A DNA stretch of 64,000 nucleotides, taken from Chryseobacterium sp. ISL-80 (GTDB lineage Bacteria; Bacillota; Bacilli; Bacillales; Cytobacillaceae). The DNA lies in contig JAGGQZ010000006.1 in the NCBI GenBank assembly GCA_018613055.1, positions 671-64,670 on the forward strand. The letters are read 5' to 3'. The position numbers were made by a program, and so were the translations under genes. Of the stretch, positions 1 through 64,000 are shown in pieces. The notes under the pieces are model-generated. The model made no database searches. It saw only the letters and a list, made by a program, of their open reading frames with translations, and was not told the DNA's origin. Position 1 is the first letter of the stretch. Every line of letters starts with the position of its first letter.

Positions 1-235
1 AATGGTGCCCTTATAGAGGTGGAGTTGCTTGCATAAGGGTACCTTTCCGCTTGAATGGTGCCCTTATAAAGGGCGATCTGCTTGCATAAGGGTATCTTTC
101 CGCTGAAATGGTGCCCTTATAGAGGGCGATCTGCTTGCATAAGGGTACCTTTCCGCTTGAATGGTACCCTTATAGAGGGCGATCTGCTTGCATAAGGGTA
201 TCTTTCCATTTAAATGGTACCCTTATAAAGGTGAA
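1..235. repeat. Tandem array of 53-bp units with inverted repeat
   Basis: Units begin at 1, 54, 107, 160 and 213, an exact 53-bp period without indels. Each unit carries a near-perfect inverted repeat, GGTACCCTTAT and ATAAGGGTACC (some copies have GGTGCCC), separated by about 18 nt, then a short linker ending in TTTCCGCTTG or a variant. The last copy decays near 235. The array probably starts left of the window. No coding potential or unique spacers are seen. It lies downstream of the minus-strand gene ending at 338. Confidence 0.95.
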
Positions 236-337
236 AATAGTGGCCACTCATGCTACAGTATTACAATTCAGGACACCCTACGGCACTATACCTAAATATT
301 AAAGCCAGCTCATAAATAAACTGAGCTGGCTCGACTC

Positions 338-1723
338 TTAATCTTTTTTAACTGGCAATCCTTCTTGTTCCCATCCGGAGAAGCCGCCTTCGAGGTTTAA
401 TACATCCTTGAAGCCATTTTTCAGCAGCAGGCTTGTTCCGATGGCGGAGCGTGCGCCTGACTGGCAATGGGCGATGATTTTCTTGTCTTTTGGCACTTCG
501 TCGAGCTTTTCGGTCAGGTTGCCGAGCATCATATGATGGGCACCTGGTATGTGGCCGCTGTCCCATTCGCTCTGGTTGCGGACGTCGATGACAAAGTAGT
601 TTTCGTCTTCCATCAGTTCTTTTGCCTCGCTTGCGGTTACAGATTTGTATTCCTCGAGGCCTCCTCCGAGCTCTTTCGGATCGACATACCCTGTTACCTG
701 GTCAAGCCCAATTGATTGCAGGGATTTTTTCACGTCGGGCAGTTTTTCCGGATCTGCGATTAATACGATGTCCTGGTCATAGCTTAATAGCCAGCCGGCC
801 CAGTTTGTGAAGGATTTATTGTACGGGATATTGATCGTTCCCTCCGCATGCCCGTCAGCGAATTCACTTGCCGGCCGGGTATCTACGACTGCTGCATTTC
901 CTGTGTCGGACAGTGACACTTTATGAGTTTCCTCGCGTCTGAGCAATTCAGGGCCTTCCTTGTTCAGCTTTTTCATCTGGGCAAAGTATTTCGGAGGCTC
1001 TGGCTGTCCGGCTAGCAGCTCCTGAACAAATTGGTCCTCTTCATTGATCTGGAAAGCCCAGTTGAATTTTTTCTCATAGCCCAAAGTCGACATTGGAACC
1101 GCACCAAGGGATTTCCCACAGGCGCTTCCAGCTCCGTGTGCTGGCCATACTTGCAGGAAGTCAGATAGCTTTTCCACTTTCCGGAGCGATTCGAACATCT
1201 GGCGGGCGCCTGCTTCCGATGTATCCTTGATGCCTGCCGCTTTTTCGAGAAGATCAGGACGGCCGACATCGCCGACAAACAGGAAGTCACCCGTGAAGAT
1301 GCCCATTGGTTCATTGGCACCGCCGCCCTTATCCGTCAGCAGGAATGAGATGCTTTCCGGTGTATGACCTGGGGTGTGGAGCACTTCAAAATAAATATTC
1401 CCAATATTGAATGTCGATCCCTCAGTCAGCAATTCATGCTCATACTGGTCGACATATTGATACTTCCAGTCCTTATCCCCTTCATCGGATACATACAGCT
1501 TGGCGCCATGGTGGTGGGCAAGCTCCCTTGCTCCTGACAGGTAATCCGCATGAATATGGGTTTCAGTTGCTGCTGAAATATTGAATCCTTCTTTTTTTGC
1601 GATATCCAGATAAGGCTGGATATTCCTTGCCGGGTCGACCACAAGAGCCTCACCCGTCCTCTGGCAGCCGATCAAGTATGACATATGTGCTAGCTGGTCA
1701 TCAAAAAACGACTTAAAATACAT
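338..1723 (-). CDS. cstB: CstB-like persulfide dioxygenase fused to two rhodanese domains
   Basis: An N-terminal metallo-beta-lactamase domain of the ETHE1 persulfide dioxygenase type carries THIHADYLSG near residue 56, then TPGHTPES and TGDFLFVGDVGRPDL. Two rhodanese domains follow. The first has no catalytic Cys (LIADPEK at that place) and looks like a pseudo-rhodanese; the second has AHCQSGARS. This PDO, pseudo-rhodanese, rhodanese order matches Staphylococcus CstB, which oxidises low-molecular-weight persulfides and forms thiosulfate in the cytoplasm. The start at 1723 (461 aa) is chosen because GAAGGAGGAG sits just before that ATG; the longer frame to 1747 would place this ribosome site inside the gene. 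A possible CstR-type operator lies at 1773. Confidence 0.9.
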   Translation of the reverse strand: MYFKSFFDDQLAHMSYLIGCQRTGEALVVDPARNIQPYLDIAKKEGFNISAATETHIHADYLSGARELAHHHGAKLYVSDEGDKDWKYQYVDQYEHELLTEGSTFNIGNIYFEVLHTPGHTPESISFLLTDKGGGANEPMGIFTGDFLFVGDVGRPDLLEKAAGIKDTSEAGARQMFESLRKVEKLSDFLQVWPAHGAGSACGKSLGAVPMSTLGYEKKFNWAFQINEEDQFVQELLAGQPEPPKYFAQMKKLNKEGPELLRREETHKVSLSDTGNAAVVDTRPASEFADGHAEGTINIPYNKSFTNWAGWLLSYDQDIVLIADPEKLPDVKKSLQSIGLDQVTGYVDPKELGGGLEEYKSVTASEAKELMEDENYFVIDVRNQSEWDSGHIPGAHHMMLGNLTEKLDEVPKDKKIIAHCQSGARSAIGTSLLLKNGFKDVLNLEGGFSGWEQEGLPVKKD

Positions 1724-1772
1724 ATGAACTCCTCCTTCATTTTTCAATAGGTTTATGAAGTCTATACTCTTT

Positions 1773-1788
1773 TATACCCCACACCATA
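1773..1788. promoter_or_regulatory. Possible CstR/CsoR-type operator (weak match)
   Basis: TATACCCCACACCATA lies about 50 bp upstream of the cstB-like start. Only the left half matches the TATACC-N6-GGTATA pattern seen at 29394, 36404 and 45039; the right half is CATA. Context supports it, sequence symmetry does not. Confidence 0.35.
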
Positions 1789-1885
1789 TTTTTTAAAAGT
1801 CGAAAAAATCCCAGTACCGGGTGTTGCCTTAATTCCAATATATACCTATATATGTATTTTACCCTGTTATAAAATTCACTTCAAA

Positions 1886-1925
1886 TAAAAAGAACCTGCT
1901 CCAAAAGCGGAAGCAGGTCTAGGTT
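1886..1925 (-). terminator. Rho-independent terminator of the MFS gene
   Basis: On the minus strand CCTGCT and AGCAGG arms enclose a short loop and run into a T tract. It overlaps the MFS stop codon. Confidence 0.8.
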
Positions 1926-3115
1926 CTTGCAGTCTTTTTCATCATGAATATATAGAGAAGAATCGAAGCAAAAACGGAAATGGCGGACGCAATGTAGATG
2001 CTTCCATATCCAAGCCAGTGGCCAATCTGGCCAAAAGCCATCGCCCCGACTCCGACACCTAGGTCGAAAAAGGAGAAGAAGGTCGCATTCGCCATTCCTT
2101 TCCTGTTCATCGGAGCATCCTGGACAGCCCAGGCCTGCAATGCGGGCTGTACGGAACCAAAACCGAATCCATACAGGCCGGCTGCAATAAACATCACAAG
2201 GCTGTTAGGCAGCCACGCTAAAAGGATCATGGCGATCATGATTAAAAATGTTCCAGGCAGGAAGACGGCACCATGACCTTTTTTATCATAAAGTTGGCCG
2301 GCAAATGACCTGGACAGCATCAGGGTTAATGCAAAAATGAAGAAGTACCACTCGATCCCGGCGATTCCTTTTTGTGCTGAGTAGAGCGGCAGGAATGACG
2401 CGATCCCTCCAAAGGTGATCGTAATGAACAATAACAGCAAGGACGGCTGCAGGGCGGACTTCTCATATACATCCCACCTCCGCTTCTCCGTATTCTCTTC
2501 GGTTTGCTCCACCTTTTTATAGGTGATACGTGATGCAAGGAGAAATGCAGCAATGCCCAAAGCAGCACTGATTAAAAATAACTGTTTGAATGTGATAGCC
2601 GCTGCCAAAGCAAGTCCAAGCGAAGGCCCCATCGCGAGTGCCACGTTCCCGGAGAGCCCGAAGTATCCCATTCCCTCTCCCCTGCGCCGCGGCGGGATTA
2701 AATCAGTTGCAATCGTGCCAGATGCTGTTGTCGAAAATCCCCAGCCGACTCCCTGGATGATCCGCATTAAAAACAGGAAGGCAATTCCGGATGCAAATCC
2801 AAAAGAACCTACTGAAAACACGAAAATTGCCAGCCCTGTAAGGTATATGAATCCTCTCCCTTTCGTTTCCAGCATCCGTCCGGCAAATGGGCGAACGAGC
2901 AATGCTGAAAACGTGAAAATTCCTACGACAAAACCGATTAACTGGTCATTTCCACCCAAATGCTCCACAAATAGCGGGATAGTAGGCAAGGTCATTTGAA
3001 ACCCCAGGAATATGAAGAAATTCGCCAGGAAAATAAACAGGAAATCCTTGCTCCAAATTTTTTCAGTGCCCTGAGTTTGGTGAGCTCCTTTTGCTTGTTG
3101 ATCCATCTGCTTCAT
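1919..3115 (-). CDS. MFS transporter, 12 TM
   Basis: This 398-aa protein has twelve predicted membrane segments and the MFS signature after TM2 (RPFAGRMLETKGRG) with a related motif in the second half (SRSFAGQLYDKKGHG). It also has the TM5 glycine pattern GPSLGLALA. It belongs to the drug/metabolite efflux-like MFS group; the substrate cannot be told from sequence. It is single-gene, ends in its own terminator, and diverges from the DoxX gene at 3303, so the ~190-bp gap holds both promoters. The acidic, glutamine-rich N-terminus before TM1 is not typical but short. Confidence 0.85.
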   Translation of the reverse strand: MKQMDQQAKGAHQTQGTEKIWSKDFLFIFLANFFIFLGFQMTLPTIPLFVEHLGGNDQLIGFVVGIFTFSALLVRPFAGRMLETKGRGFIYLTGLAIFVFSVGSFGFASGIAFLFLMRIIQGVGWGFSTTASGTIATDLIPPRRRGEGMGYFGLSGNVALAMGPSLGLALAAAITFKQLFLISAALGIAAFLLASRITYKKVEQTEENTEKRRWDVYEKSALQPSLLLLFITITFGGIASFLPLYSAQKGIAGIEWYFFIFALTLMLSRSFAGQLYDKKGHGAVFLPGTFLIMIAMILLAWLPNSLVMFIAAGLYGFGFGSVQPALQAWAVQDAPMNRKGMANATFFSFFDLGVGVGAMAFGQIGHWLGYGSIYIASAISVFASILLYIFMMKKTART

Positions 3116-3205
3116 CCTTTCTGACTGAATTTTTAAGGCACTGTTGCCATTTTTCCCTTTAAAAAAGAACCATGTTCAATATTCCGTCAATTTGTTGTAG
3201 CGTTT

Positions 3206-3223
3206 TTGTGAACAACTTCACAA
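3206..3223. promoter_or_regulatory. Rex/Fnr-like palindromic operator
   Basis: TTGTGAACAACTTCACAA is a perfect 7+4+7 inverted repeat matching the Rex operator (TTGTGAA-N4-TTCACAA). It also fits the Bacillus Fnr pattern TGTGA-N6-TCACA. It lies ~80 bp upstream of the first DoxX gene, before a likely -10 (TATATT near 3251). Redox or oxygen control of this gene is inferred. Confidence 0.7.
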
Positions 3224-3302
3224 TTCCCTCATCTTTCTTTCGGATTCTGATATATTGTAAGTGTAATCAATAATTACTATTTTTTGAAGGGAAGCGATTT
3301 AG

Positions 3303-3818
3303 ATGTTCGCGAAATGGTTAAGAGAAAACAATGTTGCTGCTGGCCTGTTGACTGTCATCAGGGTATGGCTCGGATATAACTGGATGACTGCCGGATGGGG
3401 AAAATTGACTGGTGAAGGATTCGACGCAACTGGATATTTAAAAGGTGCCGTTGCCAATCCGGTGAAAGGTCCAGATGGGCACATGGTTTATGGATGGTAT
3501 GTGAACTTCCTTGAAAACTTCGCGATTCCGAATGTCGACCTATTCAACTTCATCGTGCCGCTTGGGGAATTCCTTATCGGTCTTGGATTGATCCTTGGTT
3601 GTTTGACTACTGCTGCGATGTTCTTCGGACTTGTGATGAACTTCAGTTTCTTCCTTGCAGGCACTGTATCTCATAACCCAACTGACATCTTCTTCGGCTT
3701 CATCCTTCTGATCGCTGGCTACAATGCTGGCAAATACGGTTTAGACCGCTGGGTGGTTCCTTTCATCCGCAAGACTGTTTTAAAGAGAGAACCGGAAGCT
3801 GCACATAAAGCCGTTTAA
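3303..3818 (+). CDS. DoxX family membrane protein, copy 1
   Basis: A 171-aa four-helix membrane protein of the DoxX/DoxD family. Family members act as quinone-linked thiol or thiosulfate oxidoreductase subunits or are of unknown role. Visible signatures are GWGKLTGEGF, PLGEFLIGLGLILG and AGTVSHNPTD. It is very similar along its whole length to the next gene (4012), a recent tandem duplication. A GAAGGGAAGCG ribosome site precedes the ATG. It has its own terminator. The neighbouring persulfide genes and the Rex/Fnr palindrome suggest a respiratory-chain or sulfur role, but the substrate is not known. Confidence 0.85.
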   Translation: MFAKWLRENNVAAGLLTVIRVWLGYNWMTAGWGKLTGEGFDATGYLKGAVANPVKGPDGHMVYGWYVNFLENFAIPNVDLFNFIVPLGEFLIGLGLILGCLTTAAMFFGLVMNFSFFLAGTVSHNPTDIFFGFILLIAGYNAGKYGLDRWVVPFIRKTVLKREPEAAHKAV

Positions 3819-3829
3819 CTTCAAAGAGC

Positions 3830-3862
3830 CTAAAGAGCCTGTATTTTGCAGGCTCTTTTTCA
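3830..3862 (+). terminator. Rho-independent terminator of DoxX copy 1
   Basis: AGAGCCTG and CAGGCTCT arms around a short loop, followed by TTTTT. Confidence 0.85.
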
Positions 3863-3914
3863 TTGCCTGGAAATGATCGCTCGTTCAAAATCTTGACAAT
3901 ATGTTATTGCTATT

Positions 3915-3933
3915 TTGTGAACAGCGTTCTCAA
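3915..3933. promoter_or_regulatory. Degenerate Rex/Fnr-like operator of DoxX copy 2
   Basis: TTGTGAACAGCGTTCTCAA sits at the same relative place as the perfect site before copy 1 and is followed by the same CCCTCAT tract, so the promoter was duplicated with the gene. The right arm has a mismatch and the spacer is one base longer. Confidence 0.5.
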
Positions 3934-4011
3934 GCCCTCATCAAAAGGCCAAAAACCAATATATTGTAGTGTAATCAAATAATCATTCATTTTTGAAGGG
4001 ATGCGATTCAT

Positions 4012-4512
4012 ATGTTCGCAAATTGGTTAAGGGAAAACAATGTGGCGGCTGGCCTGCTGACAATTATTCGGATCTGGCTTGGCTATAACTGGATGACTGC
4101 CGGATGGGGAAAATTAACCGGAGAGGGATTTGATGCAACAGGGTATATAACCAATGCCATCGCCAACCCAGTCAAAGGTCCAGAAGGAATTGTTTATGGG
4201 TGGTATGTATCTTTTCTTGAAAACTTCGCGCTTCCAAATATTGAGCTTTTCAACTTTATCGTTCCCGTCGGTGAATTCCTCGTAGGTGTGGGACTCATTC
4301 TTGGCTGTCTGACAACTGCCGCTATGTTCTTCGGATTGCTGATGAACTTCAGCTTCTTCCTTGCCGGAACCGTATCCCACAATCCAACAGATATCTTCTT
4401 CGGATTCATCCTCCTCTTCGCCGGATATAACGCAGGAAGATACGGCCTGGACCGCTGGGTGATCCCATTCATCCGTAAAACAATCTTTAGGAACAAAGCA
4501 GCAACGAAATGA
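4012..4512 (+). CDS. DoxX family membrane protein, copy 2
   Basis: A 166-aa paralogue of the gene at 3303, with the same four membrane helices and the same GWGKLTGEGF, FLENFA and AGTVSHNPTD motifs. Differences cluster in the loop after residue 45 and at the C-terminus. Both copies keep intact frames and ribosome sites, so both are probably expressed. The upstream palindrome has drifted, so the copies may respond differently to oxygen or NADH. Function as for copy 1. Confidence 0.85.
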   Translation: MFANWLRENNVAAGLLTIIRIWLGYNWMTAGWGKLTGEGFDATGYITNAIANPVKGPEGIVYGWYVSFLENFALPNIELFNFIVPVGEFLVGVGLILGCLTTAAMFFGLLMNFSFFLAGTVSHNPTDIFFGFILLFAGYNAGRYGLDRWVIPFIRKTIFRNKAATK

Positions 4513-4518
4513 ATAAGC

Positions 4519-4550
4519 AAGCCTCCTGAGTGAACTCAGGAGGCTTTTTT
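4519..4550 (+). terminator. Rho-independent terminator of DoxX copy 2
   Basis: AGCCTCCTGAGT and ACTCAGGAGGCT arms followed by TTTTTT. Confidence 0.9.
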
Positions 4551-4578
4551 CATGTCGATGCTCAAATTGGTCTCACAT

Positions 4579-5838
4579 TCACATAACAATGAGTTTGAAG
4601 ATGGTTAAGCCAATTCCGATCAGGAAGCCGCACACCGCTCCGTTCACTCTGATCCATTGCAGGTCTTTTCCAACATTGTTTTCCATCATATCAATGAGTG
4701 TTTCCGTATCAAGCTTATCCAGGTTCTCTCTGACAAGCTTCCCGATTTTTGAATGGTTCCTTTCAATCAGGCCAGCAATTTTAGCATGAAGCCAGCTTTC
4801 GACCGCTGCTACTTTTTCGTCGTCTGCCTTGATTTCATCGATGAATTTTTTCACGATTGGAATGACTGTGTCATCCACAAAACTGTCCTTTTCGATTAGC
4901 GCAATCACACGATTCTTTGACTTTGCCAAAACTCCCTTGATTTGTCCGGTCAAATCCATTTCTTCGACCATTTTATTTTTCCAGGACTGGATTTCGGACA
5001 TAAGGACTTCACGCTCACTGATGCTTCCCAGCTCTTTGCGAATTTTATCAAGGATCATATGGCGGTATCGATTATCATCCTGCTGCAGGTTTTTCATTCT
5101 TTTTAAAATGAATGATTGCAAAATATTGCCGACTTTTTCCTCGGTGATCATATTGCTGAAAGATTGAATGGCGAATTTCAGGAGACCATCCGCTTCGGTT
5201 GTATCAATTGCCTGTTTCCCCAGCTTGCCAAGGACCATTTTCGCTTCAGCCTGCGATGCCCATTTTTCTGTCTCTTGCAGAACATAGTCAAATGCAGCTG
5301 AATCATATTCCTTCGCCAGGACATGGCTTGATGCCTTTTGCAAAAACTCGGAAGAATCCGCTGAAAGCAGGAATCCTTTGATTTCTTTTTCAATCGTTGG
5401 CGCAAATCGTTCAACGTCCACTTTTCTTGCCACATCCAGACTGAATGCCTGGATGCTGTTTTTTACAGATTCAGAGTGAAGCTCCTTCTCAATCGTTTCG
5501 AAAATCTTATCCAAAATATGAATCTGCTTGAACTTTTCCATGATGCTTTCTTTCGTGAGCCAGTCATTCTCAAGCATATTGATTAATGCGCGCGTCACTT
5601 TATCACGATTTTTCGGCAAAAGAGCCGTATGCGGAATCGGGATGCCGAGCGGATGCCTGAACAGCGCCGTTACAGCAAACCAGTCAGCGAGTCCGCCGAC
5701 AAGACCGGCTTCAAAGCCGCCCATCAGCAGTTTCCCAATCAGCGAGTCCTGAAAAGGAATCATAGCGAGGAATCCCGCTCCCATAATCGCCAGCGAAATG
5801 GCTGCTAAATGTCTAGATCTGTTGTTTCGTTTTTCCAT
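4579..5838 (-). CDS. DUF445 family membrane-anchored protein
   Basis: A 419-aa protein of the DUF445 (YjiN-like) family. Two N-terminal hydrophobic stretches enclose the family signature GGFEAGLVGGLADWFAVTALFRHPLGIPIPHTALLP, abridged here to its key parts GLADWFAVTALF and PHTALLP. A long amphipathic alpha-helical middle and a C-terminal TM with GFLIGIGLTIF follow. The biochemical role is unknown. The start at 5838 is chosen for its AGAGGGAGAT ribosome site and because the family begins there; an open frame continues upstream to 5994 without a comparable site. It converges on DoxX copy 2. Confidence 0.8.
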   Translation of the reverse strand: MEKRNNRSRHLAAISLAIMGAGFLAMIPFQDSLIGKLLMGGFEAGLVGGLADWFAVTALFRHPLGIPIPHTALLPKNRDKVTRALINMLENDWLTKESIMEKFKQIHILDKIFETIEKELHSESVKNSIQAFSLDVARKVDVERFAPTIEKEIKGFLLSADSSEFLQKASSHVLAKEYDSAAFDYVLQETEKWASQAEAKMVLGKLGKQAIDTTEADGLLKFAIQSFSNMITEEKVGNILQSFILKRMKNLQQDDNRYRHMILDKIRKELGSISEREVLMSEIQSWKNKMVEEMDLTGQIKGVLAKSKNRVIALIEKDSFVDDTVIPIVKKFIDEIKADDEKVAAVESWLHAKIAGLIERNHSKIGKLVRENLDKLDTETLIDMMENNVGKDLQWIRVNGAVCGFLIGIGLTIFKLIVM

Positions 5839-5978
5839 ATATCTCCCTCTGTAACTGTTTAATTGAAACTTGTGCAGTTCTGAAGCTCGCTTCTGTTCCC
5901 CACCTTGTATGTGAATTCTGGAAAAGAGCCTCTTCAATATTTTACCCAATTTATAGGGGAGAAAGCTATAAAAAAGGA

Positions 5979-6012
5979 AAAGTCCCAGGAGCATCGGCTG
6001 CTGGGACTTCCT
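5979..6012 (-). terminator. Rho-independent terminator of the metNIQ operon
   Basis: AAGTCCCAG and CTGGGACTT arms around a short loop on the minus strand, then a T-rich run. Confidence 0.85.
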
Positions 6013-6024
6013 TACATCATACTC

Positions 6025-6852
6025 TTACTCCATCCACTCTGGCTTTCCAAAACCTTTGAAATCATTATCAATGATTTTTTCAAAATCATCTGACTCGACG
6101 ACTTCCTTGATGTCTTTTGCAAATTGGGCATCCTGGTCCTTTGTGTTAATGACGACACGGTTGCGATACTGGTCCGGCATGTTTTCAAGCTGAAGCGCAG
6201 TCAACAGATCCATTTTTGCTGCGAGGGCAAAGTTGCCGGGTACAGCAGACAGGTCAACGCTTTCGACGGCTCTTGGAAGCTGTGCTGCTTCGATTGGCTT
6301 GAACTGCAGGTTCTTGACATTATCTTTCACATCTTTTTCAGAAACAGTCAACGGATCAGCATTAGGATCAAGCTTGATCAGGCCGGCATCCTCAAGAATC
6401 AGGAAGGCACGTGCTGCATTGGTTGGATCGTTTGGAATCGCGATGGCAGAACCCTTTGCGACTTCATCCAGTGAGTTGAACTTCTTTGAGTAGATTCCCA
6501 TTGGCGCTGTTGGGACGACAATCACTTCAGACAGCTCAAGATCGTGTTCTTTTGCGAAGTTTTCCATGTACACCTTATGCTGGAACAGGTTGGCGTCAAG
6601 ATCCCCTTTTGACAGGGCCAGGTTTGGCTGGATGTAGTCGCTGAATTCGACCACTTTCACTTCATAGCCTTTTTTCTCAAGCAGAGGCTTGATTCCTTTT
6701 GTGACCATATCGCTATACGGCCCTGATGTCGCTCCGAAGGTAACTTGCTTTTTGTCAGCCTTCGCATCGTCGCCTGTTGCGGAATCACTGCCGCATGCAG
6801 CCAACAACCCGATTGATAAAAGTACCAGTAAAGAGAATAATAATTTCTTCAT
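6025..6852 (-). CDS. metQ: Methionine ABC transporter substrate-binding lipoprotein MetQ
   Basis: A 275-aa lipoprotein with lipobox LAAC at residues 17-20 and the NlpA/MetQ fold. Recognisable stretches are VTFGATSGPYSDM, NLFQHKVYMENF and AIPNDPTNAARAF. It binds methionine outside the membrane and delivers it to the MetI-MetN transporter encoded just upstream. It is the last gene of the metN-metI-metQ operon, 20 bp after metI, and is followed by a terminator. Control by the S-box at 8617 is expected. Related proteins also carry methionine derivatives or dipeptides, so D-methionine or sulfoxide transport is possible. Confidence 0.93.
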   Translation of the reverse strand: MKKLLFSLLVLLSIGLLAACGSDSATGDDAKADKKQVTFGATSGPYSDMVTKGIKPLLEKKGYEVKVVEFSDYIQPNLALSKGDLDANLFQHKVYMENFAKEHDLELSEVIVVPTAPMGIYSKKFNSLDEVAKGSAIAIPNDPTNAARAFLILEDAGLIKLDPNADPLTVSEKDVKDNVKNLQFKPIEAAQLPRAVESVDLSAVPGNFALAAKMDLLTALQLENMPDQYRNRVVINTKDQDAQFAKDIKEVVESDDFEKIIDNDFKGFGKPEWME

Positions 6853-6872
6853 TTTAAAATAACCCCCAATTT

Positions 6873-7538
6873 TTATCTTTTGTCTACTAATTTAGCAATC
6901 CTGTCGCCGCCAAACTGGATCAGCTGGACGAGACAGATTAAAATAATCACCGTTGTAATCATGATGGTATTGTCATACCGGTAATAACCGAAGCGAATTG
7001 CCAGATCACCGACTCCGCCGCCGCCAACAATACCGGCCATTGCCGAGTATGCCACAAGGCTGATGATCGTGATGGTGACACCCTGGACGATTCCCGGCTT
7101 AGCCTCTGGAATCAGGACATCCTTGATGATCATCCACGGAGTAGCTCCGGTGGCCACCGCTGCTTCGATGACCCCTTTATCGATTTCGCGCAAGCTTTGC
7201 TCGACGATCCTCGCAAAGAACGGAATCGACGCAACTGATAATGAAACGGATGCGGCAGTCGGCCCGATTGTCGTGCCGGCGATTAAATTCGCCAGCGGCA
7301 GCAGGGCGATCAACAGGATGATGAACGGAACCGACCGGATCATATTGACGATGAAACCGGCAATATTTTTAAAAAGCTGGTTTTCCAGGAACAGGCCTTT
7401 ATCGGTGACAAAAAGAAGAACCCCTGTCGGCAATCCAACAATGATCGAGACAAGGATGGAGATGCCGACCATATAGATTGTTTCAAAGAATGCCTTATTC
7501 AGTTCCGGCAGCAGTGCGACCAGATTATCAAGCAGCAT
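6873..7538 (-). CDS. metI: Methionine ABC transporter permease MetI
   Basis: A 221-aa permease with five or six membrane helices and the binding-protein-dependent transport EAA loop (EAAVATGATPWMIIKDVLIPEAKPG, with EAA...G as key residues). It forms the membrane channel of the methionine importer with MetN and MetQ. The ATG at 7538 is preferred over the in-frame TTG at 7544 because GGAGG lies nine bases before the ATG and touches the TTG. It overlaps the end of metN by 11 bp, suggesting translational coupling. Confidence 0.92.
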   Translation of the reverse strand: MLLDNLVALLPELNKAFFETIYMVGISILVSIIVGLPTGVLLFVTDKGLFLENQLFKNIAGFIVNMIRSVPFIILLIALLPLANLIAGTTIGPTAASVSLSVASIPFFARIVEQSLREIDKGVIEAAVATGATPWMIIKDVLIPEAKPGIVQGVTITIISLVAYSAMAGIVGGGGVGDLAIRFGYYRYDNTIMITTVIILICLVQLIQFGGDRIAKLVDKR

Positions 7539-8541
7539 CTTCAATCACCTCCAAATTTCTTGTCCTTGATGCGATATAGTCAATAGCCCGGTCGATTTCA
7601 ACTGTCTCGCCCGACACTTCCATAATGAAAATCCCCAGTGGGATCTCCTGGATATACTCGATTTTTCCGTGGAGGATATTTCCCCTCACCTTGAATTTTT
7701 GGAATACATCCGAGATGACACCCTGCTCGGCAATCTCGCCCTGGAAATAAATCTTGATCAATTTGCCTTCCCGCACCTTCATCAGTCTTTCAGGCAATTC
7801 GAATTGAAGGATGGAGTTGACGAAATCCTTTGTCAGCAGTTCCTGTGGATTGGCAAAAATATCGTAGACATTTCCCTCTTCGATGATTTTTCCATCCTGC
7901 ATCACGGCCATCCTATCACAAATCGTCTTGACCACTTCCATTTCATGCGTGATGAGTACGATTGTGATTCCTAACTCTCTATTAATCTTTTTAAGTAAAG
8001 ATAAAATAGAGCGGGTCGTGCTTGGGTCAAGAGCGGAGGTTGCTTCATCGCATAGCAGGACGGATGGATTATTCGCCAGCGCCCTGGCTATGCCAACACG
8101 CTGTTTCTGGCCGCCGGACAACTGGGCAGGATATACGTCTTTCTTGTCGGAAAGGCCCACCATATGTAAAAGCTCTAGCACTCTCTCATTTATCTCTGTT
8201 TTCGGAGTGCCGGCAGCTTTTAGCGCAAAAGCGATATTCTCGCTGACTGTCTTTGCGCTTACAAGATGGAAATGCTGAAAAATCATCCCGATTTTCAAAC
8301 GGGCTTTCCTTAGCTCACCCTTGCTCAAAGAGGTTAGCTCCACACCATCAATATAAATTTCTCCCGATGTCGGCTTCTCCAGGAGGTTAAGACATCTCAG
8401 CAAAGAACTCTTGCCTGCGCCGCTGTATCCGACAATCCCGTAAATTTCGCCCTTTTCTACTTTTAATGAAACATCGTCAACACCTGTCACCGATCCCTTT
8501 TTCGTTTCATATACTTTGATCAGGCTCTTCACTTCAATCAT
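7528..8541 (-). CDS. metN: Methionine ABC transporter ATP-binding protein MetN
   Basis: A 337-aa ATPase with Walker A GYSGAGKSSL, signature LSGGQKQRVGIARAL, Walker B VLLCDEATSALDP and switch histidine in ITHEMEV. A C-terminal NIL/ACT-like regulatory domain (about residues 265-335) is typical of MetN and lets intracellular methionine inhibit transport. The start at 8541 has a GGGGGTG ribosome site; the frame extends eight codons further without one. It is the first gene after the SAM-I riboswitch. Confidence 0.93.
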   Translation of the reverse strand: MIEVKSLIKVYETKKGSVTGVDDVSLKVEKGEIYGIVGYSGAGKSSLLRCLNLLEKPTSGEIYIDGVELTSLSKGELRKARLKIGMIFQHFHLVSAKTVSENIAFALKAAGTPKTEINERVLELLHMVGLSDKKDVYPAQLSGGQKQRVGIARALANNPSVLLCDEATSALDPSTTRSILSLLKKINRELGITIVLITHEMEVVKTICDRMAVMQDGKIIEEGNVYDIFANPQELLTKDFVNSILQFELPERLMKVREGKLIKIYFQGEIAEQGVISDVFQKFKVRGNILHGKIEYIQEIPLGIFIMEVSGETVEIDRAIDYIASRTRNLEVIEDAA

Positions 8542-8565
8542 TTTTGCACCCCCGTTTTCACTCAA

Positions 8566-8600
8566 TAAAAAAAGCCTCTTTCATTCAAAGAAAGAGGCAT
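8566..8600 (-). terminator. S-box expression-platform terminator
   Basis: GCCTCTTTC and GAAAGAGGC arms followed by seven T on the minus strand, placed between the aptamer and metN. In S-box leaders SAM binding favours this terminator. Confidence 0.9.
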
Positions 8601-8616
8601 CGTAAATATCTATACG

Positions 8617-8720
8617 ACTTATCTTTCAGAATGAAACCATTCTGCAGGAAGTGGCACCTTTCCATAAAGGAGGTTGCCGGACGTCATCGGGCCTAATCCC
8701 TCAGTCTCTCTTGATAAGTA
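8617..8720 (-). promoter_or_regulatory. SAM-I (S-box) riboswitch
   Basis: Read on the minus strand, the leader begins CTTATCAAGAGAGACTGAGG and continues with GGCCCGATGACGTCCGGCAAC, a GGTGCCA segment and a closing AAAGATAAG, which are the conserved S-box elements in order. It precedes metN with a terminator between, so metNIQ should be shut off when SAM is abundant. Confidence 0.97.
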
Positions 8721-8849
8721 ACTTATTAAATTCATTTCGATAATTGAAATATTAAAACTCTCTGATATATTTGTCAACAAAGTTTTTTTGCATGGTTTCC
8801 ATTGAAATCGTTTACATCGTTGGGGCTGTAAGAGAATTTAATTTCAAAA

Positions 8850-8880
8850 GAAAAACCCTTGTTTAAGATAAAACAAGGGC
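8850..8880 (-). terminator. Terminator overlapping the end of the chromate transporter operon
   Basis: CCCTTGTTT and AAACAAGGG arms followed by TTTTT on the minus strand. The stop codon of the gene ending at 8863 lies inside the stem-loop. Confidence 0.85.
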
Positions 8881-9393
8881 TCCATAAACGAGCGCACCGG
8901 CGATGACATAGGCCGGGTGCACCTTCAATTTTTCCATCAGGACGAAGCTGATTCCGCCTATCAGAATCGTTTGCGTTAAACCGACACCTTCATAGGAGGA
9001 AAAAAAGAAATCATAGGTCATGACTCCCAGAAGCACGGCAATGACTGGTCTGACTACCATAGTCAGTCTTTTGACACGAGGAGAATCCTTGAATTTCATC
9101 AGCAGCCCGAGCAGTCCAATCATTAAAATCAATGATGGTGCCACGGCTGCAAACACACCGACAATGGCGCCGAGGATTCCGCCTTCTGAATAGCCAATAT
9201 ACCCTGCCATCTTGGTCGCGATTGGTCCCGGAAGTGCATTGCCCATCGCCAGCACTTCACTGAATTCATTGACCGTCATCCAGTTGTATCGGTCGACGAC
9301 TTCATTTTCAATCAACGGGATCGAGGCAGGACCTCCGCCATAGCCTAAAATACCAGGAATGAAAAAGGCCAAAAATATTTGAAAATAGATCAT
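8863..9393 (-). CDS. Chromate transporter family protein, short-chain subunit 2
   Basis: A 176-aa single-domain CHR family protein with FFIPGILGYGGGPASIPLIENEVV, here recognised by the GYGGGPASIP core, and NALPGPIATKMAGYIGY. Short CHR proteins come in adjacent pairs that work together, in Bacillus subtilis as ywrB/ywrA. Substrate may be chromate or another oxyanion; resistance cannot be inferred from sequence. The start overlaps the end of the previous gene by 4 bp. Confidence 0.87.
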   Translation of the reverse strand: MIYFQIFLAFFIPGILGYGGGPASIPLIENEVVDRYNWMTVNEFSEVLAMGNALPGPIATKMAGYIGYSEGGILGAIVGVFAAVAPSLILMIGLLGLLMKFKDSPRVKRLTMVVRPVIAVLLGVMTYDFFFSSYEGVGLTQTILIGGISFVLMEKLKVHPAYVIAGALVYGALVLS

Positions 9394-9965
9394 TTCTGCT
9401 CCCCTCCCATTTGTTTCTGTTCAGATGGTGAGGAGTCTTTTTTCAATAAAGCACCAAGCAGCAAGATGAAAATCAAAATGGCCGGATGCACGTTCAAGAA
9501 TTGGAGCAGCACCAGGCTGCCAATCAGCGCAACGGCTGTCCAGGCCCAGCCGAGCTTAGATTTTCCAGACTTCTTGATGAAGTCCCAGGTCAGGACGGCG
9601 AGCATGACAGCAACAACCGGTACAACAGCATCAGCCATTCCTTTTACCCATGGCTGATCCTTGTAAGAGTTCAAAGTCGTAAGCAGGATAATCATCAGGA
9701 AAATCGTCGGAATCATCGTTGCGGCCAGGGCATTCAGCATGCCAAGGAAACCGCCGACTCGATAGCCGATATACCCAGCCATTTTCGTTGCGATCGGACC
9801 GGGGAGCGCATTCCCCAAAGCAAGAATGTCACCGAACTCATCAGAGTCCATCCATTTATATTTATCTACTACTTCCTTATGTACAAGCGGAATCGAGGAC
9901 GGCCCGCCCCCATAGCCAAGGATTCCCACGCGAAAAAACGCCAGGAATAAATCTTTTTGCTTCAA
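9390..9965 (-). CDS. Chromate transporter family protein, short-chain subunit 1
   Basis: A 191-aa CHR family protein paralogous to the following gene, with GYGGGPSSIPLVHKEVVDKY and the same NALPGPIATKMAGYIGY motif, about six membrane helices and a charged C-terminal tail. The start is a TTG preceded by AGAAGGTGAAG. The pair forms a two-gene operon ending in the terminator at 8850. Confidence 0.87.
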   Translation of the reverse strand: MKQKDLFLAFFRVGILGYGGGPSSIPLVHKEVVDKYKWMDSDEFGDILALGNALPGPIATKMAGYIGYRVGGFLGMLNALAATMIPTIFLMIILLTTLNSYKDQPWVKGMADAVVPVVAVMLAVLTWDFIKKSGKSKLGWAWTAVALIGSLVLLQFLNVHPAILIFILLLGALLKKDSSPSEQKQMGGEQK

Positions 9966-10154
9966 AACTTCACCTTCTCTTTTGTTATTAGCTCTAAGCA
10001 GTCTCTTCCTATAATTCTTATTTCTTTTATTTAATTATAGACTCATATATTTGAAACTGCATGTCAAATTAAAGGAATTATATCGTCGTTGGGCCTCGTT
10101 TATCTTAATTTCCGCCATTTCGCGGGCATTGATTTACTCCACAACTCAATAATT

Positions 10155-10245
10155 TGGCGATTTCTTCATTTTTTCGATCACTTTTCGAATTATTTCGACC
10201 ACATTTTGAATTATTTCGACCACTTTTTCAATTATTTCGACCAAG
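10155..10245. repeat. 21-bp direct repeats (ATTATTTCGACC)
   Basis: ATTATTTCGACC recurs at 10189, 10210 and 10231, an exact 21-bp period, with a degenerate earlier copy near 10165. A 74-codon open frame across it is simply the product of the three-fold period and has no ribosome site. Apart from this, the stretch 9966-10325 shows only AT-rich promoter-like sequence for the chromate operon. Confidence 0.8.
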
Positions 10246-10325
10246 TATCGATTTTACGGTTAATTCATCGCTTTTCATCCCCACAAAAAAAGTACCACAG
10301 CTCCAGGCCATGATACTTTCAAAAA

Positions 10326-11981
10326 TCATTTATTAAACTTAAAAATAGAAACAGATTCGTTCAATTCATTGGTCAGTTTCCTCAAGTCTGTTACCTTTTT
10401 CGAGAGGTTGCCGAATGCCGATAATTGTTCTGTTGTGGATGCTGAAATTTCTTCGCTTCCCGCTGCAGTTTCTTCGACGACAGCACTGATGGATTCAACA
10501 TTGTGCAGGACCTTTGCTCCCAGCTCCTTGGAGGCTTCCATTCCTTTCACAAGCTGGGTGATTTTTTCCGAAATGCCGCTTACCCTTGCTTCTATATTTT
10601 CAAAAGCTGACATTGTCAGATTCATCGATTCCATTTGCTCATCAGCGATGACGCCGCCTTTGTTCACTGCTTCCCCAATTTCATCGAGTCCCATCTTCAA
10701 CAGGTTGACCATATCGAAAATTTGCGTTGTTGCCAGATTTGACTCTTCGGCCAGCTTCCTGACCTCTGACGCCACGACCGCAAATCCTTTGCCAGCCTCT
10801 CCTGCTCTTGCTGCTTCGATTGCGGCATTCAATGCAAGCAGATTGGTCTGTGCTGAGATGGCTGAAACGGATTTCGCCATGTCTTCGATTTTTGCGGCAT
10901 AACCAACAAACTTGCCTGTTGCTGCCTGGATGGAATAGGAGGCCTCTTTATTTTCTGTAATTAAAACCTTTTGCCCCTCAATGGCTTTCCTGCCTTCTCC
11001 AATCGCTTCGACTGCTTCCTGGCTATATGAAGAGGATTCCTGGCTGTAGTCCAAGTTCAGCATGATTTCCTTGTCCATTTCGTCAATCAGCTCGACGGAT
11101 TGCTGCAGATCTTCCGAGACGGTTTGGGCACCTGCTGAAAGCTCATCCGTCGATACAGCAACCTGGTTCGAAATCTCGGTAAGCGCTACATTTTCCTGTT
11201 CGATTTCCTCTGCAAAATCTTCTACTTCTTTGCTGGTCCTATTCACCTTTTGCAGCAGGGATGTCAATTGTGCTGCCATCATGTCAAATGACTCATTCAA
11301 GGTTCCAAGCTCATCCTTATGCTTGTAGGGAACTTTTTCAATCATCAGGTTCCCTTTTGCAATTTCCTGTGCATTAATGGCAATCTGTTTCAGCGGTCTT
11401 GTAATCGAGCTCGTCAGCCTGATCCCGATCCCCCCGGCAACAAGAACAAGCAGGATGCTGCCGATGATTGCCGAAAGGATAATGAATTGAATCTGGTTCT
11501 TTAAATCCTCCTGAAGATAATCGTAATAATCATTCACCTGGATATTCAAGAGGTACAGATCATTCAGGATCCCCTCACTGCGCAGCGATTGCCGCTTCAC
11601 TTCTGCACTGATTTTATCATCAAGTGCTTTCTCCGCTTCGGCCTTCAGGGCGGTGAACTTATCAAAAGCCTTATCCAACACTTGCCTGCTGTCCTCCTGC
11701 TGAATCAATCCTTTAGCCTGTGTGAAGGTTTCCGATGTTTTCGCCATTTTTGCCAATGCATCCTGCCTGTTTCCTTCGGTCGGATTGAAGGAAAAATTGC
11801 TTAGCGATTGCTTCGTGGCCGAAGTTTCAGCCTGCAGGTTCTGAACAGTCAGCAATACCTGTACATAATCTTGATTAGATGCCTGGACCATCAGCATTCT
11901 GTAAATGATAAAAGAAATCATTACAATTGATAGGCCGATGGCGAGCAATAAATTCAATAGTAATTTCTTTTTGATTGTCAT
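10326..11981 (-). CDS. Methyl-accepting chemotaxis protein
   Basis: A 551-aa membrane chemoreceptor. TM1 lies at about residues 9-30, then an extracytoplasmic four-helix ligand region (30-165), TM2 (about 167-190), a HAMP domain, and a cytoplasmic signalling domain with the hairpin tip [19 protein letters not shown]. It relays ligand binding to CheA. A GGGGGAACCAAG ribosome site precedes the ATG. It follows the BMP-family lipoprotein gene by 23 bp on the same strand, so both are probably one transcript, and the lipoprotein may deliver the ligand. Confidence 0.93.
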
Positions 11982-12004
11982 CTTGGTTCCCCCAGTTGCA
12001 GCTG

Positions 12005-12985
12005 TTAATCTAGCTGAATTGAAACTTCATTTGTTGATAGCTTTTCTTCCAAGTCTTTCAAGGTCTTTTCCTGGTCTGGAGTCAGCTTGATGACACGGAT
12101 TGGCGCAAGCCCGACCCCTTTTTCATTTATGCCCAGTTCAATTTGTCTCGATTGAAGCTTCTTCCCGGCCTGGAACTCCTTTACCGCTTCATAGAGGGCG
12201 ATATCCACATTTTTCAGCATGGAAGTGATAATGGCCTTTTCGGCAAAAAAGTATTGGTCGCTATCTACACCAATCGCAAACTTTTTCCTGGCTTGCGCTT
12301 CCTTCAATACACCTACTCCCGTAAAACCAGCAGCAGCATAAAGAACATCCGCTCCATCATCAATCATTCCCGCAGCAATCTTCCCTCCAAGATCTGCATT
12401 GCCAAAGTCCTCAGAGTAGGCAACCTTTACCTCTGCATCCGGCTTCACTGCTTTCACACCCTGCTCAAATCCCGACTTAAATTTGCGGATTAGCGGCACA
12501 TCCGCACCGCCAACAAACCCGACAACTTTTGATTTTGTGGCCATTCCGGCAACCGCGCCGGCGAGGAAGCTGCCCTGTTCTTCTTTAAAAACAATCGATG
12601 TGATATTCTCCATTTCTGATACCGAATCAACCAGTATAAACTGTTGTTCCGGATATTTTTTTGCAACTTTTTCCAAATCCTCAAGAACCATAAAACCAAG
12701 CCCGATGACAAGATCGTTTCCGTCTTCCACCAGCTCAGTAAATCCCTTTTCATAGCTGCCTACTTCCTGCAGCTCCCGATAATCAAATTGAATATCCAAT
12801 TCATCCCTTGCTTTTGTCAGTCCGGCAAACGCCGCATCGCTAAACGATTGGTCACCAAGTCCGACGTCAGACAACATGATGCCAATCTTCACCCTTTCGT
12901 TCGCCTTTAACTCTGTGTTTGCGCAGCCCGCAAGTCCCCCTGCGAGTAAAACTGCGATAAAAAGCATATACATAATTCGTTTCAT
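12005..12985 (-). CDS. BMP family substrate-binding lipoprotein
   Basis: A 326-aa lipoprotein with lipobox LAGC (residues 18-21) and the BMP/Med periplasmic-binding-like fold, recognised by [27 protein letters not shown] and [13 protein letters not shown]. Relatives bind nucleosides for ABC importers or, as Med, act in competence. No ABC permease or ATPase genes are adjacent; instead a chemoreceptor follows after 23 bp. A role as chemotaxis ligand-binding partner is inferred. Confidence 0.85.
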
Positions 12986-13102
12986 CTTGATGTCCTGCTC
13001 CCTTTTCCAGTAAATTTATATGTATTTCATCGGCCATAGTCTATATTTGTTAATGCTATAAAAGAAAGTCTATCTTTTATCAATTTTCAAAATAATGCAC
13101 AC

Positions 13103-13134
13103 AAAAAAGCAGACTGTCATTTCCCAGTCTGCTT
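13103..13134 (-). terminator. Rho-independent terminator of ktrBA
   Basis: AAGCAGACTG and CAGTCTGCTT arms followed by TTTTTT on the minus strand, just after ktrA. Confidence 0.9.
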
Positions 13135-13145
13135 AGTACCTGTCA

Positions 13146-13802
13146 TTATTTTATTTTCGCGAATTTGTTCAAGTCACCATTTTCCCCAAGGACGATCAGG
13201 ATGTCCTCTGCTCGGAGCGTCTTCTCCGGATCTGGCGATATATCGACTTTATTTGCTGTTTTGACGCCGATTACCGTGATATTGTATTTGGCACGGAGAT
13301 TGATTTCAATCAGGTTTTTGCCGGCCATGCTCATTGGCAGCTTGATTTCTTCAATGCTGTAATCATCTGAAAGCTCAATGAAATTCAATACATTCGGGGA
13401 CGCCATCAGCTGATGGGCAACGCGTTCTCCCATGTCCCGTTCAGGGAAGATGACTTTGTCCGCCCCTACCTTGAACAATACCTGTGCATGGTGTTTGTTG
13501 AGTGCTTTCGCCACAACATTGGAAACGCCCATCTCTTTTAAAATCAGGACGGTGAGGATGCTCGCCTGAATATCATCTCCAATGGCCACAATGACCGTCT
13601 CAAAATTTCTGATTCCAACTGCCCGCAATGTTTGCTCGTCGGTCGAATCGCCGATCACAGCATGGGTAACAAACTCTTTATATTCCTCGATATGCTGCTC
13701 ACTTTTATCAATCGCCAGAACTTCATGTCCTTCATTATAAAGGGTGGTGGCGACACTCGAACCGAAGCGCCCCATCCCAATTACTGCATATTGCTTTGCC
13801 AT
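13146..13802 (-). CDS. ktrA: Ktr potassium uptake regulatory subunit KtrA
   Basis: A 218-aa cytoplasmic RCK protein. The N-terminal Rossmann domain has the nucleotide loop GMGRFGSS and acidic AIDKSE; the C-terminal RCK_C/TrkA_C domain (about 135-218) is the part that binds c-di-AMP in this family. An octameric ring of KtrA gates KtrB. It follows ktrB by 12 bp. The c-di-AMP riboswitch upstream of ktrB adds a second, transcriptional layer of the same control. Confidence 0.95.
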   Translation of the reverse strand: MAKQYAVIGMGRFGSSVATTLYNEGHEVLAIDKSEQHIEEYKEFVTHAVIGDSTDEQTLRAVGIRNFETVIVAIGDDIQASILTVLILKEMGVSNVVAKALNKHHAQVLFKVGADKVIFPERDMGERVAHQLMASPNVLNFIELSDDYSIEEIKLPMSMAGKNLIEINLRAKYNITVIGVKTANKVDISPDPEKTLRAEDILIVLGENGDLNKFAKIK

Positions 13803-13814
13803 ATTAATATCCTC

Positions 13815-15155
13815 CTACCCAATCATCACTTTTCCAGCTGGATGTCGATAATGTGTTTCTTTTCTTTTTCTTGCCACTGCATAAGCAAGTGTCAATGGAC
13901 CAACACGGCCCGCAAACATCGTAATAAGAATCAGGATCTTTCCATATGATGACAGATCAGGCGTCAAGCCCATTGATAGGCCGACAGTTGAAAAGGCCGA
14001 TACAGCCTCGAAAAAGAGCATCAAAAAGTCTTTCCCCGGTTCCGTAATCGTCAAAACCATTGTAATCGAACCTACTAAAAATAGCGCAATCAGCGTAACC
14101 GTCAGTGCCTTTGAAATAATGCTGTTGTCCATTCGTCTGCCAAAAAAAGTGACATCTTCACAGCCGCGGATCTGCGATTTAACTGCGCCTAACAGGATTG
14201 CAAAGGTGGTAGTCTTGATACCTCCGCCTGTTGACCCTGGCGATGCACCTATGAACATCAGAAAAATGATCAAAAACAAGGTGGACTGTTTAAGGTCCGG
14301 GATATTCAAGGTATTGGATCCAGCTGTTCTTGGTGTAACAGCCTGGTATAGCGCCCCGAACATTTTACCAGTCATCGACAAGGGCTTCAAGGTCGATGGG
14401 TTGTTGTATTCAAGAATGAAAATCATCAGCGCGCCGGCCAACACCAGGACACCGGAAACGGACAGAACGAGTTTCGAGTGCAGCGAAATTTTTCTTGTAC
14501 GTCGATATTCATAAAGCTCGTTCATGACAATGAATCCGATTCCGCCCAAACTGATCAGAGTGATCATGGTGATATTGACAATTGGGTCTGCTGAATAGGC
14601 CGTAAGCCCTTTGAATCCGCCCATCAAATCAAAGCCGGCATTATTAAAGTTCGAAACGGCGTGAAAAAAACCAAAATAAATGGCTTTTCCTGCAGCCATC
14701 TCCTGTGAAAATCGCAGAGACAAAATGATTCCGCCGGTAATCTCAATTACCGCTGTAAAAAGGAAAATCCGTTTCACGAGCCTGACAATCCCTTCGACAG
14801 TCTCGTTATTCAATGACTCCTGGATAATCAGCCTTTCTTTGAATGAAATTCTTTTTCCTAAAATAAATGCAAGCAAAGTGGCAAAGCTCATGAATCCAAG
14901 CCCGCCAATCTGGATCATGGACAGAATGACCATTTCCCCAAATGTGGTGAAGGTATCACCTGTGTCGACGACAACAAGGCCTGTTACACAAGTTGCTGAT
15001 GTTGCGGTAAACAAGGCATCCAATAACGGGAGGCCTTTGCCATCAACTGTGGAGGATGGCAACGAAAGCAACAATGTCCCTAACAGAATAATTGCGCCGA
15101 ACCCGACGACAAGCACTTTTGGCGGGTCCAGACTGAAAAACATTTTACTGCGCAT
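13815..15155 (-). CDS. ktrB: Ktr potassium uptake channel subunit KtrB
   Basis: A 446-aa Trk/Ktr/HKT superfamily membrane protein with four M1-P-M2 repeats. The filter regions are visible as TCVTGLVVVDTG, SNFNNAGFDL, TPRTAGSN and FSTVGLSMG. It forms the Na+-coupled K+ pathway gated by KtrA. It is the first gene of the ktrB-ktrA operon with GAGGGAAGGG as ribosome site, and it lies behind the c-di-AMP riboswitch. Confidence 0.95.
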   Translation of the reverse strand: MRSKMFFSLDPPKVLVVGFGAIILLGTLLLSLPSSTVDGKGLPLLDALFTATSATCVTGLVVVDTGDTFTTFGEMVILSMIQIGGLGFMSFATLLAFILGKRISFKERLIIQESLNNETVEGIVRLVKRIFLFTAVIEITGGIILSLRFSQEMAAGKAIYFGFFHAVSNFNNAGFDLMGGFKGLTAYSADPIVNITMITLISLGGIGFIVMNELYEYRRTRKISLHSKLVLSVSGVLVLAGALMIFILEYNNPSTLKPLSMTGKMFGALYQAVTPRTAGSNTLNIPDLKQSTLFLIIFLMFIGASPGSTGGGIKTTTFAILLGAVKSQIRGCEDVTFFGRRMDNSIISKALTVTLIALFLVGSITMVLTITEPGKDFLMLFFEAVSAFSTVGLSMGLTPDLSSYGKILILITMFAGRVGPLTLAYAVARKRKETHYRHPAGKVMIG

Positions 15156-15264
15156 GGCCCTTCCCTCTTTCCTTAGTATGAGGAATTATTCGTCGAATAT
15201 TTCTTTGCAGGGACTTTTGTCTAACTGGATCCTGATCATGCCGGCGTATCAAAAATCATGCAAA

Positions 15265-15310
15265 ACAAAAAAGCCCCCAGAGGCTAAAAGATTTCAGCCT
15301 TGTGGACTTT
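15265..15310 (-). terminator. c-di-AMP riboswitch expression-platform terminator
   Basis: On the minus strand a GGCTGAAA/TTTAGCC stem extended by CC..GGGG runs into TTTTTT between the aptamer and ktrB. Confidence 0.85.
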
Positions 15311-15329
15311 TGAATAGTCGTCACACAAG

Positions 15330-15475
15330 CTTCATCTTCCTCTTCTGCAACGCTTGCGAAGTTAGCTGTCGGATTAGGACTCAGAATAGCCCCGCCTTTT
15401 AAAAAGGCTTCACCCCAAGTGGATGCATCCACAAAATGGTTCCCCCGCTCCTGCCGGATTCAGCGATTTAGAAAT
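15330..15475 (-). promoter_or_regulatory. c-di-AMP (ydaO/yuaA) riboswitch
   Basis: On the minus strand the conserved aptamer elements appear in order: CGCTGAATCCGGCAGGAGCG with GGGGGAACCA, then TTGGGGTGAA, a short variable stem, GGGGCTATTCTGAGTCCTAA, and CCGACAGCTAACTTCG followed by a GCAAGCG. This is the ydaO-yuaA class, which switches transcription off when c-di-AMP is high. ktrAB (yuaA) is a classical target. Confidence 0.97.
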
Positions 15476-15731
15476 ATGAAACTCATTGAATTAGACTCTT
15501 TTTCGTAAAACCTTCGCCGAAAAGAGAGTATATTTTTTAAAACTGTAGTAATCATACTCCTCTGCCTTTCGAGTTGTAAAGCAGGAAAAGAACAGCAAAA
15601 ACAGCCCTTTTAATCCAATTTAAATGAATACTCCTGGAAAATCACTATCTAGCTCACTGAAGCACAGTATTTCTTCGTTTTTCAAAAAAATCAAGACAGC
15701 TTCTTAACCAGCATCTTTTTGTTGCCAAATG
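15476..15731. other. Intergenic, promoter region of ktrB
   Basis: No gene or repeat seen. On the minus strand this stretch must hold the ktrBA promoter; no confident -35/-10 pair could be chosen by eye. Confidence 0.4.
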
Positions 15732-15759
15732 AAAAACCGGGACAGCATATGCTTCCCGG
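15732..15759 (-). terminator. Rho-independent terminator
   Basis: CCGGGA and TCCCGG-like arms (CCGGGAAGC / GCTGTCCCGG) followed by TTTTT on the minus strand, just beyond the gene ending at 15765. Confidence 0.85.
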
Positions 15760-15764
15760 CCGGG

Positions 15765-17594
15765 TTATTGGTCTGCAGCGGATTGATCAGGAAAATGAAA
15801 GGCATACAAGCATTTAATGAAATCCTCAAATCTAAGTGATGCCTCGCCATGTTGTTCACCGTTATCCCTGACACTGGTCATGACGCCATTGTACCAGTGC
15901 TGTAGACTATCGTTATTAGGATTAAAAAAGTAAACCCGCAAATCCCCATCCTGTTTAGCTTCGACTCTTTGAATCAAAATCGCATGCGGGCCAAGAAGGT
16001 TGCCTTTCCTGTCATACATCAAGATTCCCGCTGGCTGCGGCAAATGTTTCTTTATAGTGTCAGCTCCTGCAAAATAAAAATGATGGAAAAGAGCAACAAA
16101 TTCATGTTCATTGTTCTTATTCCGTTCTGCAAAGCCTGGGAAAACACCTGCCATATGGAATTGGCTATTGACCCATTTATGAGGATCGGAATCTCTGCCT
16201 GCAGCTCTTTTAAGCATTTCACCATAAATTGCATCAAGGTGGGGAAGCATGACTGCTGACAGAGAGTCAATATGAACCAAATCTTTTAACTCGCAACGCA
16301 CTAGGGATGATGAAGATATCGCTTGCCCTTCAAATTGAAGTTCTATTTCTCCGCTGGTCAATAATCTTCGGGCCATACTGATCAATTTATGAGGATATTT
16401 CTGTGAAAGGTAACTTAGAAGCCGCGTTGATTGGCATGTCGGATTAAATCCTTGTGCTGCTCCTAGCGGATGCCCTAAAATACTGATCAGCCCGGTTAAA
16501 ATTTGATCTCTACGAGTCAGGCGATTTCTGCTGTTTTCATTAAGAGGATTAACCTTGGACGAGTGGTCACAGACGAATGCTTCAAGCTCTCTGACTACTT
16601 CAGCACTAAATACCTGCCGCTCAAACATATGATATAAACCATAAATACTCTGGCTTGCTTCTTTACCGGTGATCTCCTCTGTAATCTTGCGGATTAATGG
16701 AAAGTTTCTTTTAAGGGCCGCTCTAGCAGCTCTGCTTTTACCGAAAAAGATCTCAAGAAAATATGGTTTTTCTTTAGAAATATATTGAAGGAATGTGTCA
16801 TGGTAAGTTGATACAAGGCCGGACTCCAGCATCGAATCCCTTAATTGCGAAGCCTCTGATAACAGAACAAGATCTCCTGCATTTTTTATTTCCTGAAGAT
16901 AGTCCCCCTGCCTTCGGGCAAGTTCAGAGGGGAAAAAGAGAGAGCGCTGACATGCCTGAAGGGTTGGGTGACGGCTGACATTCCCATGCGCCAGGTTGCA
17001 TGCACTATTGACCATGCTGATAACTTCACGGACTATTATTGGCCGCTGAGCTAAAAGATTGGTTATATCCTGTTCCAGTAAATCGAAAATTTTCGCGGAA
17101 AAACAGCATGAAGCCAGATATCTCATCAATGAACCCGCGCAGTCATCGTTATCTTTCCACCTTTTTTGATTCTTTTTCGTCTCTCCCAATGCCAGTATGT
17201 CGACATTAAGGGCCAGCAGGTTTTCCAGGTATGCAGCTGCCTCTTTTGAAGTCATCTCAGGGTTAGCATATACCCCTCTTGCCAACGCCAGGATCCTCAA
17301 ATTACTGAGTGCTTCCGCTGCAGCCATGGACCCTCCAGCCATCAGTGTTCCCCTTGTAAGACTGGGATTCAACCCCTTTAAATCCTCCCATACAGTGCCG
17401 GCAAAAACACCTGCAGATTCAAAGATAGATGCATAGCCATACAGATATTCCAGTCCTTTATTCTCTTCCAGCAGCATGGCCGCCTCTTCCAGCACCATCT
17501 CTCGGAAATGCTTTTTTTGCTCTTCAGCACTGCCCCATAGCTGATATAAAGCTCCGTGGAACGAGGAATCTGCAGTTTTCAATATATATCCCAT
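15765..17594 (-). CDS. Unrecognised protein with papain-like Cys-His-Asn set, paralogue B
   Basis: I do not recognise a named family. This 609-aa soluble protein has no signal peptide or TM. It is a divergent paralogue of the 654-aa protein at 17784: both have an alpha-helical N-terminal two-thirds (shared GVF-G--WE-LKGLNPS type segment near residue 80) and a C-terminal domain with strictly shared FNPTCQS (Cys387), DPHKWVN, GPHAILIQR (His537) and RVYFFNPNNDS (Asn558). The order and local motifs resemble a papain-fold Cys-His-Asn triad, which is inference. The start at 17594 has GGTAGGAG; the frame runs upstream to 17654 without a site. A terminator separates it from 17784, so it has its own promoter. 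Confidence 0.75.
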   Translation of the reverse strand: MGYILKTADSSFHGALYQLWGSAEEQKKHFREMVLEEAAMLLEENKGLEYLYGYASIFESAGVFAGTVWEDLKGLNPSLTRGTLMAGGSMAAAEALSNLRILALARGVYANPEMTSKEAAAYLENLLALNVDILALGETKKNQKRWKDNDDCAGSLMRYLASCCFSAKIFDLLEQDITNLLAQRPIIVREVISMVNSACNLAHGNVSRHPTLQACQRSLFFPSELARRQGDYLQEIKNAGDLVLLSEASQLRDSMLESGLVSTYHDTFLQYISKEKPYFLEIFFGKSRAARAALKRNFPLIRKITEEITGKEASQSIYGLYHMFERQVFSAEVVRELEAFVCDHSSKVNPLNENSRNRLTRRDQILTGLISILGHPLGAAQGFNPTCQSTRLLSYLSQKYPHKLISMARRLLTSGEIELQFEGQAISSSSLVRCELKDLVHIDSLSAVMLPHLDAIYGEMLKRAAGRDSDPHKWVNSQFHMAGVFPGFAERNKNNEHEFVALFHHFYFAGADTIKKHLPQPAGILMYDRKGNLLGPHAILIQRVEAKQDGDLRVYFFNPNNDSLQHWYNGVMTSVRDNGEQHGEASLRFEDFIKCLYAFHFPDQSAADQ

Positions 17595-17724
17595 ATCTCC
17601 TACCCTTTCTGATCGAATCCTTCCCTTAATCATAATGGCCAAAAAAAGACTCACATACTGGGTAACTTGAAAAATAACGTATACTTTATATTCTGCTTCA
17701 AATAGGTGAACCCTTTAAGACAAA

Positions 17725-17762
17725 ATAAAAAACCTGCTATCAGCATACTGCCGATAACAGGT
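17725..17762 (-). terminator. Rho-independent terminator of the ATP-grasp operon
   Basis: CCTGTTATCGGCAG and CTGATAGCAGG arms followed by TTTTTT on the minus strand. Confidence 0.9.
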
Positions 17763-17783
17763 AATTGTTCCATATTAAACATT

Positions 17784-19748
17784 TTAAATCCAGGCTGGAT
17801 ATGCCTTGCCCCAGCTTTCTTTTGCCAGCGCTTCAACTTCACTTACAAGCGAGTCCTCTACCATATAGGTCTCGCCTTGCTCATATGGATTATAATGGAA
17901 TGCGTACATCCGCGCCAGGAACTTATGGAATGGAAGAGAGGATTCTCCTTCTAATTCTCCATTTCCCTGGACGGCAGGCGTAATGCTCTGCCCCCAGTTT
18001 TGGCCGCTGTCATTATTAGGATTATAGAAATAAACACGGTAATCCCCCTGGTCATCCCTGGCTATTCGCTGGATCGAAACAGCGTGCAGTCCCATCAGCT
18101 CAGCGTTCACACTTGTAATGAAGATGCCGACTGGATTAGGATAAATCATTTCGTACCCTTCATTGTAGTCAGGATGGTGGGTGGCATAAAATAGCTTCAC
18201 AAATGCCTGATAATTTGAAACGGCTCCTGTTATGGGATCGACCACATTGATGAATCCCCTCGGAATCCATTCCCCATAAAATTCAGGGTTCACCCATTTA
18301 TGTCCATCTTCTCCCCTGAGAAGTGTTCTTTTCATCATTTCGTTATAGATTTTATCAAGATGCGGAACGAGCACGACGGAAACGGGATCCAGCTCCATAT
18401 CAATCTTGTCGGCTACACCACCTTCAATCTGGCTCGAATGGATTGGTTCCCCCTCGAAGGTCATGTCAATATCATTATCCCGTGCGGCTCTTGCGATATA
18501 CTCTAAAAGCTGGCCAATTCCATGCTGGGCCCAAAGGCTGATTGCCCTTGCAGACTGGCATGTAGGATTCAAGCCCTGCCCGATTCCAAGAGGCTGGCCA
18601 AGCACGCTCACTGTTCCGGCCACAAGAACTCCGTTCGGAGAAATGCCTCCTTGCTCGAATTCTTTCTTCATGAGTGCCCTCTTGACCTCATGATGGATTG
18701 GAAGTTCGAATAGACGGCGAATCCCCGGCAAAATTGGCTCTTGTGTCAGGACGCCCCTATCCAGCATTTTAGCCAGACCATATATTGATTGCCTTGTTTC
18801 TGGAAAAATCGAAAGCTGGATCAAGTCATGAATCAGCTGCTGGTTCGCATTATAGCTGGCAACGCCAGTTTCAGACAAATCAAGCGCAAGCGGCACAAGT
18901 TCCGGATGAGCCCGGTTTATATATCGAATGTAAACGGCATGGTATGGGGAAACAAGACCGGTATCCTTCATTGAAGCAGCAAAAGCCTTTGCCTCGGTTT
19001 CCAGCTCTTCTTGATATGCCTCTTTCAGTCTGACACGGTAATCTCTCTGGCTTTGATTTTCCCGGCTCAAAGGGCTTGGTGCCTGAAAAGCATTATGGTA
19101 TTTCCTGATCGTTTCTTGTTCCTGGCCCTCGATTCCCGTTTCCATTAACTGTTCAGCTGATTCAATCATCTTAATAATCCTGTTAACCATGATCGGTCTT
19201 TGAACGGCCAGCCGCTCAATCTCTTCAACAAGATTATTGGCAATCGCCTTAAAGCTTAATTCTTCGCCAAGAAAACGGAATAAACGCTGTGCCCTTTCAA
19301 TATGTTCACCATGTTCAATTCTCGCCTCCTCGGTTTCAGGAGGAAAAAGAAGGTCAAGGTTCAGCGCTAGTACCTCATTCAAAAATTCCCTTGCTTCTTC
19401 CGGCGTCACCAGGTCATGCTGATAATCCCCTTTCGCAATCGAAAGCATCCTCATTTCACTGAGAAGTTCCACAATGGAGTTTACTCCCTTAACCTTTAGG
19501 GAACCACCAACAAAGGAGGGCTGCAATTTTTCAGGATTTTCCCATGGCCCCCCATTAAAGACACCAGCCTGATCATATAAAGAACCCTTTTCATACAGAT
19601 GAGACAATCCTTCTTCCGTTAAGGCAAGCTCTATTGCGAGCTGGAAAACGTTTGTCTGGTACATGCTTTTAGCGAAGGGTTTCGCCTGGTCAAGAGTGTC
19701 GAGCGCCTGGTTGAACCTGTCTTTTACACTAGTCATGTCATTGCTCAT
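17784..19748 (-). CDS. Unrecognised protein with papain-like Cys-His-Asn set, paralogue A
   Basis: A 654-aa soluble protein with no signal peptide. It shares with paralogue B the C-terminal motifs GLNPTCQSAR (Cys397), GHKWVNPEF (His483), GLHAVSIQR (His555) and VYFYNPNNDSGQNWG (Asn576-579). A Cys at the head of a helix, a later G-HA-V strand and an Asn before a W-G pair recall papain-like hydrolases or acyltransferases. The N-terminal ~380 residues are mostly helical and conserved in pattern (VFNGGPWENPEKLQPSFVGG, key PWE and GG). It starts 15 bp after the ATP-grasp gene on the same strand, so the two are probably co-expressed. The substrate is unknown. Confidence 0.78.
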   Translation of the reverse strand: MSNDMTSVKDRFNQALDTLDQAKPFAKSMYQTNVFQLAIELALTEEGLSHLYEKGSLYDQAGVFNGGPWENPEKLQPSFVGGSLKVKGVNSIVELLSEMRMLSIAKGDYQHDLVTPEEAREFLNEVLALNLDLLFPPETEEARIEHGEHIERAQRLFRFLGEELSFKAIANNLVEEIERLAVQRPIMVNRIIKMIESAEQLMETGIEGQEQETIRKYHNAFQAPSPLSRENQSQRDYRVRLKEAYQEELETEAKAFAASMKDTGLVSPYHAVYIRYINRAHPELVPLALDLSETGVASYNANQQLIHDLIQLSIFPETRQSIYGLAKMLDRGVLTQEPILPGIRRLFELPIHHEVKRALMKKEFEQGGISPNGVLVAGTVSVLGQPLGIGQGLNPTCQSARAISLWAQHGIGQLLEYIARAARDNDIDMTFEGEPIHSSQIEGGVADKIDMELDPVSVVLVPHLDKIYNEMMKRTLLRGEDGHKWVNPEFYGEWIPRGFINVVDPITGAVSNYQAFVKLFYATHHPDYNEGYEMIYPNPVGIFITSVNAELMGLHAVSIQRIARDDQGDYRVYFYNPNNDSGQNWGQSITPAVQGNGELEGESSLPFHKFLARMYAFHYNPYEQGETYMVEDSLVSEVEALAKESWGKAYPAWI

Positions 19749-19763
19749 CGCTGCTCTTCTCCC

Positions 19764-20990
19764 TTATAAATAAAAATCGTAATTCTCGTATTCTTTCAAA
19801 AGCTCTCTCATCTTTGTGCTGTCATCGCCAAAGAAAAAGATTGTTCCGTAGTGGTTTCCGAACCCTACCCGCTCAGCCACCTTTGAAGTAACAGGGATGA
19901 ACATATCATGTCTTTCGAAGTATGGATTTTCTTTCAGTTCAGCTGGGACATTCAGCTTTTCAATCAGCTGTACACGGGGATAGACCATGAGGCTTCCCGC
20001 AAATCCTTTAGCAGATACAACTTCTTCTGGGAAAAAGGCTTCGAGCTCTTCTTCAGTTGTCAGTGGATCACTGCAGAGAATTTGCGCCTGAAATGCACTG
20101 AAGCCATAAGCCCTTTCAATCAGTTCAAAAATATGTCCTCCCGGAACCCTGGCAGCCACTTCGCCAAAATTAATTTTTCCATCCGGGGAAATGAAAAATT
20201 CCGGGTGGATTACGCCGTATTTTATCTCGAAGGACTCTACCAGTTTCTCAATTTCCGCCCTGATCTGCGGCCTCCATTCCTCCAGAGAAGGGGATGCCGG
20301 CACGAAGTTGGAATGGCCAAGCTGTACATATTCCGTGATATTCAGGAAGCGGATCTTTCCGTTATGGATAAAAGCTTCACAGGAAAATTCCTGGCCATCA
20401 AGATGGCTTTCCATAAGACATGGAAACTCTGAATCGTCCATCATCTCAATCTCTTTTGCTTCCCTGATCACCCTGTGCCCGACTGTGCCCGCTTTATTCA
20501 GAGGCTTTACATGAATCGGATCATTCGGATCGCCATCCAGCTTAATCAATGCCTCATTAACCCGCTTCAGGAATCTGTACACATCCTGCTTGTCATATGC
20601 CTCTTCAAATACTCCGACTCTCATGCCAGCAATTTGTGCTTTACGTTTCATCAGCCCTTTGTCCCGAAGCAGAAGGGAACGATTAAAGATTCTAGGGTCT
20701 TCTGTAAATCTTGCATTTAGCGCCCCGGCCCACTCGACCGTTTCTTCATAAATTGGGACAGCCAGCCTAGTGTTGAGCATTCTGAGCTTTTCATAAAGCT
20801 CGGTCGATTTTTCATTTAAACGATCGAATTCCCATCCAATAAATTGAATTTCATGCTTGTCCGCAAACTCCTGGAAATCAGGCGGACCCACTACAACGAA
20901 TGGACGGCCAAGCTTATCCATAGCTTCGATCGCAGGAAGACTCCATCCTAATATAGCTGTAAGCTGCTCTTTTTTTTCTGTATTCTCCAT
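19764..20990 (-). CDS. ATP-grasp ligase, carboxylate-amine ligase type
   Basis: A 408-aa ATP-grasp enzyme. The N-terminal part resembles the pre-ATP-grasp domain. The central region holds HVKPLNKAGTVGHRVI (ATP-binding lysine and glycine-rich loop), CLMESHLDGQEFSCEAFIHNG, and the Mg-binding INFGEVAARVPGGHIFEL in which E and R take the usual E-x-N-x-R positions. The C-terminal region (from about 300) matches the lid of BacD/dapdiamide or carnosine synthase-like ligases, which join amino acids through acyl phosphates. The actual substrates are unknown. It is the first gene of the two-gene operon with paralogue A. Confidence 0.82.
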   Translation of the reverse strand: MENTEKKEQLTAILGWSLPAIEAMDKLGRPFVVVGPPDFQEFADKHEIQFIGWEFDRLNEKSTELYEKLRMLNTRLAVPIYEETVEWAGALNARFTEDPRIFNRSLLLRDKGLMKRKAQIAGMRVGVFEEAYDKQDVYRFLKRVNEALIKLDGDPNDPIHVKPLNKAGTVGHRVIREAKEIEMMDDSEFPCLMESHLDGQEFSCEAFIHNGKIRFLNITEYVQLGHSNFVPASPSLEEWRPQIRAEIEKLVESFEIKYGVIHPEFFISPDGKINFGEVAARVPGGHIFELIERAYGFSAFQAQILCSDPLTTEEELEAFFPEEVVSAKGFAGSLMVYPRVQLIEKLNVPAELKENPYFERHDMFIPVTSKVAERVGFGNHYGTIFFFGDDSTKMRELLKEYENYDFYL

Positions 20991-21162
20991 TAAAGCTCCC
21001 CGCTTCCACTAAAAAAAGTAGTATAACGACTTATATATTTCCAAAATAGCAATTTTTCAAACTAGTATTTTCAAAAAAATGGTTTAATATTCTTGTTTTT
21101 CAGGTATGTAATTATAGTTTCCATCAAAATAACAATCATATTAGGATAAAGGAGCCGAAAAC

Positions 21163-21732
21163 TTGATTATAGACTGGCATGAAAAGCTGCTGGAATACTT
21201 CCCGGCCCGTGAAATGAAATCAAAAAAACATTTTGAATCCCTTTTTACCGAAAAGGAAAAATTATATAAAAAGGAAGAAGGACCGGAATATGTCCTTATT
21301 TACCTTGAACAGAAGGATTTTATTTTTATTGATTATATTTTGGTAAGCGGCAGCAGAAGAAGCAGGGGTACAGGATCCAGGCTTTTGGGCAGGCTTAAAC
21401 AAAAGAATAAAGCCATCATTCTCGAAGTCGAGCCCGAAAACGCCAATGATCCCGATTCTTTAAAGCGGATCGATTTTTATCAGCGAAATGGATTTAAGGA
21501 ATATGGTTCTATTCAGTATGAAAGAATTCATGCTGTCACTGGCGAACTGAATAAAATGGACATTTATTGCTGGGCTCCCTCACCAAGAACGGAAGAATGG
21601 GTATTCGAACGAATGGAAAACGTTTATGAAGAAGTCCATGCTTTTAACTCAGAAAAGTTATATAGCAAGAAGCCGCAGCCTGTTGAGGAAGTATTGAAGC
21701 TTAGAAAGAAAAGCTTTAGCAGGGCTAAATGA
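21163..21732 (+). CDS. GNAT family N-acetyltransferase
   Basis: A 189-aa protein with a GNAT acetyl-CoA loop SGSRRSRGTGSRLL and the beta5 segment FYQRNGFKEYGS. The start codon is TTG, preceded by AAAGGAG. A basic C-terminal tail of about 50 residues extends beyond the usual domain. It diverges from the ATP-grasp operon (about 170 bp apart), so a functional tie as a tailoring enzyme is possible but unproven. It may share a transcript with the lipid-kinase-like gene 44 bp downstream. Confidence 0.8.
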   Translation: MIIDWHEKLLEYFPAREMKSKKHFESLFTEKEKLYKKEEGPEYVLIYLEQKDFIFIDYILVSGSRRSRGTGSRLLGRLKQKNKAIILEVEPENANDPDSLKRIDFYQRNGFKEYGSIQYERIHAVTGELNKMDIYCWAPSPRTEEWVFERMENVYEEVHAFNSEKLYSKKPQPVEEVLKLRKKSFSRAK

Positions 21733-21776
21733 CTTTTTGACTCAGCATGTCGGAAGCGAGCAACGGAGGAATGAAC

Positions 21777-22673
21777 ATGAAAAAGGCTATGATCATTGTC
21801 AATCCATCGTCCGGAAAAGAAAAAGCGAAGGACTATGTGGAAAAAATACAAGAAACCCTGCAAGAAGCATTTCACCTGATTGATGTAAAAGAAACGGAAA
21901 AGGAGGGCGATGCTGCGGCATTTGCGACTGAAGCCTGTGTGGCTTTATATGATGCGGTCATCGCTATGGGCGGTGATGGTACCATCAATGAAGCCATCAA
22001 TGGACTAGCTGAACAGGCACACCGTCCCGCTCTCGGCATCATACCGCTAGGGACGGTCAATGATTTTGCCAGGGCACTCAAAATTCCGCTGGAACCATAT
22101 GAAGCCATCTCTATTTTGGAAGAACAAAATCTTCGTCCTGTCGATATCGGAAAGGTCAATGAGTCTTATTTTGCCAATGTTCTAGCAGTCGGGGCGATTG
22201 CTGAGGCCTCTTACAATGTGAGCGCAGAACAAAAAACCAGGCTCGGCCCACTGGCTTATTTTATGGAAGGAGCAAAATCCTTCCTGAATGGTGAAGCGAT
22301 TGAAATCAGTGTTGAACACGAAGGAGGGAAATGGGAAGGAGAAACCTTCCTTTTGCTTACAGCCCTCACTAATTCCGTTGGCGGGTTTGAGGCACTTGCA
22401 CCTGAAGCAGACGTGAATGACGGTAAGTTCCACACTTTTATCATAAAAAAGTTATCCATTCCAAAAGTCGCATCACTCATCCCTTCACTTTTGAGAGGGG
22501 AGTTGGAAGAAAGCAAGGAGGTCGAATATATCCGCACCTCCTATCTTAAGGTATCCTCCGATAAAGCACATGTCGTGAACATCGACGGAGAAGAAGGCGA
22601 GCCACTGCCCTTCAGCGCAAAAGTCCTCCCAGGGCATCTCGATATCTTTGTGCCATCTAATCAAAAAACCTGA
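21777..22673 (+). CDS. Diacylglycerol kinase / YegS-like lipid kinase
   Basis: A 298-aa protein with the DAGK catalytic loop GGDGTINEAINGL and GTVNDFAR, and the C-terminal beta-sandwich ending in NIDGEEGEPLPF, which is the usual D-G-E motif. Members phosphorylate diacylglycerol or related lipids at the membrane. The ATG at 21777 is selected because GGAGG lies seven bases before it; an in-frame ATG ten codons upstream lacks a site. It converges on the M6 protease gene at a shared terminator. Confidence 0.88.
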   Translation: MKKAMIIVNPSSGKEKAKDYVEKIQETLQEAFHLIDVKETEKEGDAAAFATEACVALYDAVIAMGGDGTINEAINGLAEQAHRPALGIIPLGTVNDFARALKIPLEPYEAISILEEQNLRPVDIGKVNESYFANVLAVGAIAEASYNVSAEQKTRLGPLAYFMEGAKSFLNGEAIEISVEHEGGKWEGETFLLLTALTNSVGGFEALAPEADVNDGKFHTFIIKKLSIPKVASLIPSLLRGELEESKEVEYIRTSYLKVSSDKAHVVNIDGEEGEPLPFSAKVLPGHLDIFVPSNQKT

Positions 22674-22705
22674 GCAGGGGATTTCCCCTGGCTCAGGTTT
22701 TTTTC
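22663..22705. terminator. Bidirectional terminator
   Basis: AACCTGAGCAGGGG and CCCCTGGCTCAGGTT arms with A tract on one side and T tract on the other, between convergent genes. Confidence 0.9.
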
Positions 22706-22709
22706 AACA

Positions 22710-24548
22710 TTATTTTACACTTGAATCAAAGTTATAGAAGAACTTGGCTGTAATGGAGCCATCTTTGTTTTCCTTGATGTCCGTTACATGGATACCGGAA
22801 TCAGCTGGTGTAGCACCGTAACCTTTCCAGAAGTAGTAAGAACCTGTGTGTACATTGCCGCTTACTGGAGTCAGCTTGCTGCCTGTTTTAAAGAAGTCAC
22901 CTGCGTCTCCTCGGTTAAGGTTCTTTTCGAGGTCATACTTGCCATCTGCCTGAAGGACAGATAAACCGTAGTGAGTCACTACATCACCATTGCTAGCAGT
23001 CTGTGACTGGTTGTACAGGAAGCGCTTATTCATCCAGTTTTCAACGTTGTTCGGACGGAAACCGGCTGTCTGGTAAAGGTTGATAACATTTTCATCAACA
23101 TGCCATGCTACTAGACCATGAGCATCTTCACCTTGACGGACCATACCTTTGTTGAAGCCATCCTGCTGCATGTTTTCAAACAAGAAGTATTCTGTACCGT
23201 TTGATCCTGGAACTTCCATTTTCACGATTCCGTCGTCAGCTGTTGCTTTGTTTACAGCTGGCAGAGTGATTTCTTTCACGCCGCTTTCAGGTGTCACCTC
23301 GATTGGATTAGCCCATCCAAGGAAAACCTTTGAGAATGGATCGAAGTGTGTCGGTGAGTTTCCGCCGTACTCAGCTTTATTCGGATAGCGCATCCATGAC
23401 CCGCCAGCCATCATGGAGTAGTTACCTACACCTTCTGATGAGTAAAGAGTGTCATAGAAATCCGGCAATCCTAAAGCATGTCCAAATTCGTGAGCATATA
23501 CGCCAGTCTGTACTGGGAATGGACCTGTTTTCGCTTCTTCTTTATACGCGTTAGTAGCAGCATCGAAACCAGCTACGTTCCCGCCGATTCCTGGCTGGAT
23601 GTTGTAGTTGTTAACGACTACCCCATCATAAGTCATGTCTTCTTTGACTGTTCTGTCAATCCATGCGCCCTGGCTGATTCCTTCGTACTGAGGTGCAGTC
23701 TTGCCAGTTTCGTAATATTTTCCATAGTAAAGCGCACTTAGCAGGCTCCACTTGTGAGACCAGAATTGGGCTGGGTCGCGGCTGTACTCTGCTCCAGTAC
23801 CTTCATGGATTACGAATACGTTTGGAACTTCACCATTTTCATCAGCATATTTTGAAAAATCGACTTGATCATCCGCTGCTTTTAACAGGTCACGAATGAA
23901 TTCACCAGTATGAGCGTCACCGTTTACGTTGCCCAGCTTATATACTCCGCCTTCAGCGTATGTGCCTTCCTGATCGAGATAATAAGATGCGCCCTTAGGA
24001 AGCTCAACCCACACAAATTCTGTGTTTTCCTTGCGAACCAGGTTGGTTTTTCCGTAACTTGATTCCTTATAAGCATTCTGCATAGTACGATCTTTTGGTA
24101 CATCTGGACCATCATATTTTTGGAATTGCTCCAGTTCATACGGATTGTACTCCGTTCCAAAAATAAGATCTTCGTAATATTTTGGATCTACTTGTCCTTC
24201 CATGTCCCCGATTGGCTCGTCACCATCCTTGTACTTAGCCAAAATAACCAGGACCGGAATATCACCAGTTGCTTCCTTGTATGCAACTTGATTGTCGCCC
24301 GGCTGTTGGAATTTCGCTCCAGTCTGGGCAATTTTCTCTGCAGGATCGACTTTGGAAATATCGATTCCTAATTCCTTGGCTCTATCAACAAGCTCTGGAG
24401 CAGCACCTACATGGTGAGCAAGGCTTAGTTCATATTTACTTTGTGGTTTTACCGCGGAATCAGTTGCGCTGACTCCTGCAAACACTGCGCTTCCTGCCAA
24501 AGCAAGGGATAACGCCGAAGTTGAAAGGACTTTTAACAATTCATTCAC
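22710..24548 (-). CDS. Secreted M6 family (immune inhibitor A-like) metalloprotease
   Basis: A 612-aa secreted protein. The signal peptide spans about residues 1-28 with likely cleavage after VFAGVSA. A propeptide region follows, then the M6 catalytic domain with zinc motif HEFGHALGLPDFYD and the met-turn-like YSMMAGGSW. It lacks the C-terminal MAM/PKD extension of full InhA, since family members in the B. cereus group are near 800 aa, so it is a shorter M6 form. Such proteases degrade host or environmental proteins, and in B. cereus inhA2 belongs to the PlcR regulon. No PlcR box was spotted upstream. Confidence 0.88.
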   Translation of the reverse strand: MNELLKVLSTSALSLALAGSAVFAGVSATDSAVKPQSKYELSLAHHVGAAPELVDRAKELGIDISKVDPAEKIAQTGAKFQQPGDNQVAYKEATGDIPVLVILAKYKDGDEPIGDMEGQVDPKYYEDLIFGTEYNPYELEQFQKYDGPDVPKDRTMQNAYKESSYGKTNLVRKENTEFVWVELPKGASYYLDQEGTYAEGGVYKLGNVNGDAHTGEFIRDLLKAADDQVDFSKYADENGEVPNVFVIHEGTGAEYSRDPAQFWSHKWSLLSALYYGKYYETGKTAPQYEGISQGAWIDRTVKEDMTYDGVVVNNYNIQPGIGGNVAGFDAATNAYKEEAKTGPFPVQTGVYAHEFGHALGLPDFYDTLYSSEGVGNYSMMAGGSWMRYPNKAEYGGNSPTHFDPFSKVFLGWANPIEVTPESGVKEITLPAVNKATADDGIVKMEVPGSNGTEYFLFENMQQDGFNKGMVRQGEDAHGLVAWHVDENVINLYQTAGFRPNNVENWMNKRFLYNQSQTASNGDVVTHYGLSVLQADGKYDLEKNLNRGDAGDFFKTGSKLTPVSGNVHTGSYYFWKGYGATPADSGIHVTDIKENKDGSITAKFFYNFDSSVK

Positions 24549-24790
24549 TCCCTATTAGAATATTTCCATTTCCTAAATAATATAAAATATTCAGTATATT
24601 CTAAATAGGGACTATGGCTTATTTGATAGGTTTTCCGCTGCGTCGAAAGACTTAATTTCCAGTTTTGTCGCATAAATAGTTACTATATTACCATAATAAT
24701 CCATTACTAAGAGATGGGTCAGAAAAAGTCCTTGCTGACAGCATTGTGGCTTAAACAACTTCTTAACGTTTTTTATCATGAGTCTTTTCA
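24549..24790 (-). promoter_or_regulatory. Upstream region of the M6 protease gene
   Basis: AT-rich, with partial dyads around 24565-24610 (AGAATATTT, AAATATTC). It presumably holds the protease promoter. No single regulator site could be assigned. Confidence 0.35.
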
Positions 24791-25828
24791 TTCAGACAGC
24801 TTTGGGGCATTCCTTTTTAAAAGATGTCATAATAACCATGGGTTCTTGACAGCTTCGAGCCTTCCCTCCTGAAACCTGTCAAAATAACGATGGATTCTTG
24901 ACAGCTTTGACCCTTTCCTCCTGAAACCTGTCAAAATAACGATGGGTTCTTGACAGCTTCGAGCCTTCCCTCCTGAAACCTGTCAAAATAATCACGGGTT
25001 CTTGACAGCTTCGAGCCTTCCCCCTTAAAAGCTGTCAAAATAACGAGGGGTTCTTGACAGCTTTGACCCTTTCCTCTTGAAACCTGTCAAAATAACCACG
25101 GGTTCTTGACAACTTCGAGCCTTTCCTCCTGAAACCTGTCAAAATAACGATGGGTTCTTGACAGCTTTGACCCTTTCCTCTTGAAACCTGTCAAAATAAC
25201 GATGGGTTCTTGACAGCTTCGAGCCTTCCCTCCTGAAACCTGTCAAAATAACGATGGATTCTTGACAGCTTCGAGCCTTCCCTCTTGAAACCTGTCAAAA
25301 TAACGATGGGTTCTTGACAGCTTTGACCCTTTCCTCTTGAAACCTGTCAAAATAACCACGGGTTCTTGACAACTTCGAGCCTTACTTCTTTAAACCTGTC
25401 AAAATGATCAGGGTTTCTTGACAGCTTTGGGCCTTCCCTCCTGAAATCTGTCAAAATAATCACGGGTTCTTGACAGCTTCGAGCCTTCCCTCTTGAAACC
25501 TGTCAAAATAACGATGGATTCTTGACAGCTTCGAGCCTTCCCTCTTGAAACCTGTCAAAATAACGATGGGTTCTTGACAGCTTTGACCCTTTCCTCTTGA
25601 AACCTGTCAAAATAACCACGCTTTCTTGACAGCTTCGAGCCTTCCCCCTTAAAAGCTGTCAAAATAACGATGGGTTCTTGACAGCTTCGAGCCTTCCCTC
25701 CTGAAACCTGTCAAAATAATCACGGTTTCTTGACAGCTTCGAGTCTTTCCCCCTGAAACCTGTCAAAATAACGATGGGTTCTTGACAGCTTCAAGCCTTC
25801 CCTCGCGAAACCTGTCAAAATAATCATC
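24791..25828. repeat. Array of twenty 52-bp units with TTGACAG/CTGTCAA inverted repeats
   Basis: Units start at 24791 (degenerate) and 24843, then every 52 bp without one indel to 25779. Each has TTGACAGCTT, 17-20 nt of variable loop such as CGAGCCTTCCCTCCTGA, then AACCTGTCAA or AAGCTGTCAA, and a linker AAATAACGATGGGTTC. Sequence variants (loop CGAGCCTTCCC or TGACCCTTTCC; linkers ACGATGGG or CCACGGG) recur in blocks, indicating multi-unit duplications. It is noncoding and has no unique spacers. It lies between the TauE operon terminator and the M6 protease promoter. Confidence 0.98.
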
Positions 25829-25841
25829 CTCCAACCACAAC

Positions 25842-25870
25842 AAAAAGACTCCGCCGAGGCGAAGTCTTTT
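25842..25870 (-). terminator. Rho-independent terminator of the dsrE-tauE operon
   Basis: AAAGACTTCGCC and GGCGGAGTCTTT arms followed by a T tract on the minus strand. Confidence 0.9.
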
Positions 25871-25883
25871 CCACACATGAATT

Positions 25884-26660
25884 TTACAGGATATCCATCC
25901 AGATTTTGATTGCTGTACCCAGGATCAGTACTGCCAGGATGTATTGAAGAATTTTTGTGTTTACTTTTTTACCTGCGTTCGCACCTAATGGTGATGCGAT
26001 CAGACTGGCTACAACCATGATCATCGCCGGCCAGAAGTCTACCTGTCCAGTGGCAATTTTACCTACTGTTGAACCGATAGATGAAATGAATGTGATGGCC
26101 AGTGAAGTGGCGATAGTCATCCTTGTTGGGATTTTCAGGACAACGAGCATGATTGGCACTAGCAGGAATGCACCAGCTGCACCAACGATACCGGCGCCGA
26201 TTCCGACGATCAGGGCGAAAAATGCGGCAAGCCATTTGTTGAATGTTACTTGATCAAGCGGGATATCATCGACGTTTTTCTTAGGGATGAACATCATAAC
26301 TGCTGCAATCAATGCAAGAATACCGTATACAAGGTTGATGCCGCCTTCTGACATAAAGCGGGAACCGTAACTTCCGATCAAGGAACCAACCAGGATCGCA
26401 GCGCCCATGTAAATGATCAATGTCTTGTTCAAGTATCCGCCTTTACGGTAAGCCCAGACACCGCCGATGGTCGCGAAGAAAACCTGGACCGCACTGATCC
26501 CTGAAACCTCATGGGCACTGAATGCCGCGAGGCCGAACAATGGTGGTATATATAACAGCATTGGGTATTTAATGATGGAACCGCCAATTCCAACCATCCC
26601 GGAGATATAAGAACCGATAAAACCAATTAAAAATATAACGATAATAAATGATAAGTCCAT
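25884..26660 (-). CDS. TauE/SafE family sulfite exporter-like permease
   Basis: A 258-aa membrane protein with about eight TM helices and the TauE/SafE repeats [18 protein letters not shown] (first, key GxGGSIIK) and [19 protein letters not shown] (second). Members export sulfite or sulfonates. It is the last gene of the five-gene sulfur operon, where persulfide oxidation would make sulfite, so sulfite export fits well. A strong AAGGAGG site precedes the ATG. Confidence 0.9.
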
Positions 26661-26750
26661 CAGGTTTCCTCCTTAATTTAAATCACTGAACTCTGTTGTA
26701 TTAACCTTTATAACCAAAAGAAAAGGGAGACCAGCTCCCCCTTCGTTCAA

Positions 26751-26978
26751 TTAGGCCTTCTTCATCCAGAACTTGAACACACCGTTTTCTTCTTCATGCT
26801 TCAGTAGTTCGTTTCCAGTTGATTGTGCCCAAGCTGCAAGATCTTTTACAGCGCCTTTATCAGTTGTGTGGATTTCTAGTACTTCTCCAGATTGAAGGTC
26901 AGTGATTGCCTTCTTTGTTTTTACGATTGGCATTGGACAAGCAAGTCCTTTTGCGTCTAATACTTTTGCTACGTTCAT
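26751..26978 (-). CDS. TusA-like sulfur carrier protein
   Basis: A 75-aa single TusA domain with the CPxP motif in KGLACPMPIVKTKKAI (Cys14). It carries sulfane sulfur as a cysteine persulfide between rhodanese, DsrE and other partners. The same domain forms the N-terminus of the TusA-rhodanese fusion two genes upstream. AAGGAGGA precedes the ATG. Confidence 0.93.
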   Translation of the reverse strand: MNVAKVLDAKGLACPMPIVKTKKAITDLQSGEVLEIHTTDKGAVKDLAAWAQSTGNELLKHEEENGVFKFWMKKA

Positions 26979-27053
26979 GTTAAAATCCTCCTTGGTTGTT
27001 TAAAAAGTTGTATTTTTCGATACTGGTCAGGGAGCAAAGCCCCCTTGTCAGAT

Positions 27054-28175
27054 TTATCTTACCGCACAGCGGTTTGGTCCGATTTCCATTTCTCTTTGCT
27101 TCTCATCGTCTGGGGTGATTTTGCCCATGTTTGTTTCACGGATTTCCTGGTATGCATTAGGCTGCGGAGGCAGGTTCTCCGTTACGAGTCTGCGGAATTC
27201 CGCTTCGTCTTCGATGTTCAAGCCATGGTTTTTCGCGAATAGAGTACCTAATTTTTCAGATACGCTGCCGTCTTCGTTCAGCTCTTCGATGATCATGAAG
27301 TGTGCTGGAAGAACAACCAGGTCATCGGAAAGCTGCTTGTAGCGATTGTATAGTGAGTTTCTTAAATCCGTTACCCAGTCTTCTGCTTTACCAGCAAGGT
27401 CCGGGCGTCCAATTGAGTCAATGAATAGTATATCCCCTGACAGAAGATATTTTTCATCAACGACAAAAGATGTAGAACCAATTGTGTGGCCTGGTGTGTA
27501 AAGTGCGTTGATGTCGATATTTGTGTCACCAATCTTTACATTGTTGCCATCTTCAAGAGGCTGGTAGTTGAAGGTTACTTCATCAGCATCTTTTGGAGGC
27601 AGCCAGTATGTTGCACCTGTTGCTTCGGCGATTTTTCTGCCGCCTGAAATATGGTCTGCGTGCAGATGTGTATCGAATACATGCTTGATTTCAACGCCAA
27701 GCTCTTTAGCGAAGTCAAGGTATACATCTGTCATTCTTGTTGCGTCGATCAAAGCAGCTTCACCGTTTGAAACGACCGCGTAAGAAAGGCAGCCTTTACC
27801 GATACGGACGAACTGGTACATGGATCCGCCATCTTTAAGCTCACCAACCTTAACTGGCTCAAGGTGTTCGCTCCATGCTTTCATTCCGCCTTGAAGATAA
27901 GATACTTCGCGGCCAGCTTCGTCAAGCATTTCAGCGACCATTACAGAAGATCCTTCTTTCGCGCAAACAACAAGCACTTCTTTGTCAGTTGGCACTTGAT
28001 CAAGAATCTCTTCCACCCCATCAAGCAGGTCGAAGTAAGGAATGTTCAGGTACTCGAAGTTCTCACCTTCGATTTTCCAGTCATTGAAGTCGCTCTCGTT
28101 ACGGACATCAAGGATAAATAAAGGTTCTTTATTGAATACTTTTTTTGTTACTTCTTTAGACGTCATTGGTTTCAT
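27054..28175 (-). CDS. Rhodanese-persulfide dioxygenase fusion, copy 1
   Basis: A 373-aa protein with an N-terminal rhodanese (about 5-105, active site VVCAKEGSS) and a C-terminal ETHE1-like metallo-beta-lactamase domain ([37 protein letters not shown]). The order is the reverse of CstB. It ends in [10 protein letters not shown], a conserved Cys tail shared exactly with copy 2 at 42833. The protein should take a sulfane sulfur and oxidise a thiol persulfide to sulfite. It lies between the TusA-rhodanese and TusA genes. Confidence 0.9.
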
Positions 28176-28219
28176 AATCTATTGTACCTCCCTGGGTATG
28201 ATTTTTTCTAAAAAAATAA

Positions 28220-28798
28220 TTACTGTACTTTTGTATCAGTTGGGCCATTCCATCCGGACATGCCTGGTACAACATTCCAGACTTTCTCGAATCCATTGCT
28301 TGCAAGTGCCTGGGAAGCCATGTCACTTCTGTTGCCTGTGCGGCAAACAACAAGGATTGTTTTTGATTTATCAAGTTCTTCCATACGGCTTTCAAGATCG
28401 CCGAAAGGAATAGAGACAGCATTTGGAATATGACCGAATGCATATTCAGCAGGTTCCCTAACATCCAGGACAAGAACATCTTCGTTTGCTTCCAGCTTCT
28501 TCAGTACATCCTCATTGGAAACAATGTTCTCGAATTTGGTTTCTTCCTGCTCTTCACCTGAACCGCCTTTGCGGATGTAGTGCTTAAGAACATCGCCTTC
28601 TTCAATCGTTCCAAGGTACTGATTGCCAGAGCTTTTAGACCAGGCCTGGATATCTGCCCTAGAACCTTTATCCGTTGCAAGCACTTCTAAAACCTCGCCC
28701 GGATTTAAATTGTTGATTGCTTTCTTCGTTCTGACAATCGGCATTGGGCATGCTAGCCCTTTTGCATCGACTGTAGCATTTGTCTTAAAAGTTTCCAT
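28220..28798 (-). CDS. TusA-rhodanese fusion, copy 1
   Basis: A 192-aa two-domain sulfurtransferase: TusA domain (residues 1-78, KGLACPMPIVRTKKAI) followed by a rhodanese domain (about 90-190, VVCRTGNRSDMA). It can relay sulfur within one chain from rhodanese Cys to TusA Cys. It sits directly after dsrE (26 bp). Copy 2 at 44386 has the same length and architecture. Confidence 0.92.
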   Translation of the reverse strand: METFKTNATVDAKGLACPMPIVRTKKAINNLNPGEVLEVLATDKGSRADIQAWSKSSGNQYLGTIEEGDVLKHYIRKGGSGEEQEETKFENIVSNEDVLKKLEANEDVLVLDVREPAEYAFGHIPNAVSIPFGDLESRMEELDKSKTILVVCRTGNRSDMASQALASNGFEKVWNVVPGMSGWNGPTDTKVQ

Positions 28799-28824
28799 TT
28801 GTCGACCTCCAATTAAAATATCTA

Positions 28825-29304
28825 TTAGATGAACAGGTTGACGTTGCCGTTTTCAGCATCAGCCAGGTAAGCTGCTACACCGGCAAATTCGACACCTTCC
28901 ATGATTTCTTCTTGAGTAAGACCAAATAAGTCTACTGTCATCTGGCAGGCAACAAGTTTTACATCCTGTTCTTTAGCCATTTCAATCAAGTCCGGAAGCG
29001 GCATTGCATTATGCTTCTTCATGACATCCTTGATCATTTTAGGGCCAAAGCCTGCATAGTTCATTTTTGACAATCCCAATTTGTTCGCGCCTCTTGGCAT
29101 CATCTTGGCAAACATCTTTTCAATGAAACCTTTATCCGCCTGGATTGGCTCATCTTTCCTTAGAGCGTTTAATCCCCAAAATGTGTGGAAGATTGTCACT
29201 TCATGATCATAAGCAGCTGCACCATTGGCAATGATATAAGCAGCCATGACTTTGTCATAATCCCCACTGAATAAAATGATTGTCGTTTTTTTCTGTTCTC
29301 CCAT
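28825..29304 (-). CDS. DsrE/F-like sulfur relay protein, copy 1
   Basis: A 159-aa DsrE/DsrF/DrsH-like protein, with the likely active Cys in KLVACQMTVDLFG near residue 115. It is longer than copy 2 (129 aa) because of a middle insert around MFAKMMPRGANKLG typical of the DsrE2/peroxiredoxin-like group. DsrE proteins exchange sulfane sulfur with TusA. It is the first gene of the operon, and an ATACC-N6-GGTAT operator lies about 90 bp upstream. Confidence 0.88.
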   Translation of the reverse strand: MGEQKKTTIILFSGDYDKVMAAYIIANGAAAYDHEVTIFHTFWGLNALRKDEPIQADKGFIEKMFAKMMPRGANKLGLSKMNYAGFGPKMIKDVMKKHNAMPLPDLIEMAKEQDVKLVACQMTVDLFGLTQEEIMEGVEFAGVAAYLADAENGNVNLFI

Positions 29305-29373
29305 TATCTAACTCCCTCTCTTCAATTACGGTAATGGGTATTTTAAACGGCAAAAAAAATAAAATATGTTTTC

Positions 29374-29389
29374 CAACGTGATTACGTTG
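29374..29389. promoter_or_regulatory. 16-bp palindrome CAACGT-GATT-ACGTTG
   Basis: A perfect six-base inverted repeat with a four-base spacer, five bases from the putative CstR-type operator and 70 bp upstream of dsrE. It may be a second regulator site. No regulator can be named. Confidence 0.4.
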
Positions 29390-29393
29390 TTAA

Positions 29394-29409
29394 ATACCTC
29401 ACAGGGTAT
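29394..29409. promoter_or_regulatory. Putative CstR/CsoR-type operator of the dsrE-tauE operon
   Basis: ATACCTCACAGGGTAT is an inverted repeat ATACC-N6-GGTAT. The same layout occurs before ccdA (36404) and the second persulfide operon (45039). CstR of Staphylococcus recognises GC-rich dyads flanked by TATA and derepresses under persulfide, so the assignment rests on gene content and site shape. Confidence 0.6.
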
Positions 29410-29419
29410 ATATTATAAA

Positions 29420-29785
29420 AGATTCATCCCATTGTCAACCGTAAATTTGAATTTTTTATGACTTTTATCTGTTGAGATTGATTCAAGCCATTTAAGGCAG
29501 GACTCAATCCGGATATAATCATCCTATGCACAACTCAGTAAAAGTTGTTAAAGGTTCCTATGAGTATATTAAAAAAACAAAATAGAAGCTCTTTTGCCGA
29601 TTGTCTCTATTTATATAGAAGAAAGTAGTTTCCTGATATAAGGATAAATTAGTTTTCTGGTATGTAAAATGGAAAGGATTGTGAGTTCATTAGAAGGAAT
29701 TAATGCGGAAAATAAAAAAGAAAACCAAAGCCTGGGGTGAAGAATCTTTCAATTAGCAGATTGTAAAGATTGTGAACCAGGCTCC
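29420..29785. other. Intergenic, no gene seen
   Basis: AT-rich sequence between divergent units. No ORF with a ribosome site and no clear RNA structure. TTGTAAAGATTGTGAACC near 29761 resembles half Rex/Fnr sites but is not symmetric. Confidence 0.4.
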
Positions 29786-29920
29786 TTAGTCTTCGTCAAG
29801 CATTCTATATTTAACACTTTCATCGTAAAGCCCGTTTTTCTTGCTCCATGCCCAGATGATACCTGCAGAAGCGGTGAATGCGAACATGACGATCAGTAAA
29901 ATCCATGCTCCCGGTGCCAT
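29786..29920 (-). CDS. Small CcoS-like cbb3 oxidase accessory protein
   Basis: A 44-aa protein with one TM helix (about 5-25) followed by WAWSKKNGLYDESVKYRMLD and a final acidic pair. The W..K.G.YD....R.L.D pattern resembles CcoS, the small cbb3 maturation factor. AAAGGAGGTG precedes the ATG. It is transcribed away from the ccoN gene that starts 490 bp to the right. The family call is by eye on a very short protein. Confidence 0.6.
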   Translation of the reverse strand: MAPGAWILLIVMFAFTASAGIIWAWSKKNGLYDESVKYRMLDED

Positions 29921-30064
29921 TCCTACACCTCCTTTTAATATAATCTTCATCACTATCGAATTACTCTAACAGAAATTCCCGAAACCGTCCAGAGTATAAT
30001 TCAGGGGTTGTAAAAAAAAATCTATCGGATTACAATGTGGTCAAATAATGAAGGAGGTACAAAA

Positions 30065-30187
30065 ATGGACCATCAATCCCTTGGCTTTTTCTTCGATCTC
30101 TTCTATTACATCGGAGTGCCCATCCTGATTATCTTCATCCTTGATACACTTCGTAAAAAGAATAATAAAAAAGAAGAACAAAACTAA
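30065..30187 (+). CDS. Small single-TM protein, CcoQ-like by position
   Basis: A 40-aa protein with one hydrophobic helix (about residues 9-27, DLFYYIGVPILIIFILDTL) and a basic/acidic tail rich in K, N and E. AAGGAGGTAC lies just before the ATG and a strong terminator follows. Its place before ccoN and its size fit CcoQ-like small oxidase subunits, but sequence evidence for that is weak. Confidence 0.6.
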   Translation: MDHQSLGFFFDLFYYIGVPILIIFILDTLRKKNNKKEEQN

Positions 30188-30195
30188 AACTTTCT

Positions 30196-30230
30196 CAACA
30201 GAGCGAATGCACTTCGCTCTGTTTTTTTTT
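30196..30230 (+). terminator. Rho-independent terminator
   Basis: AACAGAGCGAA and TTCGCTCTGTT arms followed by nine T. It separates the 40-aa gene from ccoN. Confidence 0.92.
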
Positions 30231-30354
30231 GCCATAATTGTAAAAATAGACGTTATTTTACCAGTTAGTCAGCAAGTATAAAACAATTGGATAACACTAT
30301 AAAAAAGTCGAATAACTTTATTTCAATATGGGATGTATCATGTAACATAGCAGA

Positions 30355-30372
30355 TTGTGAAGAAATTGTGAA
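30355..30372. promoter_or_regulatory. Possible Rex/Fnr half-site direct repeat before ccoN
   Basis: TTGTGAAGAAATTGTGAA contains two TTGTGAA half-sites 11 bp apart in direct orientation, about 40 bp before the ccoN start. The same half-site forms the perfect palindrome at 3206. Redox control is plausible only. Confidence 0.3.
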
Positions 30373-30409
30373 ATTTTTGTGGTTATTTTATGAACAAGGG
30401 AGTGTCAAA

Positions 30410-31783
30410 ATGTTTACAGACGAAAAATGGAGTTCTTCCAAGAACTGGTTCATTGCTGCTGTTTTTTGGATCATCATCGGCATGAGTATGGGACTTCTTA
30501 CTGCAACAAAACAAATTTGGCCAGAATTGTTGAACAATCGCTGGACAACTTACGGGCATATTCGCTCAGCGCACGTCATGCTCGTCATCTATGCATGGTT
30601 ATCAATGGCTTATGTAGGATCAATGTTCTACATGATTCCCAAGCTTGCAAAAACAAAAGTTTACAGCGAAAAGCTGGGGAATTTCGCACTAGTATTTTAT
30701 AACATTGTCATTTTAGAAGGTTTCTTCGCATTGCTATTCGGACAGACATCTGTCATCGAGTACGGTGAATTCCCGCTCTGGGTTGACGTTCAGCTCCTTG
30801 TCGCTATCGGACTTGTTGCTTATAACCTTTTCAAGACGGTTGGACAAAGAACAGAGAAAATGCTTTATGTCAGTCTTTGGTACTTCCTCGGCTCATTGCT
30901 GTGGCTGCCATTGACATGGATTGTCGGAAACTTCCCGGCACAATGGATTCCAAGTGGCGTGCAGCAAGGTTTGATGGGCTGGTTCCTTGGACATAACGCA
31001 ATCGGTCTCTGGATGACGACGGTCGGTGTCGGACAGATTTACTACCTGCTTCCTAAACTGACAGGACGTCCTTTATACAGCCACCAGCTTTCCATGATTG
31101 GATTCTGGGCAATTGCTACATTCTATGTTTGGAATGGTCCTCACCATTTGATGAATGGTCCAATTCCAAGCTGGATTTCTAAAGCAGGCGTCATTCCTTC
31201 CATCGTTCTATTGATACCGGTTTGGGCCGTATTGGCTAACTTCTGGGGTACGATGAAAGGTTCATGGTCACAGACAAGGACGAGCGTACCGCTTCGCTTC
31301 ACAATGGCCGGTACGATTTTCTACCTTTTCGCATGTCTTCAGGGGCCATTGCAAGCCCTTCCATCCGTAAGTTCAGTCATTAAGTTCACGCACTGGACAG
31401 TCGGGCATGCACACATGGGACCATTCGGCGCGTTTTCTTTCACATCGTTCGCAGCTATCTATTACATTCTGCCTAAAATCGTTGGCCGCGAAATGTTCAG
31501 CAAGAGAGCAATGGAAGCACACTTCTGGTTCTCTACTGTCGGTTTCCTTGTCTTCGCATTCTCATTATGGATCGCAGGTGTCGTCCAGGGATTCGCCTGG
31601 ATCGAAGGTGTACCATTCCTGCAGACTGTCTTGATGATGGAACCGTACGTACAAGGCCGCGCAATTGGCGGAACGATGATGTATGTAGCCCAGTTCTTCC
31701 TTGCATGGAATATGTATAAGACTATTAAACTTGCAAAACTTGAGAAAAAACAGCAAGCACAGCAGCAAGCTGCTACTGCTTAA
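30410..31783 (+). CDS. ccoN: cbb3-type cytochrome c oxidase subunit I (CcoN)
   Basis: A 457-aa haem-copper oxidase subunit with about 12 TM helices. Ligand histidines are visible in RSAHVMLVIYAWL (low-spin haem), FLGHNAIGLWMTTVGVGQIYY (CuB), GPHHLMNGP (CuB pair) and HWTVGHAHMGPFGAF (haem pair). The start at 30410 follows AAGGGAG and fits the family length; an upstream GTG/TTG frame to 30287 crosses the promoter region. It reduces oxygen at the membrane with high affinity in this family. Genes for the c-type subunits follow directly. Confidence 0.94.
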   Translation: MFTDEKWSSSKNWFIAAVFWIIIGMSMGLLTATKQIWPELLNNRWTTYGHIRSAHVMLVIYAWLSMAYVGSMFYMIPKLAKTKVYSEKLGNFALVFYNIVILEGFFALLFGQTSVIEYGEFPLWVDVQLLVAIGLVAYNLFKTVGQRTEKMLYVSLWYFLGSLLWLPLTWIVGNFPAQWIPSGVQQGLMGWFLGHNAIGLWMTTVGVGQIYYLLPKLTGRPLYSHQLSMIGFWAIATFYVWNGPHHLMNGPIPSWISKAGVIPSIVLLIPVWAVLANFWGTMKGSWSQTRTSVPLRFTMAGTIFYLFACLQGPLQALPSVSSVIKFTHWTVGHAHMGPFGAFSFTSFAAIYYILPKIVGREMFSKRAMEAHFWFSTVGFLVFAFSLWIAGVVQGFAWIEGVPFLQTVLMMEPYVQGRAIGGTMMYVAQFFLAWNMYKTIKLAKLEKKQQAQQQAATA

Positions 31784-31798
31784 TGAGGAGGGAACACG

Positions 31799-32338
31799 TT
31801 GGAACGTAAACCATCAGCTGTATTAATCGTTGCATTGATTTTATGGATGTTCGGTGTAGCCGGCACGGTCATCCTTCCCCTCTTCGACCAGGAAATCAAC
31901 TCTGCGACTGCAAGCGGTGAACTCCGCAACTACCCAGAGGATTCTGCTGAAGCAAGAGGAAGAGATATTTATATCCAGAATGGCTGCCAGACATGCCACA
32001 CACAATTTGTCAGGGCATTGCCTGCCGATACGAACCAAAACCTTGGACCAGTATCTCAGGGCGGCGACTACAAATATGATTTACCACATCTTTTAGGTTC
32101 TAACCGTACTGGCCCGGATTTAATGTGGGTTGGCCTGAAATATAACGAAGACTGGCAGCGCCAGCACTTGATTGATCCTCAATCAACAAGCCCTGGTTCT
32201 ATCATGCCATCCTTCGATTACCTGACCAATCAGGAACTGGATGACCTTGTTGCATACTTGATGAGCCTCAAGCCAACAGAAGAAAGATTGGAAGAGTACC
32301 AGAAAGAACGGGAAGAAGCAAAAATCAATGGAAAGTAA
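31799..32338 (+). CDS. ccoO: cbb3-type oxidase monohaem subunit (CcoO-like)
   Basis: A 179-aa membrane-anchored c-type cytochrome. One N-terminal TM (about 8-27) precedes the haem motif CQTCH in IQNGCQTCHTQFVRALP and a Met ligand candidate in GSIMPSFDYL. The start is TTG with GAGGAGG before it, 15 bp after ccoN. It passes electrons to CcoN. Confidence 0.9.
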   Translation: MERKPSAVLIVALILWMFGVAGTVILPLFDQEINSATASGELRNYPEDSAEARGRDIYIQNGCQTCHTQFVRALPADTNQNLGPVSQGGDYKYDLPHLLGSNRTGPDLMWVGLKYNEDWQRQHLIDPQSTSPGSIMPSFDYLTNQELDDLVAYLMSLKPTEERLEEYQKEREEAKINGK

Positions 32339-32355
32339 ATAAGATCCATTAACTG

Positions 32356-32392
32356 CTCATTGCCTTGAATCCCAGCGATTTAAGGCGATGAG
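32356..32392 (+). other. Intercistronic stem-loop between ccoO and ccoP-like genes
   Basis: CTCATTGCCTTGAAT and ATTTAAGGCGATGAG form an almost perfect stem with a seven-base loop and no T tract, so an RNA-stability or processing element is more likely than a terminator. Confidence 0.55.
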
Positions 32393-32426
32393 TTCCTATA
32401 ACAGCATTTAAAGGCAGGTGTAGAAC

Positions 32427-32822
32427 ATGAAAAAAGAATATCAGCAACATGATAGCAAAGATGAGGATATTGTCTCCGGTATTAAAATTGAACATAATAG
32501 GGTGCCGAAACTCCTGGTAGCTGTATTTTATGTTGTGGCCATTTGGGCGATTGGGTATGCGATCTTCATGCCTGGAAAGCTTGCAGTCGAACCTGCGGCA
32601 GCTCCACAGGATAACAAGGGAGAGCTTATTTTCACAGGAACTTGCCTGAACTGCCATGCTACTGGTGCTGCCCCTGACTTGAAGGGTGTTACGGACAGGA
32701 TGTCAGAAGAAGACATTAAGAATGTCATCAAAAAAGGCCGCAACACGATGCCTGCAATCGGACATCTTTACACAGAGAAAGAGATCGACAAGGTTTATGA
32801 ATACTTAGAGGATTACAGATAA
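32427..32822 (+). CDS. Membrane-anchored monohaem cytochrome c (CcoP-like position)
   Basis: A 131-aa protein with a cytoplasmic charged N-terminus, one TM (about 30-50) and a cytochrome c domain with CLNCH in GTCLNCHATGAAPDL and axial Met candidate in NTMPAIGHLY. Gram-negative CcoP has two haems and two TMs; this is a single-haem form common in Bacillaceae oxidases. It should feed electrons to CcoO/CcoN. It precedes the 4Fe-4S protein by 16 bp. Confidence 0.88.
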   Translation: MKKEYQQHDSKDEDIVSGIKIEHNRVPKLLVAVFYVVAIWAIGYAIFMPGKLAVEPAAAPQDNKGELIFTGTCLNCHATGAAPDLKGVTDRMSEEDIKNVIKKGRNTMPAIGHLYTEKEIDKVYEYLEDYR

Positions 32823-32838
32823 GGAAAGGAGGATTTAC

Positions 32839-33450
32839 GTGGGTAAAACAATAAGTAGATGGGCATTTTTCATCATTATTTTCACACTGCCGTTCTGGAA
32901 CGGTTTCCGGATGGATATCGACAACGAAAAGCTTTTCTTGTTTGGCTTCCAATTATCCTATGAGGCTGGCTATTTATTTTTCGTTTTCTTATTCTTGTTC
33001 CTGATGGCTTTCCTTGCACTGTCTATGATCGTGTACAGGGCTTTTTGCCAATATGCATGCCCGCATAATACCTTCAGCATGCTTTTGAACAAAATCGAAT
33101 CGAAGTTGGGTGACAAAGGCAAAGCAGTTACATTCCTGCTTGCTCTGGTTGTCAGCATCTTCATGGCTTACTCGACTGTAAGTTACTTCTATAACCCTAT
33201 TACAGTCTGGGAGTCACTCGTCAACTTTAAAATGGATAAATACTTCTTCCTTGTCACTTCAACTGCTGTTCTTTATACAGCTTTGTCTTACAAGGCAAGA
33301 AACTCTTTTTGTAAAGTCTGCCCATACGGACTTGCCCAGGGCATTTCACGTGTTGATGACAAAACAAAATGGCTTACACATCCTGGAGTATGGATTACAT
33401 GGGGTACAACAACTGCCCTTGTTCTTGTCCTGCTTGTTGGATGGTTCTGA
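32839..33450 (+). CDS. Membrane iron-sulfur protein, CcoG/NapH-like, without ferredoxin module
   Basis: A 203-aa polytopic protein (four or five TM helices) with the Cys motifs YRAFCQYACPHNTFS (CxxxCP) and FCKVCPYGLAQG (CxxCP). These match the membrane Cys motifs of the CcoG/NapH/RdxA group, but the usual soluble 2x[4Fe-4S] ferredoxin domain (CxxCxxCxxxCP) is absent. GTG start after AAAGGAGG. In cbb3 loci CcoG helps reduce and insert copper, so an assembly role is inferred. Confidence 0.78.
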   Translation: MGKTISRWAFFIIIFTLPFWNGFRMDIDNEKLFLFGFQLSYEAGYLFFVFLFLFLMAFLALSMIVYRAFCQYACPHNTFSMLLNKIESKLGDKGKAVTFLLALVVSIFMAYSTVSYFYNPITVWESLVNFKMDKYFFLVTSTAVLYTALSYKARNSFCKVCPYGLAQGISRVDDKTKWLTHPGVWITWGTTTALVLVLLVGWF

Positions 33451-33480
33451 TCAAATTTTAAAGCGAGGTGAAAACATATA

Positions 33481-35061
33481 ATGAAAAAGATCTTGAAACT
33501 ATCTGCATTCGCTTTACTGGCTGTCTCGCTTACTGCATGTTCTGAGGCAGCAGTTAAAGATACATCTCTTGATGATAAAAACAAAAAGGATCTCCCTCCA
33601 CTCCATGAGGATTATTCTTCTAACTGGTGGAAAGACCAGCCGAACGGAAACGCAGACTCCAATAAGGACTGGGATGGAGAAGGCTGGATCCTCTCAGCGA
33701 ACGAAGTTAGTAATGGGGTGGCCATTGCTGACATCAAAACTGGGAATCCGGTAAAATACATCCAAAGCTCAGGTACACCGCACCACATCCATTTGAACAA
33801 GGACCAGACTTGGGCATTTGCGACCCAGCGTTATGGAACAAGCGTCTTAGCGATCAATATGGAAACTTTAGAGTCTCATAATATCGATTTCCCTGGCTTC
33901 GAAAAACCGCCTGCGCCACAGCACATGACCTTATCTCATGACGGCAAATACGCCTTCACTTCATTGAATGGTGTAGAAGCAGTCGGAATGATTGATGCAA
34001 AAACAGCTAAACTCGTTAAGGTGTTTAAAAACGTCGGTAAAAAGCCAAGGGACTTGAATGTCACTCCTGACGGCAAAAAACTCTTTGTCAGCTTGCAGGC
34101 AGAACCATTTATCACTGTTATCGATATTGATACCGGGGAAATGAGACACCTTGAACGGACAGAAACAGACTATGGCAAAGGGACAGGTTCTGGCCTTGAT
34201 ATGTCAAATGACGGAAAATATGTTGCAGTTGCCAACACTGCTGACGATGAAGTTGCAGTTTATGACGCTAAAACAGAAAAGCTTTTAAAGAAATTTGGAG
34301 ATATCCCTAAACCAGTTAACTTAAGCTTTATGGGCAATACGCATGATCTGGTTACAGGCAATCGTAATGATGGGTCAATTTCAATCATTGATACTGCCAA
34401 GCTAAAGTTCATCAAGACAGTAAAAACCGGAGCCGGTACGAACATCGCTTACCTTGGTCCAGATGGCTACTGGTATACTTCGCAAAACGGGGCTGGCTTC
34501 TTGACAGTCCTTGATCCAAAGGATAATTACAAAATTGTCAGGAAGATCTGGGGAGTACAGAATATTCACTGGCTGTCATGGAGTCCGGACGGAAGCATGA
34601 TGTTCGGATCTAACTGGGGCGACAAAACGCTCACAAAAATTGACTTAACGAAAAAGAAGGATTTCAGACAGACAATTCCTGTTGGGTTGAATCCAAACGG
34701 CATCGCACTTAAAACAAATGTTCCAAAAGAACAGATTCTGGCTTATCAGAAAGGCAATGAGGAAGAAGCAAACAGAATCAAAAAAGCCTCTACCCTTGTA
34801 TTCCCTGAGCCAAAAGATGTTAATGAGGAAGCTTTCCTCGGAACATGCCTGCAGTGCCATGATATCGGCCGGATCATGAAGAATTCAAGCAAAGGCGCAG
34901 AACAGTGGACATCTGTAGTGGACCGGATGGCTGGTAATGGAGCAAAGATGACAGATGAACAAAGACAGCAGATCATCGATTATCTTGCATCTGATGCACA
35001 CAAGGCCCTTAAGATCCAAACAGAGCTTGAACTGGAGATAGCCGAACAAAATAAAAAATAA
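33481..35061 (+). CDS. Lipoprotein with cytochrome d1-type propeller and C-terminal haem c
   Basis: A 526-aa lipoprotein (LTAC lipobox near residues 17-20). A YVTN/cytochrome d1-like beta-propeller spans about 70-410, with repeated blades such as LSHDGKYAF, VTPDGKKLFVS and MSNDGKYVAVA, and histidines in GTPHHIHLNKD and PAPQHMTLSHDG. A cytochrome c domain follows at about 445-510 with CLQCH in GTCLQCHDIGRI. Nitrite reductase NirS and NirN have the opposite domain order (c first, d1 second). No d1-haem biosynthesis genes are in the window, so it may bind another cofactor or none. Confidence 0.8.
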   Translation: MKKILKLSAFALLAVSLTACSEAAVKDTSLDDKNKKDLPPLHEDYSSNWWKDQPNGNADSNKDWDGEGWILSANEVSNGVAIADIKTGNPVKYIQSSGTPHHIHLNKDQTWAFATQRYGTSVLAINMETLESHNIDFPGFEKPPAPQHMTLSHDGKYAFTSLNGVEAVGMIDAKTAKLVKVFKNVGKKPRDLNVTPDGKKLFVSLQAEPFITVIDIDTGEMRHLERTETDYGKGTGSGLDMSNDGKYVAVANTADDEVAVYDAKTEKLLKKFGDIPKPVNLSFMGNTHDLVTGNRNDGSISIIDTAKLKFIKTVKTGAGTNIAYLGPDGYWYTSQNGAGFLTVLDPKDNYKIVRKIWGVQNIHWLSWSPDGSMMFGSNWGDKTLTKIDLTKKKDFRQTIPVGLNPNGIALKTNVPKEQILAYQKGNEEEANRIKKASTLVFPEPKDVNEEAFLGTCLQCHDIGRIMKNSSKGAEQWTSVVDRMAGNGAKMTDEQRQQIIDYLASDAHKALKIQTELELEIAEQNKK

Positions 35062-35105
35062 AAAAAAATCCTAATGCCTCTTTAACAGGAAGCATTAGGA
35101 TTTTC
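35059..35105. terminator. Bidirectional terminator
   Basis: AATCCTAATGC and GCATTAGGATT arms flanked by A and T tracts between the convergent d1-like and LysR genes. Confidence 0.92.
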
Positions 35106-35984
35106 ATCTAGATTTCTTATAAAGTTCCATACTCTTTCATGCAGACTCGACTTGAACTGCTTATCCTTCCTTAACAAGAAGAATGGACGGAAACGGTCCC
35201 TGTCTTTAAAATGACTGACAATGAGCTGCCTGGATTGAACCTCCGGACAGATGGCCAGCTTGGAAAAGACTGCGACGCCAAGGCCATTTTTCACCCCTTC
35301 CTTGATGAGCGTGTTGCTGTTATAAACAAGGACGGACTTTGGTTCGATGTTCAGGCCTTTCCATAAATCCAGCGTCGCCTGTCTCATTGCGCAGCCAGGT
35401 TCGCGGATCAGCCAGGTCATTTCTTCAAGCTTTGCAGGATCCTGATTTTCCGGATTGACCCTGAGCTGCGGGGACACGCCAAGAACGAGCAGGTCATCAT
35501 AAAATTCATGGGAAATAAAATCATAGCGTCCAGCTTTTCCCTCAACAAGAGCTAGGTCAATCTCGGAGGCATAAAGCAAATCAGTTATTTCGACCGATGT
35601 ACCGATTGTGACCTGTATTTGATGGCTCGCTATATCAGGATTCAATTTTATGATATCCTGGATCATTTTGGATATGAGGCATTCACCAATTGTATTGCTG
35701 CAGCCGATCTTGATTGTTTCACTGGAATCTCCTTCAGCGAGAAGGCTTTCCAGTTTATCATTTAACGCCAGGAGCTGCTGGCCATGCTCATACAGGGTTT
35801 TACCCGCTTCTGACAGCCTTATTTTACGATTGGCCCTAATGAACAACTGCTTATTATAGTAAGTCTCCAACTGGCTGATTTGATGGCTGACTGCAGGCTG
35901 CGAAAGGTTCAGCATCTTCCCTGCCTGGGAGAAGCTCTCATATTTTGCAGCCGCTATGAATGTCTTAAGATGTTCGAGATTCAA
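35082..35984 (-). CDS. LysR family transcriptional regulator
   Basis: A 300-aa LTTR. The N-terminal helix-turn-helix reads FSQAGKMLNLSQPAVSHQISQLE; the C-terminal effector domain spans about 90-295. It resembles CysL/CbbR-type regulators of sulfur or carbon metabolism, without enough detail to choose. The TTG start at 35984 follows AAAGGGGTG. It is divergent from the 61-aa gene at 36025, leaving only 40 bp, so it may autoregulate and control that gene. Confidence 0.88.
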   Translation of the reverse strand: MNLEHLKTFIAAAKYESFSQAGKMLNLSQPAVSHQISQLETYYNKQLFIRANRKIRLSEAGKTLYEHGQQLLALNDKLESLLAEGDSSETIKIGCSNTIGECLISKMIQDIIKLNPDIASHQIQVTIGTSVEITDLLYASEIDLALVEGKAGRYDFISHEFYDDLLVLGVSPQLRVNPENQDPAKLEEMTWLIREPGCAMRQATLDLWKGLNIEPKSVLVYNSNTLIKEGVKNGLGVAVFSKLAICPEVQSRQLIVSHFKDRDRFRPFFLLRKDKQFKSSLHERVWNFIRNLDENPNASC

Positions 35985-36024
35985 TATGATCGCACCCCTT
36001 TACTAATAGATTGGAGGGAATAAA

Positions 36025-36210
36025 ATGAAGAAATTAGATATCACCGTTACAGTTATCGTATTATCTGTCTTTATTTTCGGTTTAATGTACTTCACCAAAG
36101 ACGATTCAATTAGCTATCGCGATGTAAAATTTGAAATCGCGTCGATGGTCATTTTAGCCACTGTATCCCTGTTCACTTATTTCGGGATCAGAAGAAATTT
36201 AAATCATTAA
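36025..36210 (+). CDS. Small two-TM membrane protein of unknown function
   Basis: A 61-aa protein with TM helices at about 6-23 and 39-55 and the short loop FTKDDSISYRDVKFE. TTGGAGGGAA precedes the ATG and a terminator follows, so it is a real monocistronic gene. It is divergent from the LysR gene. I do not recognise a family. Confidence 0.7.
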   Translation: MKKLDITVTVIVLSVFIFGLMYFTKDDSISYRDVKFEIASMVILATVSLFTYFGIRRNLNH

Positions 36211-36261
36211 TTGGCATTATACCACACAGGGTTTAGATGTGAAGACAAAAAAACGCAAGGA

Positions 36262-36299
36262 TAAAACCTGGGAGCTCTCTCCTGGGTTTTATTTTTTTA
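36262..36299 (+). terminator. Rho-independent terminator
   Basis: AAAACCTGGGAG and CTCCTGGGTTTT arms followed by a T run. Confidence 0.9.
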
Positions 36300-36403
36300 T
36301 TCAGACAGTATACTAACAAGCAAGCGGGATTATGAATCAGTTCACATTTGAGAGAGAAAAAAATTGAAAGTCACTCTCAGTCATTATACAATATATTACG
36401 ATA

Positions 36404-36421
36404 TATACCAACAGGGGTATA
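36404..36421. promoter_or_regulatory. Putative CstR/CsoR-type operator of the ccdA operon
   Basis: TATACCAACAGGGGTATA is a perfect TATACC-N6-GGTATA dyad about 68 bp before ccdA. It is the most symmetric of the sites in this window. Confidence 0.65.
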
Positions 36422-36488
36422 AAAGGAATTATTCTTCATTAATCCTTAACAAAAACAATCCAATATAGTTTATAGAAAAGGAGTGAAT

Positions 36489-37208
36489 ATGGATATGTCA
36501 GATATTGGTTTATTTTTTGCTTTTACCGCCGGGATTTTATCATTTTTCTCCCCATGCGTGTTCCCTCTCCTCCCTGCTTACATAACTCATTTAACAGGAG
36601 GCAAAATTGAGGGATCAAAGGTCGCTGTCGATCGGGCAACGCTTTTTACCCGTTCATTCGGATTCATCATCGGCTTTAGCCTGATTTTTATCATCATGGG
36701 GGCCTCAGCTTCGTTTCTGGGACAGGTTTTCGCAAATTACAGGACAATCGTTATGCAGATTGCCGGCTTGCTGATCATCATTTTCGGCTTGCAGATGGCC
36801 GGTTTGTTGAATATTAAATTCTTGATGATGGAGAAAAAGGTCCATTCTGAAACGAAATCGAAGGGCGTTTTTGGTTCTGTGTTTCTGGGGATGGCGTTTG
36901 CAAGCGGATGGTCACCATGCGTCGGATTGGCTCTATCCTCCATCCTGCTTCTGGCCAGCTCATCCGATACTTTATATCAGGGAATGTACCTGCTGACTTC
37001 ATACTCTCTCGGAATGGCTGTGCCTTTCCTGGTTATTTCTTTCGTCATTTCCTATTCATTAAAAGCAATCAAGAAGATCAATAAATATCTGTCAAAGCTC
37101 GCACTTGTAAATGGTATGATTATGGTAGGCATGGGCTTCCTTGTCCTGTCAGGCCAAATGCAGAAAATCAGTGCATGGCTGTCAGCTTACAGTTTATTTG
37201 GGTTCTGA
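36489..37208 (+). CDS. ccdA: CcdA-type thiol-disulfide membrane transporter
   Basis: A 239-aa protein with six TM helices and the two redox cysteines in FFSPCVFPLLPAY (TM1) and GWSPCVGLAL (TM4). CcdA moves electrons from cytoplasmic thioredoxin to extracytoplasmic TlpA/ResA-like proteins used in cytochrome c maturation or other thiol reduction. A TlpA protein ends the same operon. The ATG at 36489 has AAAGGAG five to six bases before; a GTG at 36483 overlaps that site. Confidence 0.93.
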   Translation: MDMSDIGLFFAFTAGILSFFSPCVFPLLPAYITHLTGGKIEGSKVAVDRATLFTRSFGFIIGFSLIFIIMGASASFLGQVFANYRTIVMQIAGLLIIIFGLQMAGLLNIKFLMMEKKVHSETKSKGVFGSVFLGMAFASGWSPCVGLALSSILLLASSSDTLYQGMYLLTSYSLGMAVPFLVISFVISYSLKAIKKINKYLSKLALVNGMIMVGMGFLVLSGQMQKISAWLSAYSLFGF

Positions 37209-37254
37209 TTTTAAAAAGGATCTACCTTAATGCCTGAAGGAGTGACCTATTTTT

Positions 37255-37950
37255 GTGAAGAAAGAACTGATCGGCAAAAGTGTATTGGTAGTCGAAGACG
37301 ACCCAAAAATAAGGACGCTAGTCAAAATCTATTTAACGAATGAGGGCTATGAGGTTCTTGAAGCGGACAATGGAATTGACGCTCAGGAGATGATTGAGAA
37401 ATATGACCCTTGCATCCTTATACTTGACCTGATGCTTCCCGGCAAAAGCGGAGAAGAAATTTGCCGCTGGCTGCGGAACGATTTGGAAAGCATGATGCCT
37501 GTCATTATGCTTACTGCAAAGGCCTCTGAAAAGAGCAGGATCGAAGGCTTCAAGCTTGGCGCTGACGACTATGTGGTAAAACCATTCAGTCCGGCTGAGC
37601 TTATGGTCCGGATTGAAGCCGTATTGCGAAGGACGGCAAGCAGATGCGGAAAGCTGACTTTTACAGGACTCACCCTAAAACCGGCAAAAGGCCAGGCGCT
37701 GGTTGATGGTGAACCACTCGATTTGACCAACTTTGAGTTCAGGCTTCTCCATATGTTCATGCAGCATCCTGGACAGATTCTTTCGCGGACGCAAATACTC
37801 GATACCATTTATGAAAATAACGAAAAGGCCGTGACCGAGCGGACAATCGATGTACATATCAAGAATCTCCGTGAGAAAATCAAGGAAAAAACGCCGAAGG
37901 ATTATATTCAGACAGTAAGAGGAATGGGGTATAAATTTGCGGCGAATTAA
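37255..37950 (+). CDS. OmpR/PhoB family response regulator
   Basis: A 231-aa regulator. The receiver domain has the acidic pair EDD, phospho-acceptor in LILDLMLPGKSG and conserved K in YVVKPFSP; the C-terminal winged helix has TERTIDVHIKNLREKI. GTG start, with AAGGAG unusually far upstream (about 12 bases). It overlaps its sensor kinase by 14 bp. Located inside a thiol-redox operon with a CstR-like operator, so its signal may be redox or sulfur stress. Confidence 0.93.
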   Translation: MKKELIGKSVLVVEDDPKIRTLVKIYLTNEGYEVLEADNGIDAQEMIEKYDPCILILDLMLPGKSGEEICRWLRNDLESMMPVIMLTAKASEKSRIEGFKLGADDYVVKPFSPAELMVRIEAVLRRTASRCGKLTFTGLTLKPAKGQALVDGEPLDLTNFEFRLLHMFMQHPGQILSRTQILDTIYENNEKAVTERTIDVHIKNLREKIKEKTPKDYIQTVRGMGYKFAAN

Positions 37951-39004
37951 AAGCATCACGAACTTGTTGTTATCGAAGCTGGTGGCGGTCAACAGCATCG
38001 TCATCCTGCTGGTCATCATGCTGGCCGGTATTTCTGTAAAAGACTATGCCTGCTTCCTCGTCAATCATGAACAAGTGACCGGGCAGCAGCTCGTCGAAAC
38101 CTTGAATTCATTCCTGATCAAGGTAAGCGTCATCGCTTTCATCGCTGCCGGGCTTTTGCATTATTTTTCAGTCAAAAAGATAGTGAATCCGGTTAAAGCG
38201 ATGGCTGCTGCCGCAAATCAGGTGAAAACAGGAACAATCCCTTCGAAAATTGATGTGCAGGCAAGCGGTGAACTGGGTGAACTCGTAACAAATTTCAATG
38301 CCATGACCGAAACGCTTTCGGTTGTCCAAAAAAGGCGTGAAGAAATGTTAAGGGATATCGCCCATGAATTAAGGACGCCGCTAACGAATATCAACGGGTA
38401 TCTAGAAGCTCTTCACAGCGGTGTATTGGAAGGTGACCAGGAACTTTTCGGATCGCTTCTCGAAGAATCAAGGCGGATTACAAGAATTGTCGATTTGATT
38501 GCCGAACTTGATGCATGGAGCCAGGAGTCCCATTTCCCCGAAAAACAATTCGAGGAAATCGATATGAAACAAGTATTGGCTGAATCACTTGCAGCGTTCC
38601 ACTTGAAGCTATCAGGCAGGTTCGAGACATTCAGCCAGCAGCTCGAACACGCTCCTGTTCTTGGCCATAAAGACGGCTTGAAACAAGTCCTGTCCAATCT
38701 GCTGCAAAATATTATCGATTATGACACTGGCGGACACCTTGCCATTCAAGGACAGCGTGAGGGTGCAGAATACAGAATAACTTTTTCACATGAAGGAACC
38801 TATATCGACCCGGAACATAAAGAGCTAATTTTCGAACGGTTTTACAGGCTTGAAGAATCCCGCAGCACAAAAGCTGAGGGGGCCGGTCTTGGCCTGGCGA
38901 TCGCGAAAAGTATCATGAATGCCCACCAGGGACAAATTGGACTTGATACTGATGGGCATAATCACTCATTTTGGATCAGGATACCACTCCATTCTGTTTC
39001 TTAA
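37937..39004 (+). CDS. Membrane sensor histidine kinase with very short external loop
   Basis: A 355-aa kinase: TM1 (about 15-33), an external loop of about 28 residues, TM2 (about 61-77), HAMP, H-box RDIAHELRTPLTN, N-box NLLQNIIDYD and G-box GAGLGLAIAKS. The loop contains one cysteine (Cys39 in KDYACFLVNHE). Short-loop kinases usually sense within or near the membrane or through partner proteins. TTG start. The partner regulator precedes it. Confidence 0.92.
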   Translation: MRRIKSITNLLLSKLVAVNSIVILLVIMLAGISVKDYACFLVNHEQVTGQQLVETLNSFLIKVSVIAFIAAGLLHYFSVKKIVNPVKAMAAAANQVKTGTIPSKIDVQASGELGELVTNFNAMTETLSVVQKRREEMLRDIAHELRTPLTNINGYLEALHSGVLEGDQELFGSLLEESRRITRIVDLIAELDAWSQESHFPEKQFEEIDMKQVLAESLAAFHLKLSGRFETFSQQLEHAPVLGHKDGLKQVLSNLLQNIIDYDTGGHLAIQGQREGAEYRITFSHEGTYIDPEHKELIFERFYRLEESRSTKAEGAGLGLAIAKSIMNAHQGQIGLDTDGHNHSFWIRIPLHSVS

Positions 39005-39071
39005 TCAATCCTTAACAATCCGATTACATACTGGACTGAAAAGTAGTTTTCGAATTAAAGGAGTGATACTC

Positions 39072-39485
39072 ATGGAATTTACTTATTATAATGAGAAACT
39101 TATCGGACAGATGGAATATGGTTTCCTTCCAATCTCCCCTAACGCAGAATTGGGATATAGGCCGATGGAACTGTTCGTATCCTCACTGACTGGCTGCAGT
39201 ACAGCGGTGCTGGCAAATATTCTGGTCAAGAAGAGAATAGACTATAAAAGGATCGACGTTAATGTATCAGCAGTCAGGAATCCCGAAGAGGCAAACCGGA
39301 TTGAACGGCTGACATTCGATGTAGCCGTGCAGACCGACACATTGGATAAGGCGAAGCAAGCTGAAAAGATTGCCGCCCTTGTCCTGAAAAATTGCGGCAT
39401 GATCCAATCGGTCATTGGAAGCATCGACATCCGATATCTGATTGAATTCACGCCAGACCAGCCCAAAAAAGGTGATGTTGCTTGA
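39072..39485 (+). CDS. OsmC/Ohr family protein
   Basis: A 137-aa OsmC-fold protein with the two conserved cysteines in SSLTGCSTAVL and LKNCGMIQSV. Members are thiol-dependent peroxidases or are coupled to sulfur relay. AAAGGAGTGATACTC precedes the ATG; an open frame runs upstream into the kinase gene and is not the start. Its stop overlaps the next start (TTGA), so translation is coupled. Confidence 0.87.
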   Translation: MEFTYYNEKLIGQMEYGFLPISPNAELGYRPMELFVSSLTGCSTAVLANILVKKRIDYKRIDVNVSAVRNPEEANRIERLTFDVAVQTDTLDKAKQAEKIAALVLKNCGMIQSVIGSIDIRYLIEFTPDQPKKGDVA

Positions 39486-40093
39486 ATTATATAACGATTG
39501 GCAGATTCACGCTGCCGGCAGATTTGCTTGCGGCGTTCGCTGCCATATTTATCGGTGCCCTGATCTACCGGGCCAGGGAAAAAAAGAGCATAGGTGACTG
39601 GTATTGGAACAGCTTTTTCATCTACATAGCCATCTATAAGCTAAGCTATGCAGTTTTCAATTTCAAGATGTTCCTTGACACCCCCTTCTCCCTCCTCTAT
39701 TTTAACGGTGGCACAGAAGGCCAGATCCTTGGTTTTGCAGGCATTGCAGCCTATTTGTATTGGATTGCAAGGAAAAAGGAAAGCATGATCCAAGTGACCG
39801 AATATCTGCAGGGTTATTTCCTTTTCTTTATGCTCTATTGGACCGGACTATTCGCATTTTCAGAGGCTTTCATCGCTGCTGGGGTACAGGCACTCCTGGC
39901 GATCATTTATGGAGCGTTTTATTTTAAAAAAATGGAGCTTTCGAAGGAATATGCTATATTATTCTTGATGCTTGAAGCACTCGTTCTCAGTCTTTTTTCT
40001 GATTTGCTTTCAGCGGAAAACGTGCTGATCTTTGCACTTGGTATTTATTTGCTAGTATTTCAGGGTTTAAATAAGGAGGAATTACAGCATTGA
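39482..40093 (+). CDS. Multi-pass membrane protein of unknown function
   Basis: A 203-aa protein with about six TM helices and no cysteine. I do not recognise its family. Features include GDWYWNSFFIYIAIYKLSY and YFNGGTEGQILGFAGIAAY. TTG start and TTGA overlaps at both ends couple it to OsmC and TlpA, so it probably works with them in an extracytoplasmic redox pathway. Confidence 0.75.
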   Translation: MNYITIGRFTLPADLLAAFAAIFIGALIYRAREKKSIGDWYWNSFFIYIAIYKLSYAVFNFKMFLDTPFSLLYFNGGTEGQILGFAGIAAYLYWIARKKESMIQVTEYLQGYFLFFMLYWTGLFAFSEAFIAAGVQALLAIIYGAFYFKKMELSKEYAILFLMLEALVLSLFSDLLSAENVLIFALGIYLLVFQGLNKEELQH

Positions 40094-40677
40094 ACAAAAA
40101 TCTTTTATCATTCGCGATTTTAGCATTGGCTGTTGTCATTTTGGTCGTGAATATCTGGAAACCAGATTCGACCGAAAGCGAAAAGAAAACAACAGCACCA
40201 ACAGAGGAATCCGTTGAAACAACTGAAGATATCCCGGGCGCTAAGCTGTCATCATTAAGGGAAGGCGCTGAGGCACCTGATTTTGAATTGAATACCCTTG
40301 GAGGAGAAACAGTCAAGCTGTCCGATTACCGCGGCAAAAGAGTGATCCTGAACTTCTGGGCGACATGGTGCCCCCCTTGTAAGGCCGAAATGCCACATAT
40401 GCAAAATTTCTATGAAGAATACAACGATCAGGGCGTTGAAATCCTCGCTGTCAATTTGACCAGCATGGACAAAGGTGTGGAGGAAGTCCAAAAATTCGTT
40501 GATGAATATGGTTTAACCTTTACCATCCCTTTGGATGAGGAAGGAAACGCAGGAACAACCTATCAGGCGTTCACAATCCCAACCAGCTACATCCTCGATG
40601 AAAAAGGCGTAATTACCAAGAAAATCGTCGGACCGATGGATGAGAAAATGATGAAGGAACTCACAGGGGTAAAATAA
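40090..40677 (+). CDS. TlpA/ResA-like membrane-anchored thioredoxin
   Basis: A 195-aa protein. An N-terminal TM anchor (about 5-23) leads to an external thioredoxin fold with active site FWATWCPPCKAEMP (WCPPC) and cis-Pro in FTIPTSYILD. In Bacillus ResA keeps apocytochrome c haem-binding cysteines reduced using electrons from CcdA. Here it could serve the haem-c proteins at 31799-35061. TTG start overlapping the preceding stop. Confidence 0.92.
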   Translation: MNKNLLSFAILALAVVILVVNIWKPDSTESEKKTTAPTEESVETTEDIPGAKLSSLREGAEAPDFELNTLGGETVKLSDYRGKRVILNFWATWCPPCKAEMPHMQNFYEEYNDQGVEILAVNLTSMDKGVEEVQKFVDEYGLTFTIPLDEEGNAGTTYQAFTIPTSYILDEKGVITKKIVGPMDEKMMKELTGVK

Positions 40678-40679
40678 GA

Positions 40680-40709
40680 AAAAGTCACGGTCTGTGCCGT
40701 GACTTTTTT
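40680..40709 (+). terminator. Rho-independent terminator of the ccdA-tlpA operon
   Basis: AAAGTCACGG and CCGTGACTTT arms followed by TTTT. Confidence 0.92.
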
Positions 40710-40754
40710 GTTTTGTTTTGTTGTAGGTGCTGCTCCGACCTTGAAAAGTCTTCC

Positions 40755-40954
40755 TTGGACATTTTGACGATGCTTCGCCTTCGAAATGTCCATTAAAACA
40801 CCTTTCTTGGACATTTTGATGTTCCGTCTCCTCCGAAATGTCCATTAAACCTTAATTCTTAGACATTTTGGCGCTGCTTCTCCTCCGAAATGTCCATTAA
40901 ACCCTATTTCTTAGACAATTTGACGCTGATCCGTTTTCAAAATGTCCATTAACC
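40755..40954. repeat. Four 52-bp units with GGACATTTT/AAATGTCC inverted repeats
   Basis: Units start at 40755, 40807, 40859 and 40911, an exact 52-bp period. Each has TTGGACATTTT or TTAGACATTTT, a loop such as GCTTCTCCTCC, then GAAATGTCCATTAA and a linker. The last unit is diverged. Architecture matches the array at 24791 but the sequence is unrelated. Confidence 0.95.
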
Positions 40955-40963
40955 AAAAGGTTT

Positions 40964-42397
40964 CTAGATGCTCAAAATCTTTGGTTCTCGATTAGCTTTG
41001 AATGTTCCCTTTTCATTTAAGAATTGCTTGATCACATCTATCGCATGGACACCGTGATAAGTTTTTCCTGCTTCCGCCCCTTTGAACAACTGCTTCCCGC
41101 CTCCGGCAATTTTATATTTCCTGTTCAGGTCGATTTCCTTGCCACCAACGAGCAGCTTCTGGATCCTGTTGCCTTCAGGGTTGTACGGCTTGAAAGCCAT
41201 GAACATTCCAGAGGATCTTAGTATATATCCGCCTTTTTGCTTGAATGGATCCCTTGAGAATACCATCTCCAAATTCTTTTCGAGTGCATTGATCAACTGC
41301 TCCCCGCTCAATTCCAGCGTGAACATTCCAGGGTTTGTCGGGATGATGGTATGCAAATCGTATTCCGTTATCTCACCAGGCTTAACGGGTGTTCCATAAC
41401 GCCAGCCATGGGAAAACGCCAGGTCGCAATCAGCAAATGCATGAAGATAAGCGTCAGTGATCAGCTGGTCCATCGGTGCTTCATTTAGGGTCATCCTGTG
41501 TAAAATCGACTCCGTCCTGCCTGCCACAGTAGTCCGTTCCTTCCTGTAAGGCTCCAGGATATTGGCAATCATCCCTTCCATTTCCTCATCTACAGGAAAG
41601 CTCTCATCGATTTCTACCAGTTCATACTGATAATTAGCCATTTTTCCGCCTTCCATAGTGATCTCCAGCTTTCCAAGGAAAGAAGCACTGGATCCTGCCT
41701 GAACGACCAGAGCGCCATTTACGGTAATCGGTTTTTCAATCCGGTCATGGCTGTGTCCGGATAGGATAATATCAATTCCCTCTACCAGGGTTGCCAGTTC
41801 AACATCAAGCGGGAGGCCCATATGGCTCAGCAGCACAATCAGATCCACGTTGCCTTTTAACTCCTCGACGCAACGGAGAGTCTCCTCCACACCTTTTGAA
41901 AATGAAAGACCTCTAGAAAAGCTTTCCGGCATCGTTTCGTCGACATATGGATAGGTCAGTCCAATGACTCCTAGCTTTAAGCCATTCATCTCTTTAATCA
42001 TATAGGGCTTTAAAAAAGATTGATTGGAATCCGGCTCCTTTACATTGCATGAGAGAGCCGGGAAAGGAAGGGCATTTGCCAATGAAGATAACTGCTCTTT
42101 TCCATAGGCAAAATCCCAATTTCCCGGGACCCAGCCATCCAGTTCCATCTTTTGCAAAGCTGGTACTAGCGCATCCCCTTTTGAAGCAACTAACGGGAGT
42201 GACCCATGAAAAAGGTCGCCGCCATCGAGGAATAATACATTTCCTTTTTGCGATCTAAGATCTTTGATATATTTTGCAATCCGCGGAAGGCCACCAGTTT
42301 TACGGAGCTCGGGCTGGTTGTCGTTCCAAAATAATTCATCATGCAAATCCAGACTTCCATGGGTATCGTTCTGCTGGATGATCGTCAACTTGGTCAT
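40964..42397 (-). CDS. 5'-nucleotidase/metallophosphatase family protein with altered GNHE motif
   Basis: A 477-aa two-domain protein: metallophosphatase domain (about 1-260) with QQNDTHGSL, FLDGGDLFHG, LLSHMGLPLD and LSGHSHDR, then a 5_nucleotid_C domain (about 290-470). No signal peptide, like cytoplasmic YunD. The usual GNHEFDYG reads GNWDFAYG, so the catalytic His of UshA-type enzymes is a Trp. The start at 42397 has GAGGAGGAAACT. It lies beside a persulfide operon; SoxB, a thiosulfohydrolase of the same superfamily, also has a changed motif here as far as I recall. Confidence 0.82.
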   Translation of the reverse strand: MTKLTIIQQNDTHGSLDLHDELFWNDNQPELRKTGGLPRIAKYIKDLRSQKGNVLFLDGGDLFHGSLPLVASKGDALVPALQKMELDGWVPGNWDFAYGKEQLSSLANALPFPALSCNVKEPDSNQSFLKPYMIKEMNGLKLGVIGLTYPYVDETMPESFSRGLSFSKGVEETLRCVEELKGNVDLIVLLSHMGLPLDVELATLVEGIDIILSGHSHDRIEKPITVNGALVVQAGSSASFLGKLEITMEGGKMANYQYELVEIDESFPVDEEMEGMIANILEPYRKERTTVAGRTESILHRMTLNEAPMDQLITDAYLHAFADCDLAFSHGWRYGTPVKPGEITEYDLHTIIPTNPGMFTLELSGEQLINALEKNLEMVFSRDPFKQKGGYILRSSGMFMAFKPYNPEGNRIQKLLVGGKEIDLNRKYKIAGGGKQLFKGAEAGKTYHGVHAIDVIKQFLNEKGTFKANREPKILSI

Positions 42398-42492
42398 AGT
42401 TTCCTCCTCTATCAATTTTCTTTACGTATAAAAGCTTTTTCCGTAAACGTCCTGATTGCATGATGCTTATGGAAAAAGCCTTGTTAATTAAA

Positions 42493-42789
42493 GGCTCTGT
42501 TAAACAAGACTGTTGATTTTCGTTCCAGGCGCTTCGCTTTCCGCTGGAAGAATAATGAAAAAGCCCAACTGCCGGCTTTTTCAAAAGGCAATTCTTCCTG
42601 GCTGGCGCTGAGCCTCCTCGTCGCTTTGCTCCAGCGTGTCTCATCTGACCAGCTGCGCCCGCAGGACACTGAATAGCTTCCTCGAATTTGCCCATGCACG
42701 ATGGAAATGCGATAGCATTTTCGGAGGAGTCTACGCGCCTTCCACTACAATCAACAGGTGTAAAAACAAGATTTAGCTTTAACAGAGCC
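42493..42789. mobile_element. 297-bp MITE-like element with 12-bp terminal inverted repeats
   Basis: The element begins GGCTCTGTTAAA and ends TTTAACAGAGCC, a perfect terminal inverted repeat. The interior holds a GC-rich stretch (GTTCCAGGCGCTTCGCTTTCC, split here as GTTCCAGGCG and CTTCGCTTTCC) of a kind widespread in Bacillaceae intergenic regions, and a nested hairpin GAAAAAGCC/GGCTTTTTC near 42560. There is no transposase ORF. No clear target duplication was seen. Confidence 0.65.
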
Positions 42790-42794
42790 TATTT

Positions 42795-42827
42795 AAAAAA
42801 GGAGTACCTTCACCATAAGGTACTCCT
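42795..42827 (-). terminator. Rho-independent terminator of the second persulfide operon
   Basis: GGAGTACCTT and AAGGTACTCC arms followed by TTTTTT on the minus strand. Confidence 0.92.
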
Positions 42828-42832
42828 TTTAT

Positions 42833-43954
42833 CTATCTTACTGCGCAACGATTCGGGCCGATTTCCATTTCCCGCTGTTCTTCGATATCCGGGTTGATTT
42901 TGCCCATATTCGTCTGCCTGATTTCCTGGTAGGAGTTAGGCTGAGGCGGAAGGTTCTCGGTCACTGTCTTCCTGAACTTCTCTTCACTGTCGATTTGCAG
43001 TCCATGGTTCTCGGCATAGAGCACGCCAAGTTTTTCAGACACGCTGCCGTCATCATTCATTTCATTGATGCCCATATAGTGGGCAGGCAGGACAAGCAGT
43101 TCATCGGCAAGCTCCTTATAGCGCTTGTACAAAGTATTCCTCAGATCACCAACCCAGTCCTGTGCCAATCCGGCAAGGTCAGGGCGTCCGATTGAGTCGA
43201 TGAACAGAATGTCACCTGTCAGCAAGTATTGGTCATCTATAATAAACGAAGTACTCCCGATTGTATGACCAGGAGAGTATAAAGCCTGTATCACAGTGTT
43301 TCCAACCTTGATTTCATCGCCATCCTGAAGGGGTTCATATTGGAAGGTAACTTCTTCTGCGTCTTTAGGCGGGAGATAGTATTTAGCCCCCACTTTATCA
43401 GCAAGCTTCTTTCCGCCGGAAATATGGTCAGCATGAAGATGGGTATCAAGAAGGGCAACGAGTTTAAAATCCTTGCCAGTCATGAACTCCTCATACTGTT
43501 CAATCATCCGGTTTGTATCAATAATCCCAGCCTCACCATTGGATTCAACAAGATAGGAAAGACAGCCTTTCCCGATCCGGACGAATTGGTAGAGCGATCC
43601 GCCATTTTTAAGGTCTCCGATTTTTATAGGCTCAAGATGCTCACTCCAGGCTTTCATGCCGCCTTCAATCGAATAGACATTTGAATATCCAGCTTCTTCG
43701 ATCTGTTCGGCAACAAACTCTGAAGAGCCACCTTTTGCACATACGACATAAATCTCCTGATTTTTTGGCAGTACATCCTTTATTGGATCGATCCCTTCAA
43801 GCAGGTCAAAGTATGGCGCATTATGAACTTTTACATTGCGGCCTTCGATTTTCCAATCATCGAAGTCATCCGTATTTCTTGCATCAATGATAAACAGGTC
43901 TTCATGGTTAATGACTTTTCGAACTAATTCTTTTGCTGTAATTGTCTGGACCAT
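42833..43954 (-). CDS. Rhodanese-persulfide dioxygenase fusion, copy 2
   Basis: A 373-aa paralogue of the gene at 27054 with the same length and order: rhodanese (VVCAKGGSS) then ETHE1-like MBL domain ([37 protein letters not shown]) and the identical C-terminal [10 protein letters not shown]. It is the last gene of a three-gene operon and has an AGGAGG site. Similarity is high throughout, so either duplication or acquisition of a second sulfur operon explains it. Confidence 0.9.
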
Positions 43955-43981
43955 TTCATTCCTCCTGTTATGCTTTGATTC

Positions 43982-44371
43982 TTAGAATGTCAATGTAATG
44001 TCTGCATCGCTTGCAAAGTGAAGGAAAGAAGCTGCTCCGCCAACGTCAATACCATCAACGAACTGGTCTTTTTGAAGAGACATTACGTCCATTGTCATCT
44101 GGCAGGCAATCATCTTGACGCCCATTTCAGCTGCCATTTCAACAAGCTGTTCAACTGGAGGAACGTTTTCTCTTGCGAAACCTTCCTGGAAGTGCTCAGT
44201 TCCTGCTGGCATAGGAAGTTGCTTATGCGCTTCCTTATGGATCAGGTTAAGCCCTTCGAATGTAAAGAAGATTCCTACTTCTGCGTCTGTTGCTGCTGCC
44301 GCAGTCGCGATATTGAATACTTTATATGCATCGAACATTCCGCCGTTAGAGGCGATGATAGCTACTTTCAT
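43982..44371 (-). CDS. DsrE-like sulfur relay protein, copy 2
   Basis: A 129-aa DsrE-like protein with active Cys in KMIACQMTMDVMS. It lacks the middle insert found in the 159-aa copy at 28825. It lies between the TusA-rhodanese and the dioxygenase fusion, whereas copy 1 heads its operon. AAGGAGGA site before the ATG. Confidence 0.88.
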   Translation of the reverse strand: MKVAIIASNGGMFDAYKVFNIATAAAATDAEVGIFFTFEGLNLIHKEAHKQLPMPAGTEHFQEGFARENVPPVEQLVEMAAEMGVKMIACQMTMDVMSLQKDQFVDGIDVGGAASFLHFASDADITLTF

Positions 44372-44385
44372 TATTTGGTTCCTCC

Positions 44386-44964
44386 TTATTTTTCAACTGA
44401 TGTTTCCGTCGGGCCTGTCCAGTCCTTCATCCCGGAAACAACATTAATTGGTTTCTTGAATCCTTTTTCAGCAAGCTTCTTCGCTGCCATATCACTTCTT
44501 GATCCGGAGCGGCATATGATATAGACATCCTCTTCAGGATCCAATTCATTAAATCGCTGCTCCAGTTCTCCAAGCGGAATCGATTTTGCATTCGGAATAT
44601 GGCCAAAAGCATATTCAGCAGATTCCCTTACATCGAGAACCGTTACCTTCTCTTCGCCTTCCAGTTTTGCCAACACTTCTTCAAGTGTGGCTGTATGAGG
44701 GTGTGGCGATTCATTGTTCAGTTCATCTTCACTTGCTTTACGGACATAATGCTTTAGCACATCTCCATCCGTGATTGTACCGAGATATTGATTGCCTGTA
44801 CTTTGAGCCCATGCTTTAAGATCTGTTGTAGATCCTTTGTCAGTCGCCTGCACTTCAATAACCTGTCCAGGTTCCATCTCATTCATGGATTTCTTCGTTT
44901 TGACAATCGGCATCGGGCACGCAAGTCCTTTTGCGTCCAGTACTTTATCCGCAGAAATTGACAT
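44386..44964 (-). CDS. TusA-rhodanese fusion, copy 2
   Basis: A 192-aa protein with TusA domain (KGLACPMPIVKTKKSM) and rhodanese domain (IICRSGSRSDMAAKK), the same architecture and length as the gene at 28220. It is the first gene of the second persulfide operon, 75 bp downstream of a TATACC-N6-GGTA operator. Confidence 0.92.
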   Translation of the reverse strand: MSISADKVLDAKGLACPMPIVKTKKSMNEMEPGQVIEVQATDKGSTTDLKAWAQSTGNQYLGTITDGDVLKHYVRKASEDELNNESPHPHTATLEEVLAKLEGEEKVTVLDVRESAEYAFGHIPNAKSIPLGELEQRFNELDPEEDVYIICRSGSRSDMAAKKLAEKGFKKPINVVSGMKDWTGPTETSVEK

Positions 44965-45038
44965 AGTAATCCCCCTTCCTAAAGCTTAGTATTTTATGAA
45001 TTCGCGGAATCCATACTGAAAAAAATCTCCCTAGTTTA

Positions 45039-45056
45039 TATACCTCCTACGGTAAA
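45039..45056. promoter_or_regulatory. Putative CstR/CsoR-type operator of the second persulfide operon
   Basis: TATACCTCCTACGGTAAA fits TATACC-N6-GGTA with the outer two bases of the right arm diverged. The place relative to the operon start matches the sites at 29394 and 36404. Confidence 0.55.
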
Positions 45057-45082
45057 AACTATGCGTATATTGTAAATAAAAT

Positions 45083-45117
45083 AAAAAAAAACAGCAACCA
45101 TTTTGTCTTGGCTGCTG
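45083..45117 (-). terminator. Rho-independent terminator
   Basis: CAGCAGCCA-type and TGGTTGCTG arms followed by nine T on the minus strand, about 140 bp beyond the lipoprotein gene ending at 45256. Confidence 0.85.
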
Positions 45118-45255
45118 CTTCCTGCTTATTCGGTACTAAAATAGGTATTCGGAGCAGGCAGATTTGGAATGCTGTAGCCGTTTCTGCCCAACAAACGGAA
45201 TGTAACTCACCAGATTTAGGCTACTGTATTGCCTGCCTATGAGATGGGTGCCGGA

Positions 45256-46284
45256 TTATTGTTCAATCTTCCCGTTCACCAAAAGCCGCTTCCATGTCTG
45301 GCCTCCATCTTCAGATTCATAAAGGTCATTCAAGATGGTGATGAAGGCAATTCTTCCCTCCTGTCGTGGGTCAGCCGCTATATATGTGATTGGATTATCA
45401 TCCTTAAGATGCGGAATCGGAAGCTCTTCTGATGCCCCTTCCCGCTTGGGATCCAGCTTGTACATTTTAATTCTTAGATCCTGAACCGGAGAAATAAACA
45501 GTGATTTTTTCGAGAATGCTGCTGCAGTCACCATCTCGAAATCTCCCGCTTTCTTCATGTTCTTCCCGAAGTCATCTGTGAGGAAGACACCTTCCTTTGT
45601 TGCCATTGCGAATACTCCCCCGTTTTCCGGGTGAACTGCAATCATACCAAGTGTTTTCGCCTCCAGTCCCGTCATGTCAATTTGCTCCCAGCTTCCGGCA
45701 TGATCCCTGGATAAATAGACGCCTCTTTCCATGCTGGAATTTGGTTCTTCATTGATTAAATAAAGGCTGCTGTTGTGGTAGCCAGCGGAAAGGAAGTGGA
45801 AATCACTTTCACCGTAAAAAGCGATTTTCTCAAGTGTCCTGCCCTTATCCGTGCTTTTTATAAGGCCAAGCGGATCCTTCAAACCCGCCCCTTTTTCTGG
45901 GTGACCACTTGCAAAGAACCCATCCTGGGTTGCCTGAAAACCCATATAATCATGATTTTGTCCGCCATTTTCCAGCCATTCACCCTTTATAAACATTTTT
46001 AGGCCATTATGCGATGCAACATAGAGGCCAACATCATTACCTGGATATCCTATTCCATGTACGTGGTCTATTTTTTGCTCAGCTGCTTTTCGGACGAACT
46101 TTTCAGCTGGAATATCGCTGGTTATGTTCCCCTCCGTGCTTGGCTGGTTTTCAACTTGTTCTTGCTGTTCCTTCTGTTTCTGCTTTACCTGGTTTACCTG
46201 GTTTTCCTCCTGGTCCGAACAGCCTGTCAAAACCAGTGCGGTGAAGACAAAAGCTGCGGCCAGTAGCCTGTTTCTATACCTCAT
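45256..46284 (-). CDS. Lipoprotein with BNR/sortilin-like propeller (F510_1955-type)
   Basis: A 342-aa lipoprotein with lipobox LTGC (about 19-22), a Q/E/N-rich spacer (25-55) and a beta-propeller with Asp-box-like blades (KSTDKGRTLEK, LSRDHAGSWEQ, ESEDGGQTWKR). It resembles the Bacillaceae family often labelled F510_1955 glycosylhydrolase; no enzyme activity is evident from sequence. The start at 46284 follows ACGGAGGATG; the upstream frame overlaps the previous gene. It follows the TVP38 gene immediately, likely one operon. Confidence 0.75.
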   Translation of the reverse strand: MRYRNRLLAAAFVFTALVLTGCSDQEENQVNQVKQKQKEQQEQVENQPSTEGNITSDIPAEKFVRKAAEQKIDHVHGIGYPGNDVGLYVASHNGLKMFIKGEWLENGGQNHDYMGFQATQDGFFASGHPEKGAGLKDPLGLIKSTDKGRTLEKIAFYGESDFHFLSAGYHNSSLYLINEEPNSSMERGVYLSRDHAGSWEQIDMTGLEAKTLGMIAVHPENGGVFAMATKEGVFLTDDFGKNMKKAGDFEMVTAAAFSKKSLFISPVQDLRIKMYKLDPKREGASEELPIPHLKDDNPITYIAADPRQEGRIAFITILNDLYESEDGGQTWKRLLVNGKIEQ

Positions 46285-46285
46285 T

Positions 46286-46852
46286 TTACATCCTCCGTTT
46301 TCTTTTCTTCGTTGTCCAATAATAGTAGCAGACACCCACCACAACCGCAAAGACCGTCATTGACAGCTGGTACTCTGTTTTCCAGCCCAGCAAGGTGTGG
46401 ACCGAATAGGATTCAATAAAGAGTGCAGGAATTTTACCAATCGTACTCGATACCATAAATGCAGGTGCGCCCATTTTGCTGTAAGAGGCAGCAAGCGTCA
46501 CCAATCCTGAAGGTGCGAAAGGGAAAAGCCGCAATAATATCACCAGTATAAACGCCTCTGTGCCAGCAGTGCTCTTCAGCCGTTCCAGTCCTTTAATCGG
46601 TTTGGTGCTATTGATTTTTTGCGCCAGTTTTTTTACCCCTTTACGATAAAGAAAAAAGCTGATGATTGCTCCGGCAGCTTCTCCAATGATCGAAAGAATA
46701 AGGCCGCCGCTGAAACCAAAATAAATAATATTAGCAGCTGTCACAAATGCGCTCGGTATAACTCCAAGTATTGAGATTGTTATACTGACCGTCAGACTGA
46801 TCAAAACCGCAATCCAGACCGGCTGTCCAGATAAAGTATCTAATAATGCCAT
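46286..46852 (-). CDS. TVP38/TMEM64 (DedA-like) membrane protein
   Basis: A 188-aa polytopic protein of the VTT domain family, with GEAAGAIISFFLYRKGVKK and the signature LRLFPFAPSGLVTLAASYSKM (key F-P-P-G-L). Members are implicated in lipid scrambling or transport. It is the first gene of a pair with the propeller lipoprotein. Confidence 0.85.
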   Translation of the reverse strand: MALLDTLSGQPVWIAVLISLTVSITISILGVIPSAFVTAANIIYFGFSGGLILSIIGEAAGAIISFFLYRKGVKKLAQKINSTKPIKGLERLKSTAGTEAFILVILLRLFPFAPSGLVTLAASYSKMGAPAFMVSSTIGKIPALFIESYSVHTLLGWKTEYQLSMTVFAVVVGVCYYYWTTKKRKRRM

Positions 46853-46954
46853 TTATGTTCCCCCGAAAAAAGTACAATAATTTGTCACTGCTTCTGCTAA
46901 GTTTTTGCACACTGTCCCGCTAAAATTTACATATAAACGAAAGGAGTTGAACTG

Positions 46955-47215
46955 ATGATGAAAAAACTGTCATTAAGTTTTTTAAGCGCAGCCTTAATCC
47001 TAGGAGCCAGTACAGCCGCCTTCGCGGAGGAAGGAACAGAAGGAAAAGGCATATTCAATTTTGGCCAGATGAAGCCGCTAATCGAAAAAATGCACCCAGG
47101 CTTGTCCGATGAAGAGGTCAAGCAAATGTACAATGACTGCCACGGAACCAATGGTGCTATGCCTAGCAAAAACTTCAATATGATGAATGGAGGCCATATG
47201 GATATCGTTGATTGA
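46955..47215 (+). CDS. Small secreted protein of unknown function
   Basis: An 86-aa protein with a signal peptide (1-24, cleavage after TAAFA). The mature part is about 60 residues with GIFNFGQMKPLIEKMHPG, one Cys (in NDCHGTNG) and a Met/His-rich end. AAAGGAGTTG precedes the ATG. I do not recognise a family; the CH and MNGGHM residues could bind metal or haem but the motif is not CxxCH. Confidence 0.7.
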   Translation: MMKKLSLSFLSAALILGASTAAFAEEGTEGKGIFNFGQMKPLIEKMHPGLSDEEVKQMYNDCHGTNGAMPSKNFNMMNGGHMDIVD

Positions 47216-47238
47216 AAACTGGCTATTCCACTTCAAAT

Positions 47239-47266
47239 AAGGTTCTGGAGAAATCCAGAGCCTTTC
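47239..47266 (+). terminator. Hairpin after the small secreted gene
   Basis: AAGGTTCTGGA and TCCAGAGCCTT arms around GAAA; the T tract is short. Confidence 0.6.
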
Positions 47267-47341
47267 ATAATGTACTTGGTCTATTCTAGCTGAAGTTTTT
47301 GCAAAAAAACATGAAGAAAGAGATATTTTCCCCTGAACATG

Positions 47342-47372
47342 AAAAAACAACCTGACCAAATCGGTCCAGGCT
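47342..47372 (-). terminator. Rho-independent terminator of the pheromone precursor gene
   Basis: CAGCCTGGACC and GGTCAGGTTG arms around five bases, then TTTTTT on the minus strand. Confidence 0.88.
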
Positions 47373-47386
47373 GTCTCAAAGCATTC

Positions 47387-47848
47387 TTAAACTAATCCTT
47401 CACCTTCACAAAGCTGTGACGGCAGGTCGGCTACAATTGTTCCGCTTTGCGAGTGCTGTGAGGGAAGATCTGCTACCAATGTTCCTTCTTGGGCATGCTG
47501 TGATGGCAGGTCGGCTACAATCGTTCCGCTTTGCGAGTGCTGTGAGGGAAGATCTGCTACCAATGTTCCTTCTTGGGCATGCTGTGACGGCAGGTCGGCT
47601 ACAATCGTTCCGCTCTGCGAGTGCTGTGAAGGAAGATCCGCTAACATTGTTCCTTCTTGTGCATGCTGTGACGGCAGGTCGGCTATGGTGACTCCATCGC
47701 CCGAATGTTGTGACGGCAAGTCGGCTATGATTGTACCACTTTGCGAATGTTGGGATGGCAAATCGGCAAGGCTTCTATCTCCAGAATCCACACCTGACAC
47801 ACCAGCAAAAAACGCAGCAATAATGGTCATCAGTAATATTCTCTTCAT
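47387..47848 (-). CDS. Secreted precursor with nine PapR-like heptapeptide repeats
   Basis: A 153-aa protein with signal peptide (about 1-19) and then nine tandem 14-residue units starting at residues 28, 42, 56 and so on to 140. Each is ADLPSQH (the ninth is ADLPSQL) plus a seven-residue linker, alternately SQSGTIV-like and AQEGTLV-like. B. cereus PapR pheromones have the same core, e.g. ADLPFEF. The gene follows a PlcR-like regulator by 41 bp on the same strand, the plcR-papR order. Known PapR precursors are about 48 aa with one copy. That the units are cut to heptapeptides, re-imported and bound by the regulator is inference. AGAGGAGGA precedes the ATG. Confidence 0.85.
   Translation of the reverse strand: MKRILLMTIIAAFFAGVSGVDSGDRSLADLPSQHSQSGTIIADLPSQHSGDGVTIADLPSQHAQEGTMLADLPSQHSQSGTIVADLPSQHAQEGTLVADLPSQHSQSGTIVADLPSQHAQEGTLVADLPSQHSQSGTIVADLPSQLCEGEGLV
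47390..47767 (-). repeat. Nine 42-bp in-frame repeats inside the precursor gene
   Basis: Nine 42-bp units with exact frame. The 3' six or seven units form a homogenised 84-bp higher-order repeat (SQSG and AQEG linkers alternating, with runs identical or nearly so at DNA level), indicating recent unequal recombination or slippage. Copy number is likely to vary between strains. Confidence 0.93.
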
Positions 47849-47889
47849 TGTATCCTCCTCTGCCTATGGCTAAAAAGTTATAATGCGTA

Positions 47890-48777
47890 TCAGCAATATT
47901 TCAATAATTTTTCCATTTCAGTTTCTACTAAGCTCGCAAACTTCTCATTCTTCTGCAGCTTGAAAAGCATGACTGCTTTTTCAAGATATTCCTTGCCTTT
48001 GTTTTCTTTACCCAATTTGATGAAATTCATGCCTGATTGGTAATAAAGTTCTCCAAATAAATACATATTTTCTTCATATATACAATTATCGATGCCTTTG
48101 CTGCAGTATATGAGTGATTCCTCATACCTTTCCAGCTTTGACAACGCCTGTGCGAGACCGTAAAGAATCCTTAGCCAGATGCTTGAATCCTGGACTTGAG
48201 GCAGCTCTGTCAGTTGGTTAAGGGCACTCAGAAAAAGCTCGACTGCCTTGTCAAGGTTCCCGCTGTCCTTTTCAATGATGGCCATACTGGTCAAAATCTC
48301 AATCTCACGTTCGGTCATGCTATCCTGTTCCTGATGAGTCATGGCCAATGCCCCATCCAGCAGGCTGATGGACTTTTGCTTATCTTTATCAAGGTAGTAA
48401 ATACAGATTCCCTGGTGCCAAACTAAAAATTGATCGAAAGACGTATGCTTAAAAAGCGGATTATCCTGCTCCTTTTGGATGATTTCATGAATAGCCGCAT
48501 AATCCCGCTCTCTTTTATATTTTTTAATTAACTCCGTGACAGCGATAGCGTAATTGTATGTATCCGTGGAAGCGATATCGAAAAAATGGTTAAGCTCTAC
48601 TTCAAGCTTTAAAGCCATTTTGTATAATTGATCAATTGTTGGATATTTCTCTTCTTTTTCAAATTGAATGATATCCTCTTCAGAACATATACCTGCAGCC
48701 AACTGTTCCTCAGTCAACCCTTTAAAAACTCTTGAAGACTTAAGTATTTTTCCGAAGTTATATCCAACCAGGCTCAT
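47890..48777 (-). CDS. PlcR-like RRNPP quorum-sensing regulator
   Basis: A 295-aa regulator (PlcR is 285 aa). The N-terminal XRE-type HTH (about 5-60) contains RVFKGLTEEQLAAGICSEED and YPTIDQLYKMALKLEVELNHF, closely like PlcR. Five TPR-like helical hairpins follow (about 70-290), with FDQFLVWHQGICIYYL and LERYEESLIYCSKGI matching PlcR positions. Such proteins bind an imported heptapeptide in the TPR groove and then activate PlcR boxes. The start at 48777 is where PlcR begins; the longer open frame to 49011 overlaps another gene. GTGTAGGG is a modest ribosome site. Confidence 0.88.
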   Translation of the reverse strand: MSLVGYNFGKILKSSRVFKGLTEEQLAAGICSEEDIIQFEKEEKYPTIDQLYKMALKLEVELNHFFDIASTDTYNYAIAVTELIKKYKRERDYAAIHEIIQKEQDNPLFKHTSFDQFLVWHQGICIYYLDKDKQKSISLLDGALAMTHQEQDSMTEREIEILTSMAIIEKDSGNLDKAVELFLSALNQLTELPQVQDSSIWLRILYGLAQALSKLERYEESLIYCSKGIDNCIYEENMYLFGELYYQSGMNFIKLGKENKGKEYLEKAVMLFKLQKNEKFASLVETEMEKLLKYC

Positions 48778-48869
48778 CCCTACACCCCATTTAAACGTAA
48801 TTATATATATTTTATCATAGTGTTTGTAAAATTTAAAAATTTGTAGTGCAGAACTTGAAATAGTGAAAA

Positions 48870-49025
48870 TTATTGATAAGAAAGGTAGTGAAGTGCTATG
48901 CAAGACAAAGACAAAAGGATGACGACAATAGCTCCAACCTTGTTTTTTTGCCGCCACAGCGTTATACCCATCAATAAATAATACAAGATGATAAAAGCTA
49001 TGGCGATCCACATAATAAGTACCAT
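48870..49025 (-). CDS. Small two-TM protein at the end of the ger operon (GerD-subunit-like)
   Basis: A 51-aa protein with two hydrophobic helices (about 3-22 and 31-48) joined by WRQKNKVG. Its ATG abuts the TAG stop of gerC. Many germinant receptor operons of Bacillales carry an extra small two-TM D-subunit that modulates receptor function; size, topology and position fit. It was too short for routine ORF calling. Confidence 0.7.
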   Translation of the reverse strand: MVLIMWIAIAFIILYYLLMGITLWRQKNKVGAIVVILLSLSCIALHYLSYQ

Positions 49026-50282
49026 CTAATCCCTCACTTCTTCAAGGCTAGGCAGTTTTGTCTGTCGTCCAAATTCACCAAATCGAATGGAGATATTCAC
49101 CTTGACTGCTGCATCAGGATAAGTGTGCATCCAGTCAAATTCACGGAATTCCCGAAGGGTGGCAAACTCTTTCCTCATCGGTATGGATAAATCGAATGTA
49201 TCTCCTTTTAATTCTTCCTGGCTATAGGCAATAAAATCGGTAAAGTTTTTTTCAATTGCAGCCGTAAGAGACTTTTTTAGCTTCTTAACCTTATCCCGGT
49301 TCTTTGCATAATTGGTCATGCTTGGGTCGCTGTATACTTCTATAAATAAAGGAACATCAATTTCAATGGTTGGACGGCCTTTCCCGGTAATCAGTTTAAA
49401 TTTGTTGTCTTTTTTTTGAGAAATTCTTAAGCTTAGCTTATATCTCTCATCAAAAGGATCTTCAATCGCAGTCAAGATATCATCGGTTGTCCATTTATTG
49501 TCTAGTAGACTTGATATCCTAGTCTCTTCCCCAGTTATTTTGCCAACCATCATTCCCTCTTTGAAGACAGCAGATCCAAGGAACTGGGCATTGGCTGTCG
49601 TTCCCTCCACTTTAATCTCACCCGCCATAAGGTCATCGTCCGTTGAATGCATTCCATCTTTTTCCGCCATTTTGGTTGTAGCGTAGATGGCCAGATATAG
49701 GTCTGAATCTGCTTCCGTGACCCGAAAAAAACTATTCAGATCCGCTTCCGGAATCATGCCAGTTTCCTGACCTCTTTCAATCATGAGTTCTAAAAATTTA
49801 TGAGGCCTGGATTCAATTTTTGGATGATTATTTTTTATGAATTCAGCCGCATCCTCCTTAGTGACAATAAATTGTGTACTCCGCTTAATTTCGCGATCCT
49901 TGGTTGCACTATAGATGACCCTGATAAAATCCGGATCTCTGGCTAATTCTTCTGAAACAATGAGAGCCTGAAGCAGATCATAGGATATTTCCTTCGCCAC
50001 AACTGTATTGGCTGTATTGCGCGATGAAATAAAATCATCTGCAACCAAAGTCACGATTTCCTGCGTTGGCTCATTCGCTCCGCCTGAAGTCTGCTGTGAC
50101 CCCACCTCCGGATTGGCAATCAGGTATGTCACACGGAGGTTTCCATCCGGTTTATGCTTATCAAGCCCTATACCAATGACGTATGCTTTATCATCCAGTT
50201 CCTTGTGGTCCCAGCATCCCGACAGGCTCAAAGTAATTGCGGCCAGGATCGTCGCTTTAATTATTATAGAGTGAATTTTCAT
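49026..50282 (-). CDS. Germinant receptor lipoprotein C-subunit (GerAC family)
   Basis: A 418-aa lipoprotein with lipobox LSGC (20-23) followed by the family hallmark WDHKELDDKAYVIGIGLDK. It has the three-domain Ger(x)C architecture and an ending WMHTYPDAAVKVNISIRFGE. It sits on the outer face of the spore inner membrane with the A and B subunits and is needed for nutrient-triggered germination. It overlaps gerB by 26 bp. Confidence 0.93.
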   Translation of the reverse strand: MKIHSIIIKATILAAITLSLSGCWDHKELDDKAYVIGIGLDKHKPDGNLRVTYLIANPEVGSQQTSGGANEPTQEIVTLVADDFISSRNTANTVVAKEISYDLLQALIVSEELARDPDFIRVIYSATKDREIKRSTQFIVTKEDAAEFIKNNHPKIESRPHKFLELMIERGQETGMIPEADLNSFFRVTEADSDLYLAIYATTKMAEKDGMHSTDDDLMAGEIKVEGTTANAQFLGSAVFKEGMMVGKITGEETRISSLLDNKWTTDDILTAIEDPFDERYKLSLRISQKKDNKFKLITGKGRPTIEIDVPLFIEVYSDPSMTNYAKNRDKVKKLKKSLTAAIEKNFTDFIAYSQEELKGDTFDLSIPMRKEFATLREFREFDWMHTYPDAAVKVNISIRFGEFGRQTKLPSLEEVRD

Positions 50283-51366
50283 TTTTAAAATCCCCCCGAA
50301 TTTTTGCTACAACCCACATGAGTGGCGGCAGAATCATAAAGGCAGGACTCAAAACCAAAAGTATTTTTTCCCTTAGGGAGTAGAGAGTGATTGATGGAGC
50401 ATCCGGTGACAATCCAATTAATACGATAATGGTTGCGATCAAGGGAATGAGGTATTCAAACTCCTTAATTTTAAGAACGCCCCCCAGGAATATGGCGATA
50501 AGATATAGATAAAACGAAAAACGGATAAAAGTTGCGACCAGCCAAAAGGGAAAAAATAAGGTTTCAACGTTTGCCAGGAATCCAATTTGGATATAACGGA
50601 TTGTTTCATGGAAAGGATAGTTCAACATTTCAGCAGTGGTATAATCAAATAAAACAACAAACCCCACAAGTGCCAGGCTCAATTCCACTGTGATAAATCC
50701 GAGACTAATGAGGGTGCCTTTTTTCATATCTTTATAAGAAGAAACGATTGGCATGATGAGCGCAAGGAAGAAAAAATCCACAAATATCGAAACATTCTTT
50801 ACGGAGGCTTTTGCTACTTCGAGTGGCCCTTCACCCCAGATGGGGAAAAGATACCCGATTGTTCCTTCCTTAAAAGTAAAGACCAGGGCAATGAACAACG
50901 TAATTTTGATATAGGGGAGCAGTAGCCAGGAAACAGTCCCGATCTGTTCTATGCCCCTCTTAGCTCCATATGCGCAAATAACCATTAAAAGGATGTAAAG
51001 GATAATACTTGGTGTTTTCGTAAAATACATGGACCCAATGATGTCGACATAGGTACCCGAGTCTGCTATCACTGCAGCTGTCCCGCCAATTATCAATAGA
51101 ATAGATAGCATTGTTCCTAAAATTTTACCAAAAAGGTGCAGCAGAATTTCATGCAGGTTTTTTCCTTTATGAGCTGAATACACTTTTATTAATAAAATGA
51201 CCGGAAAAAGTGAAAGAATGCCAATCAGCAACGATGCCATCCAGCCGGCATTTTTGGCATTTTCATAAATAATCGCAGGAGTGTCATCACTTAACTTCGC
51301 CCCAATGGTCAACGAGATGATCGCGAAATATTCTTTTATGCCGATTTTCCCCTTATTTTCCTTCAT
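50257..51366 (-). CDS. Germinant receptor B-subunit (GerAB family)
   Basis: A 369-aa protein with ten or so TM helices of the spore germination/APC superfamily. Features include GAKLSDDTPAIIYENAKNAGW near the N-terminus and LLIGILSLFPVILLI. The B-subunit binds the germinant in this family. It follows gerA by three bases. Confidence 0.93.
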   Translation of the reverse strand: MKENKGKIGIKEYFAIISLTIGAKLSDDTPAIIYENAKNAGWMASLLIGILSLFPVILLIKVYSAHKGKNLHEILLHLFGKILGTMLSILLIIGGTAAVIADSGTYVDIIGSMYFTKTPSIILYILLMVICAYGAKRGIEQIGTVSWLLLPYIKITLFIALVFTFKEGTIGYLFPIWGEGPLEVAKASVKNVSIFVDFFFLALIMPIVSSYKDMKKGTLISLGFITVELSLALVGFVVLFDYTTAEMLNYPFHETIRYIQIGFLANVETLFFPFWLVATFIRFSFYLYLIAIFLGGVLKIKEFEYLIPLIATIIVLIGLSPDAPSITLYSLREKILLVLSPAFMILPPLMWVVAKIRGDFKNENSLYNN

Positions 51367-51369
51367 CGT

Positions 51370-52920
51370 CTATTCTCCATTAGCCTTTTTTTGTAAATCA
51401 GAACTTTTTAAGAAGCCTGGCCTTAATATTTCATTTTTTATCAGCCTGCGGAAAATCGTATCATTCGATGACTTGTAATTTGGTGACATAGGAGCTAAAT
51501 ACGGAACACCAAATGACTTGATTGAAACCATATAGAATAGGCCTCCGACAAACATTGCAGTCATACCATAAATACCCATCACCGCTGCACTCAGGATAAA
51601 TAGAAAGCGCACCAGTCTTACGGCGAAGTTCAAACTTATATCACTAACTGCAAACGAGCTGAGACCACCAAGTGCGACCACAATAATGACAATGGGACTG
51701 ATAATATTCGCTTCAACGGCTGCCTGTCCAAGGATAAGAGCTCCTACAATTCCAATGGTTGGACCTATGGGGCTTGGAACGCGAAGCCCTGCTTCCCTGA
51801 TCAATTCAAATGCCATCTCCATGATTAAGATTTCAATCACCGCGGGAAAAGGAACTTTCTCACGTGAAGCCGCAATTGCCAGCAGTAAATCTGGCGGAAT
51901 CATTTCAGCATGGAATGTGGTGATTGATATGTAAATAGCAGATGTGAAAATCGTAATAAAGAGAGCCGTCATTCTTAACGCTCTCGTAAAATTTCCATAA
52001 AGAAACCTCAGATAATGATCTTCAGGAGTATGGAAAAAAGACCAGAATGTGGCGGGAAGAACGAGACCATCAGGTGAGTTGTCCATTAAAAGGACGATAT
52101 AGCCATCTTCTAAAAAAGAGGCTGCCCTGTCAGGCCTCTCTGTCGAAAGAAGGCTTGGAAATAATGAATAATTCCGTTCCTCAATATATTCCTCAAGCAG
52201 CGATAAGTTCTGGATGGCATTCACTTCAAGACTGCCCAATCGCTTCTTGATGTTGTCAATCAGCTTTTCATTAGCCAAGCCGCGAATATAAAGAACGTAC
52301 ACATCATTGTGGGAACGCTGCGAAACTTCAACGACTTCCACAATCAGGTTCTCATTTTTGATTTTCTTCCGGAGCAGCGAAATATTGACCACTGCTTTTT
52401 CATTGAAAGACTCTTTCGGGCCCTTGATTAAAATTTCACTGTCCGGCTTTTCGATTGCCCTGCCCTGGAAATCAGGACAATCAAGAACGTATCCCCTTGC
52501 TTCCCCATCCAACAGGAGCAGGGCGTTCCCTTTATTCACATCCTTTACAGCATCCTTGAATACGTCTATTTCATGGACCATCTGGATGGAAACGACATCC
52601 TTCACCTGTTTATTTGCTGATGTGTTTTCCGCCAGGGGCTTGAGAATGTTCTCTTCTATACTCTTAACATCCGAAATCGTGCTGATGAAAATGAGGGCAG
52701 CATTTTTCCGAAAGCCCTCAAGATACATTTCGCGTAATTTTACATCTTTATTGTCAGGAATGCTGTACAGTTTCCTGATCACCGACAGATTATTTTCAAG
52801 ATCCGCCGAGAACTTCTGATTCTTTAGGCCAGCCTGCTCTCCCGTCAGTTTGTCCGCTGAGGGAGTAGGTTGTTTCTGCTGTTTTTTGAACAGCCTGAGC
52901 ATTTCTTTTAACATATTCAA
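51370..52920 (-). CDS. Germinant receptor A-subunit (GerAA family)
   Basis: A 516-aa protein. The soluble N-terminal part (1-270) has DGEARGYVLDCPDFQGRAIEKP-type sequence (key RGY and P-E/D) and the membrane part has AIYISITTFHAEMIP and REAGLRVPSPIGPTIGIVGALILGQAAV (key P-x-G-x-T-I-G-I-V-G). It probably forms an oligomeric ion channel. The first start is TTG at 52920; an ATG two codons later is equally possible. The germinant cannot be predicted. A sigma-G promoter is expected but was not located with confidence. Confidence 0.93.
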   Translation of the reverse strand: MNMLKEMLRLFKKQQKQPTPSADKLTGEQAGLKNQKFSADLENNLSVIRKLYSIPDNKDVKLREMYLEGFRKNAALIFISTISDVKSIEENILKPLAENTSANKQVKDVVSIQMVHEIDVFKDAVKDVNKGNALLLLDGEARGYVLDCPDFQGRAIEKPDSEILIKGPKESFNEKAVVNISLLRKKIKNENLIVEVVEVSQRSHNDVYVLYIRGLANEKLIDNIKKRLGSLEVNAIQNLSLLEEYIEERNYSLFPSLLSTERPDRAASFLEDGYIVLLMDNSPDGLVLPATFWSFFHTPEDHYLRFLYGNFTRALRMTALFITIFTSAIYISITTFHAEMIPPDLLLAIAASREKVPFPAVIEILIMEMAFELIREAGLRVPSPIGPTIGIVGALILGQAAVEANIISPIVIIVVALGGLSSFAVSDISLNFAVRLVRFLFILSAAVMGIYGMTAMFVGGLFYMVSIKSFGVPYLAPMSPNYKSSNDTIFRRLIKNEILRPGFLKSSDLQKKANGE

Positions 52921-53001
52921 TCTACTCCCTGCCAGTACGGTTGGCTTATTTCCTTTTCTTAACTTTTACTAAACTCCTATGTTTTATGAGTTTTATCCAT
53001 A

Positions 53002-53027
53002 TAAAAAGCTCAGGAAGTTTCCTGAGC
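53002..53027 (-). terminator. Rho-independent terminator of the DedA gene
   Basis: GCTCAGGAA and TTCCTGAGC arms followed by TTTTTAT on the minus strand. Confidence 0.88.
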
Positions 53028-53030
53028 ACA

Positions 53031-53621
53031 TCAATCCTTATTTTTTTTCCGTGATGCCAGCAAATAGACGACTCCTGCCCCCATGGCAATGATGCTGAGG
53101 GGAATTATGTACGGCCTGGCTACGTCCTTGATACCTGACCAGTTCTCGCCAAGGACAATCCCGAGATAGAGGAAGAATACCGTCCACGGAATCATCGCAG
53201 CTATCGTATACAGCGTGAACTTGATGGCAGACATGCCAGCAATCCCTGCAGGTATCGATATCGCATGTCTTACGACCGGAATGAACCTCGCTGAAAAAAT
53301 AACCCCAGGCCCATATTGTTCGAACCATTTTTCCGAGACTTCAAGATGATGTTTGTTGATCAATAAGTATTTCCCATATTTCTCAAGCATCGGGCGCCCG
53401 CCTAAATAGCCAAGCCAATACAGGAACAGCTGGGCGAGCGTCCCACCGATGGTTCCCGCTACCACTGCCCCTATAAAACCAATGGTCCCTTCGGAAATCA
53501 TATAGCCACCGTATCCCAGGACAATTTCACTCGGGATGATCTCAAGCATCAAACCGAGGGCAATCCCTAAATACCCAAGGCTCGACAGCCAGTCCAAAAC
53601 ATTCATAATGAATGCGTGCAT
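53031..53621 (-). CDS. DedA family membrane protein
   Basis: A 196-aa DedA/VTT protein with EIIPSEIVLGYGGYMI, GTIGGTLAQLFLYWLGYLGGRP and the signature FSARFIPVVRHAISIPAGIAGM (key R-F-x-P-x-R-x-x-x-P-A-G). Some members move undecaprenyl phosphate or phospholipids across the membrane, others support proton motive force. Single gene with its own terminator and GGAGTG site. Confidence 0.9.
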   Translation of the reverse strand: MHAFIMNVLDWLSSLGYLGIALGLMLEIIPSEIVLGYGGYMISEGTIGFIGAVVAGTIGGTLAQLFLYWLGYLGGRPMLEKYGKYLLINKHHLEVSEKWFEQYGPGVIFSARFIPVVRHAISIPAGIAGMSAIKFTLYTIAAMIPWTVFFLYLGIVLGENWSGIKDVARPYIIPLSIIAMGAGVVYLLASRKKNKD

Positions 53622-53711
53622 ATCTTTTCACTCCAGTCGATTGCTTCTTCTCTTTTAAAAATATATTGAACAATGTACAAGTTTATCTCTATTTTTCACT
53701 ATACAAAACAA

Positions 53712-53826
53712 AAAGCGCAAGCGCCTTGTTCAGCCCCGACAAGCGCTGGAGGGCCGACCGGTGAAGTCGTTCTTTGACTTCATTGGGCGGACCGAAGCGA
53801 CTCGAGGGGCTAGGCGCTGGAGCTAG
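53712..53826. repeat. Bacillaceae-type long hairpin intergenic repeat
   Basis: A ~115-bp imperfect palindrome: outer arms AGCGCCT plus AGCCCC pair with GGGGCT and AGGCGCT, inner arms TGAAGTC and GACTTCA. It begins AAAAGCGCAAGCGCC and ends GGCGCTGGAGCTAGA. Elements of this look are dispersed in Bacillaceae genomes from what I recall. No coding role. Confidence 0.75.
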
Positions 53827-53885
53827 ATTAAGAATACTACATATAGTTATCCTCACCTAAACAATTTTCTAATTTCCTAAACAAT

Positions 53886-53917
53886 GAAAAAGAACCCGCC
53901 TTTTAGACAGGTTCTTA
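53886..53917 (-). terminator. Rho-independent terminator of the 67-aa gene
   Basis: AAGAACC and GGTTCTT arms followed by TTTTT on the minus strand. Confidence 0.85.
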
Positions 53918-53929
53918 GGAACGGAAACG

Positions 53930-54133
53930 TCAGCCACGCCAACCGCCCTTGAAGAGTACCCTCAAACCGATAAAAATAATGACGAAAGCGAAAAGTACGA
54001 TAACAATGACACCAATAATGACGAAAATGCCTCCTGAAAGAGTCAACAGCATTGGACCGTAGTGAATCAATGCCCATCCAGCGACCATACAGGCGAGAAA
54101 TAACAAAATGTTGGATCCCCAGTTGAATGACAT
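53930..54133 (-). CDS. Small two-TM membrane protein of unknown function
   Basis: A 67-aa very hydrophobic protein with TMs at about 7-24 and 30-58 and a basic end (FKGGWRG). AAAGGAGGGATTATTAA precedes the ATG and a terminator follows, so it is a genuine gene. No family recognised. Confidence 0.72.
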   Translation of the reverse strand: MSFNWGSNILLFLACMVAGWALIHYGPMLLTLSGGIFVIIGVIVIVLFAFVIIFIGLRVLFKGGWRG

Positions 54134-54347
54134 TTAATAATCCCTCCTTTCCCTATTCAGCATATGCCAGGAATCTATATTGGTACGGGCTAATGAACAA
54201 TTATCGCTTTTTTGTGTAAAAGTGTGTTTGCTCGACAAGAATAGAATTACATAAATTTTCCTAAGCCTGTTTTTCAATAGAGAAAAAAGGGAAAAGTAAT
54301 TATTGCTTTCCTACATATATAGCAAGAGTGAAAGAGGAGGAATCAAA

Positions 54348-55337
54348 ATGACGAATCAGTTATATATGCGCTTTGTCAGGCTGCCGATTCTTGCAAGAAT
54401 CCTGATGATTGCCGCTTTGATGATATTCCTGTTTGGATCTGCCATCCATTATATTGAGCCCAAAAGCTTTCCGACCATTTTTGATGGGGTCTGGTGGGCG
54501 ATCATTACAGCATCTACAGTTGGCTACGGAGACTTTTACCCTGTATCTACTGTTGGAAGAATAACCGCGATGATCTTGCTTCTGGTCGGGACTGGATTTT
54601 TATCATCCTATTTCATTCATTTATCTGCAGCTACTGTAACCAAACAGAATGCATACGCGGAGGGGAGAGTTGGTTATAAAGGGGGGAATCATATCATCAT
54701 AATCGGCTGGAATGAAAGGTCTCGCACGATTATCAGGTCCCTCATCCGATCTGAATCCATCATTCTTATTGACGATACACTGGGTTCTAATCCAATCAAG
54801 GATGACAATGTACATTTTATCAGGGGGCGTGCCAACAAGGATGAAACTTTATTGAATGCCCGCATTTCAACTGCCAGAAAAGTAATTATTACTTCAGACC
54901 AAAATCTGGATGAGCTGCAGGCTGATATGAATACGATTCTAACACTGCTTGCCATCAAAGGACTGAATCCCGACATCCGCTGCATCGCTGAAATCCAAAC
55001 GAGCGAACAGGTCAATAATGCGAGGAGGGCTGGCGCGGATGAGCTGATTCCCGCTAATGCTTTGACCAGTGCAGTCCTTATGAACAGCATCGCCTCTGAG
55101 GATGTTGTGAGTCCATTGTTGGACTTGCTAGGCGTATTAAATGGCAAACGCTTGACATATATAGAGGCGGAAACCGCTCTGATTGACAAGCACTTCCAGG
55201 AAGCAAGCAGCTCTCTGTTGAAAGAACGCAATACGATCCTGATTGGCATAAAAAGAGGGGATGACATAATCGTCAACCCCCAAAACAATATCAAAATCAA
55301 ATATGATGATCAGCTTCTTGCCATTTCAAACGATTGA
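54348..55337 (+). CDS. yugO: Potassium channel YugO
   Basis: A 329-aa two-TM K+ channel: TM1 (about 16-34), pore helix WWAIITASTVGYGDFYP with the TVGYGD filter, TM2, then an RCK-type cytoplasmic region (about 105-329). In B. subtilis YugO mediates K+ efflux in biofilm electrical signalling, and the neighbours yugN and pgi are the same there. The start at 54348 has AGAGGAGGAATC; the frame upstream lacks one. The last ten codons (DDQLLAISND) are the apparent seed of the downstream repeat array. Confidence 0.92.
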   Translation: MTNQLYMRFVRLPILARILMIAALMIFLFGSAIHYIEPKSFPTIFDGVWWAIITASTVGYGDFYPVSTVGRITAMILLLVGTGFLSSYFIHLSAATVTKQNAYAEGRVGYKGGNHIIIIGWNERSRTIIRSLIRSESIILIDDTLGSNPIKDDNVHFIRGRANKDETLLNARISTARKVIITSDQNLDELQADMNTILTLLAIKGLNPDIRCIAEIQTSEQVNNARRAGADELIPANALTSAVLMNSIASEDVVSPLLDLLGVLNGKRLTYIEAETALIDKHFQEASSSLLKERNTILIGIKRGDDIIVNPQNNIKIKYDDQLLAISND

Positions 55338-55590
55338 TAATGTTCACAGTCTTGCCAGTTCAAAGGATTAGTGATGATCAGCTTCTTGCTATTTCAAACA
55401 TAATGATGAATAGCTTCTTGCGATGTTAAACATTACTGATGATAAGGCCTTTTGTCATTTCAAACATTAATGACGATTAGACCTTTTGCCATTTCGAACA
55501 TTAATGACGTTTTGCCTTTTGCCATTTCAAATATTAATGGTGGCCAGCTTCTTGTGATTTCAACCATCAATGATGCAATAAGGCAATTTC
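55305..55590. repeat. Degenerate ~34-bp tandem array seeded from the yugO 3' end
   Basis: Copies of GATGATCAGCTTCTTGCCAT followed by TTCAAACATTAAT start at 55305 (inside yugO), 55339, 55373, 55405, 55438, 55472, 55506, 55540 and 55572, with spacings of 32-34 bp. The first copy encodes the C-terminus of YugO; the rest are noncoding and increasingly changed. The array reaches the stop codon of convergent yugN. Confidence 0.88.
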
Positions 55591-55974
55591 TACTTCGCGG
55601 ACAAGTGATCGTCCGACTTCAATGTACTTTTCCGGAAAGCTCGCATCCTTATCCACTGGTTCCTGGAACTGGTTGAAGGATGCGCTGGCATTTCCAATCT
55701 CTGCATGGTCATCAAGACCTCGCTGATACTTATGCGAAAGCAGGAATGGTCGCTGAAGTGCGACAGTGCAGCCTTTTGAGTCCAGCTGTCCATCGATCGC
55801 TTTAAACGGGAGACGCAAAAATTGATAGCCCACCTCGTCATCGATTTTATAGTCAAAGGCTCCATGGTCATAATCCCAGTTTCCCCCTACGGAATACCCC
55901 AACGGTTTAAGCAGCTGTTCCAGTTTGTAAAGATCAAAATGTTTGCCCTCAAGCTCAGATTGTATCTCAATCAA
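55567..55974 (-). CDS. yugN: YugN-like family protein
   Basis: A 135-aa soluble protein of the YugN family (function unknown), with GGNWDYDHGAFDYKID and YQFLRLPFKA. TTG start with GGCGGAC before it. It lies next to yugO and pgi as in B. subtilis. It converges on yugO across the 34-bp repeat array, whose last copies reach into its 3' end. Confidence 0.88.
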   Translation of the reverse strand: MIEIQSELEGKHFDLYKLEQLLKPLGYSVGGNWDYDHGAFDYKIDDEVGYQFLRLPFKAIDGQLDSKGCTVALQRPFLLSHKYQRGLDDHAEIGNASASFNQFQEPVDKDASFPEKYIEVGRSLVREVEIALLHH

Positions 55975-56099
55975 TGGTTTGTCCGCCTTTCCAAATGTTT
56001 TTGCTTAGTTTTAACCAAAATAGGCGATTTAATGAGCGGTGAAAGTGTGGATTGGCCCAAGGAGCCGGGGTTGAACCGGGTGTTGGTGTGGTGTTTAGT

Positions 56100-56215
56100 G
56101 CCTTTATTGGCGAAAATATAATTTTATTGGCGTTTCCACTATTTTTTTGGCGAAACTTTCTTTTTTTGGCGATTTGCACATGTTTATTGGCGAAATCAGA
56201 ATTTATTGGCGAACT
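56100..56215. repeat. ~20-bp repeats TTATTGGCGAAA
   Basis: TTGGCG recurs at 56107, 56127, 56147, 56166, 56187 and 56206, spacing 19-21 bp, with AT-rich linkers of differing sequence. It lies between the pgi terminator and yugN. Confidence 0.85.
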
Positions 56216-56249
56216 GGAAATTCCGCATGATTTTTTCCAATTTCTAAAC

Positions 56250-56278
56250 AAAAAGGAGCACCCATGTGGGTACTCCTT
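56250..56278 (-). terminator. Rho-independent terminator of pgi
   Basis: GGAGTACCC and GGGTGCTCC arms followed by TTTTT on the minus strand. Confidence 0.88.
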
Positions 56279-56286
56279 CCTCATCA

Positions 56287-57636
56287 TTATTTAAGTCGCT
56301 TTTCCAATTCCGCTTTCTTTTCTTCAAAGCCAGGTTTTCCAAGCAATGCGAACATGTTCACTTTGTATGCTTCGACGCCCGGCTGGTCGAATGGGTTTAC
56401 GCCAAGCAGGTAGCCGCTCATTGCGCATGCTTTTTCAAAGAAGTATACCAGGTATCCGAATGTATACTCATCAAGCTGGGGAATTTCCACAACCAGGTTC
56501 GGTACGCCTCCATCCGTATGGGCAAGCATTGTGCCTTGGAATGCTTTATTGTTCACGAAATCAACTGTCTTGCCAGCAAGATAGTTCAAACCGTCTAGAT
56601 CGCTATCAGCTTCTTCAATTGTCAGCTCATGGCGAGGCTTTTCCACCTTGATGATCGTCTCGAACAAATCACGGCGCCCTTCCTGCACATACTGTCCAAG
56701 GGAGTGAAGATCTGTTGAGAAGTTAGCTGAAGAAGGATAAATACCCTTCTGGTCTTTTCCTTCACTTTCGCCGAACAGCTGCTTCCACCATTCAGAGAAG
56801 TACTGAAGGGATGGCTCATAGTTGATCAGCATTTCGATTGTTTTGCCTTTATTGTAAAGCGCGTTACGGACAGCAGCGTACTGGTACGCAGGGTTTTCTT
56901 CAAGCTCGGACTTGCCGAAATCTTCCCTTGCCTGCGCTGCACCTTTCATCATCGCTTCGATATCTGAGCCGCTGACAGCGATCGGCAGTAAGCCTACTGC
57001 AGTCAACACAGAGTAACGGCCGCCAACATCATCCGGAATCACGAATGATTCGTAGCCTTCTTCGTCAGCAAGAGTCTTCAATGCACCGCGTGCTTTGTCT
57101 GTAGTCGCGTAGATGCGTTTGCGTGCTTCTTCCACACCATACTTCTCCTCAAGCATCTTGCGGAAAATGCGGAAAGCAATCGCTGGCTCGGTTGTTGTAC
57201 CGGATTTTGAGATGACATTAATGGAGAAATCTTTTCCATCTAAAAGATCCATCACATCTGTCATATAAGTAGAGCTGATGTTGTTGCCGATAAAAATGAC
57301 CTGCGGAGTTCTGCGCTTTTCCTTTGGAATAGCGTTGTAGAAGCTGTGCTGTAAAAATTCCAGTGCTGCACGTGCTCCAAGATAAGATCCGCCAATGCCG
57401 ACTACGAGCAGGACATCAGAATCACTTTTAATCTTTTCCGCTGACTTCTGAATGCGTGCGAATTCTTCTTTATCGTAGTCGACAGGGAGATCAATCCAGC
57501 CTAAAAAGTCGCTGCCTGCACCCGTTTTTTCATGTAACGAATGGTGTGCTACTTTTACAAAATCCCTTAAATATGTAACTTCGTGTTCACCAAAAAAGCT
57601 AAGCGCCTTTGAGTAATCAAAACGAACATGTGTCAT
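56287..57636 (-). CDS. pgi: Glucose-6-phosphate isomerase
   Basis: A 449-aa enzyme interconverting glucose-6-phosphate and fructose-6-phosphate. Motifs include [18 protein letters not shown], the PGI signature [33 protein letters not shown] and the C-terminal [14 protein letters not shown]. Length matches Bacillus Pgi. AATGGAGGATCA precedes the ATG. Single gene with its own terminator. Confidence 0.97.
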
Positions 57637-57821
57637 GTCTGATCCTCCATTATTTTATATTCTCTATCACTTTATCGAAATGAATCTCAATAATCAAGAA
57701 ACACCCCCAAATGTAAGCGTGCCCAATTGTGAAATTTTAAGTAAAGTTTAAAATTAGTTCTCCAATCAGGCACTCCTACTATTTTTGTTTATCCAAAGGG
57801 TATAGAATAGTAACTCCCTAA

Positions 57822-58511
57822 TTATGGAATCTGCTTAGCTTTAACAATCAGCCTGTGGGTCGCAGTATCAATCGGGGTGCAGGTGATGAGAGTTAAAGTC
57901 TTTTCATTTTTACTGCCGCTTAATACAGAAACATCTTCAGGTTCTACTACTAGGGTTTCATAAACTTTGTATTGGAATGTTCCATTTTGCCCCTTAACAG
58001 TAACTACATCCCCGGTACCAATTTCATCAAGACGATTAAACATTCTTCCATACGAACGGCTTCGGTGGGCAGCAATTGCGCTGTTTCCCGGTGCACCTGG
58101 AAGGGAGGTTCCATTTAACAGACCTGAACCCACACCAAGGTTACCCTGCGAGGCGCCATACAGGATCGGTAAGCGTAAATTGATTTTATCAATTTCAATT
58201 ACACCAAGCATACCGGAATTGTTGCGCTTTGAGCTTTCCTCTTCGATGGTTGAGCTTGTGGGATCAACCAGTTGGTTTTGATCGACTTGATCCTGTTCTT
58301 CTGCTTTGAAAACACCATTAAGTTCATCCAGACTCTCTTTTGCAGCTTGCTGGTCAAAAGTGACATCAGCTGCTTCAGCTTCAAATGTTTTTGCTTCCCA
58401 ATCATTCATCAACTTTTCCTGCTGATAATCAGTATATAAATTTGATATGGATGGATATAAAAACAGAAACACTCCGGATATTATAAGCATTAAGGATAGT
58501 ATTTTTTTCAT
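57822..58511 (-). CDS. Class D-type sortase
   Basis: A 229-aa membrane-anchored transpeptidase. N-terminal TM (about 3-21), a charged linker, then the sortase barrel with catalytic His in IAAHRSRSYG, Cys in LTLITCTPID and Arg in ATHRLIV. It cleaves LPXTG proteins and attaches them to peptidoglycan. Its substrate is very probably the LPKTG protein encoded 64 bp upstream on the same strand. The start at 58511 follows GGGAGTG. Both genes lie behind the c-di-GMP riboswitch. Confidence 0.9.
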   Translation of the reverse strand: MKKILSLMLIISGVFLFLYPSISNLYTDYQQEKLMNDWEAKTFEAEAADVTFDQQAAKESLDELNGVFKAEEQDQVDQNQLVDPTSSTIEEESSKRNNSGMLGVIEIDKINLRLPILYGASQGNLGVGSGLLNGTSLPGAPGNSAIAAHRSRSYGRMFNRLDEIGTGDVVTVKGQNGTFQYKVYETLVVEPEDVSVLSGSKNEKTLTLITCTPIDTATHRLIVKAKQIP

Positions 58512-58574
58512 ATTGCACACTCCCATTCAATATTAATTCAAAAATAAAGAGGGGAATCTCTTCCCCCCTCTCCT

Positions 58575-60368
58575 TTAGTTACTGATTGGCTTTCTCATTC
58601 TTAATCCTGTACCTGCTGCCATAAGAAGGAAGCCTACTATATAGAACATCATATTGCTGCTTTCTCCTGTTTTTGGAAGTACTTTTCCGGACCAGTTTTG
58701 TTTATCGTACCCTCCGGAATTATTATCATTATTGCCAGTTATTCCGGTCTCATCATCCTTGTCAACATCTGTCTCATTGCCAACATCAGTCTTATCATCA
58801 GCACCGAGGACTGCTTCATCAATTTTCAAATGAAGAACCTGGTCTTTCAATTCAAAAGAGAGCATGCTAAGCGTGATAAATTTGGTCGTTCCATCCTCAA
58901 ACTCTAGTTCTATCCCCTTGATATTGGTAACATCTAAACCGTTAGCGAAAATAAGTTTCCAGAGGTTGTTAATCCGGGTGAGTTCGATCTTCTCGCCGCC
59001 TTTAATCACCAATGTCAACTTGACTACTGTTTTAATATCCAGATTAAGATTGATATACAGTTCTTTAACTATTTCAGTAACATCTGGTGATTCTCCATCT
59101 TGGTCGGAATCTTCGTCGCTATCTCCTGTTCCATTCCCTGGTTCTTCTGTATTATTATCCTCAGGTACTGTACAGTCCTCAATCCAATAATTAATTGACC
59201 CTTCTGCTTCTACTCCAACTCTAAGGTCTTCGATTTTATAGACTCTTTCAACGCCTGATTCAAATACAAGCTTAAATTCCGTGATATCATCCTTTGCAAA
59301 TTCACCATCATCTTTGAGCTTATAGAGCGGGGAGTTACCTGGGTTGGACATTTCTTCCCACTCACCATTTAATTTAACAAACACACTCTTAACTGGAGCA
59401 ACGCAGTTTTTCAGATGGAGGTGAATCTCTGTGCTTTTGTTGCCATTCTCTTCACCGTTATCATCTCCTGGTTCCTCTGTGCCTACACCAGGGTTCACTG
59501 TCCCGTCGCCTGGCTCTTCAGAAATGTCTTCTTCGTCAATAGAGCAGCTCTCAAGCCAATAGTTAATGGATCCTTCCGCTTCTTTTCCTACCCTAACTTC
59601 ATCCATTGAATATATTTGTTCAGTTCCTGACTCAAACGTAAGCCTGAATGCAGTAATATCATCCTCTACAAACTCACCGCCATCTTTCAGTTTATAAAGT
59701 GGCGAGTTACCCGGGTTTGACATCTCTTTCCAAACTCCTTTTAACTCGACCGCTACTTTTTCAACATCTTCTGGGCAGTTTTTCAAATGCAGGTGGATTT
59801 CTGTGCTTTTATTGACATTCTCTTTAGGGCCCTCGATAGATGCCATGTCTTCCATATCGTTTTCTTTTTCTTCTTGAGCGGCATTGGCATTTTCGTCTTG
59901 ACTTGAACCATCTTTTGCTGATTGATTCGATTCATCTTTTCCGTCTGGAGTTGGGTCATGATTTTGTTCTTGAGTTGTTGCCTCTTTTTCTTCTTGAGTT
60001 GAGTCATTGTTTTCTTCTTGTGTTGAGTCACCATTTTGTTCTTGAGTTGTTGCCTCATTTCCTTCCTGAGTTGATTCATCGTTCTCTTCTTGTGCTGAGA
60101 CATCATTTTGTTCTAGACCTGCCTCAGCGTTCTCTTCTTGAGTTGACTCGTCATCCACTTCTTGGTTTGAGTCATTGTTTTCTTTTTGAGTTGCTTCTTT
60201 GCTTTCTGCTTGATTTGAATTCTCGGCCTCGCTTTTCAATTTTGTGTATTCTTCCTTATCTAGTGACACACCTTCATTTTCATTAGCGAATGCCGGTACT
60301 GTTAGTGAAAATAACATTAGGAATGCAATCGAGACTGCTGATAATTTTTTCATAAAAGTCGTTTTCAA
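58575..60368 (-). CDS. LPXTG cell-wall-anchored surface protein
   Basis: A 597-aa protein with signal peptide (about 1-28), a Q/E/N/S/T-rich low-complexity stalk (about 40-175) of STQEEN-like repeats, two copies of a ~95-aa domain (HLHLKNC ... KLKD(G/D)GEF ... GSINYW(L/I)E(S/D)C) with a conserved Cys pair at its ends, a third related region (about 430-510), and a sorting signal LPKTG, hydrophobic helix and RMRKPISN tail. The repeat-end cysteines could form an isopeptide-free disulfide per domain, which is inference. TTG start with GGGGACGAG. Expression is under the c-di-GMP riboswitch, which suits an adhesin. Confidence 0.88.
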   Translation of the reverse strand: MKTTFMKKLSAVSIAFLMLFSLTVPAFANENEGVSLDKEEYTKLKSEAENSNQAESKEATQKENNDSNQEVDDESTQEENAEAGLEQNDVSAQEENDESTQEGNEATTQEQNGDSTQEENNDSTQEEKEATTQEQNHDPTPDGKDESNQSAKDGSSQDENANAAQEEKENDMEDMASIEGPKENVNKSTEIHLHLKNCPEDVEKVAVELKGVWKEMSNPGNSPLYKLKDGGEFVEDDITAFRLTFESGTEQIYSMDEVRVGKEAEGSINYWLESCSIDEEDISEEPGDGTVNPGVGTEEPGDDNGEENGNKSTEIHLHLKNCVAPVKSVFVKLNGEWEEMSNPGNSPLYKLKDDGEFAKDDITEFKLVFESGVERVYKIEDLRVGVEAEGSINYWIEDCTVPEDNNTEEPGNGTGDSDEDSDQDGESPDVTEIVKELYINLNLDIKTVVKLTLVIKGGEKIELTRINNLWKLIFANGLDVTNIKGIELEFEDGTTKFITLSMLSFELKDQVLHLKIDEAVLGADDKTDVGNETDVDKDDETGITGNNDNNSGGYDKQNWSGKVLPKTGESSNMMFYIVGFLLMAAGTGLRMRKPISN

Positions 60369-60482
60369 TTTCTCGTCCCCTTTTATATTGGTATTGAAAA
60401 TTTGCTCGTAAAAATAACTGAATATTCAGTTATTTAAAATAATGTGTATCCTCCTTTCCGTAAAAATTCACCTATGTTTAGA

Positions 60483-60522
60483 CAAAAAAAGCCGCCTGGA
60501 ATAATACTTTTTCCATGGCGGC
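60483..60522 (-). terminator. c-di-GMP riboswitch expression-platform terminator
   Basis: GCCGCC and GGCGGC arms (extended by ATGGAA/TTCCA) followed by seven T on the minus strand, directly after the aptamer and about 115 bp before the surface protein start. Confidence 0.9.
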
Positions 60523-60523
60523 T

Positions 60524-60606
60524 GGACGGTCATAGCTGCATTTTCGCAGCCTTAGACTCCTGGCTTTGCGTCCCTGCTTTTCAACAGGTTTGCTATTAGC
60601 ATGAAT
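60524..60606 (-). promoter_or_regulatory. c-di-GMP-I (GEMM) riboswitch
   Basis: On the minus strand the conserved elements occur in order: ATAGCAAACCTG, a loop containing GAAAA, CAGGGACGCAAAGCC, a short GGAGTCTAAGGC junction, a GCTGCGAAAATGCAGC stem-loop and closing TATGACC. This is the GEMM-I aptamer. With the terminator that follows it should set transcription of the surface protein and sortase according to c-di-GMP. Whether the ligand turns it on or off cannot be told from sequence alone. Confidence 0.93.
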
Positions 60607-60814
60607 GATGTTTTTTGTTTATGTAAAATATTCCTCGGCTTCCTTGTCTTACATTTTTAAGAATTACCACAGTTACCCAGCAGGTTAAACATATAGTCCT
60701 ATTAAATTTTTTGGTAAATTTTTCTCCTAATGTATTTATCACCCGTAAAAGGGGTCCTTTTCATTATTTTTTTCTTTTTCCTAATGGTTTTTATAAGATC
60801 ATTGTCCTGATACA
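60607..60814. other. Intergenic, promoter region of the riboswitch
   Basis: AT-rich; no gene seen. The transcript carrying the riboswitch must start here on the minus strand. Confidence 0.4.
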
Positions 60815-60848
60815 AAGACAAAGGACCCAGGGTTAATCCCCCGGGTCC
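60815..60848 (-). terminator. Hairpin after the iron alcohol dehydrogenase gene
   Basis: GGACCC and GGGTCC arms with a GGG/CCC inner stem; T tract interrupted (TTTGTCTTTG). Confidence 0.7.
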
Positions 60849-60856
60849 TCATTCAT

Positions 60857-62020
60857 TTATAACGACATACGATAGATTTCCACTACGTCGTCTTTATTCA
60901 TTTTTGCAAAGTTGCCAAATTCACCGTTTGCCATTGCTTTATCGGCCATCAAATCGAGTTTGCTGTCATCAATGTCATAATCAGCAAGTCTTGATGGTGC
61001 GCCGATGCTGTTCCAGAATTCACGCAGCTTTTCGATTCCTTCCAACCCGGCTTCTTCGTCCGTCCGGCCTTCTGGATTCACGCCGAAGACTCTGACAGCC
61101 ATTTTTTTGAAACGTTCTGGTTTTACCTTAAGGTTATGCTTCATCCAGTTCGGGAACAGAATCGCCAGGCCGCCTCCGTGAGGGATATCGTATACCGCAG
61201 ATACAGCGTGCTCGATATTATGGGTAGCCCAATCACCACGGTAGCCCATATTCAGGATGCCGTTCAAGGCCATCGTTCCAGCATAAAGGATTGTTGCACG
61301 GTATTCATAGTTTTCCAGGTCATCAAGCAGCTTTGGAGCTGTTTCCATCACAGTCAACAGCAGAGATTCACACATGCGGTCCTGGAATTCCGTGTTCTCG
61401 GTCAGATGGAAGTAGTGCTCGAAAACATGGGACATCATGTCGACAATGCCATAAATCGTCTGGTTCTTCGGTACTGAAAAAGTATTCACAGGATCGAGGA
61501 TCGAGAATTTCGGGAATGTTACCGGGCTTCCCCAGCCGTACTTTTCATTCGTTTCCCAGTTTGTAATGACAGAACCGGCATTCATTTCTGAGCCTGTAGC
61601 TGCCAAAGTGAGCACGGTTCCCAACGGAAGAGCTTCAGAAGCAAAAGCTTTCTTGGTAACCAGGTCCCATGCATCGCCATCATATTTTGCTCCGGCAGCG
61701 ATAGCCTTCGTGCAGTCGATGACGCTGCCTCCGCCTACTGCCAGAAGGAATTCGATGCCTTCTTCTTTGCAGATCTTTACACCCTTCTGGACAGTAGAAA
61801 GCCGGGGATTCGGTTCTACACCAGAAAGCTCGGATACTTCGGCTCCCATTTCTTTAAGAGTGTCCATCACAGAATCATAAAGTCCGTTGCGCTTGATGCT
61901 TCCGCCGCCATAAACCAGCAGGACCTTCTTTCCGTATTGCGGAACTTCATTTTTAAGTTCCTCAAGCTGGCCTTTGCCAAATATCAGTTTTGTTGGATTG
62001 TAAAAAGTAAAGTTGTCCAT
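60857..62020 (-). CDS. yugJ: Iron-containing alcohol dehydrogenase (YugJ/BdhA-like)
   Basis: A 387-aa Fe-ADH family enzyme. NAD(P)-binding GGGSIKRNG and AVGGGSVID, and metal-binding residues in [11 protein letters not shown] and [21 protein letters not shown] (key H..H..H). Members reduce aldehydes such as butyraldehyde with NAD(P)H. B. subtilis yugJ lies in the same neighbourhood. GAGGAAGGTG before the ATG. Confidence 0.92.
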
Positions 62021-62220
62021 TTAAATCACCTTCCTCTAGGATATTATGTTCTTTTTCAAAACGCATTGCAAAAAATACACTCCTTAATGTTCTCTAATGT
62101 GCCGCAAAAAGTTACAACTTTTTTTAGAAGGGTAGGAAAGAAATATAGGGCGGATGAATAATTCATATCGTGCTGAAACATTCTATAAAAGAACAAATTT
62201 AATTTAAGGAGGAAACATCC

Positions 62221-62454
62221 ATGAGCGGTATTCAACGTGCAGCACTTGTTCTTACCATAATCGGGGCAATCAACTGGGGCTTAGTCGGATTCTTCCAATT
62301 TGATCTTGTTGCAGCAATCTTTGGCGGCCAGGATTCAGCGTTGTCAAGAATCATCTATGGTTTAGTCGGACTTGCCGGTTTAATTAACATTGGACTTCTT
62401 TTCGCGCCTAGCGAAAGAGAGGAAAGAGCAGCAGAACCGCGCGCTACCCGTTAG
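62221..62454 (+). CDS. yuzA: DUF378 family protein YuzA
   Basis: A 77-aa membrane protein with two TM helices and the DUF378 pattern IGAINWGLVGFFQFDLVAAIFG and RIIYGLVGLAG. Function unknown. AAGGAGGAAACATCC site. It lies next to yugJ as in B. subtilis. Confidence 0.92.
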   Translation: MSGIQRAALVLTIIGAINWGLVGFFQFDLVAAIFGGQDSALSRIIYGLVGLAGLINIGLLFAPSEREERAAEPRATR

Positions 62455-62457
62455 AAA

Positions 62458-62486
62458 CCAAAAACCCGCCAAGAGGCGGGTTTTTT
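62458..62486. terminator. Bidirectional terminator between yuzA and rocD
   Basis: AACCCGCC and GGCGGGTT arms followed by TTTTTT, with A tract on the other side. Confidence 0.92.
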
Positions 62487-62492
62487 ATCGTT

Positions 62493-63686
62493 TTATGATA
62501 AAACTTTCTTGATTCGCTCGATGGCCCAGTCCAGTTCTTCCTGGCTGATGACAAGCGGCGGTGCGAAACGGATGACTGTATCATGCGTTTCTTTGCACAG
62601 CAGGCCTTCTTCTTTCAATTCTTCACAATATTTGCGTGCCGGTTCTGTCAGCTCGACGCCGATGAACAGGCCGCGGCCGCGGATATCCTTGATGATTGGA
62701 TTATCGATTTCTCGAAGCTTGCTGACAAAATATTCTCCAAGCTCCAGGGAACGGTCAGCAAGTTTTTCATCAATCAGCACATCAAGAGAGGCGATGGAAA
62801 CCGCACAAGCCATTGGATTGCCCCCGAAAGTCGATCCGTGTGAGCCAGGGTTGAAAACTCCCAACACAGCATGATCTGCCACCACACAAGAAATCGGGAA
62901 TACCCCGCCGCCAAGTGCTTTTCCGAGAATATACATATCAGGCTCAATGCCTTCCCATTCGCATGCGAACATTTTTCCGGACCTGGCAAGACCAGCCTGG
63001 ATTTCATCAGCAATGAAAAGGACATTGTTTTCTTTACACACATCAAATGCCGCTTTCATGAAGCCTTCAGGAGGGATGACGATGCCTGCCTCGCCCTGGA
63101 TTGGCTCAATCAGGAACGCCGCAGTATTTGGTGTGAAGGCTTCCTTCAGGGCTTCAAGGTCTCCGTAAGGAATCAATTTGATTCCTGGCAGCATCGGCCC
63201 GAAACCGCGCTTGTATTCTTCCTCCGAAGATAACGAAACAGCTGTCATCGTGCGGCCGTGGAAGTTGCCGACACATGCGATGATCTCTGCCTGGTTTTCT
63301 GCTACTCCTTTTACATCATAAGCCCAGCGGCGTGCAGCCTTCACTGCTGTTTCCACTGCCTCAGCTCCTGTGTTCATCGGCAGGGCCATTTCTTTATTCG
63401 TCAGCTTGCAGATCTTTTCATACCATGGGCCAAGCTGGTCATTGTGGAATGCCCTTGAAGTAAGCGTAACACGATCAGCCTGGTCCTTTAGCGCCTGGAT
63501 GATTTTCGGGTGACGGTGCCCCTGGTTGACAGCAGAATAAGCACTAAGCATGTCCATATATTTATTGCCTTCAGGATCCTCAACCCAAACTCCCTCTGCC
63601 TTCGAAATAACAATCGGCAGCGGATGATAGTTATTCGCACCATACTTTTGAGTCTGTTCAATAAGTGAACTCGTTTTTGTCGCCAT
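62493..63686 (-). CDS. rocD: Ornithine aminotransferase
   Basis: A 397-aa PLP enzyme of class III aminotransferases that converts ornithine and 2-oxoglutarate to glutamate semialdehyde and glutamate. Visible are [18 protein letters not shown] at the N-terminus, [12 protein letters not shown], the PLP-binding Asp in [15 protein letters not shown] and Lys in [13 protein letters not shown]. The start at 63686 follows CGGAGGAAG and matches RocD; the frame runs 22 codons further without a site. Confidence 0.95.
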
Positions 63687-63810
63687 GAATCTTCCTCCGT
63701 TCCAATGAAAAAATTGGTAGACACTCATATTGTAACCTGTAAGCTCTTTCATTTTAACCCCCTAAAAGAGAATAGGGACGGAAAGATTCCTTGATTTCAC
63801 CAGTAGGTAA

Positions 63811-64000
63811 ATTCAATGATGGATACTTTTCCCCTTTCATTAAGGATTTCTGTCCATCATGGCACCAATCAGCTTTATTGGTGTACTGTTTTTCCAGTTA
63901 TTGGTGGTTCAGAGCACCAATCGGCTTTATATTGGTGCACCGTTTTCCTAGTTATTGGTGTTTCGGCGCACCAATCGACTTTATTGGTGTACTATTTTCC
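63811..64000. repeat. 52-bp array with GCACCAAT/ATTGGTGC inverted repeats, cut by window end
   Basis: GCACCAAT starts units at 63862, 63914 and 63968 (52 and 54 bp apart; the second unit has a two-base insertion). Each has GCACCAAT, a seven-base loop, ATTGGTG, then a further ATTGGTG about 20 bp on. A degenerate earlier unit with ATGATGGA/TCCATCAT arms lies at 63811-63861. The array continues beyond the window. It lies upstream of rocD. Confidence 0.9.

Follow-up and report, generated by a model that had tools for sequence, protein, structure and literature searches.

The window, as we call the whole stretch of 64,000 nucleotides analysed here, lies on contig 33 of a draft genome of 4.75 Mb in 35 contigs; the copy count of the array described below rests on this draft. 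Its minus strand carries a gene for a PlcR-like regulator and, after a gap of 41 nt, downstream and on the same strand, a gene for a protein made of a leader and nine short repeat units. Judged by the receptor, the nearest named relatives include Mesobacillus boroniphilus, M. selenatarsenatis, M. subterraneus, a strain that carries the label Cytobacillus oceanisediminis and several strains named only Bacillus sp. The open reading frames and coordinates of an initial annotation of this DNA were confirmed; of the nine copies of ADLPSQH/L that it had counted, all nine stand as units, but only eight are intact, the terminal His of the ninth being replaced by Leu.

48778..48843, minus strand: region upstream of the receptor gene, by eye with an extended -10-like element TATGATAAAAT, an AT-rich element and a GGGGTG ribosome site
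47890..48777, minus strand: PlcR-like receptor (regulator) gene, HTH and TPR/RNPP_C, 295 aa plus stop
47387..47848, minus strand: pheromone precursor gene, nine 14-residue units, 153 aa
47768..47848, minus strand: precursor leader MKRILLMTIIAAFFAGVSGVDSGDRSL, a putative Sec-type signal peptide (by eye, KR followed by a hydrophobic run)
47747..47767, minus strand: pheromone copy 1, ADLPSQH
47705..47725, minus strand: pheromone copy 2, ADLPSQH
47663..47683, minus strand: pheromone copy 3, ADLPSQH
47621..47641, minus strand: pheromone copy 4, ADLPSQH
47579..47599, minus strand: pheromone copy 5, ADLPSQH
47537..47557, minus strand: pheromone copy 6, ADLPSQH
47495..47515, minus strand: pheromone copy 7, ADLPSQH
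47453..47473, minus strand: pheromone copy 8, ADLPSQH
47411..47431, minus strand: copy 9, degenerate ADLPSQL, followed by the tail CEGEGLV

The units are spaced by exactly 14 residues throughout. In the DNA, Tandem Repeats Finder reports a 42-bp repeat together with a higher-order unit of 84 bp, which matches the alternation of SQSGTIV and AQEGTLV spacers. Six distinct DNA sequences encode the core in the first eight copies, so that a fresh duplication at the DNA level does not account for the array. A guessed back-translation of the repeat, used as a DNA query, returned only two chance sites with three mismatches.

The receptor and its pairing with the precursor

How closely does the regulator resemble PlcR? 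Its alignment over the HTH and TPR regions, first drawn by eye, is borne out by phmmer, which matched the PlcR sequences 2qfc, 3u3w and 4fsc at E 7.7e-22 over residues 8-276, and by the Pfam family RNPP_C, which matched at E 5.1e-21 and is found in all 33 receptor relatives scanned. PlcR is the only full-length relative among the PDB sequences; a 33-row profile of receptor relatives reached it at E 2.5e-27 over positions 5-290, all other PDB matches being partial.

In PlcR, K87 and K89 contact the Glu of PapR and K197 its C-terminus (PMC5007282). The K87 and K89 positions are basic in both of our alignments, as K88 (phmmer) or R89 (profile) for the first and as R91 (both) for the second, with K88 and R89 conserved to at least 90% in alignment A2 and R91 less so; the position of K197 is ambiguous, falling on R203 in the phmmer alignment and on Trp201 in the profile alignment. 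The window peptide carries Gln at the place of the PapR Glu that K87 and K89 bind. N159 and N201 of PlcR, which we take to be the groove asparagines, are not matched, their positions being Thr163 and Gly207 in both alignments; thus, the anchoring of the peptide probably differs in detail from that in PlcR. A main-chain-anchoring asparagine, N226, has also been described for Rap (PMC11343458).

The pairing of the two genes recurs in relatives. Within the genus, a receptor orthologue 73-100% identical to that of the window is present in 20 of 21 genomes, with a repeat precursor directly downstream in all 20; the repeat query matches in the same genomes and, fragments aside, at the receptor locus only, while the remaining genome (G017) has neither receptor nor precursor. 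The fragments, on G008:C122 at a contig end and on G018:C14, probably continue the arrays of L027 and L030, which break off where their contigs end. A search of 193 genomes of the family gave a receptor match in 97 at 1e-40, and at E<=3e-71 each of 65 loci is followed on the same strand by a precursor of LPxxH type, multi-copy in all but L088. Among five weaker family matches examined, L089 has a single downstream copy, and L090 and L093 a divergent upstream gene; at L091 and L092, two PlcR-like receptor genes in tandem, a scan of both sides with a crude leader rule recognised no pheromone gene beside the receptor. In the order, 150 of 397 genomes gave a match at 1e-60, and the best 19 loci outside the family all have a precursor, with an array in eight and one C-terminal copy in 11.

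The recurrence of repeat and pairing in orthologues, and copies that differ synonymously around a fixed peptide, agree with the initial judgement that chance is unlikely, and chance or a frame artefact is ruled out because the pairing recurs in relatives. The annotation had named homologues lacking an adjacent ADLP-type gene as a check on its reading; neither the 20 genus loci nor the 65 family loci lack one, and this pairing supports, at the level of sequence, its proposal that the two genes form a PlcR/PapR-like pair whose pheromone precursor is multi-copy. Secreted structural proteins often contain short tandem repeats, and the repeats and leader of the precursor would fit an adhesin-like secreted or surface protein whose place beside a regulator is incidental. 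We regard this as extremely improbable, given the pairing at 20/20, 65/65 and 19/19 loci, the restriction of conservation to a core of five or six residues that resembles the PapR core, and precursors of 28-47 aa with a single copy that occupy the same place beside related receptors (L121-L131).

Small pheromone genes also accompany most of the paralogous loci. A downstream-only scan of 14 such loci (L015, L035-L043 and L090-L093) had suggested that they have no pheromone gene, a view overturned by scanning both sides under the same crude leader rule: nine have a divergent single-copy gene (L015, L035, L038, L039, L040, L042, L043, L090 and L093) and L037 has a separate gene with two copies of LPYEH, with nothing convincing at L036, L041, L091 and L092. 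The precursors of the genus paralogues end in DLPFEH (L038, L039, L040 and L043) or DLPNQH (L015 and L035); the former show that the class IV pentapeptide of PapR also occurs beyond the B. cereus group. The receptor gene of L041/L043 is in two parts, separated by about 1.75 kb (G011:C1 4312566-4313069 and 4314824-4315183), as if split by an insertion. L015 (G000:C6:124440-128297) lies in the same genome as the window and holds a second PlcR-like receptor at 1480-2370 on the plus strand and, at 1314-1192 on the minus strand, the divergent gene for a precursor of 40 aa that ends in DLPNQH, one residue from DLPSQH. Cross-talk between this system and the window pair is possible.

The conserved unit and the origin of the array

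Which part of the repeat is the signal? Array motifs vary between loci, including DLPSQH, DLPTQH, GIPSEH, DYPVQH, DYPSQH, WYPSQH, EMPTQH, GLPTQH and DFPTQH, among others. Across 63 arrays (all but L020 and L088), the mean hexapeptide identity is 0.988 within arrays vs 0.630 between them, and 59 of the 63 hold a single pentapeptide throughout, with one odd copy each in L014, L018, L031 and L050. The pheromone thus changes in unison within an array, as concerted evolution would give. The inner variants LPSKH (L031) and LPTQY (L050), in otherwise uniform arrays, are possibly second signals or decay.

In 117 genus copies, where P and the final H were largely fixed by the search expression and only the other positions are informative, S is found in 117, Q in 116, D in 111 and the leading A in 103. 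The context of the last copy was compared in complete multi-copy arrays, that is, all but L020, L027, L030, L044 and the single-copy loci. Here, 32 arrays end exactly at His, which suggests that this residue marks the mature C-terminus; in these, A precedes the hexapeptide in 2 of 32 last copies vs 55 of 98 inner copies, and the context of the last copy (SPQFSTMGLPTQH in L054, SPAYSTMGIPSEH in L052) resembles that of a single-copy precursor (GDFSTLGLPSQH in L124). Another 28 arrays continue with a tail beyond the final His, and in 20 of these the last copy keeps the leading A. Successive units in L071 and L072 can run as GLPTQHGLPTQH, so that the mature peptide there has at most six residues unless copies overlap. 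On these sequence grounds, the hexapeptide DLPSQH, or the pentapeptide LPSQH, is better supported as the unit fixed by selection than the heptapeptide ADLPSQH proposed initially: DLPSQH is conserved, but the leading Ala is found in only 103 of 117 genus copies and, elsewhere, is lacking in 30 of 32 last copies at the C-terminus. The ADLP core that was said to be shared with PapR likewise holds in part, in L-P and in the His of class IV, but with Ser-Gln where PapR has Phe/Tyr-Glu.

Inner copies are often flanked by [VIL]-A before and S or G after, flanks that C-terminal last copies lack. Since the long chain must be cut many times, partial products could hold back or rival the mature signal, and the array would then act on timing or sharpness more than on dose; separate proteases have been found to free the individual copies of Phr-3T and Phr-105 (PMC11343458). 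We nevertheless think a timer or decoy rather unlikely, since spacers shrunk to one to three residues in L069-L072 leave little room for a spacer-dependent delay.

Selection acts on the core. Comparisons between copies of the same array, covering all copies except each array's last, gave in the window a pN/pS of 0.018 for the core vs 0.602 for the spacers. Because the eight peptides are identical, the small core pN there is an artefact of the paths between Leu codons. Values were 0.035 vs 0.446 in 16 genus arrays (all but L020, L027, L030 and L034) and 0.017 vs 0.321 in 44 arrays of other genera, where two-copy arrays contribute nothing. The core codons are thus under strong purifying selection.

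A quick tree of 97 receptors places the 72 with arrays in one clade (SH-aLRT 99), and a careful tree, of 71 rows, separates 53 array representatives from 18 others with a support of 100/99.7. The careful tree was built without 28 rows that were near-duplicates, split or very long-branched, and keeps L037 outside the array group; the split receptor L041/L043 enters neither tree, and the L090 precursor, which ends in ELPTIF, is unlabelled. Outside the array clade lie single-copy, PapR-like relatives and genus paralogues. Within it, the counted reading frame holds at least two copies for 71 of 72 receptors; for the other, L020, a run of N splits the array, with at least four LPSQ units visible, three of them intact. 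Copy numbers range from 2 to 16 overall, with the largest in L072, whose near relative L071 has six, and from 2 to 12 in the genus, where 17 of 20 loci are complete; these figures come partly from draft assemblies and may be low, arrays being visibly cut in L020, L027, L030 and L044. Within the array set, the careful tree requires at least 21 changes of the pentapeptide and at least 33 of copy number.

The best reading of these sequences is that the array arose once and stayed multi-copy in the sampled descendants. In the simplest history, further units would have been inserted ahead of a single C-terminal copy of PapR type in the ancestor; as most tailed arrays keep the A of the last copy, only arrays ending at His bear the trace of such a history. 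A multi-copy precursor is therefore not always a transient duplication that leads to a new pheromone; it can also be old and kept.

Could the extra copies be passengers of replication slippage, without effect on output, in an ordinary PlcR/PapR system of which only one copy matters? Tandem units of 42 and 84 bp expand easily, and the many changes of copy number in the careful tree would agree with this. However, the purifying selection on the core extends over all copies other than the last, which in the window and in L018 is itself altered, so that inner copies must serve, and no reversion to a single copy was seen among the 72 array-clade receptors. We therefore consider passenger copies quite improbable.

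Proposed mechanism and relation to known systems

The reading that we hold to be very probable is a quorum-sensing pair of the PlcR/PapR type (RRNPPA), the precursor of which was amplified once and kept, and which would yield more signal per precursor. The course from export through cleavage, import and binding to the effects on dose and regulon we infer as follows. Receptor and precursor genes are probably co-transcribed, and the precursor would be exported by Sec. Proteases outside the cell would cleave each chain ahead of [D/G]-x-P and behind His, so that in the window one chain could release as many as eight identical peptides, DLPSQH or ADLPSQH; an oligopeptide permease of the Opp type would re-import them, and their binding to the TPR groove of the receptor would alter its DNA binding. 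The array would have grown from units inserted upstream of the single C-terminal copy, with copy number and pheromone changing ever since, and its likeliest effect would be more signal per precursor made, that is, a lower threshold or a higher gain.

Precedents exist for several of these steps. In B. thuringiensis, PapR is matured by NprB and imported by Opp (PMC4147580), and both copies of tandem Phr propeptides are reported to be produced and active (PMC11343458). The genome of the window has nine SBP_bac_5 (OppA-type) and two M4 peptidase matches; judged by these, import and protease machinery of the needed kinds exists, though these kinds are common. Internal copies would need two cuts each, which we count against this reading as a whole. 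The PlcR paralogue PlcRa has as its partner PapRa, in which the heptapeptide CSIPYEY is internal rather than C-terminal, implying cutting on the C-side in the PlcR group; there, a single copy is encoded, by a gene upstream of the receptor (PMC3519770).

The closest known system is PlcR/PapR of the B. cereus group (ADLPFEF in class I), where PapR falls into the classes LPFE(F/Y), VP(F/Y)E(F/Y), MPFEF and, as class IV, LPFEH (PMC5007282). Shared with it are full-length receptor homology, a precursor with a leader directly downstream on the same strand, the L-P core, the terminal His of class IV and the basic residues at K87/K89. While PapR is a 48-aa precursor with one C-terminal copy (PMC4147580), that of the window has 153 aa and nine units, with Ser-Gln for Phe/Tyr-Glu, the groove Asn replaced and no palindromic PlcR box at the pair. 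Relatives bridge LPSQH to the PapR core, with IPSEH in arrays and LPYEH and LPFEH in genus paralogues.

Propeptides with several copies are no novelty among RRNPPA systems. Several identical peptides in a propeptide adjoining its receptor, with up to six copies, have been described, and among atypically large propeptides the multi-copy ones number 3/15 for PlcR, 17/17 for NprR, 3/11 for AimR and 5/311 for Rap (mBio 2022, PMC9765709). With nine units, eight of them intact, the window precursor belongs to this type, and some of the three PlcR cases may belong to the array clade. Their processing is called 'a fascinating mystery' and roles for copy number are only proposed, among them 'chattering', more signal per receptor (PMC9765709). 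What is notable here, by comparison, is the scale, with up to 16 copies, and a single origin, with change in unison and a whole receptor clade that, as sampled, is multi-copy (72/72, L020 by its visible units). Tandem copies in one propeptide, conserved far more than the rest, are likewise found in Phr-3T and Phr-105 of Bacillus phages, there with two copies, Rap receptors and demonstrated processing by WprA, Bpr and NprE; the same paper mentions as many as eight copies for Phr (PLoS Biol 2024, PMC11343458). In the open-licence literature we found no paper on the array clade or on its peptides as pheromones, nor an all-array receptor clade of single origin, arrays of 9-16 copies or change in unison.

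Surveys can miss long multi-copy precursors through limits on propeptide size. RRNPP_detector admits propeptides of 10-100 aa (PMC10075063), which excludes the 153-aa precursor of the window, and a structural phylogeny of 2025 starts from its strict set (PMC12700828).

A natural copy-number series is available within one genus, with DLPSQH, receptors that are 73-100% identical to that of the window and 17 complete arrays of 2-12 copies. More tentatively, and with considerable doubt, copy number could be an evolvable gain dial: receptor and pheromone would stay matched across the clade, recombination would set anew how many signals each chain carries (2-16), and homogenisation would let all copies adopt a new pheromone at once. 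If so, quorum threshold and pheromone specificity would evolve by array dynamics and not by mutation of a single copy.

As to regulation, the promoter-like block upstream of the receptor is alike within the genus, and no operator common to different genera was seen by eye. The palindromic PlcR box, presumably TATGNANNNNTNCATA, has its best match upstream of the receptor with two mismatches, and the nearest one-mismatch site in the window lies about 3.5 kb from the pair. A form printed as TATGNANNNNANCATA (PMC4147580) has a single one-mismatch site, which overlaps the -10-like element and is, by eye, weaker in relatives. The genome contains 10 exact palindromic sites vs 4 for a reversed control, and the window seven one-mismatch sites between 21517 and 53622 vs 2.3 expected, a number reached in 1 of 100 shuffles. 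None of these sites lies at the pair, and we propose no PlcR-box regulon.

Around the pair, an operon of the germination-receptor type (by eye, gerA/gerB/gerC-like) lies upstream at 49026-52920 on the minus strand; it is found in L011 as well and is absent at that place in L013, so that its link to the pair is not fixed. Beyond the precursor follow a small secreted-type protein of 86 aa (46955-47215, plus strand) and a membrane protein with, by eye, a VTT/DedA look (46286-46852, minus strand), both with a relative in L011. Farther on, at 42833-44964 on the minus strand, is a cluster of sulfur-carrier, rhodanese and persulfide type, with TusA-like, DsrE-like and MBL-rhodanese genes by eye.
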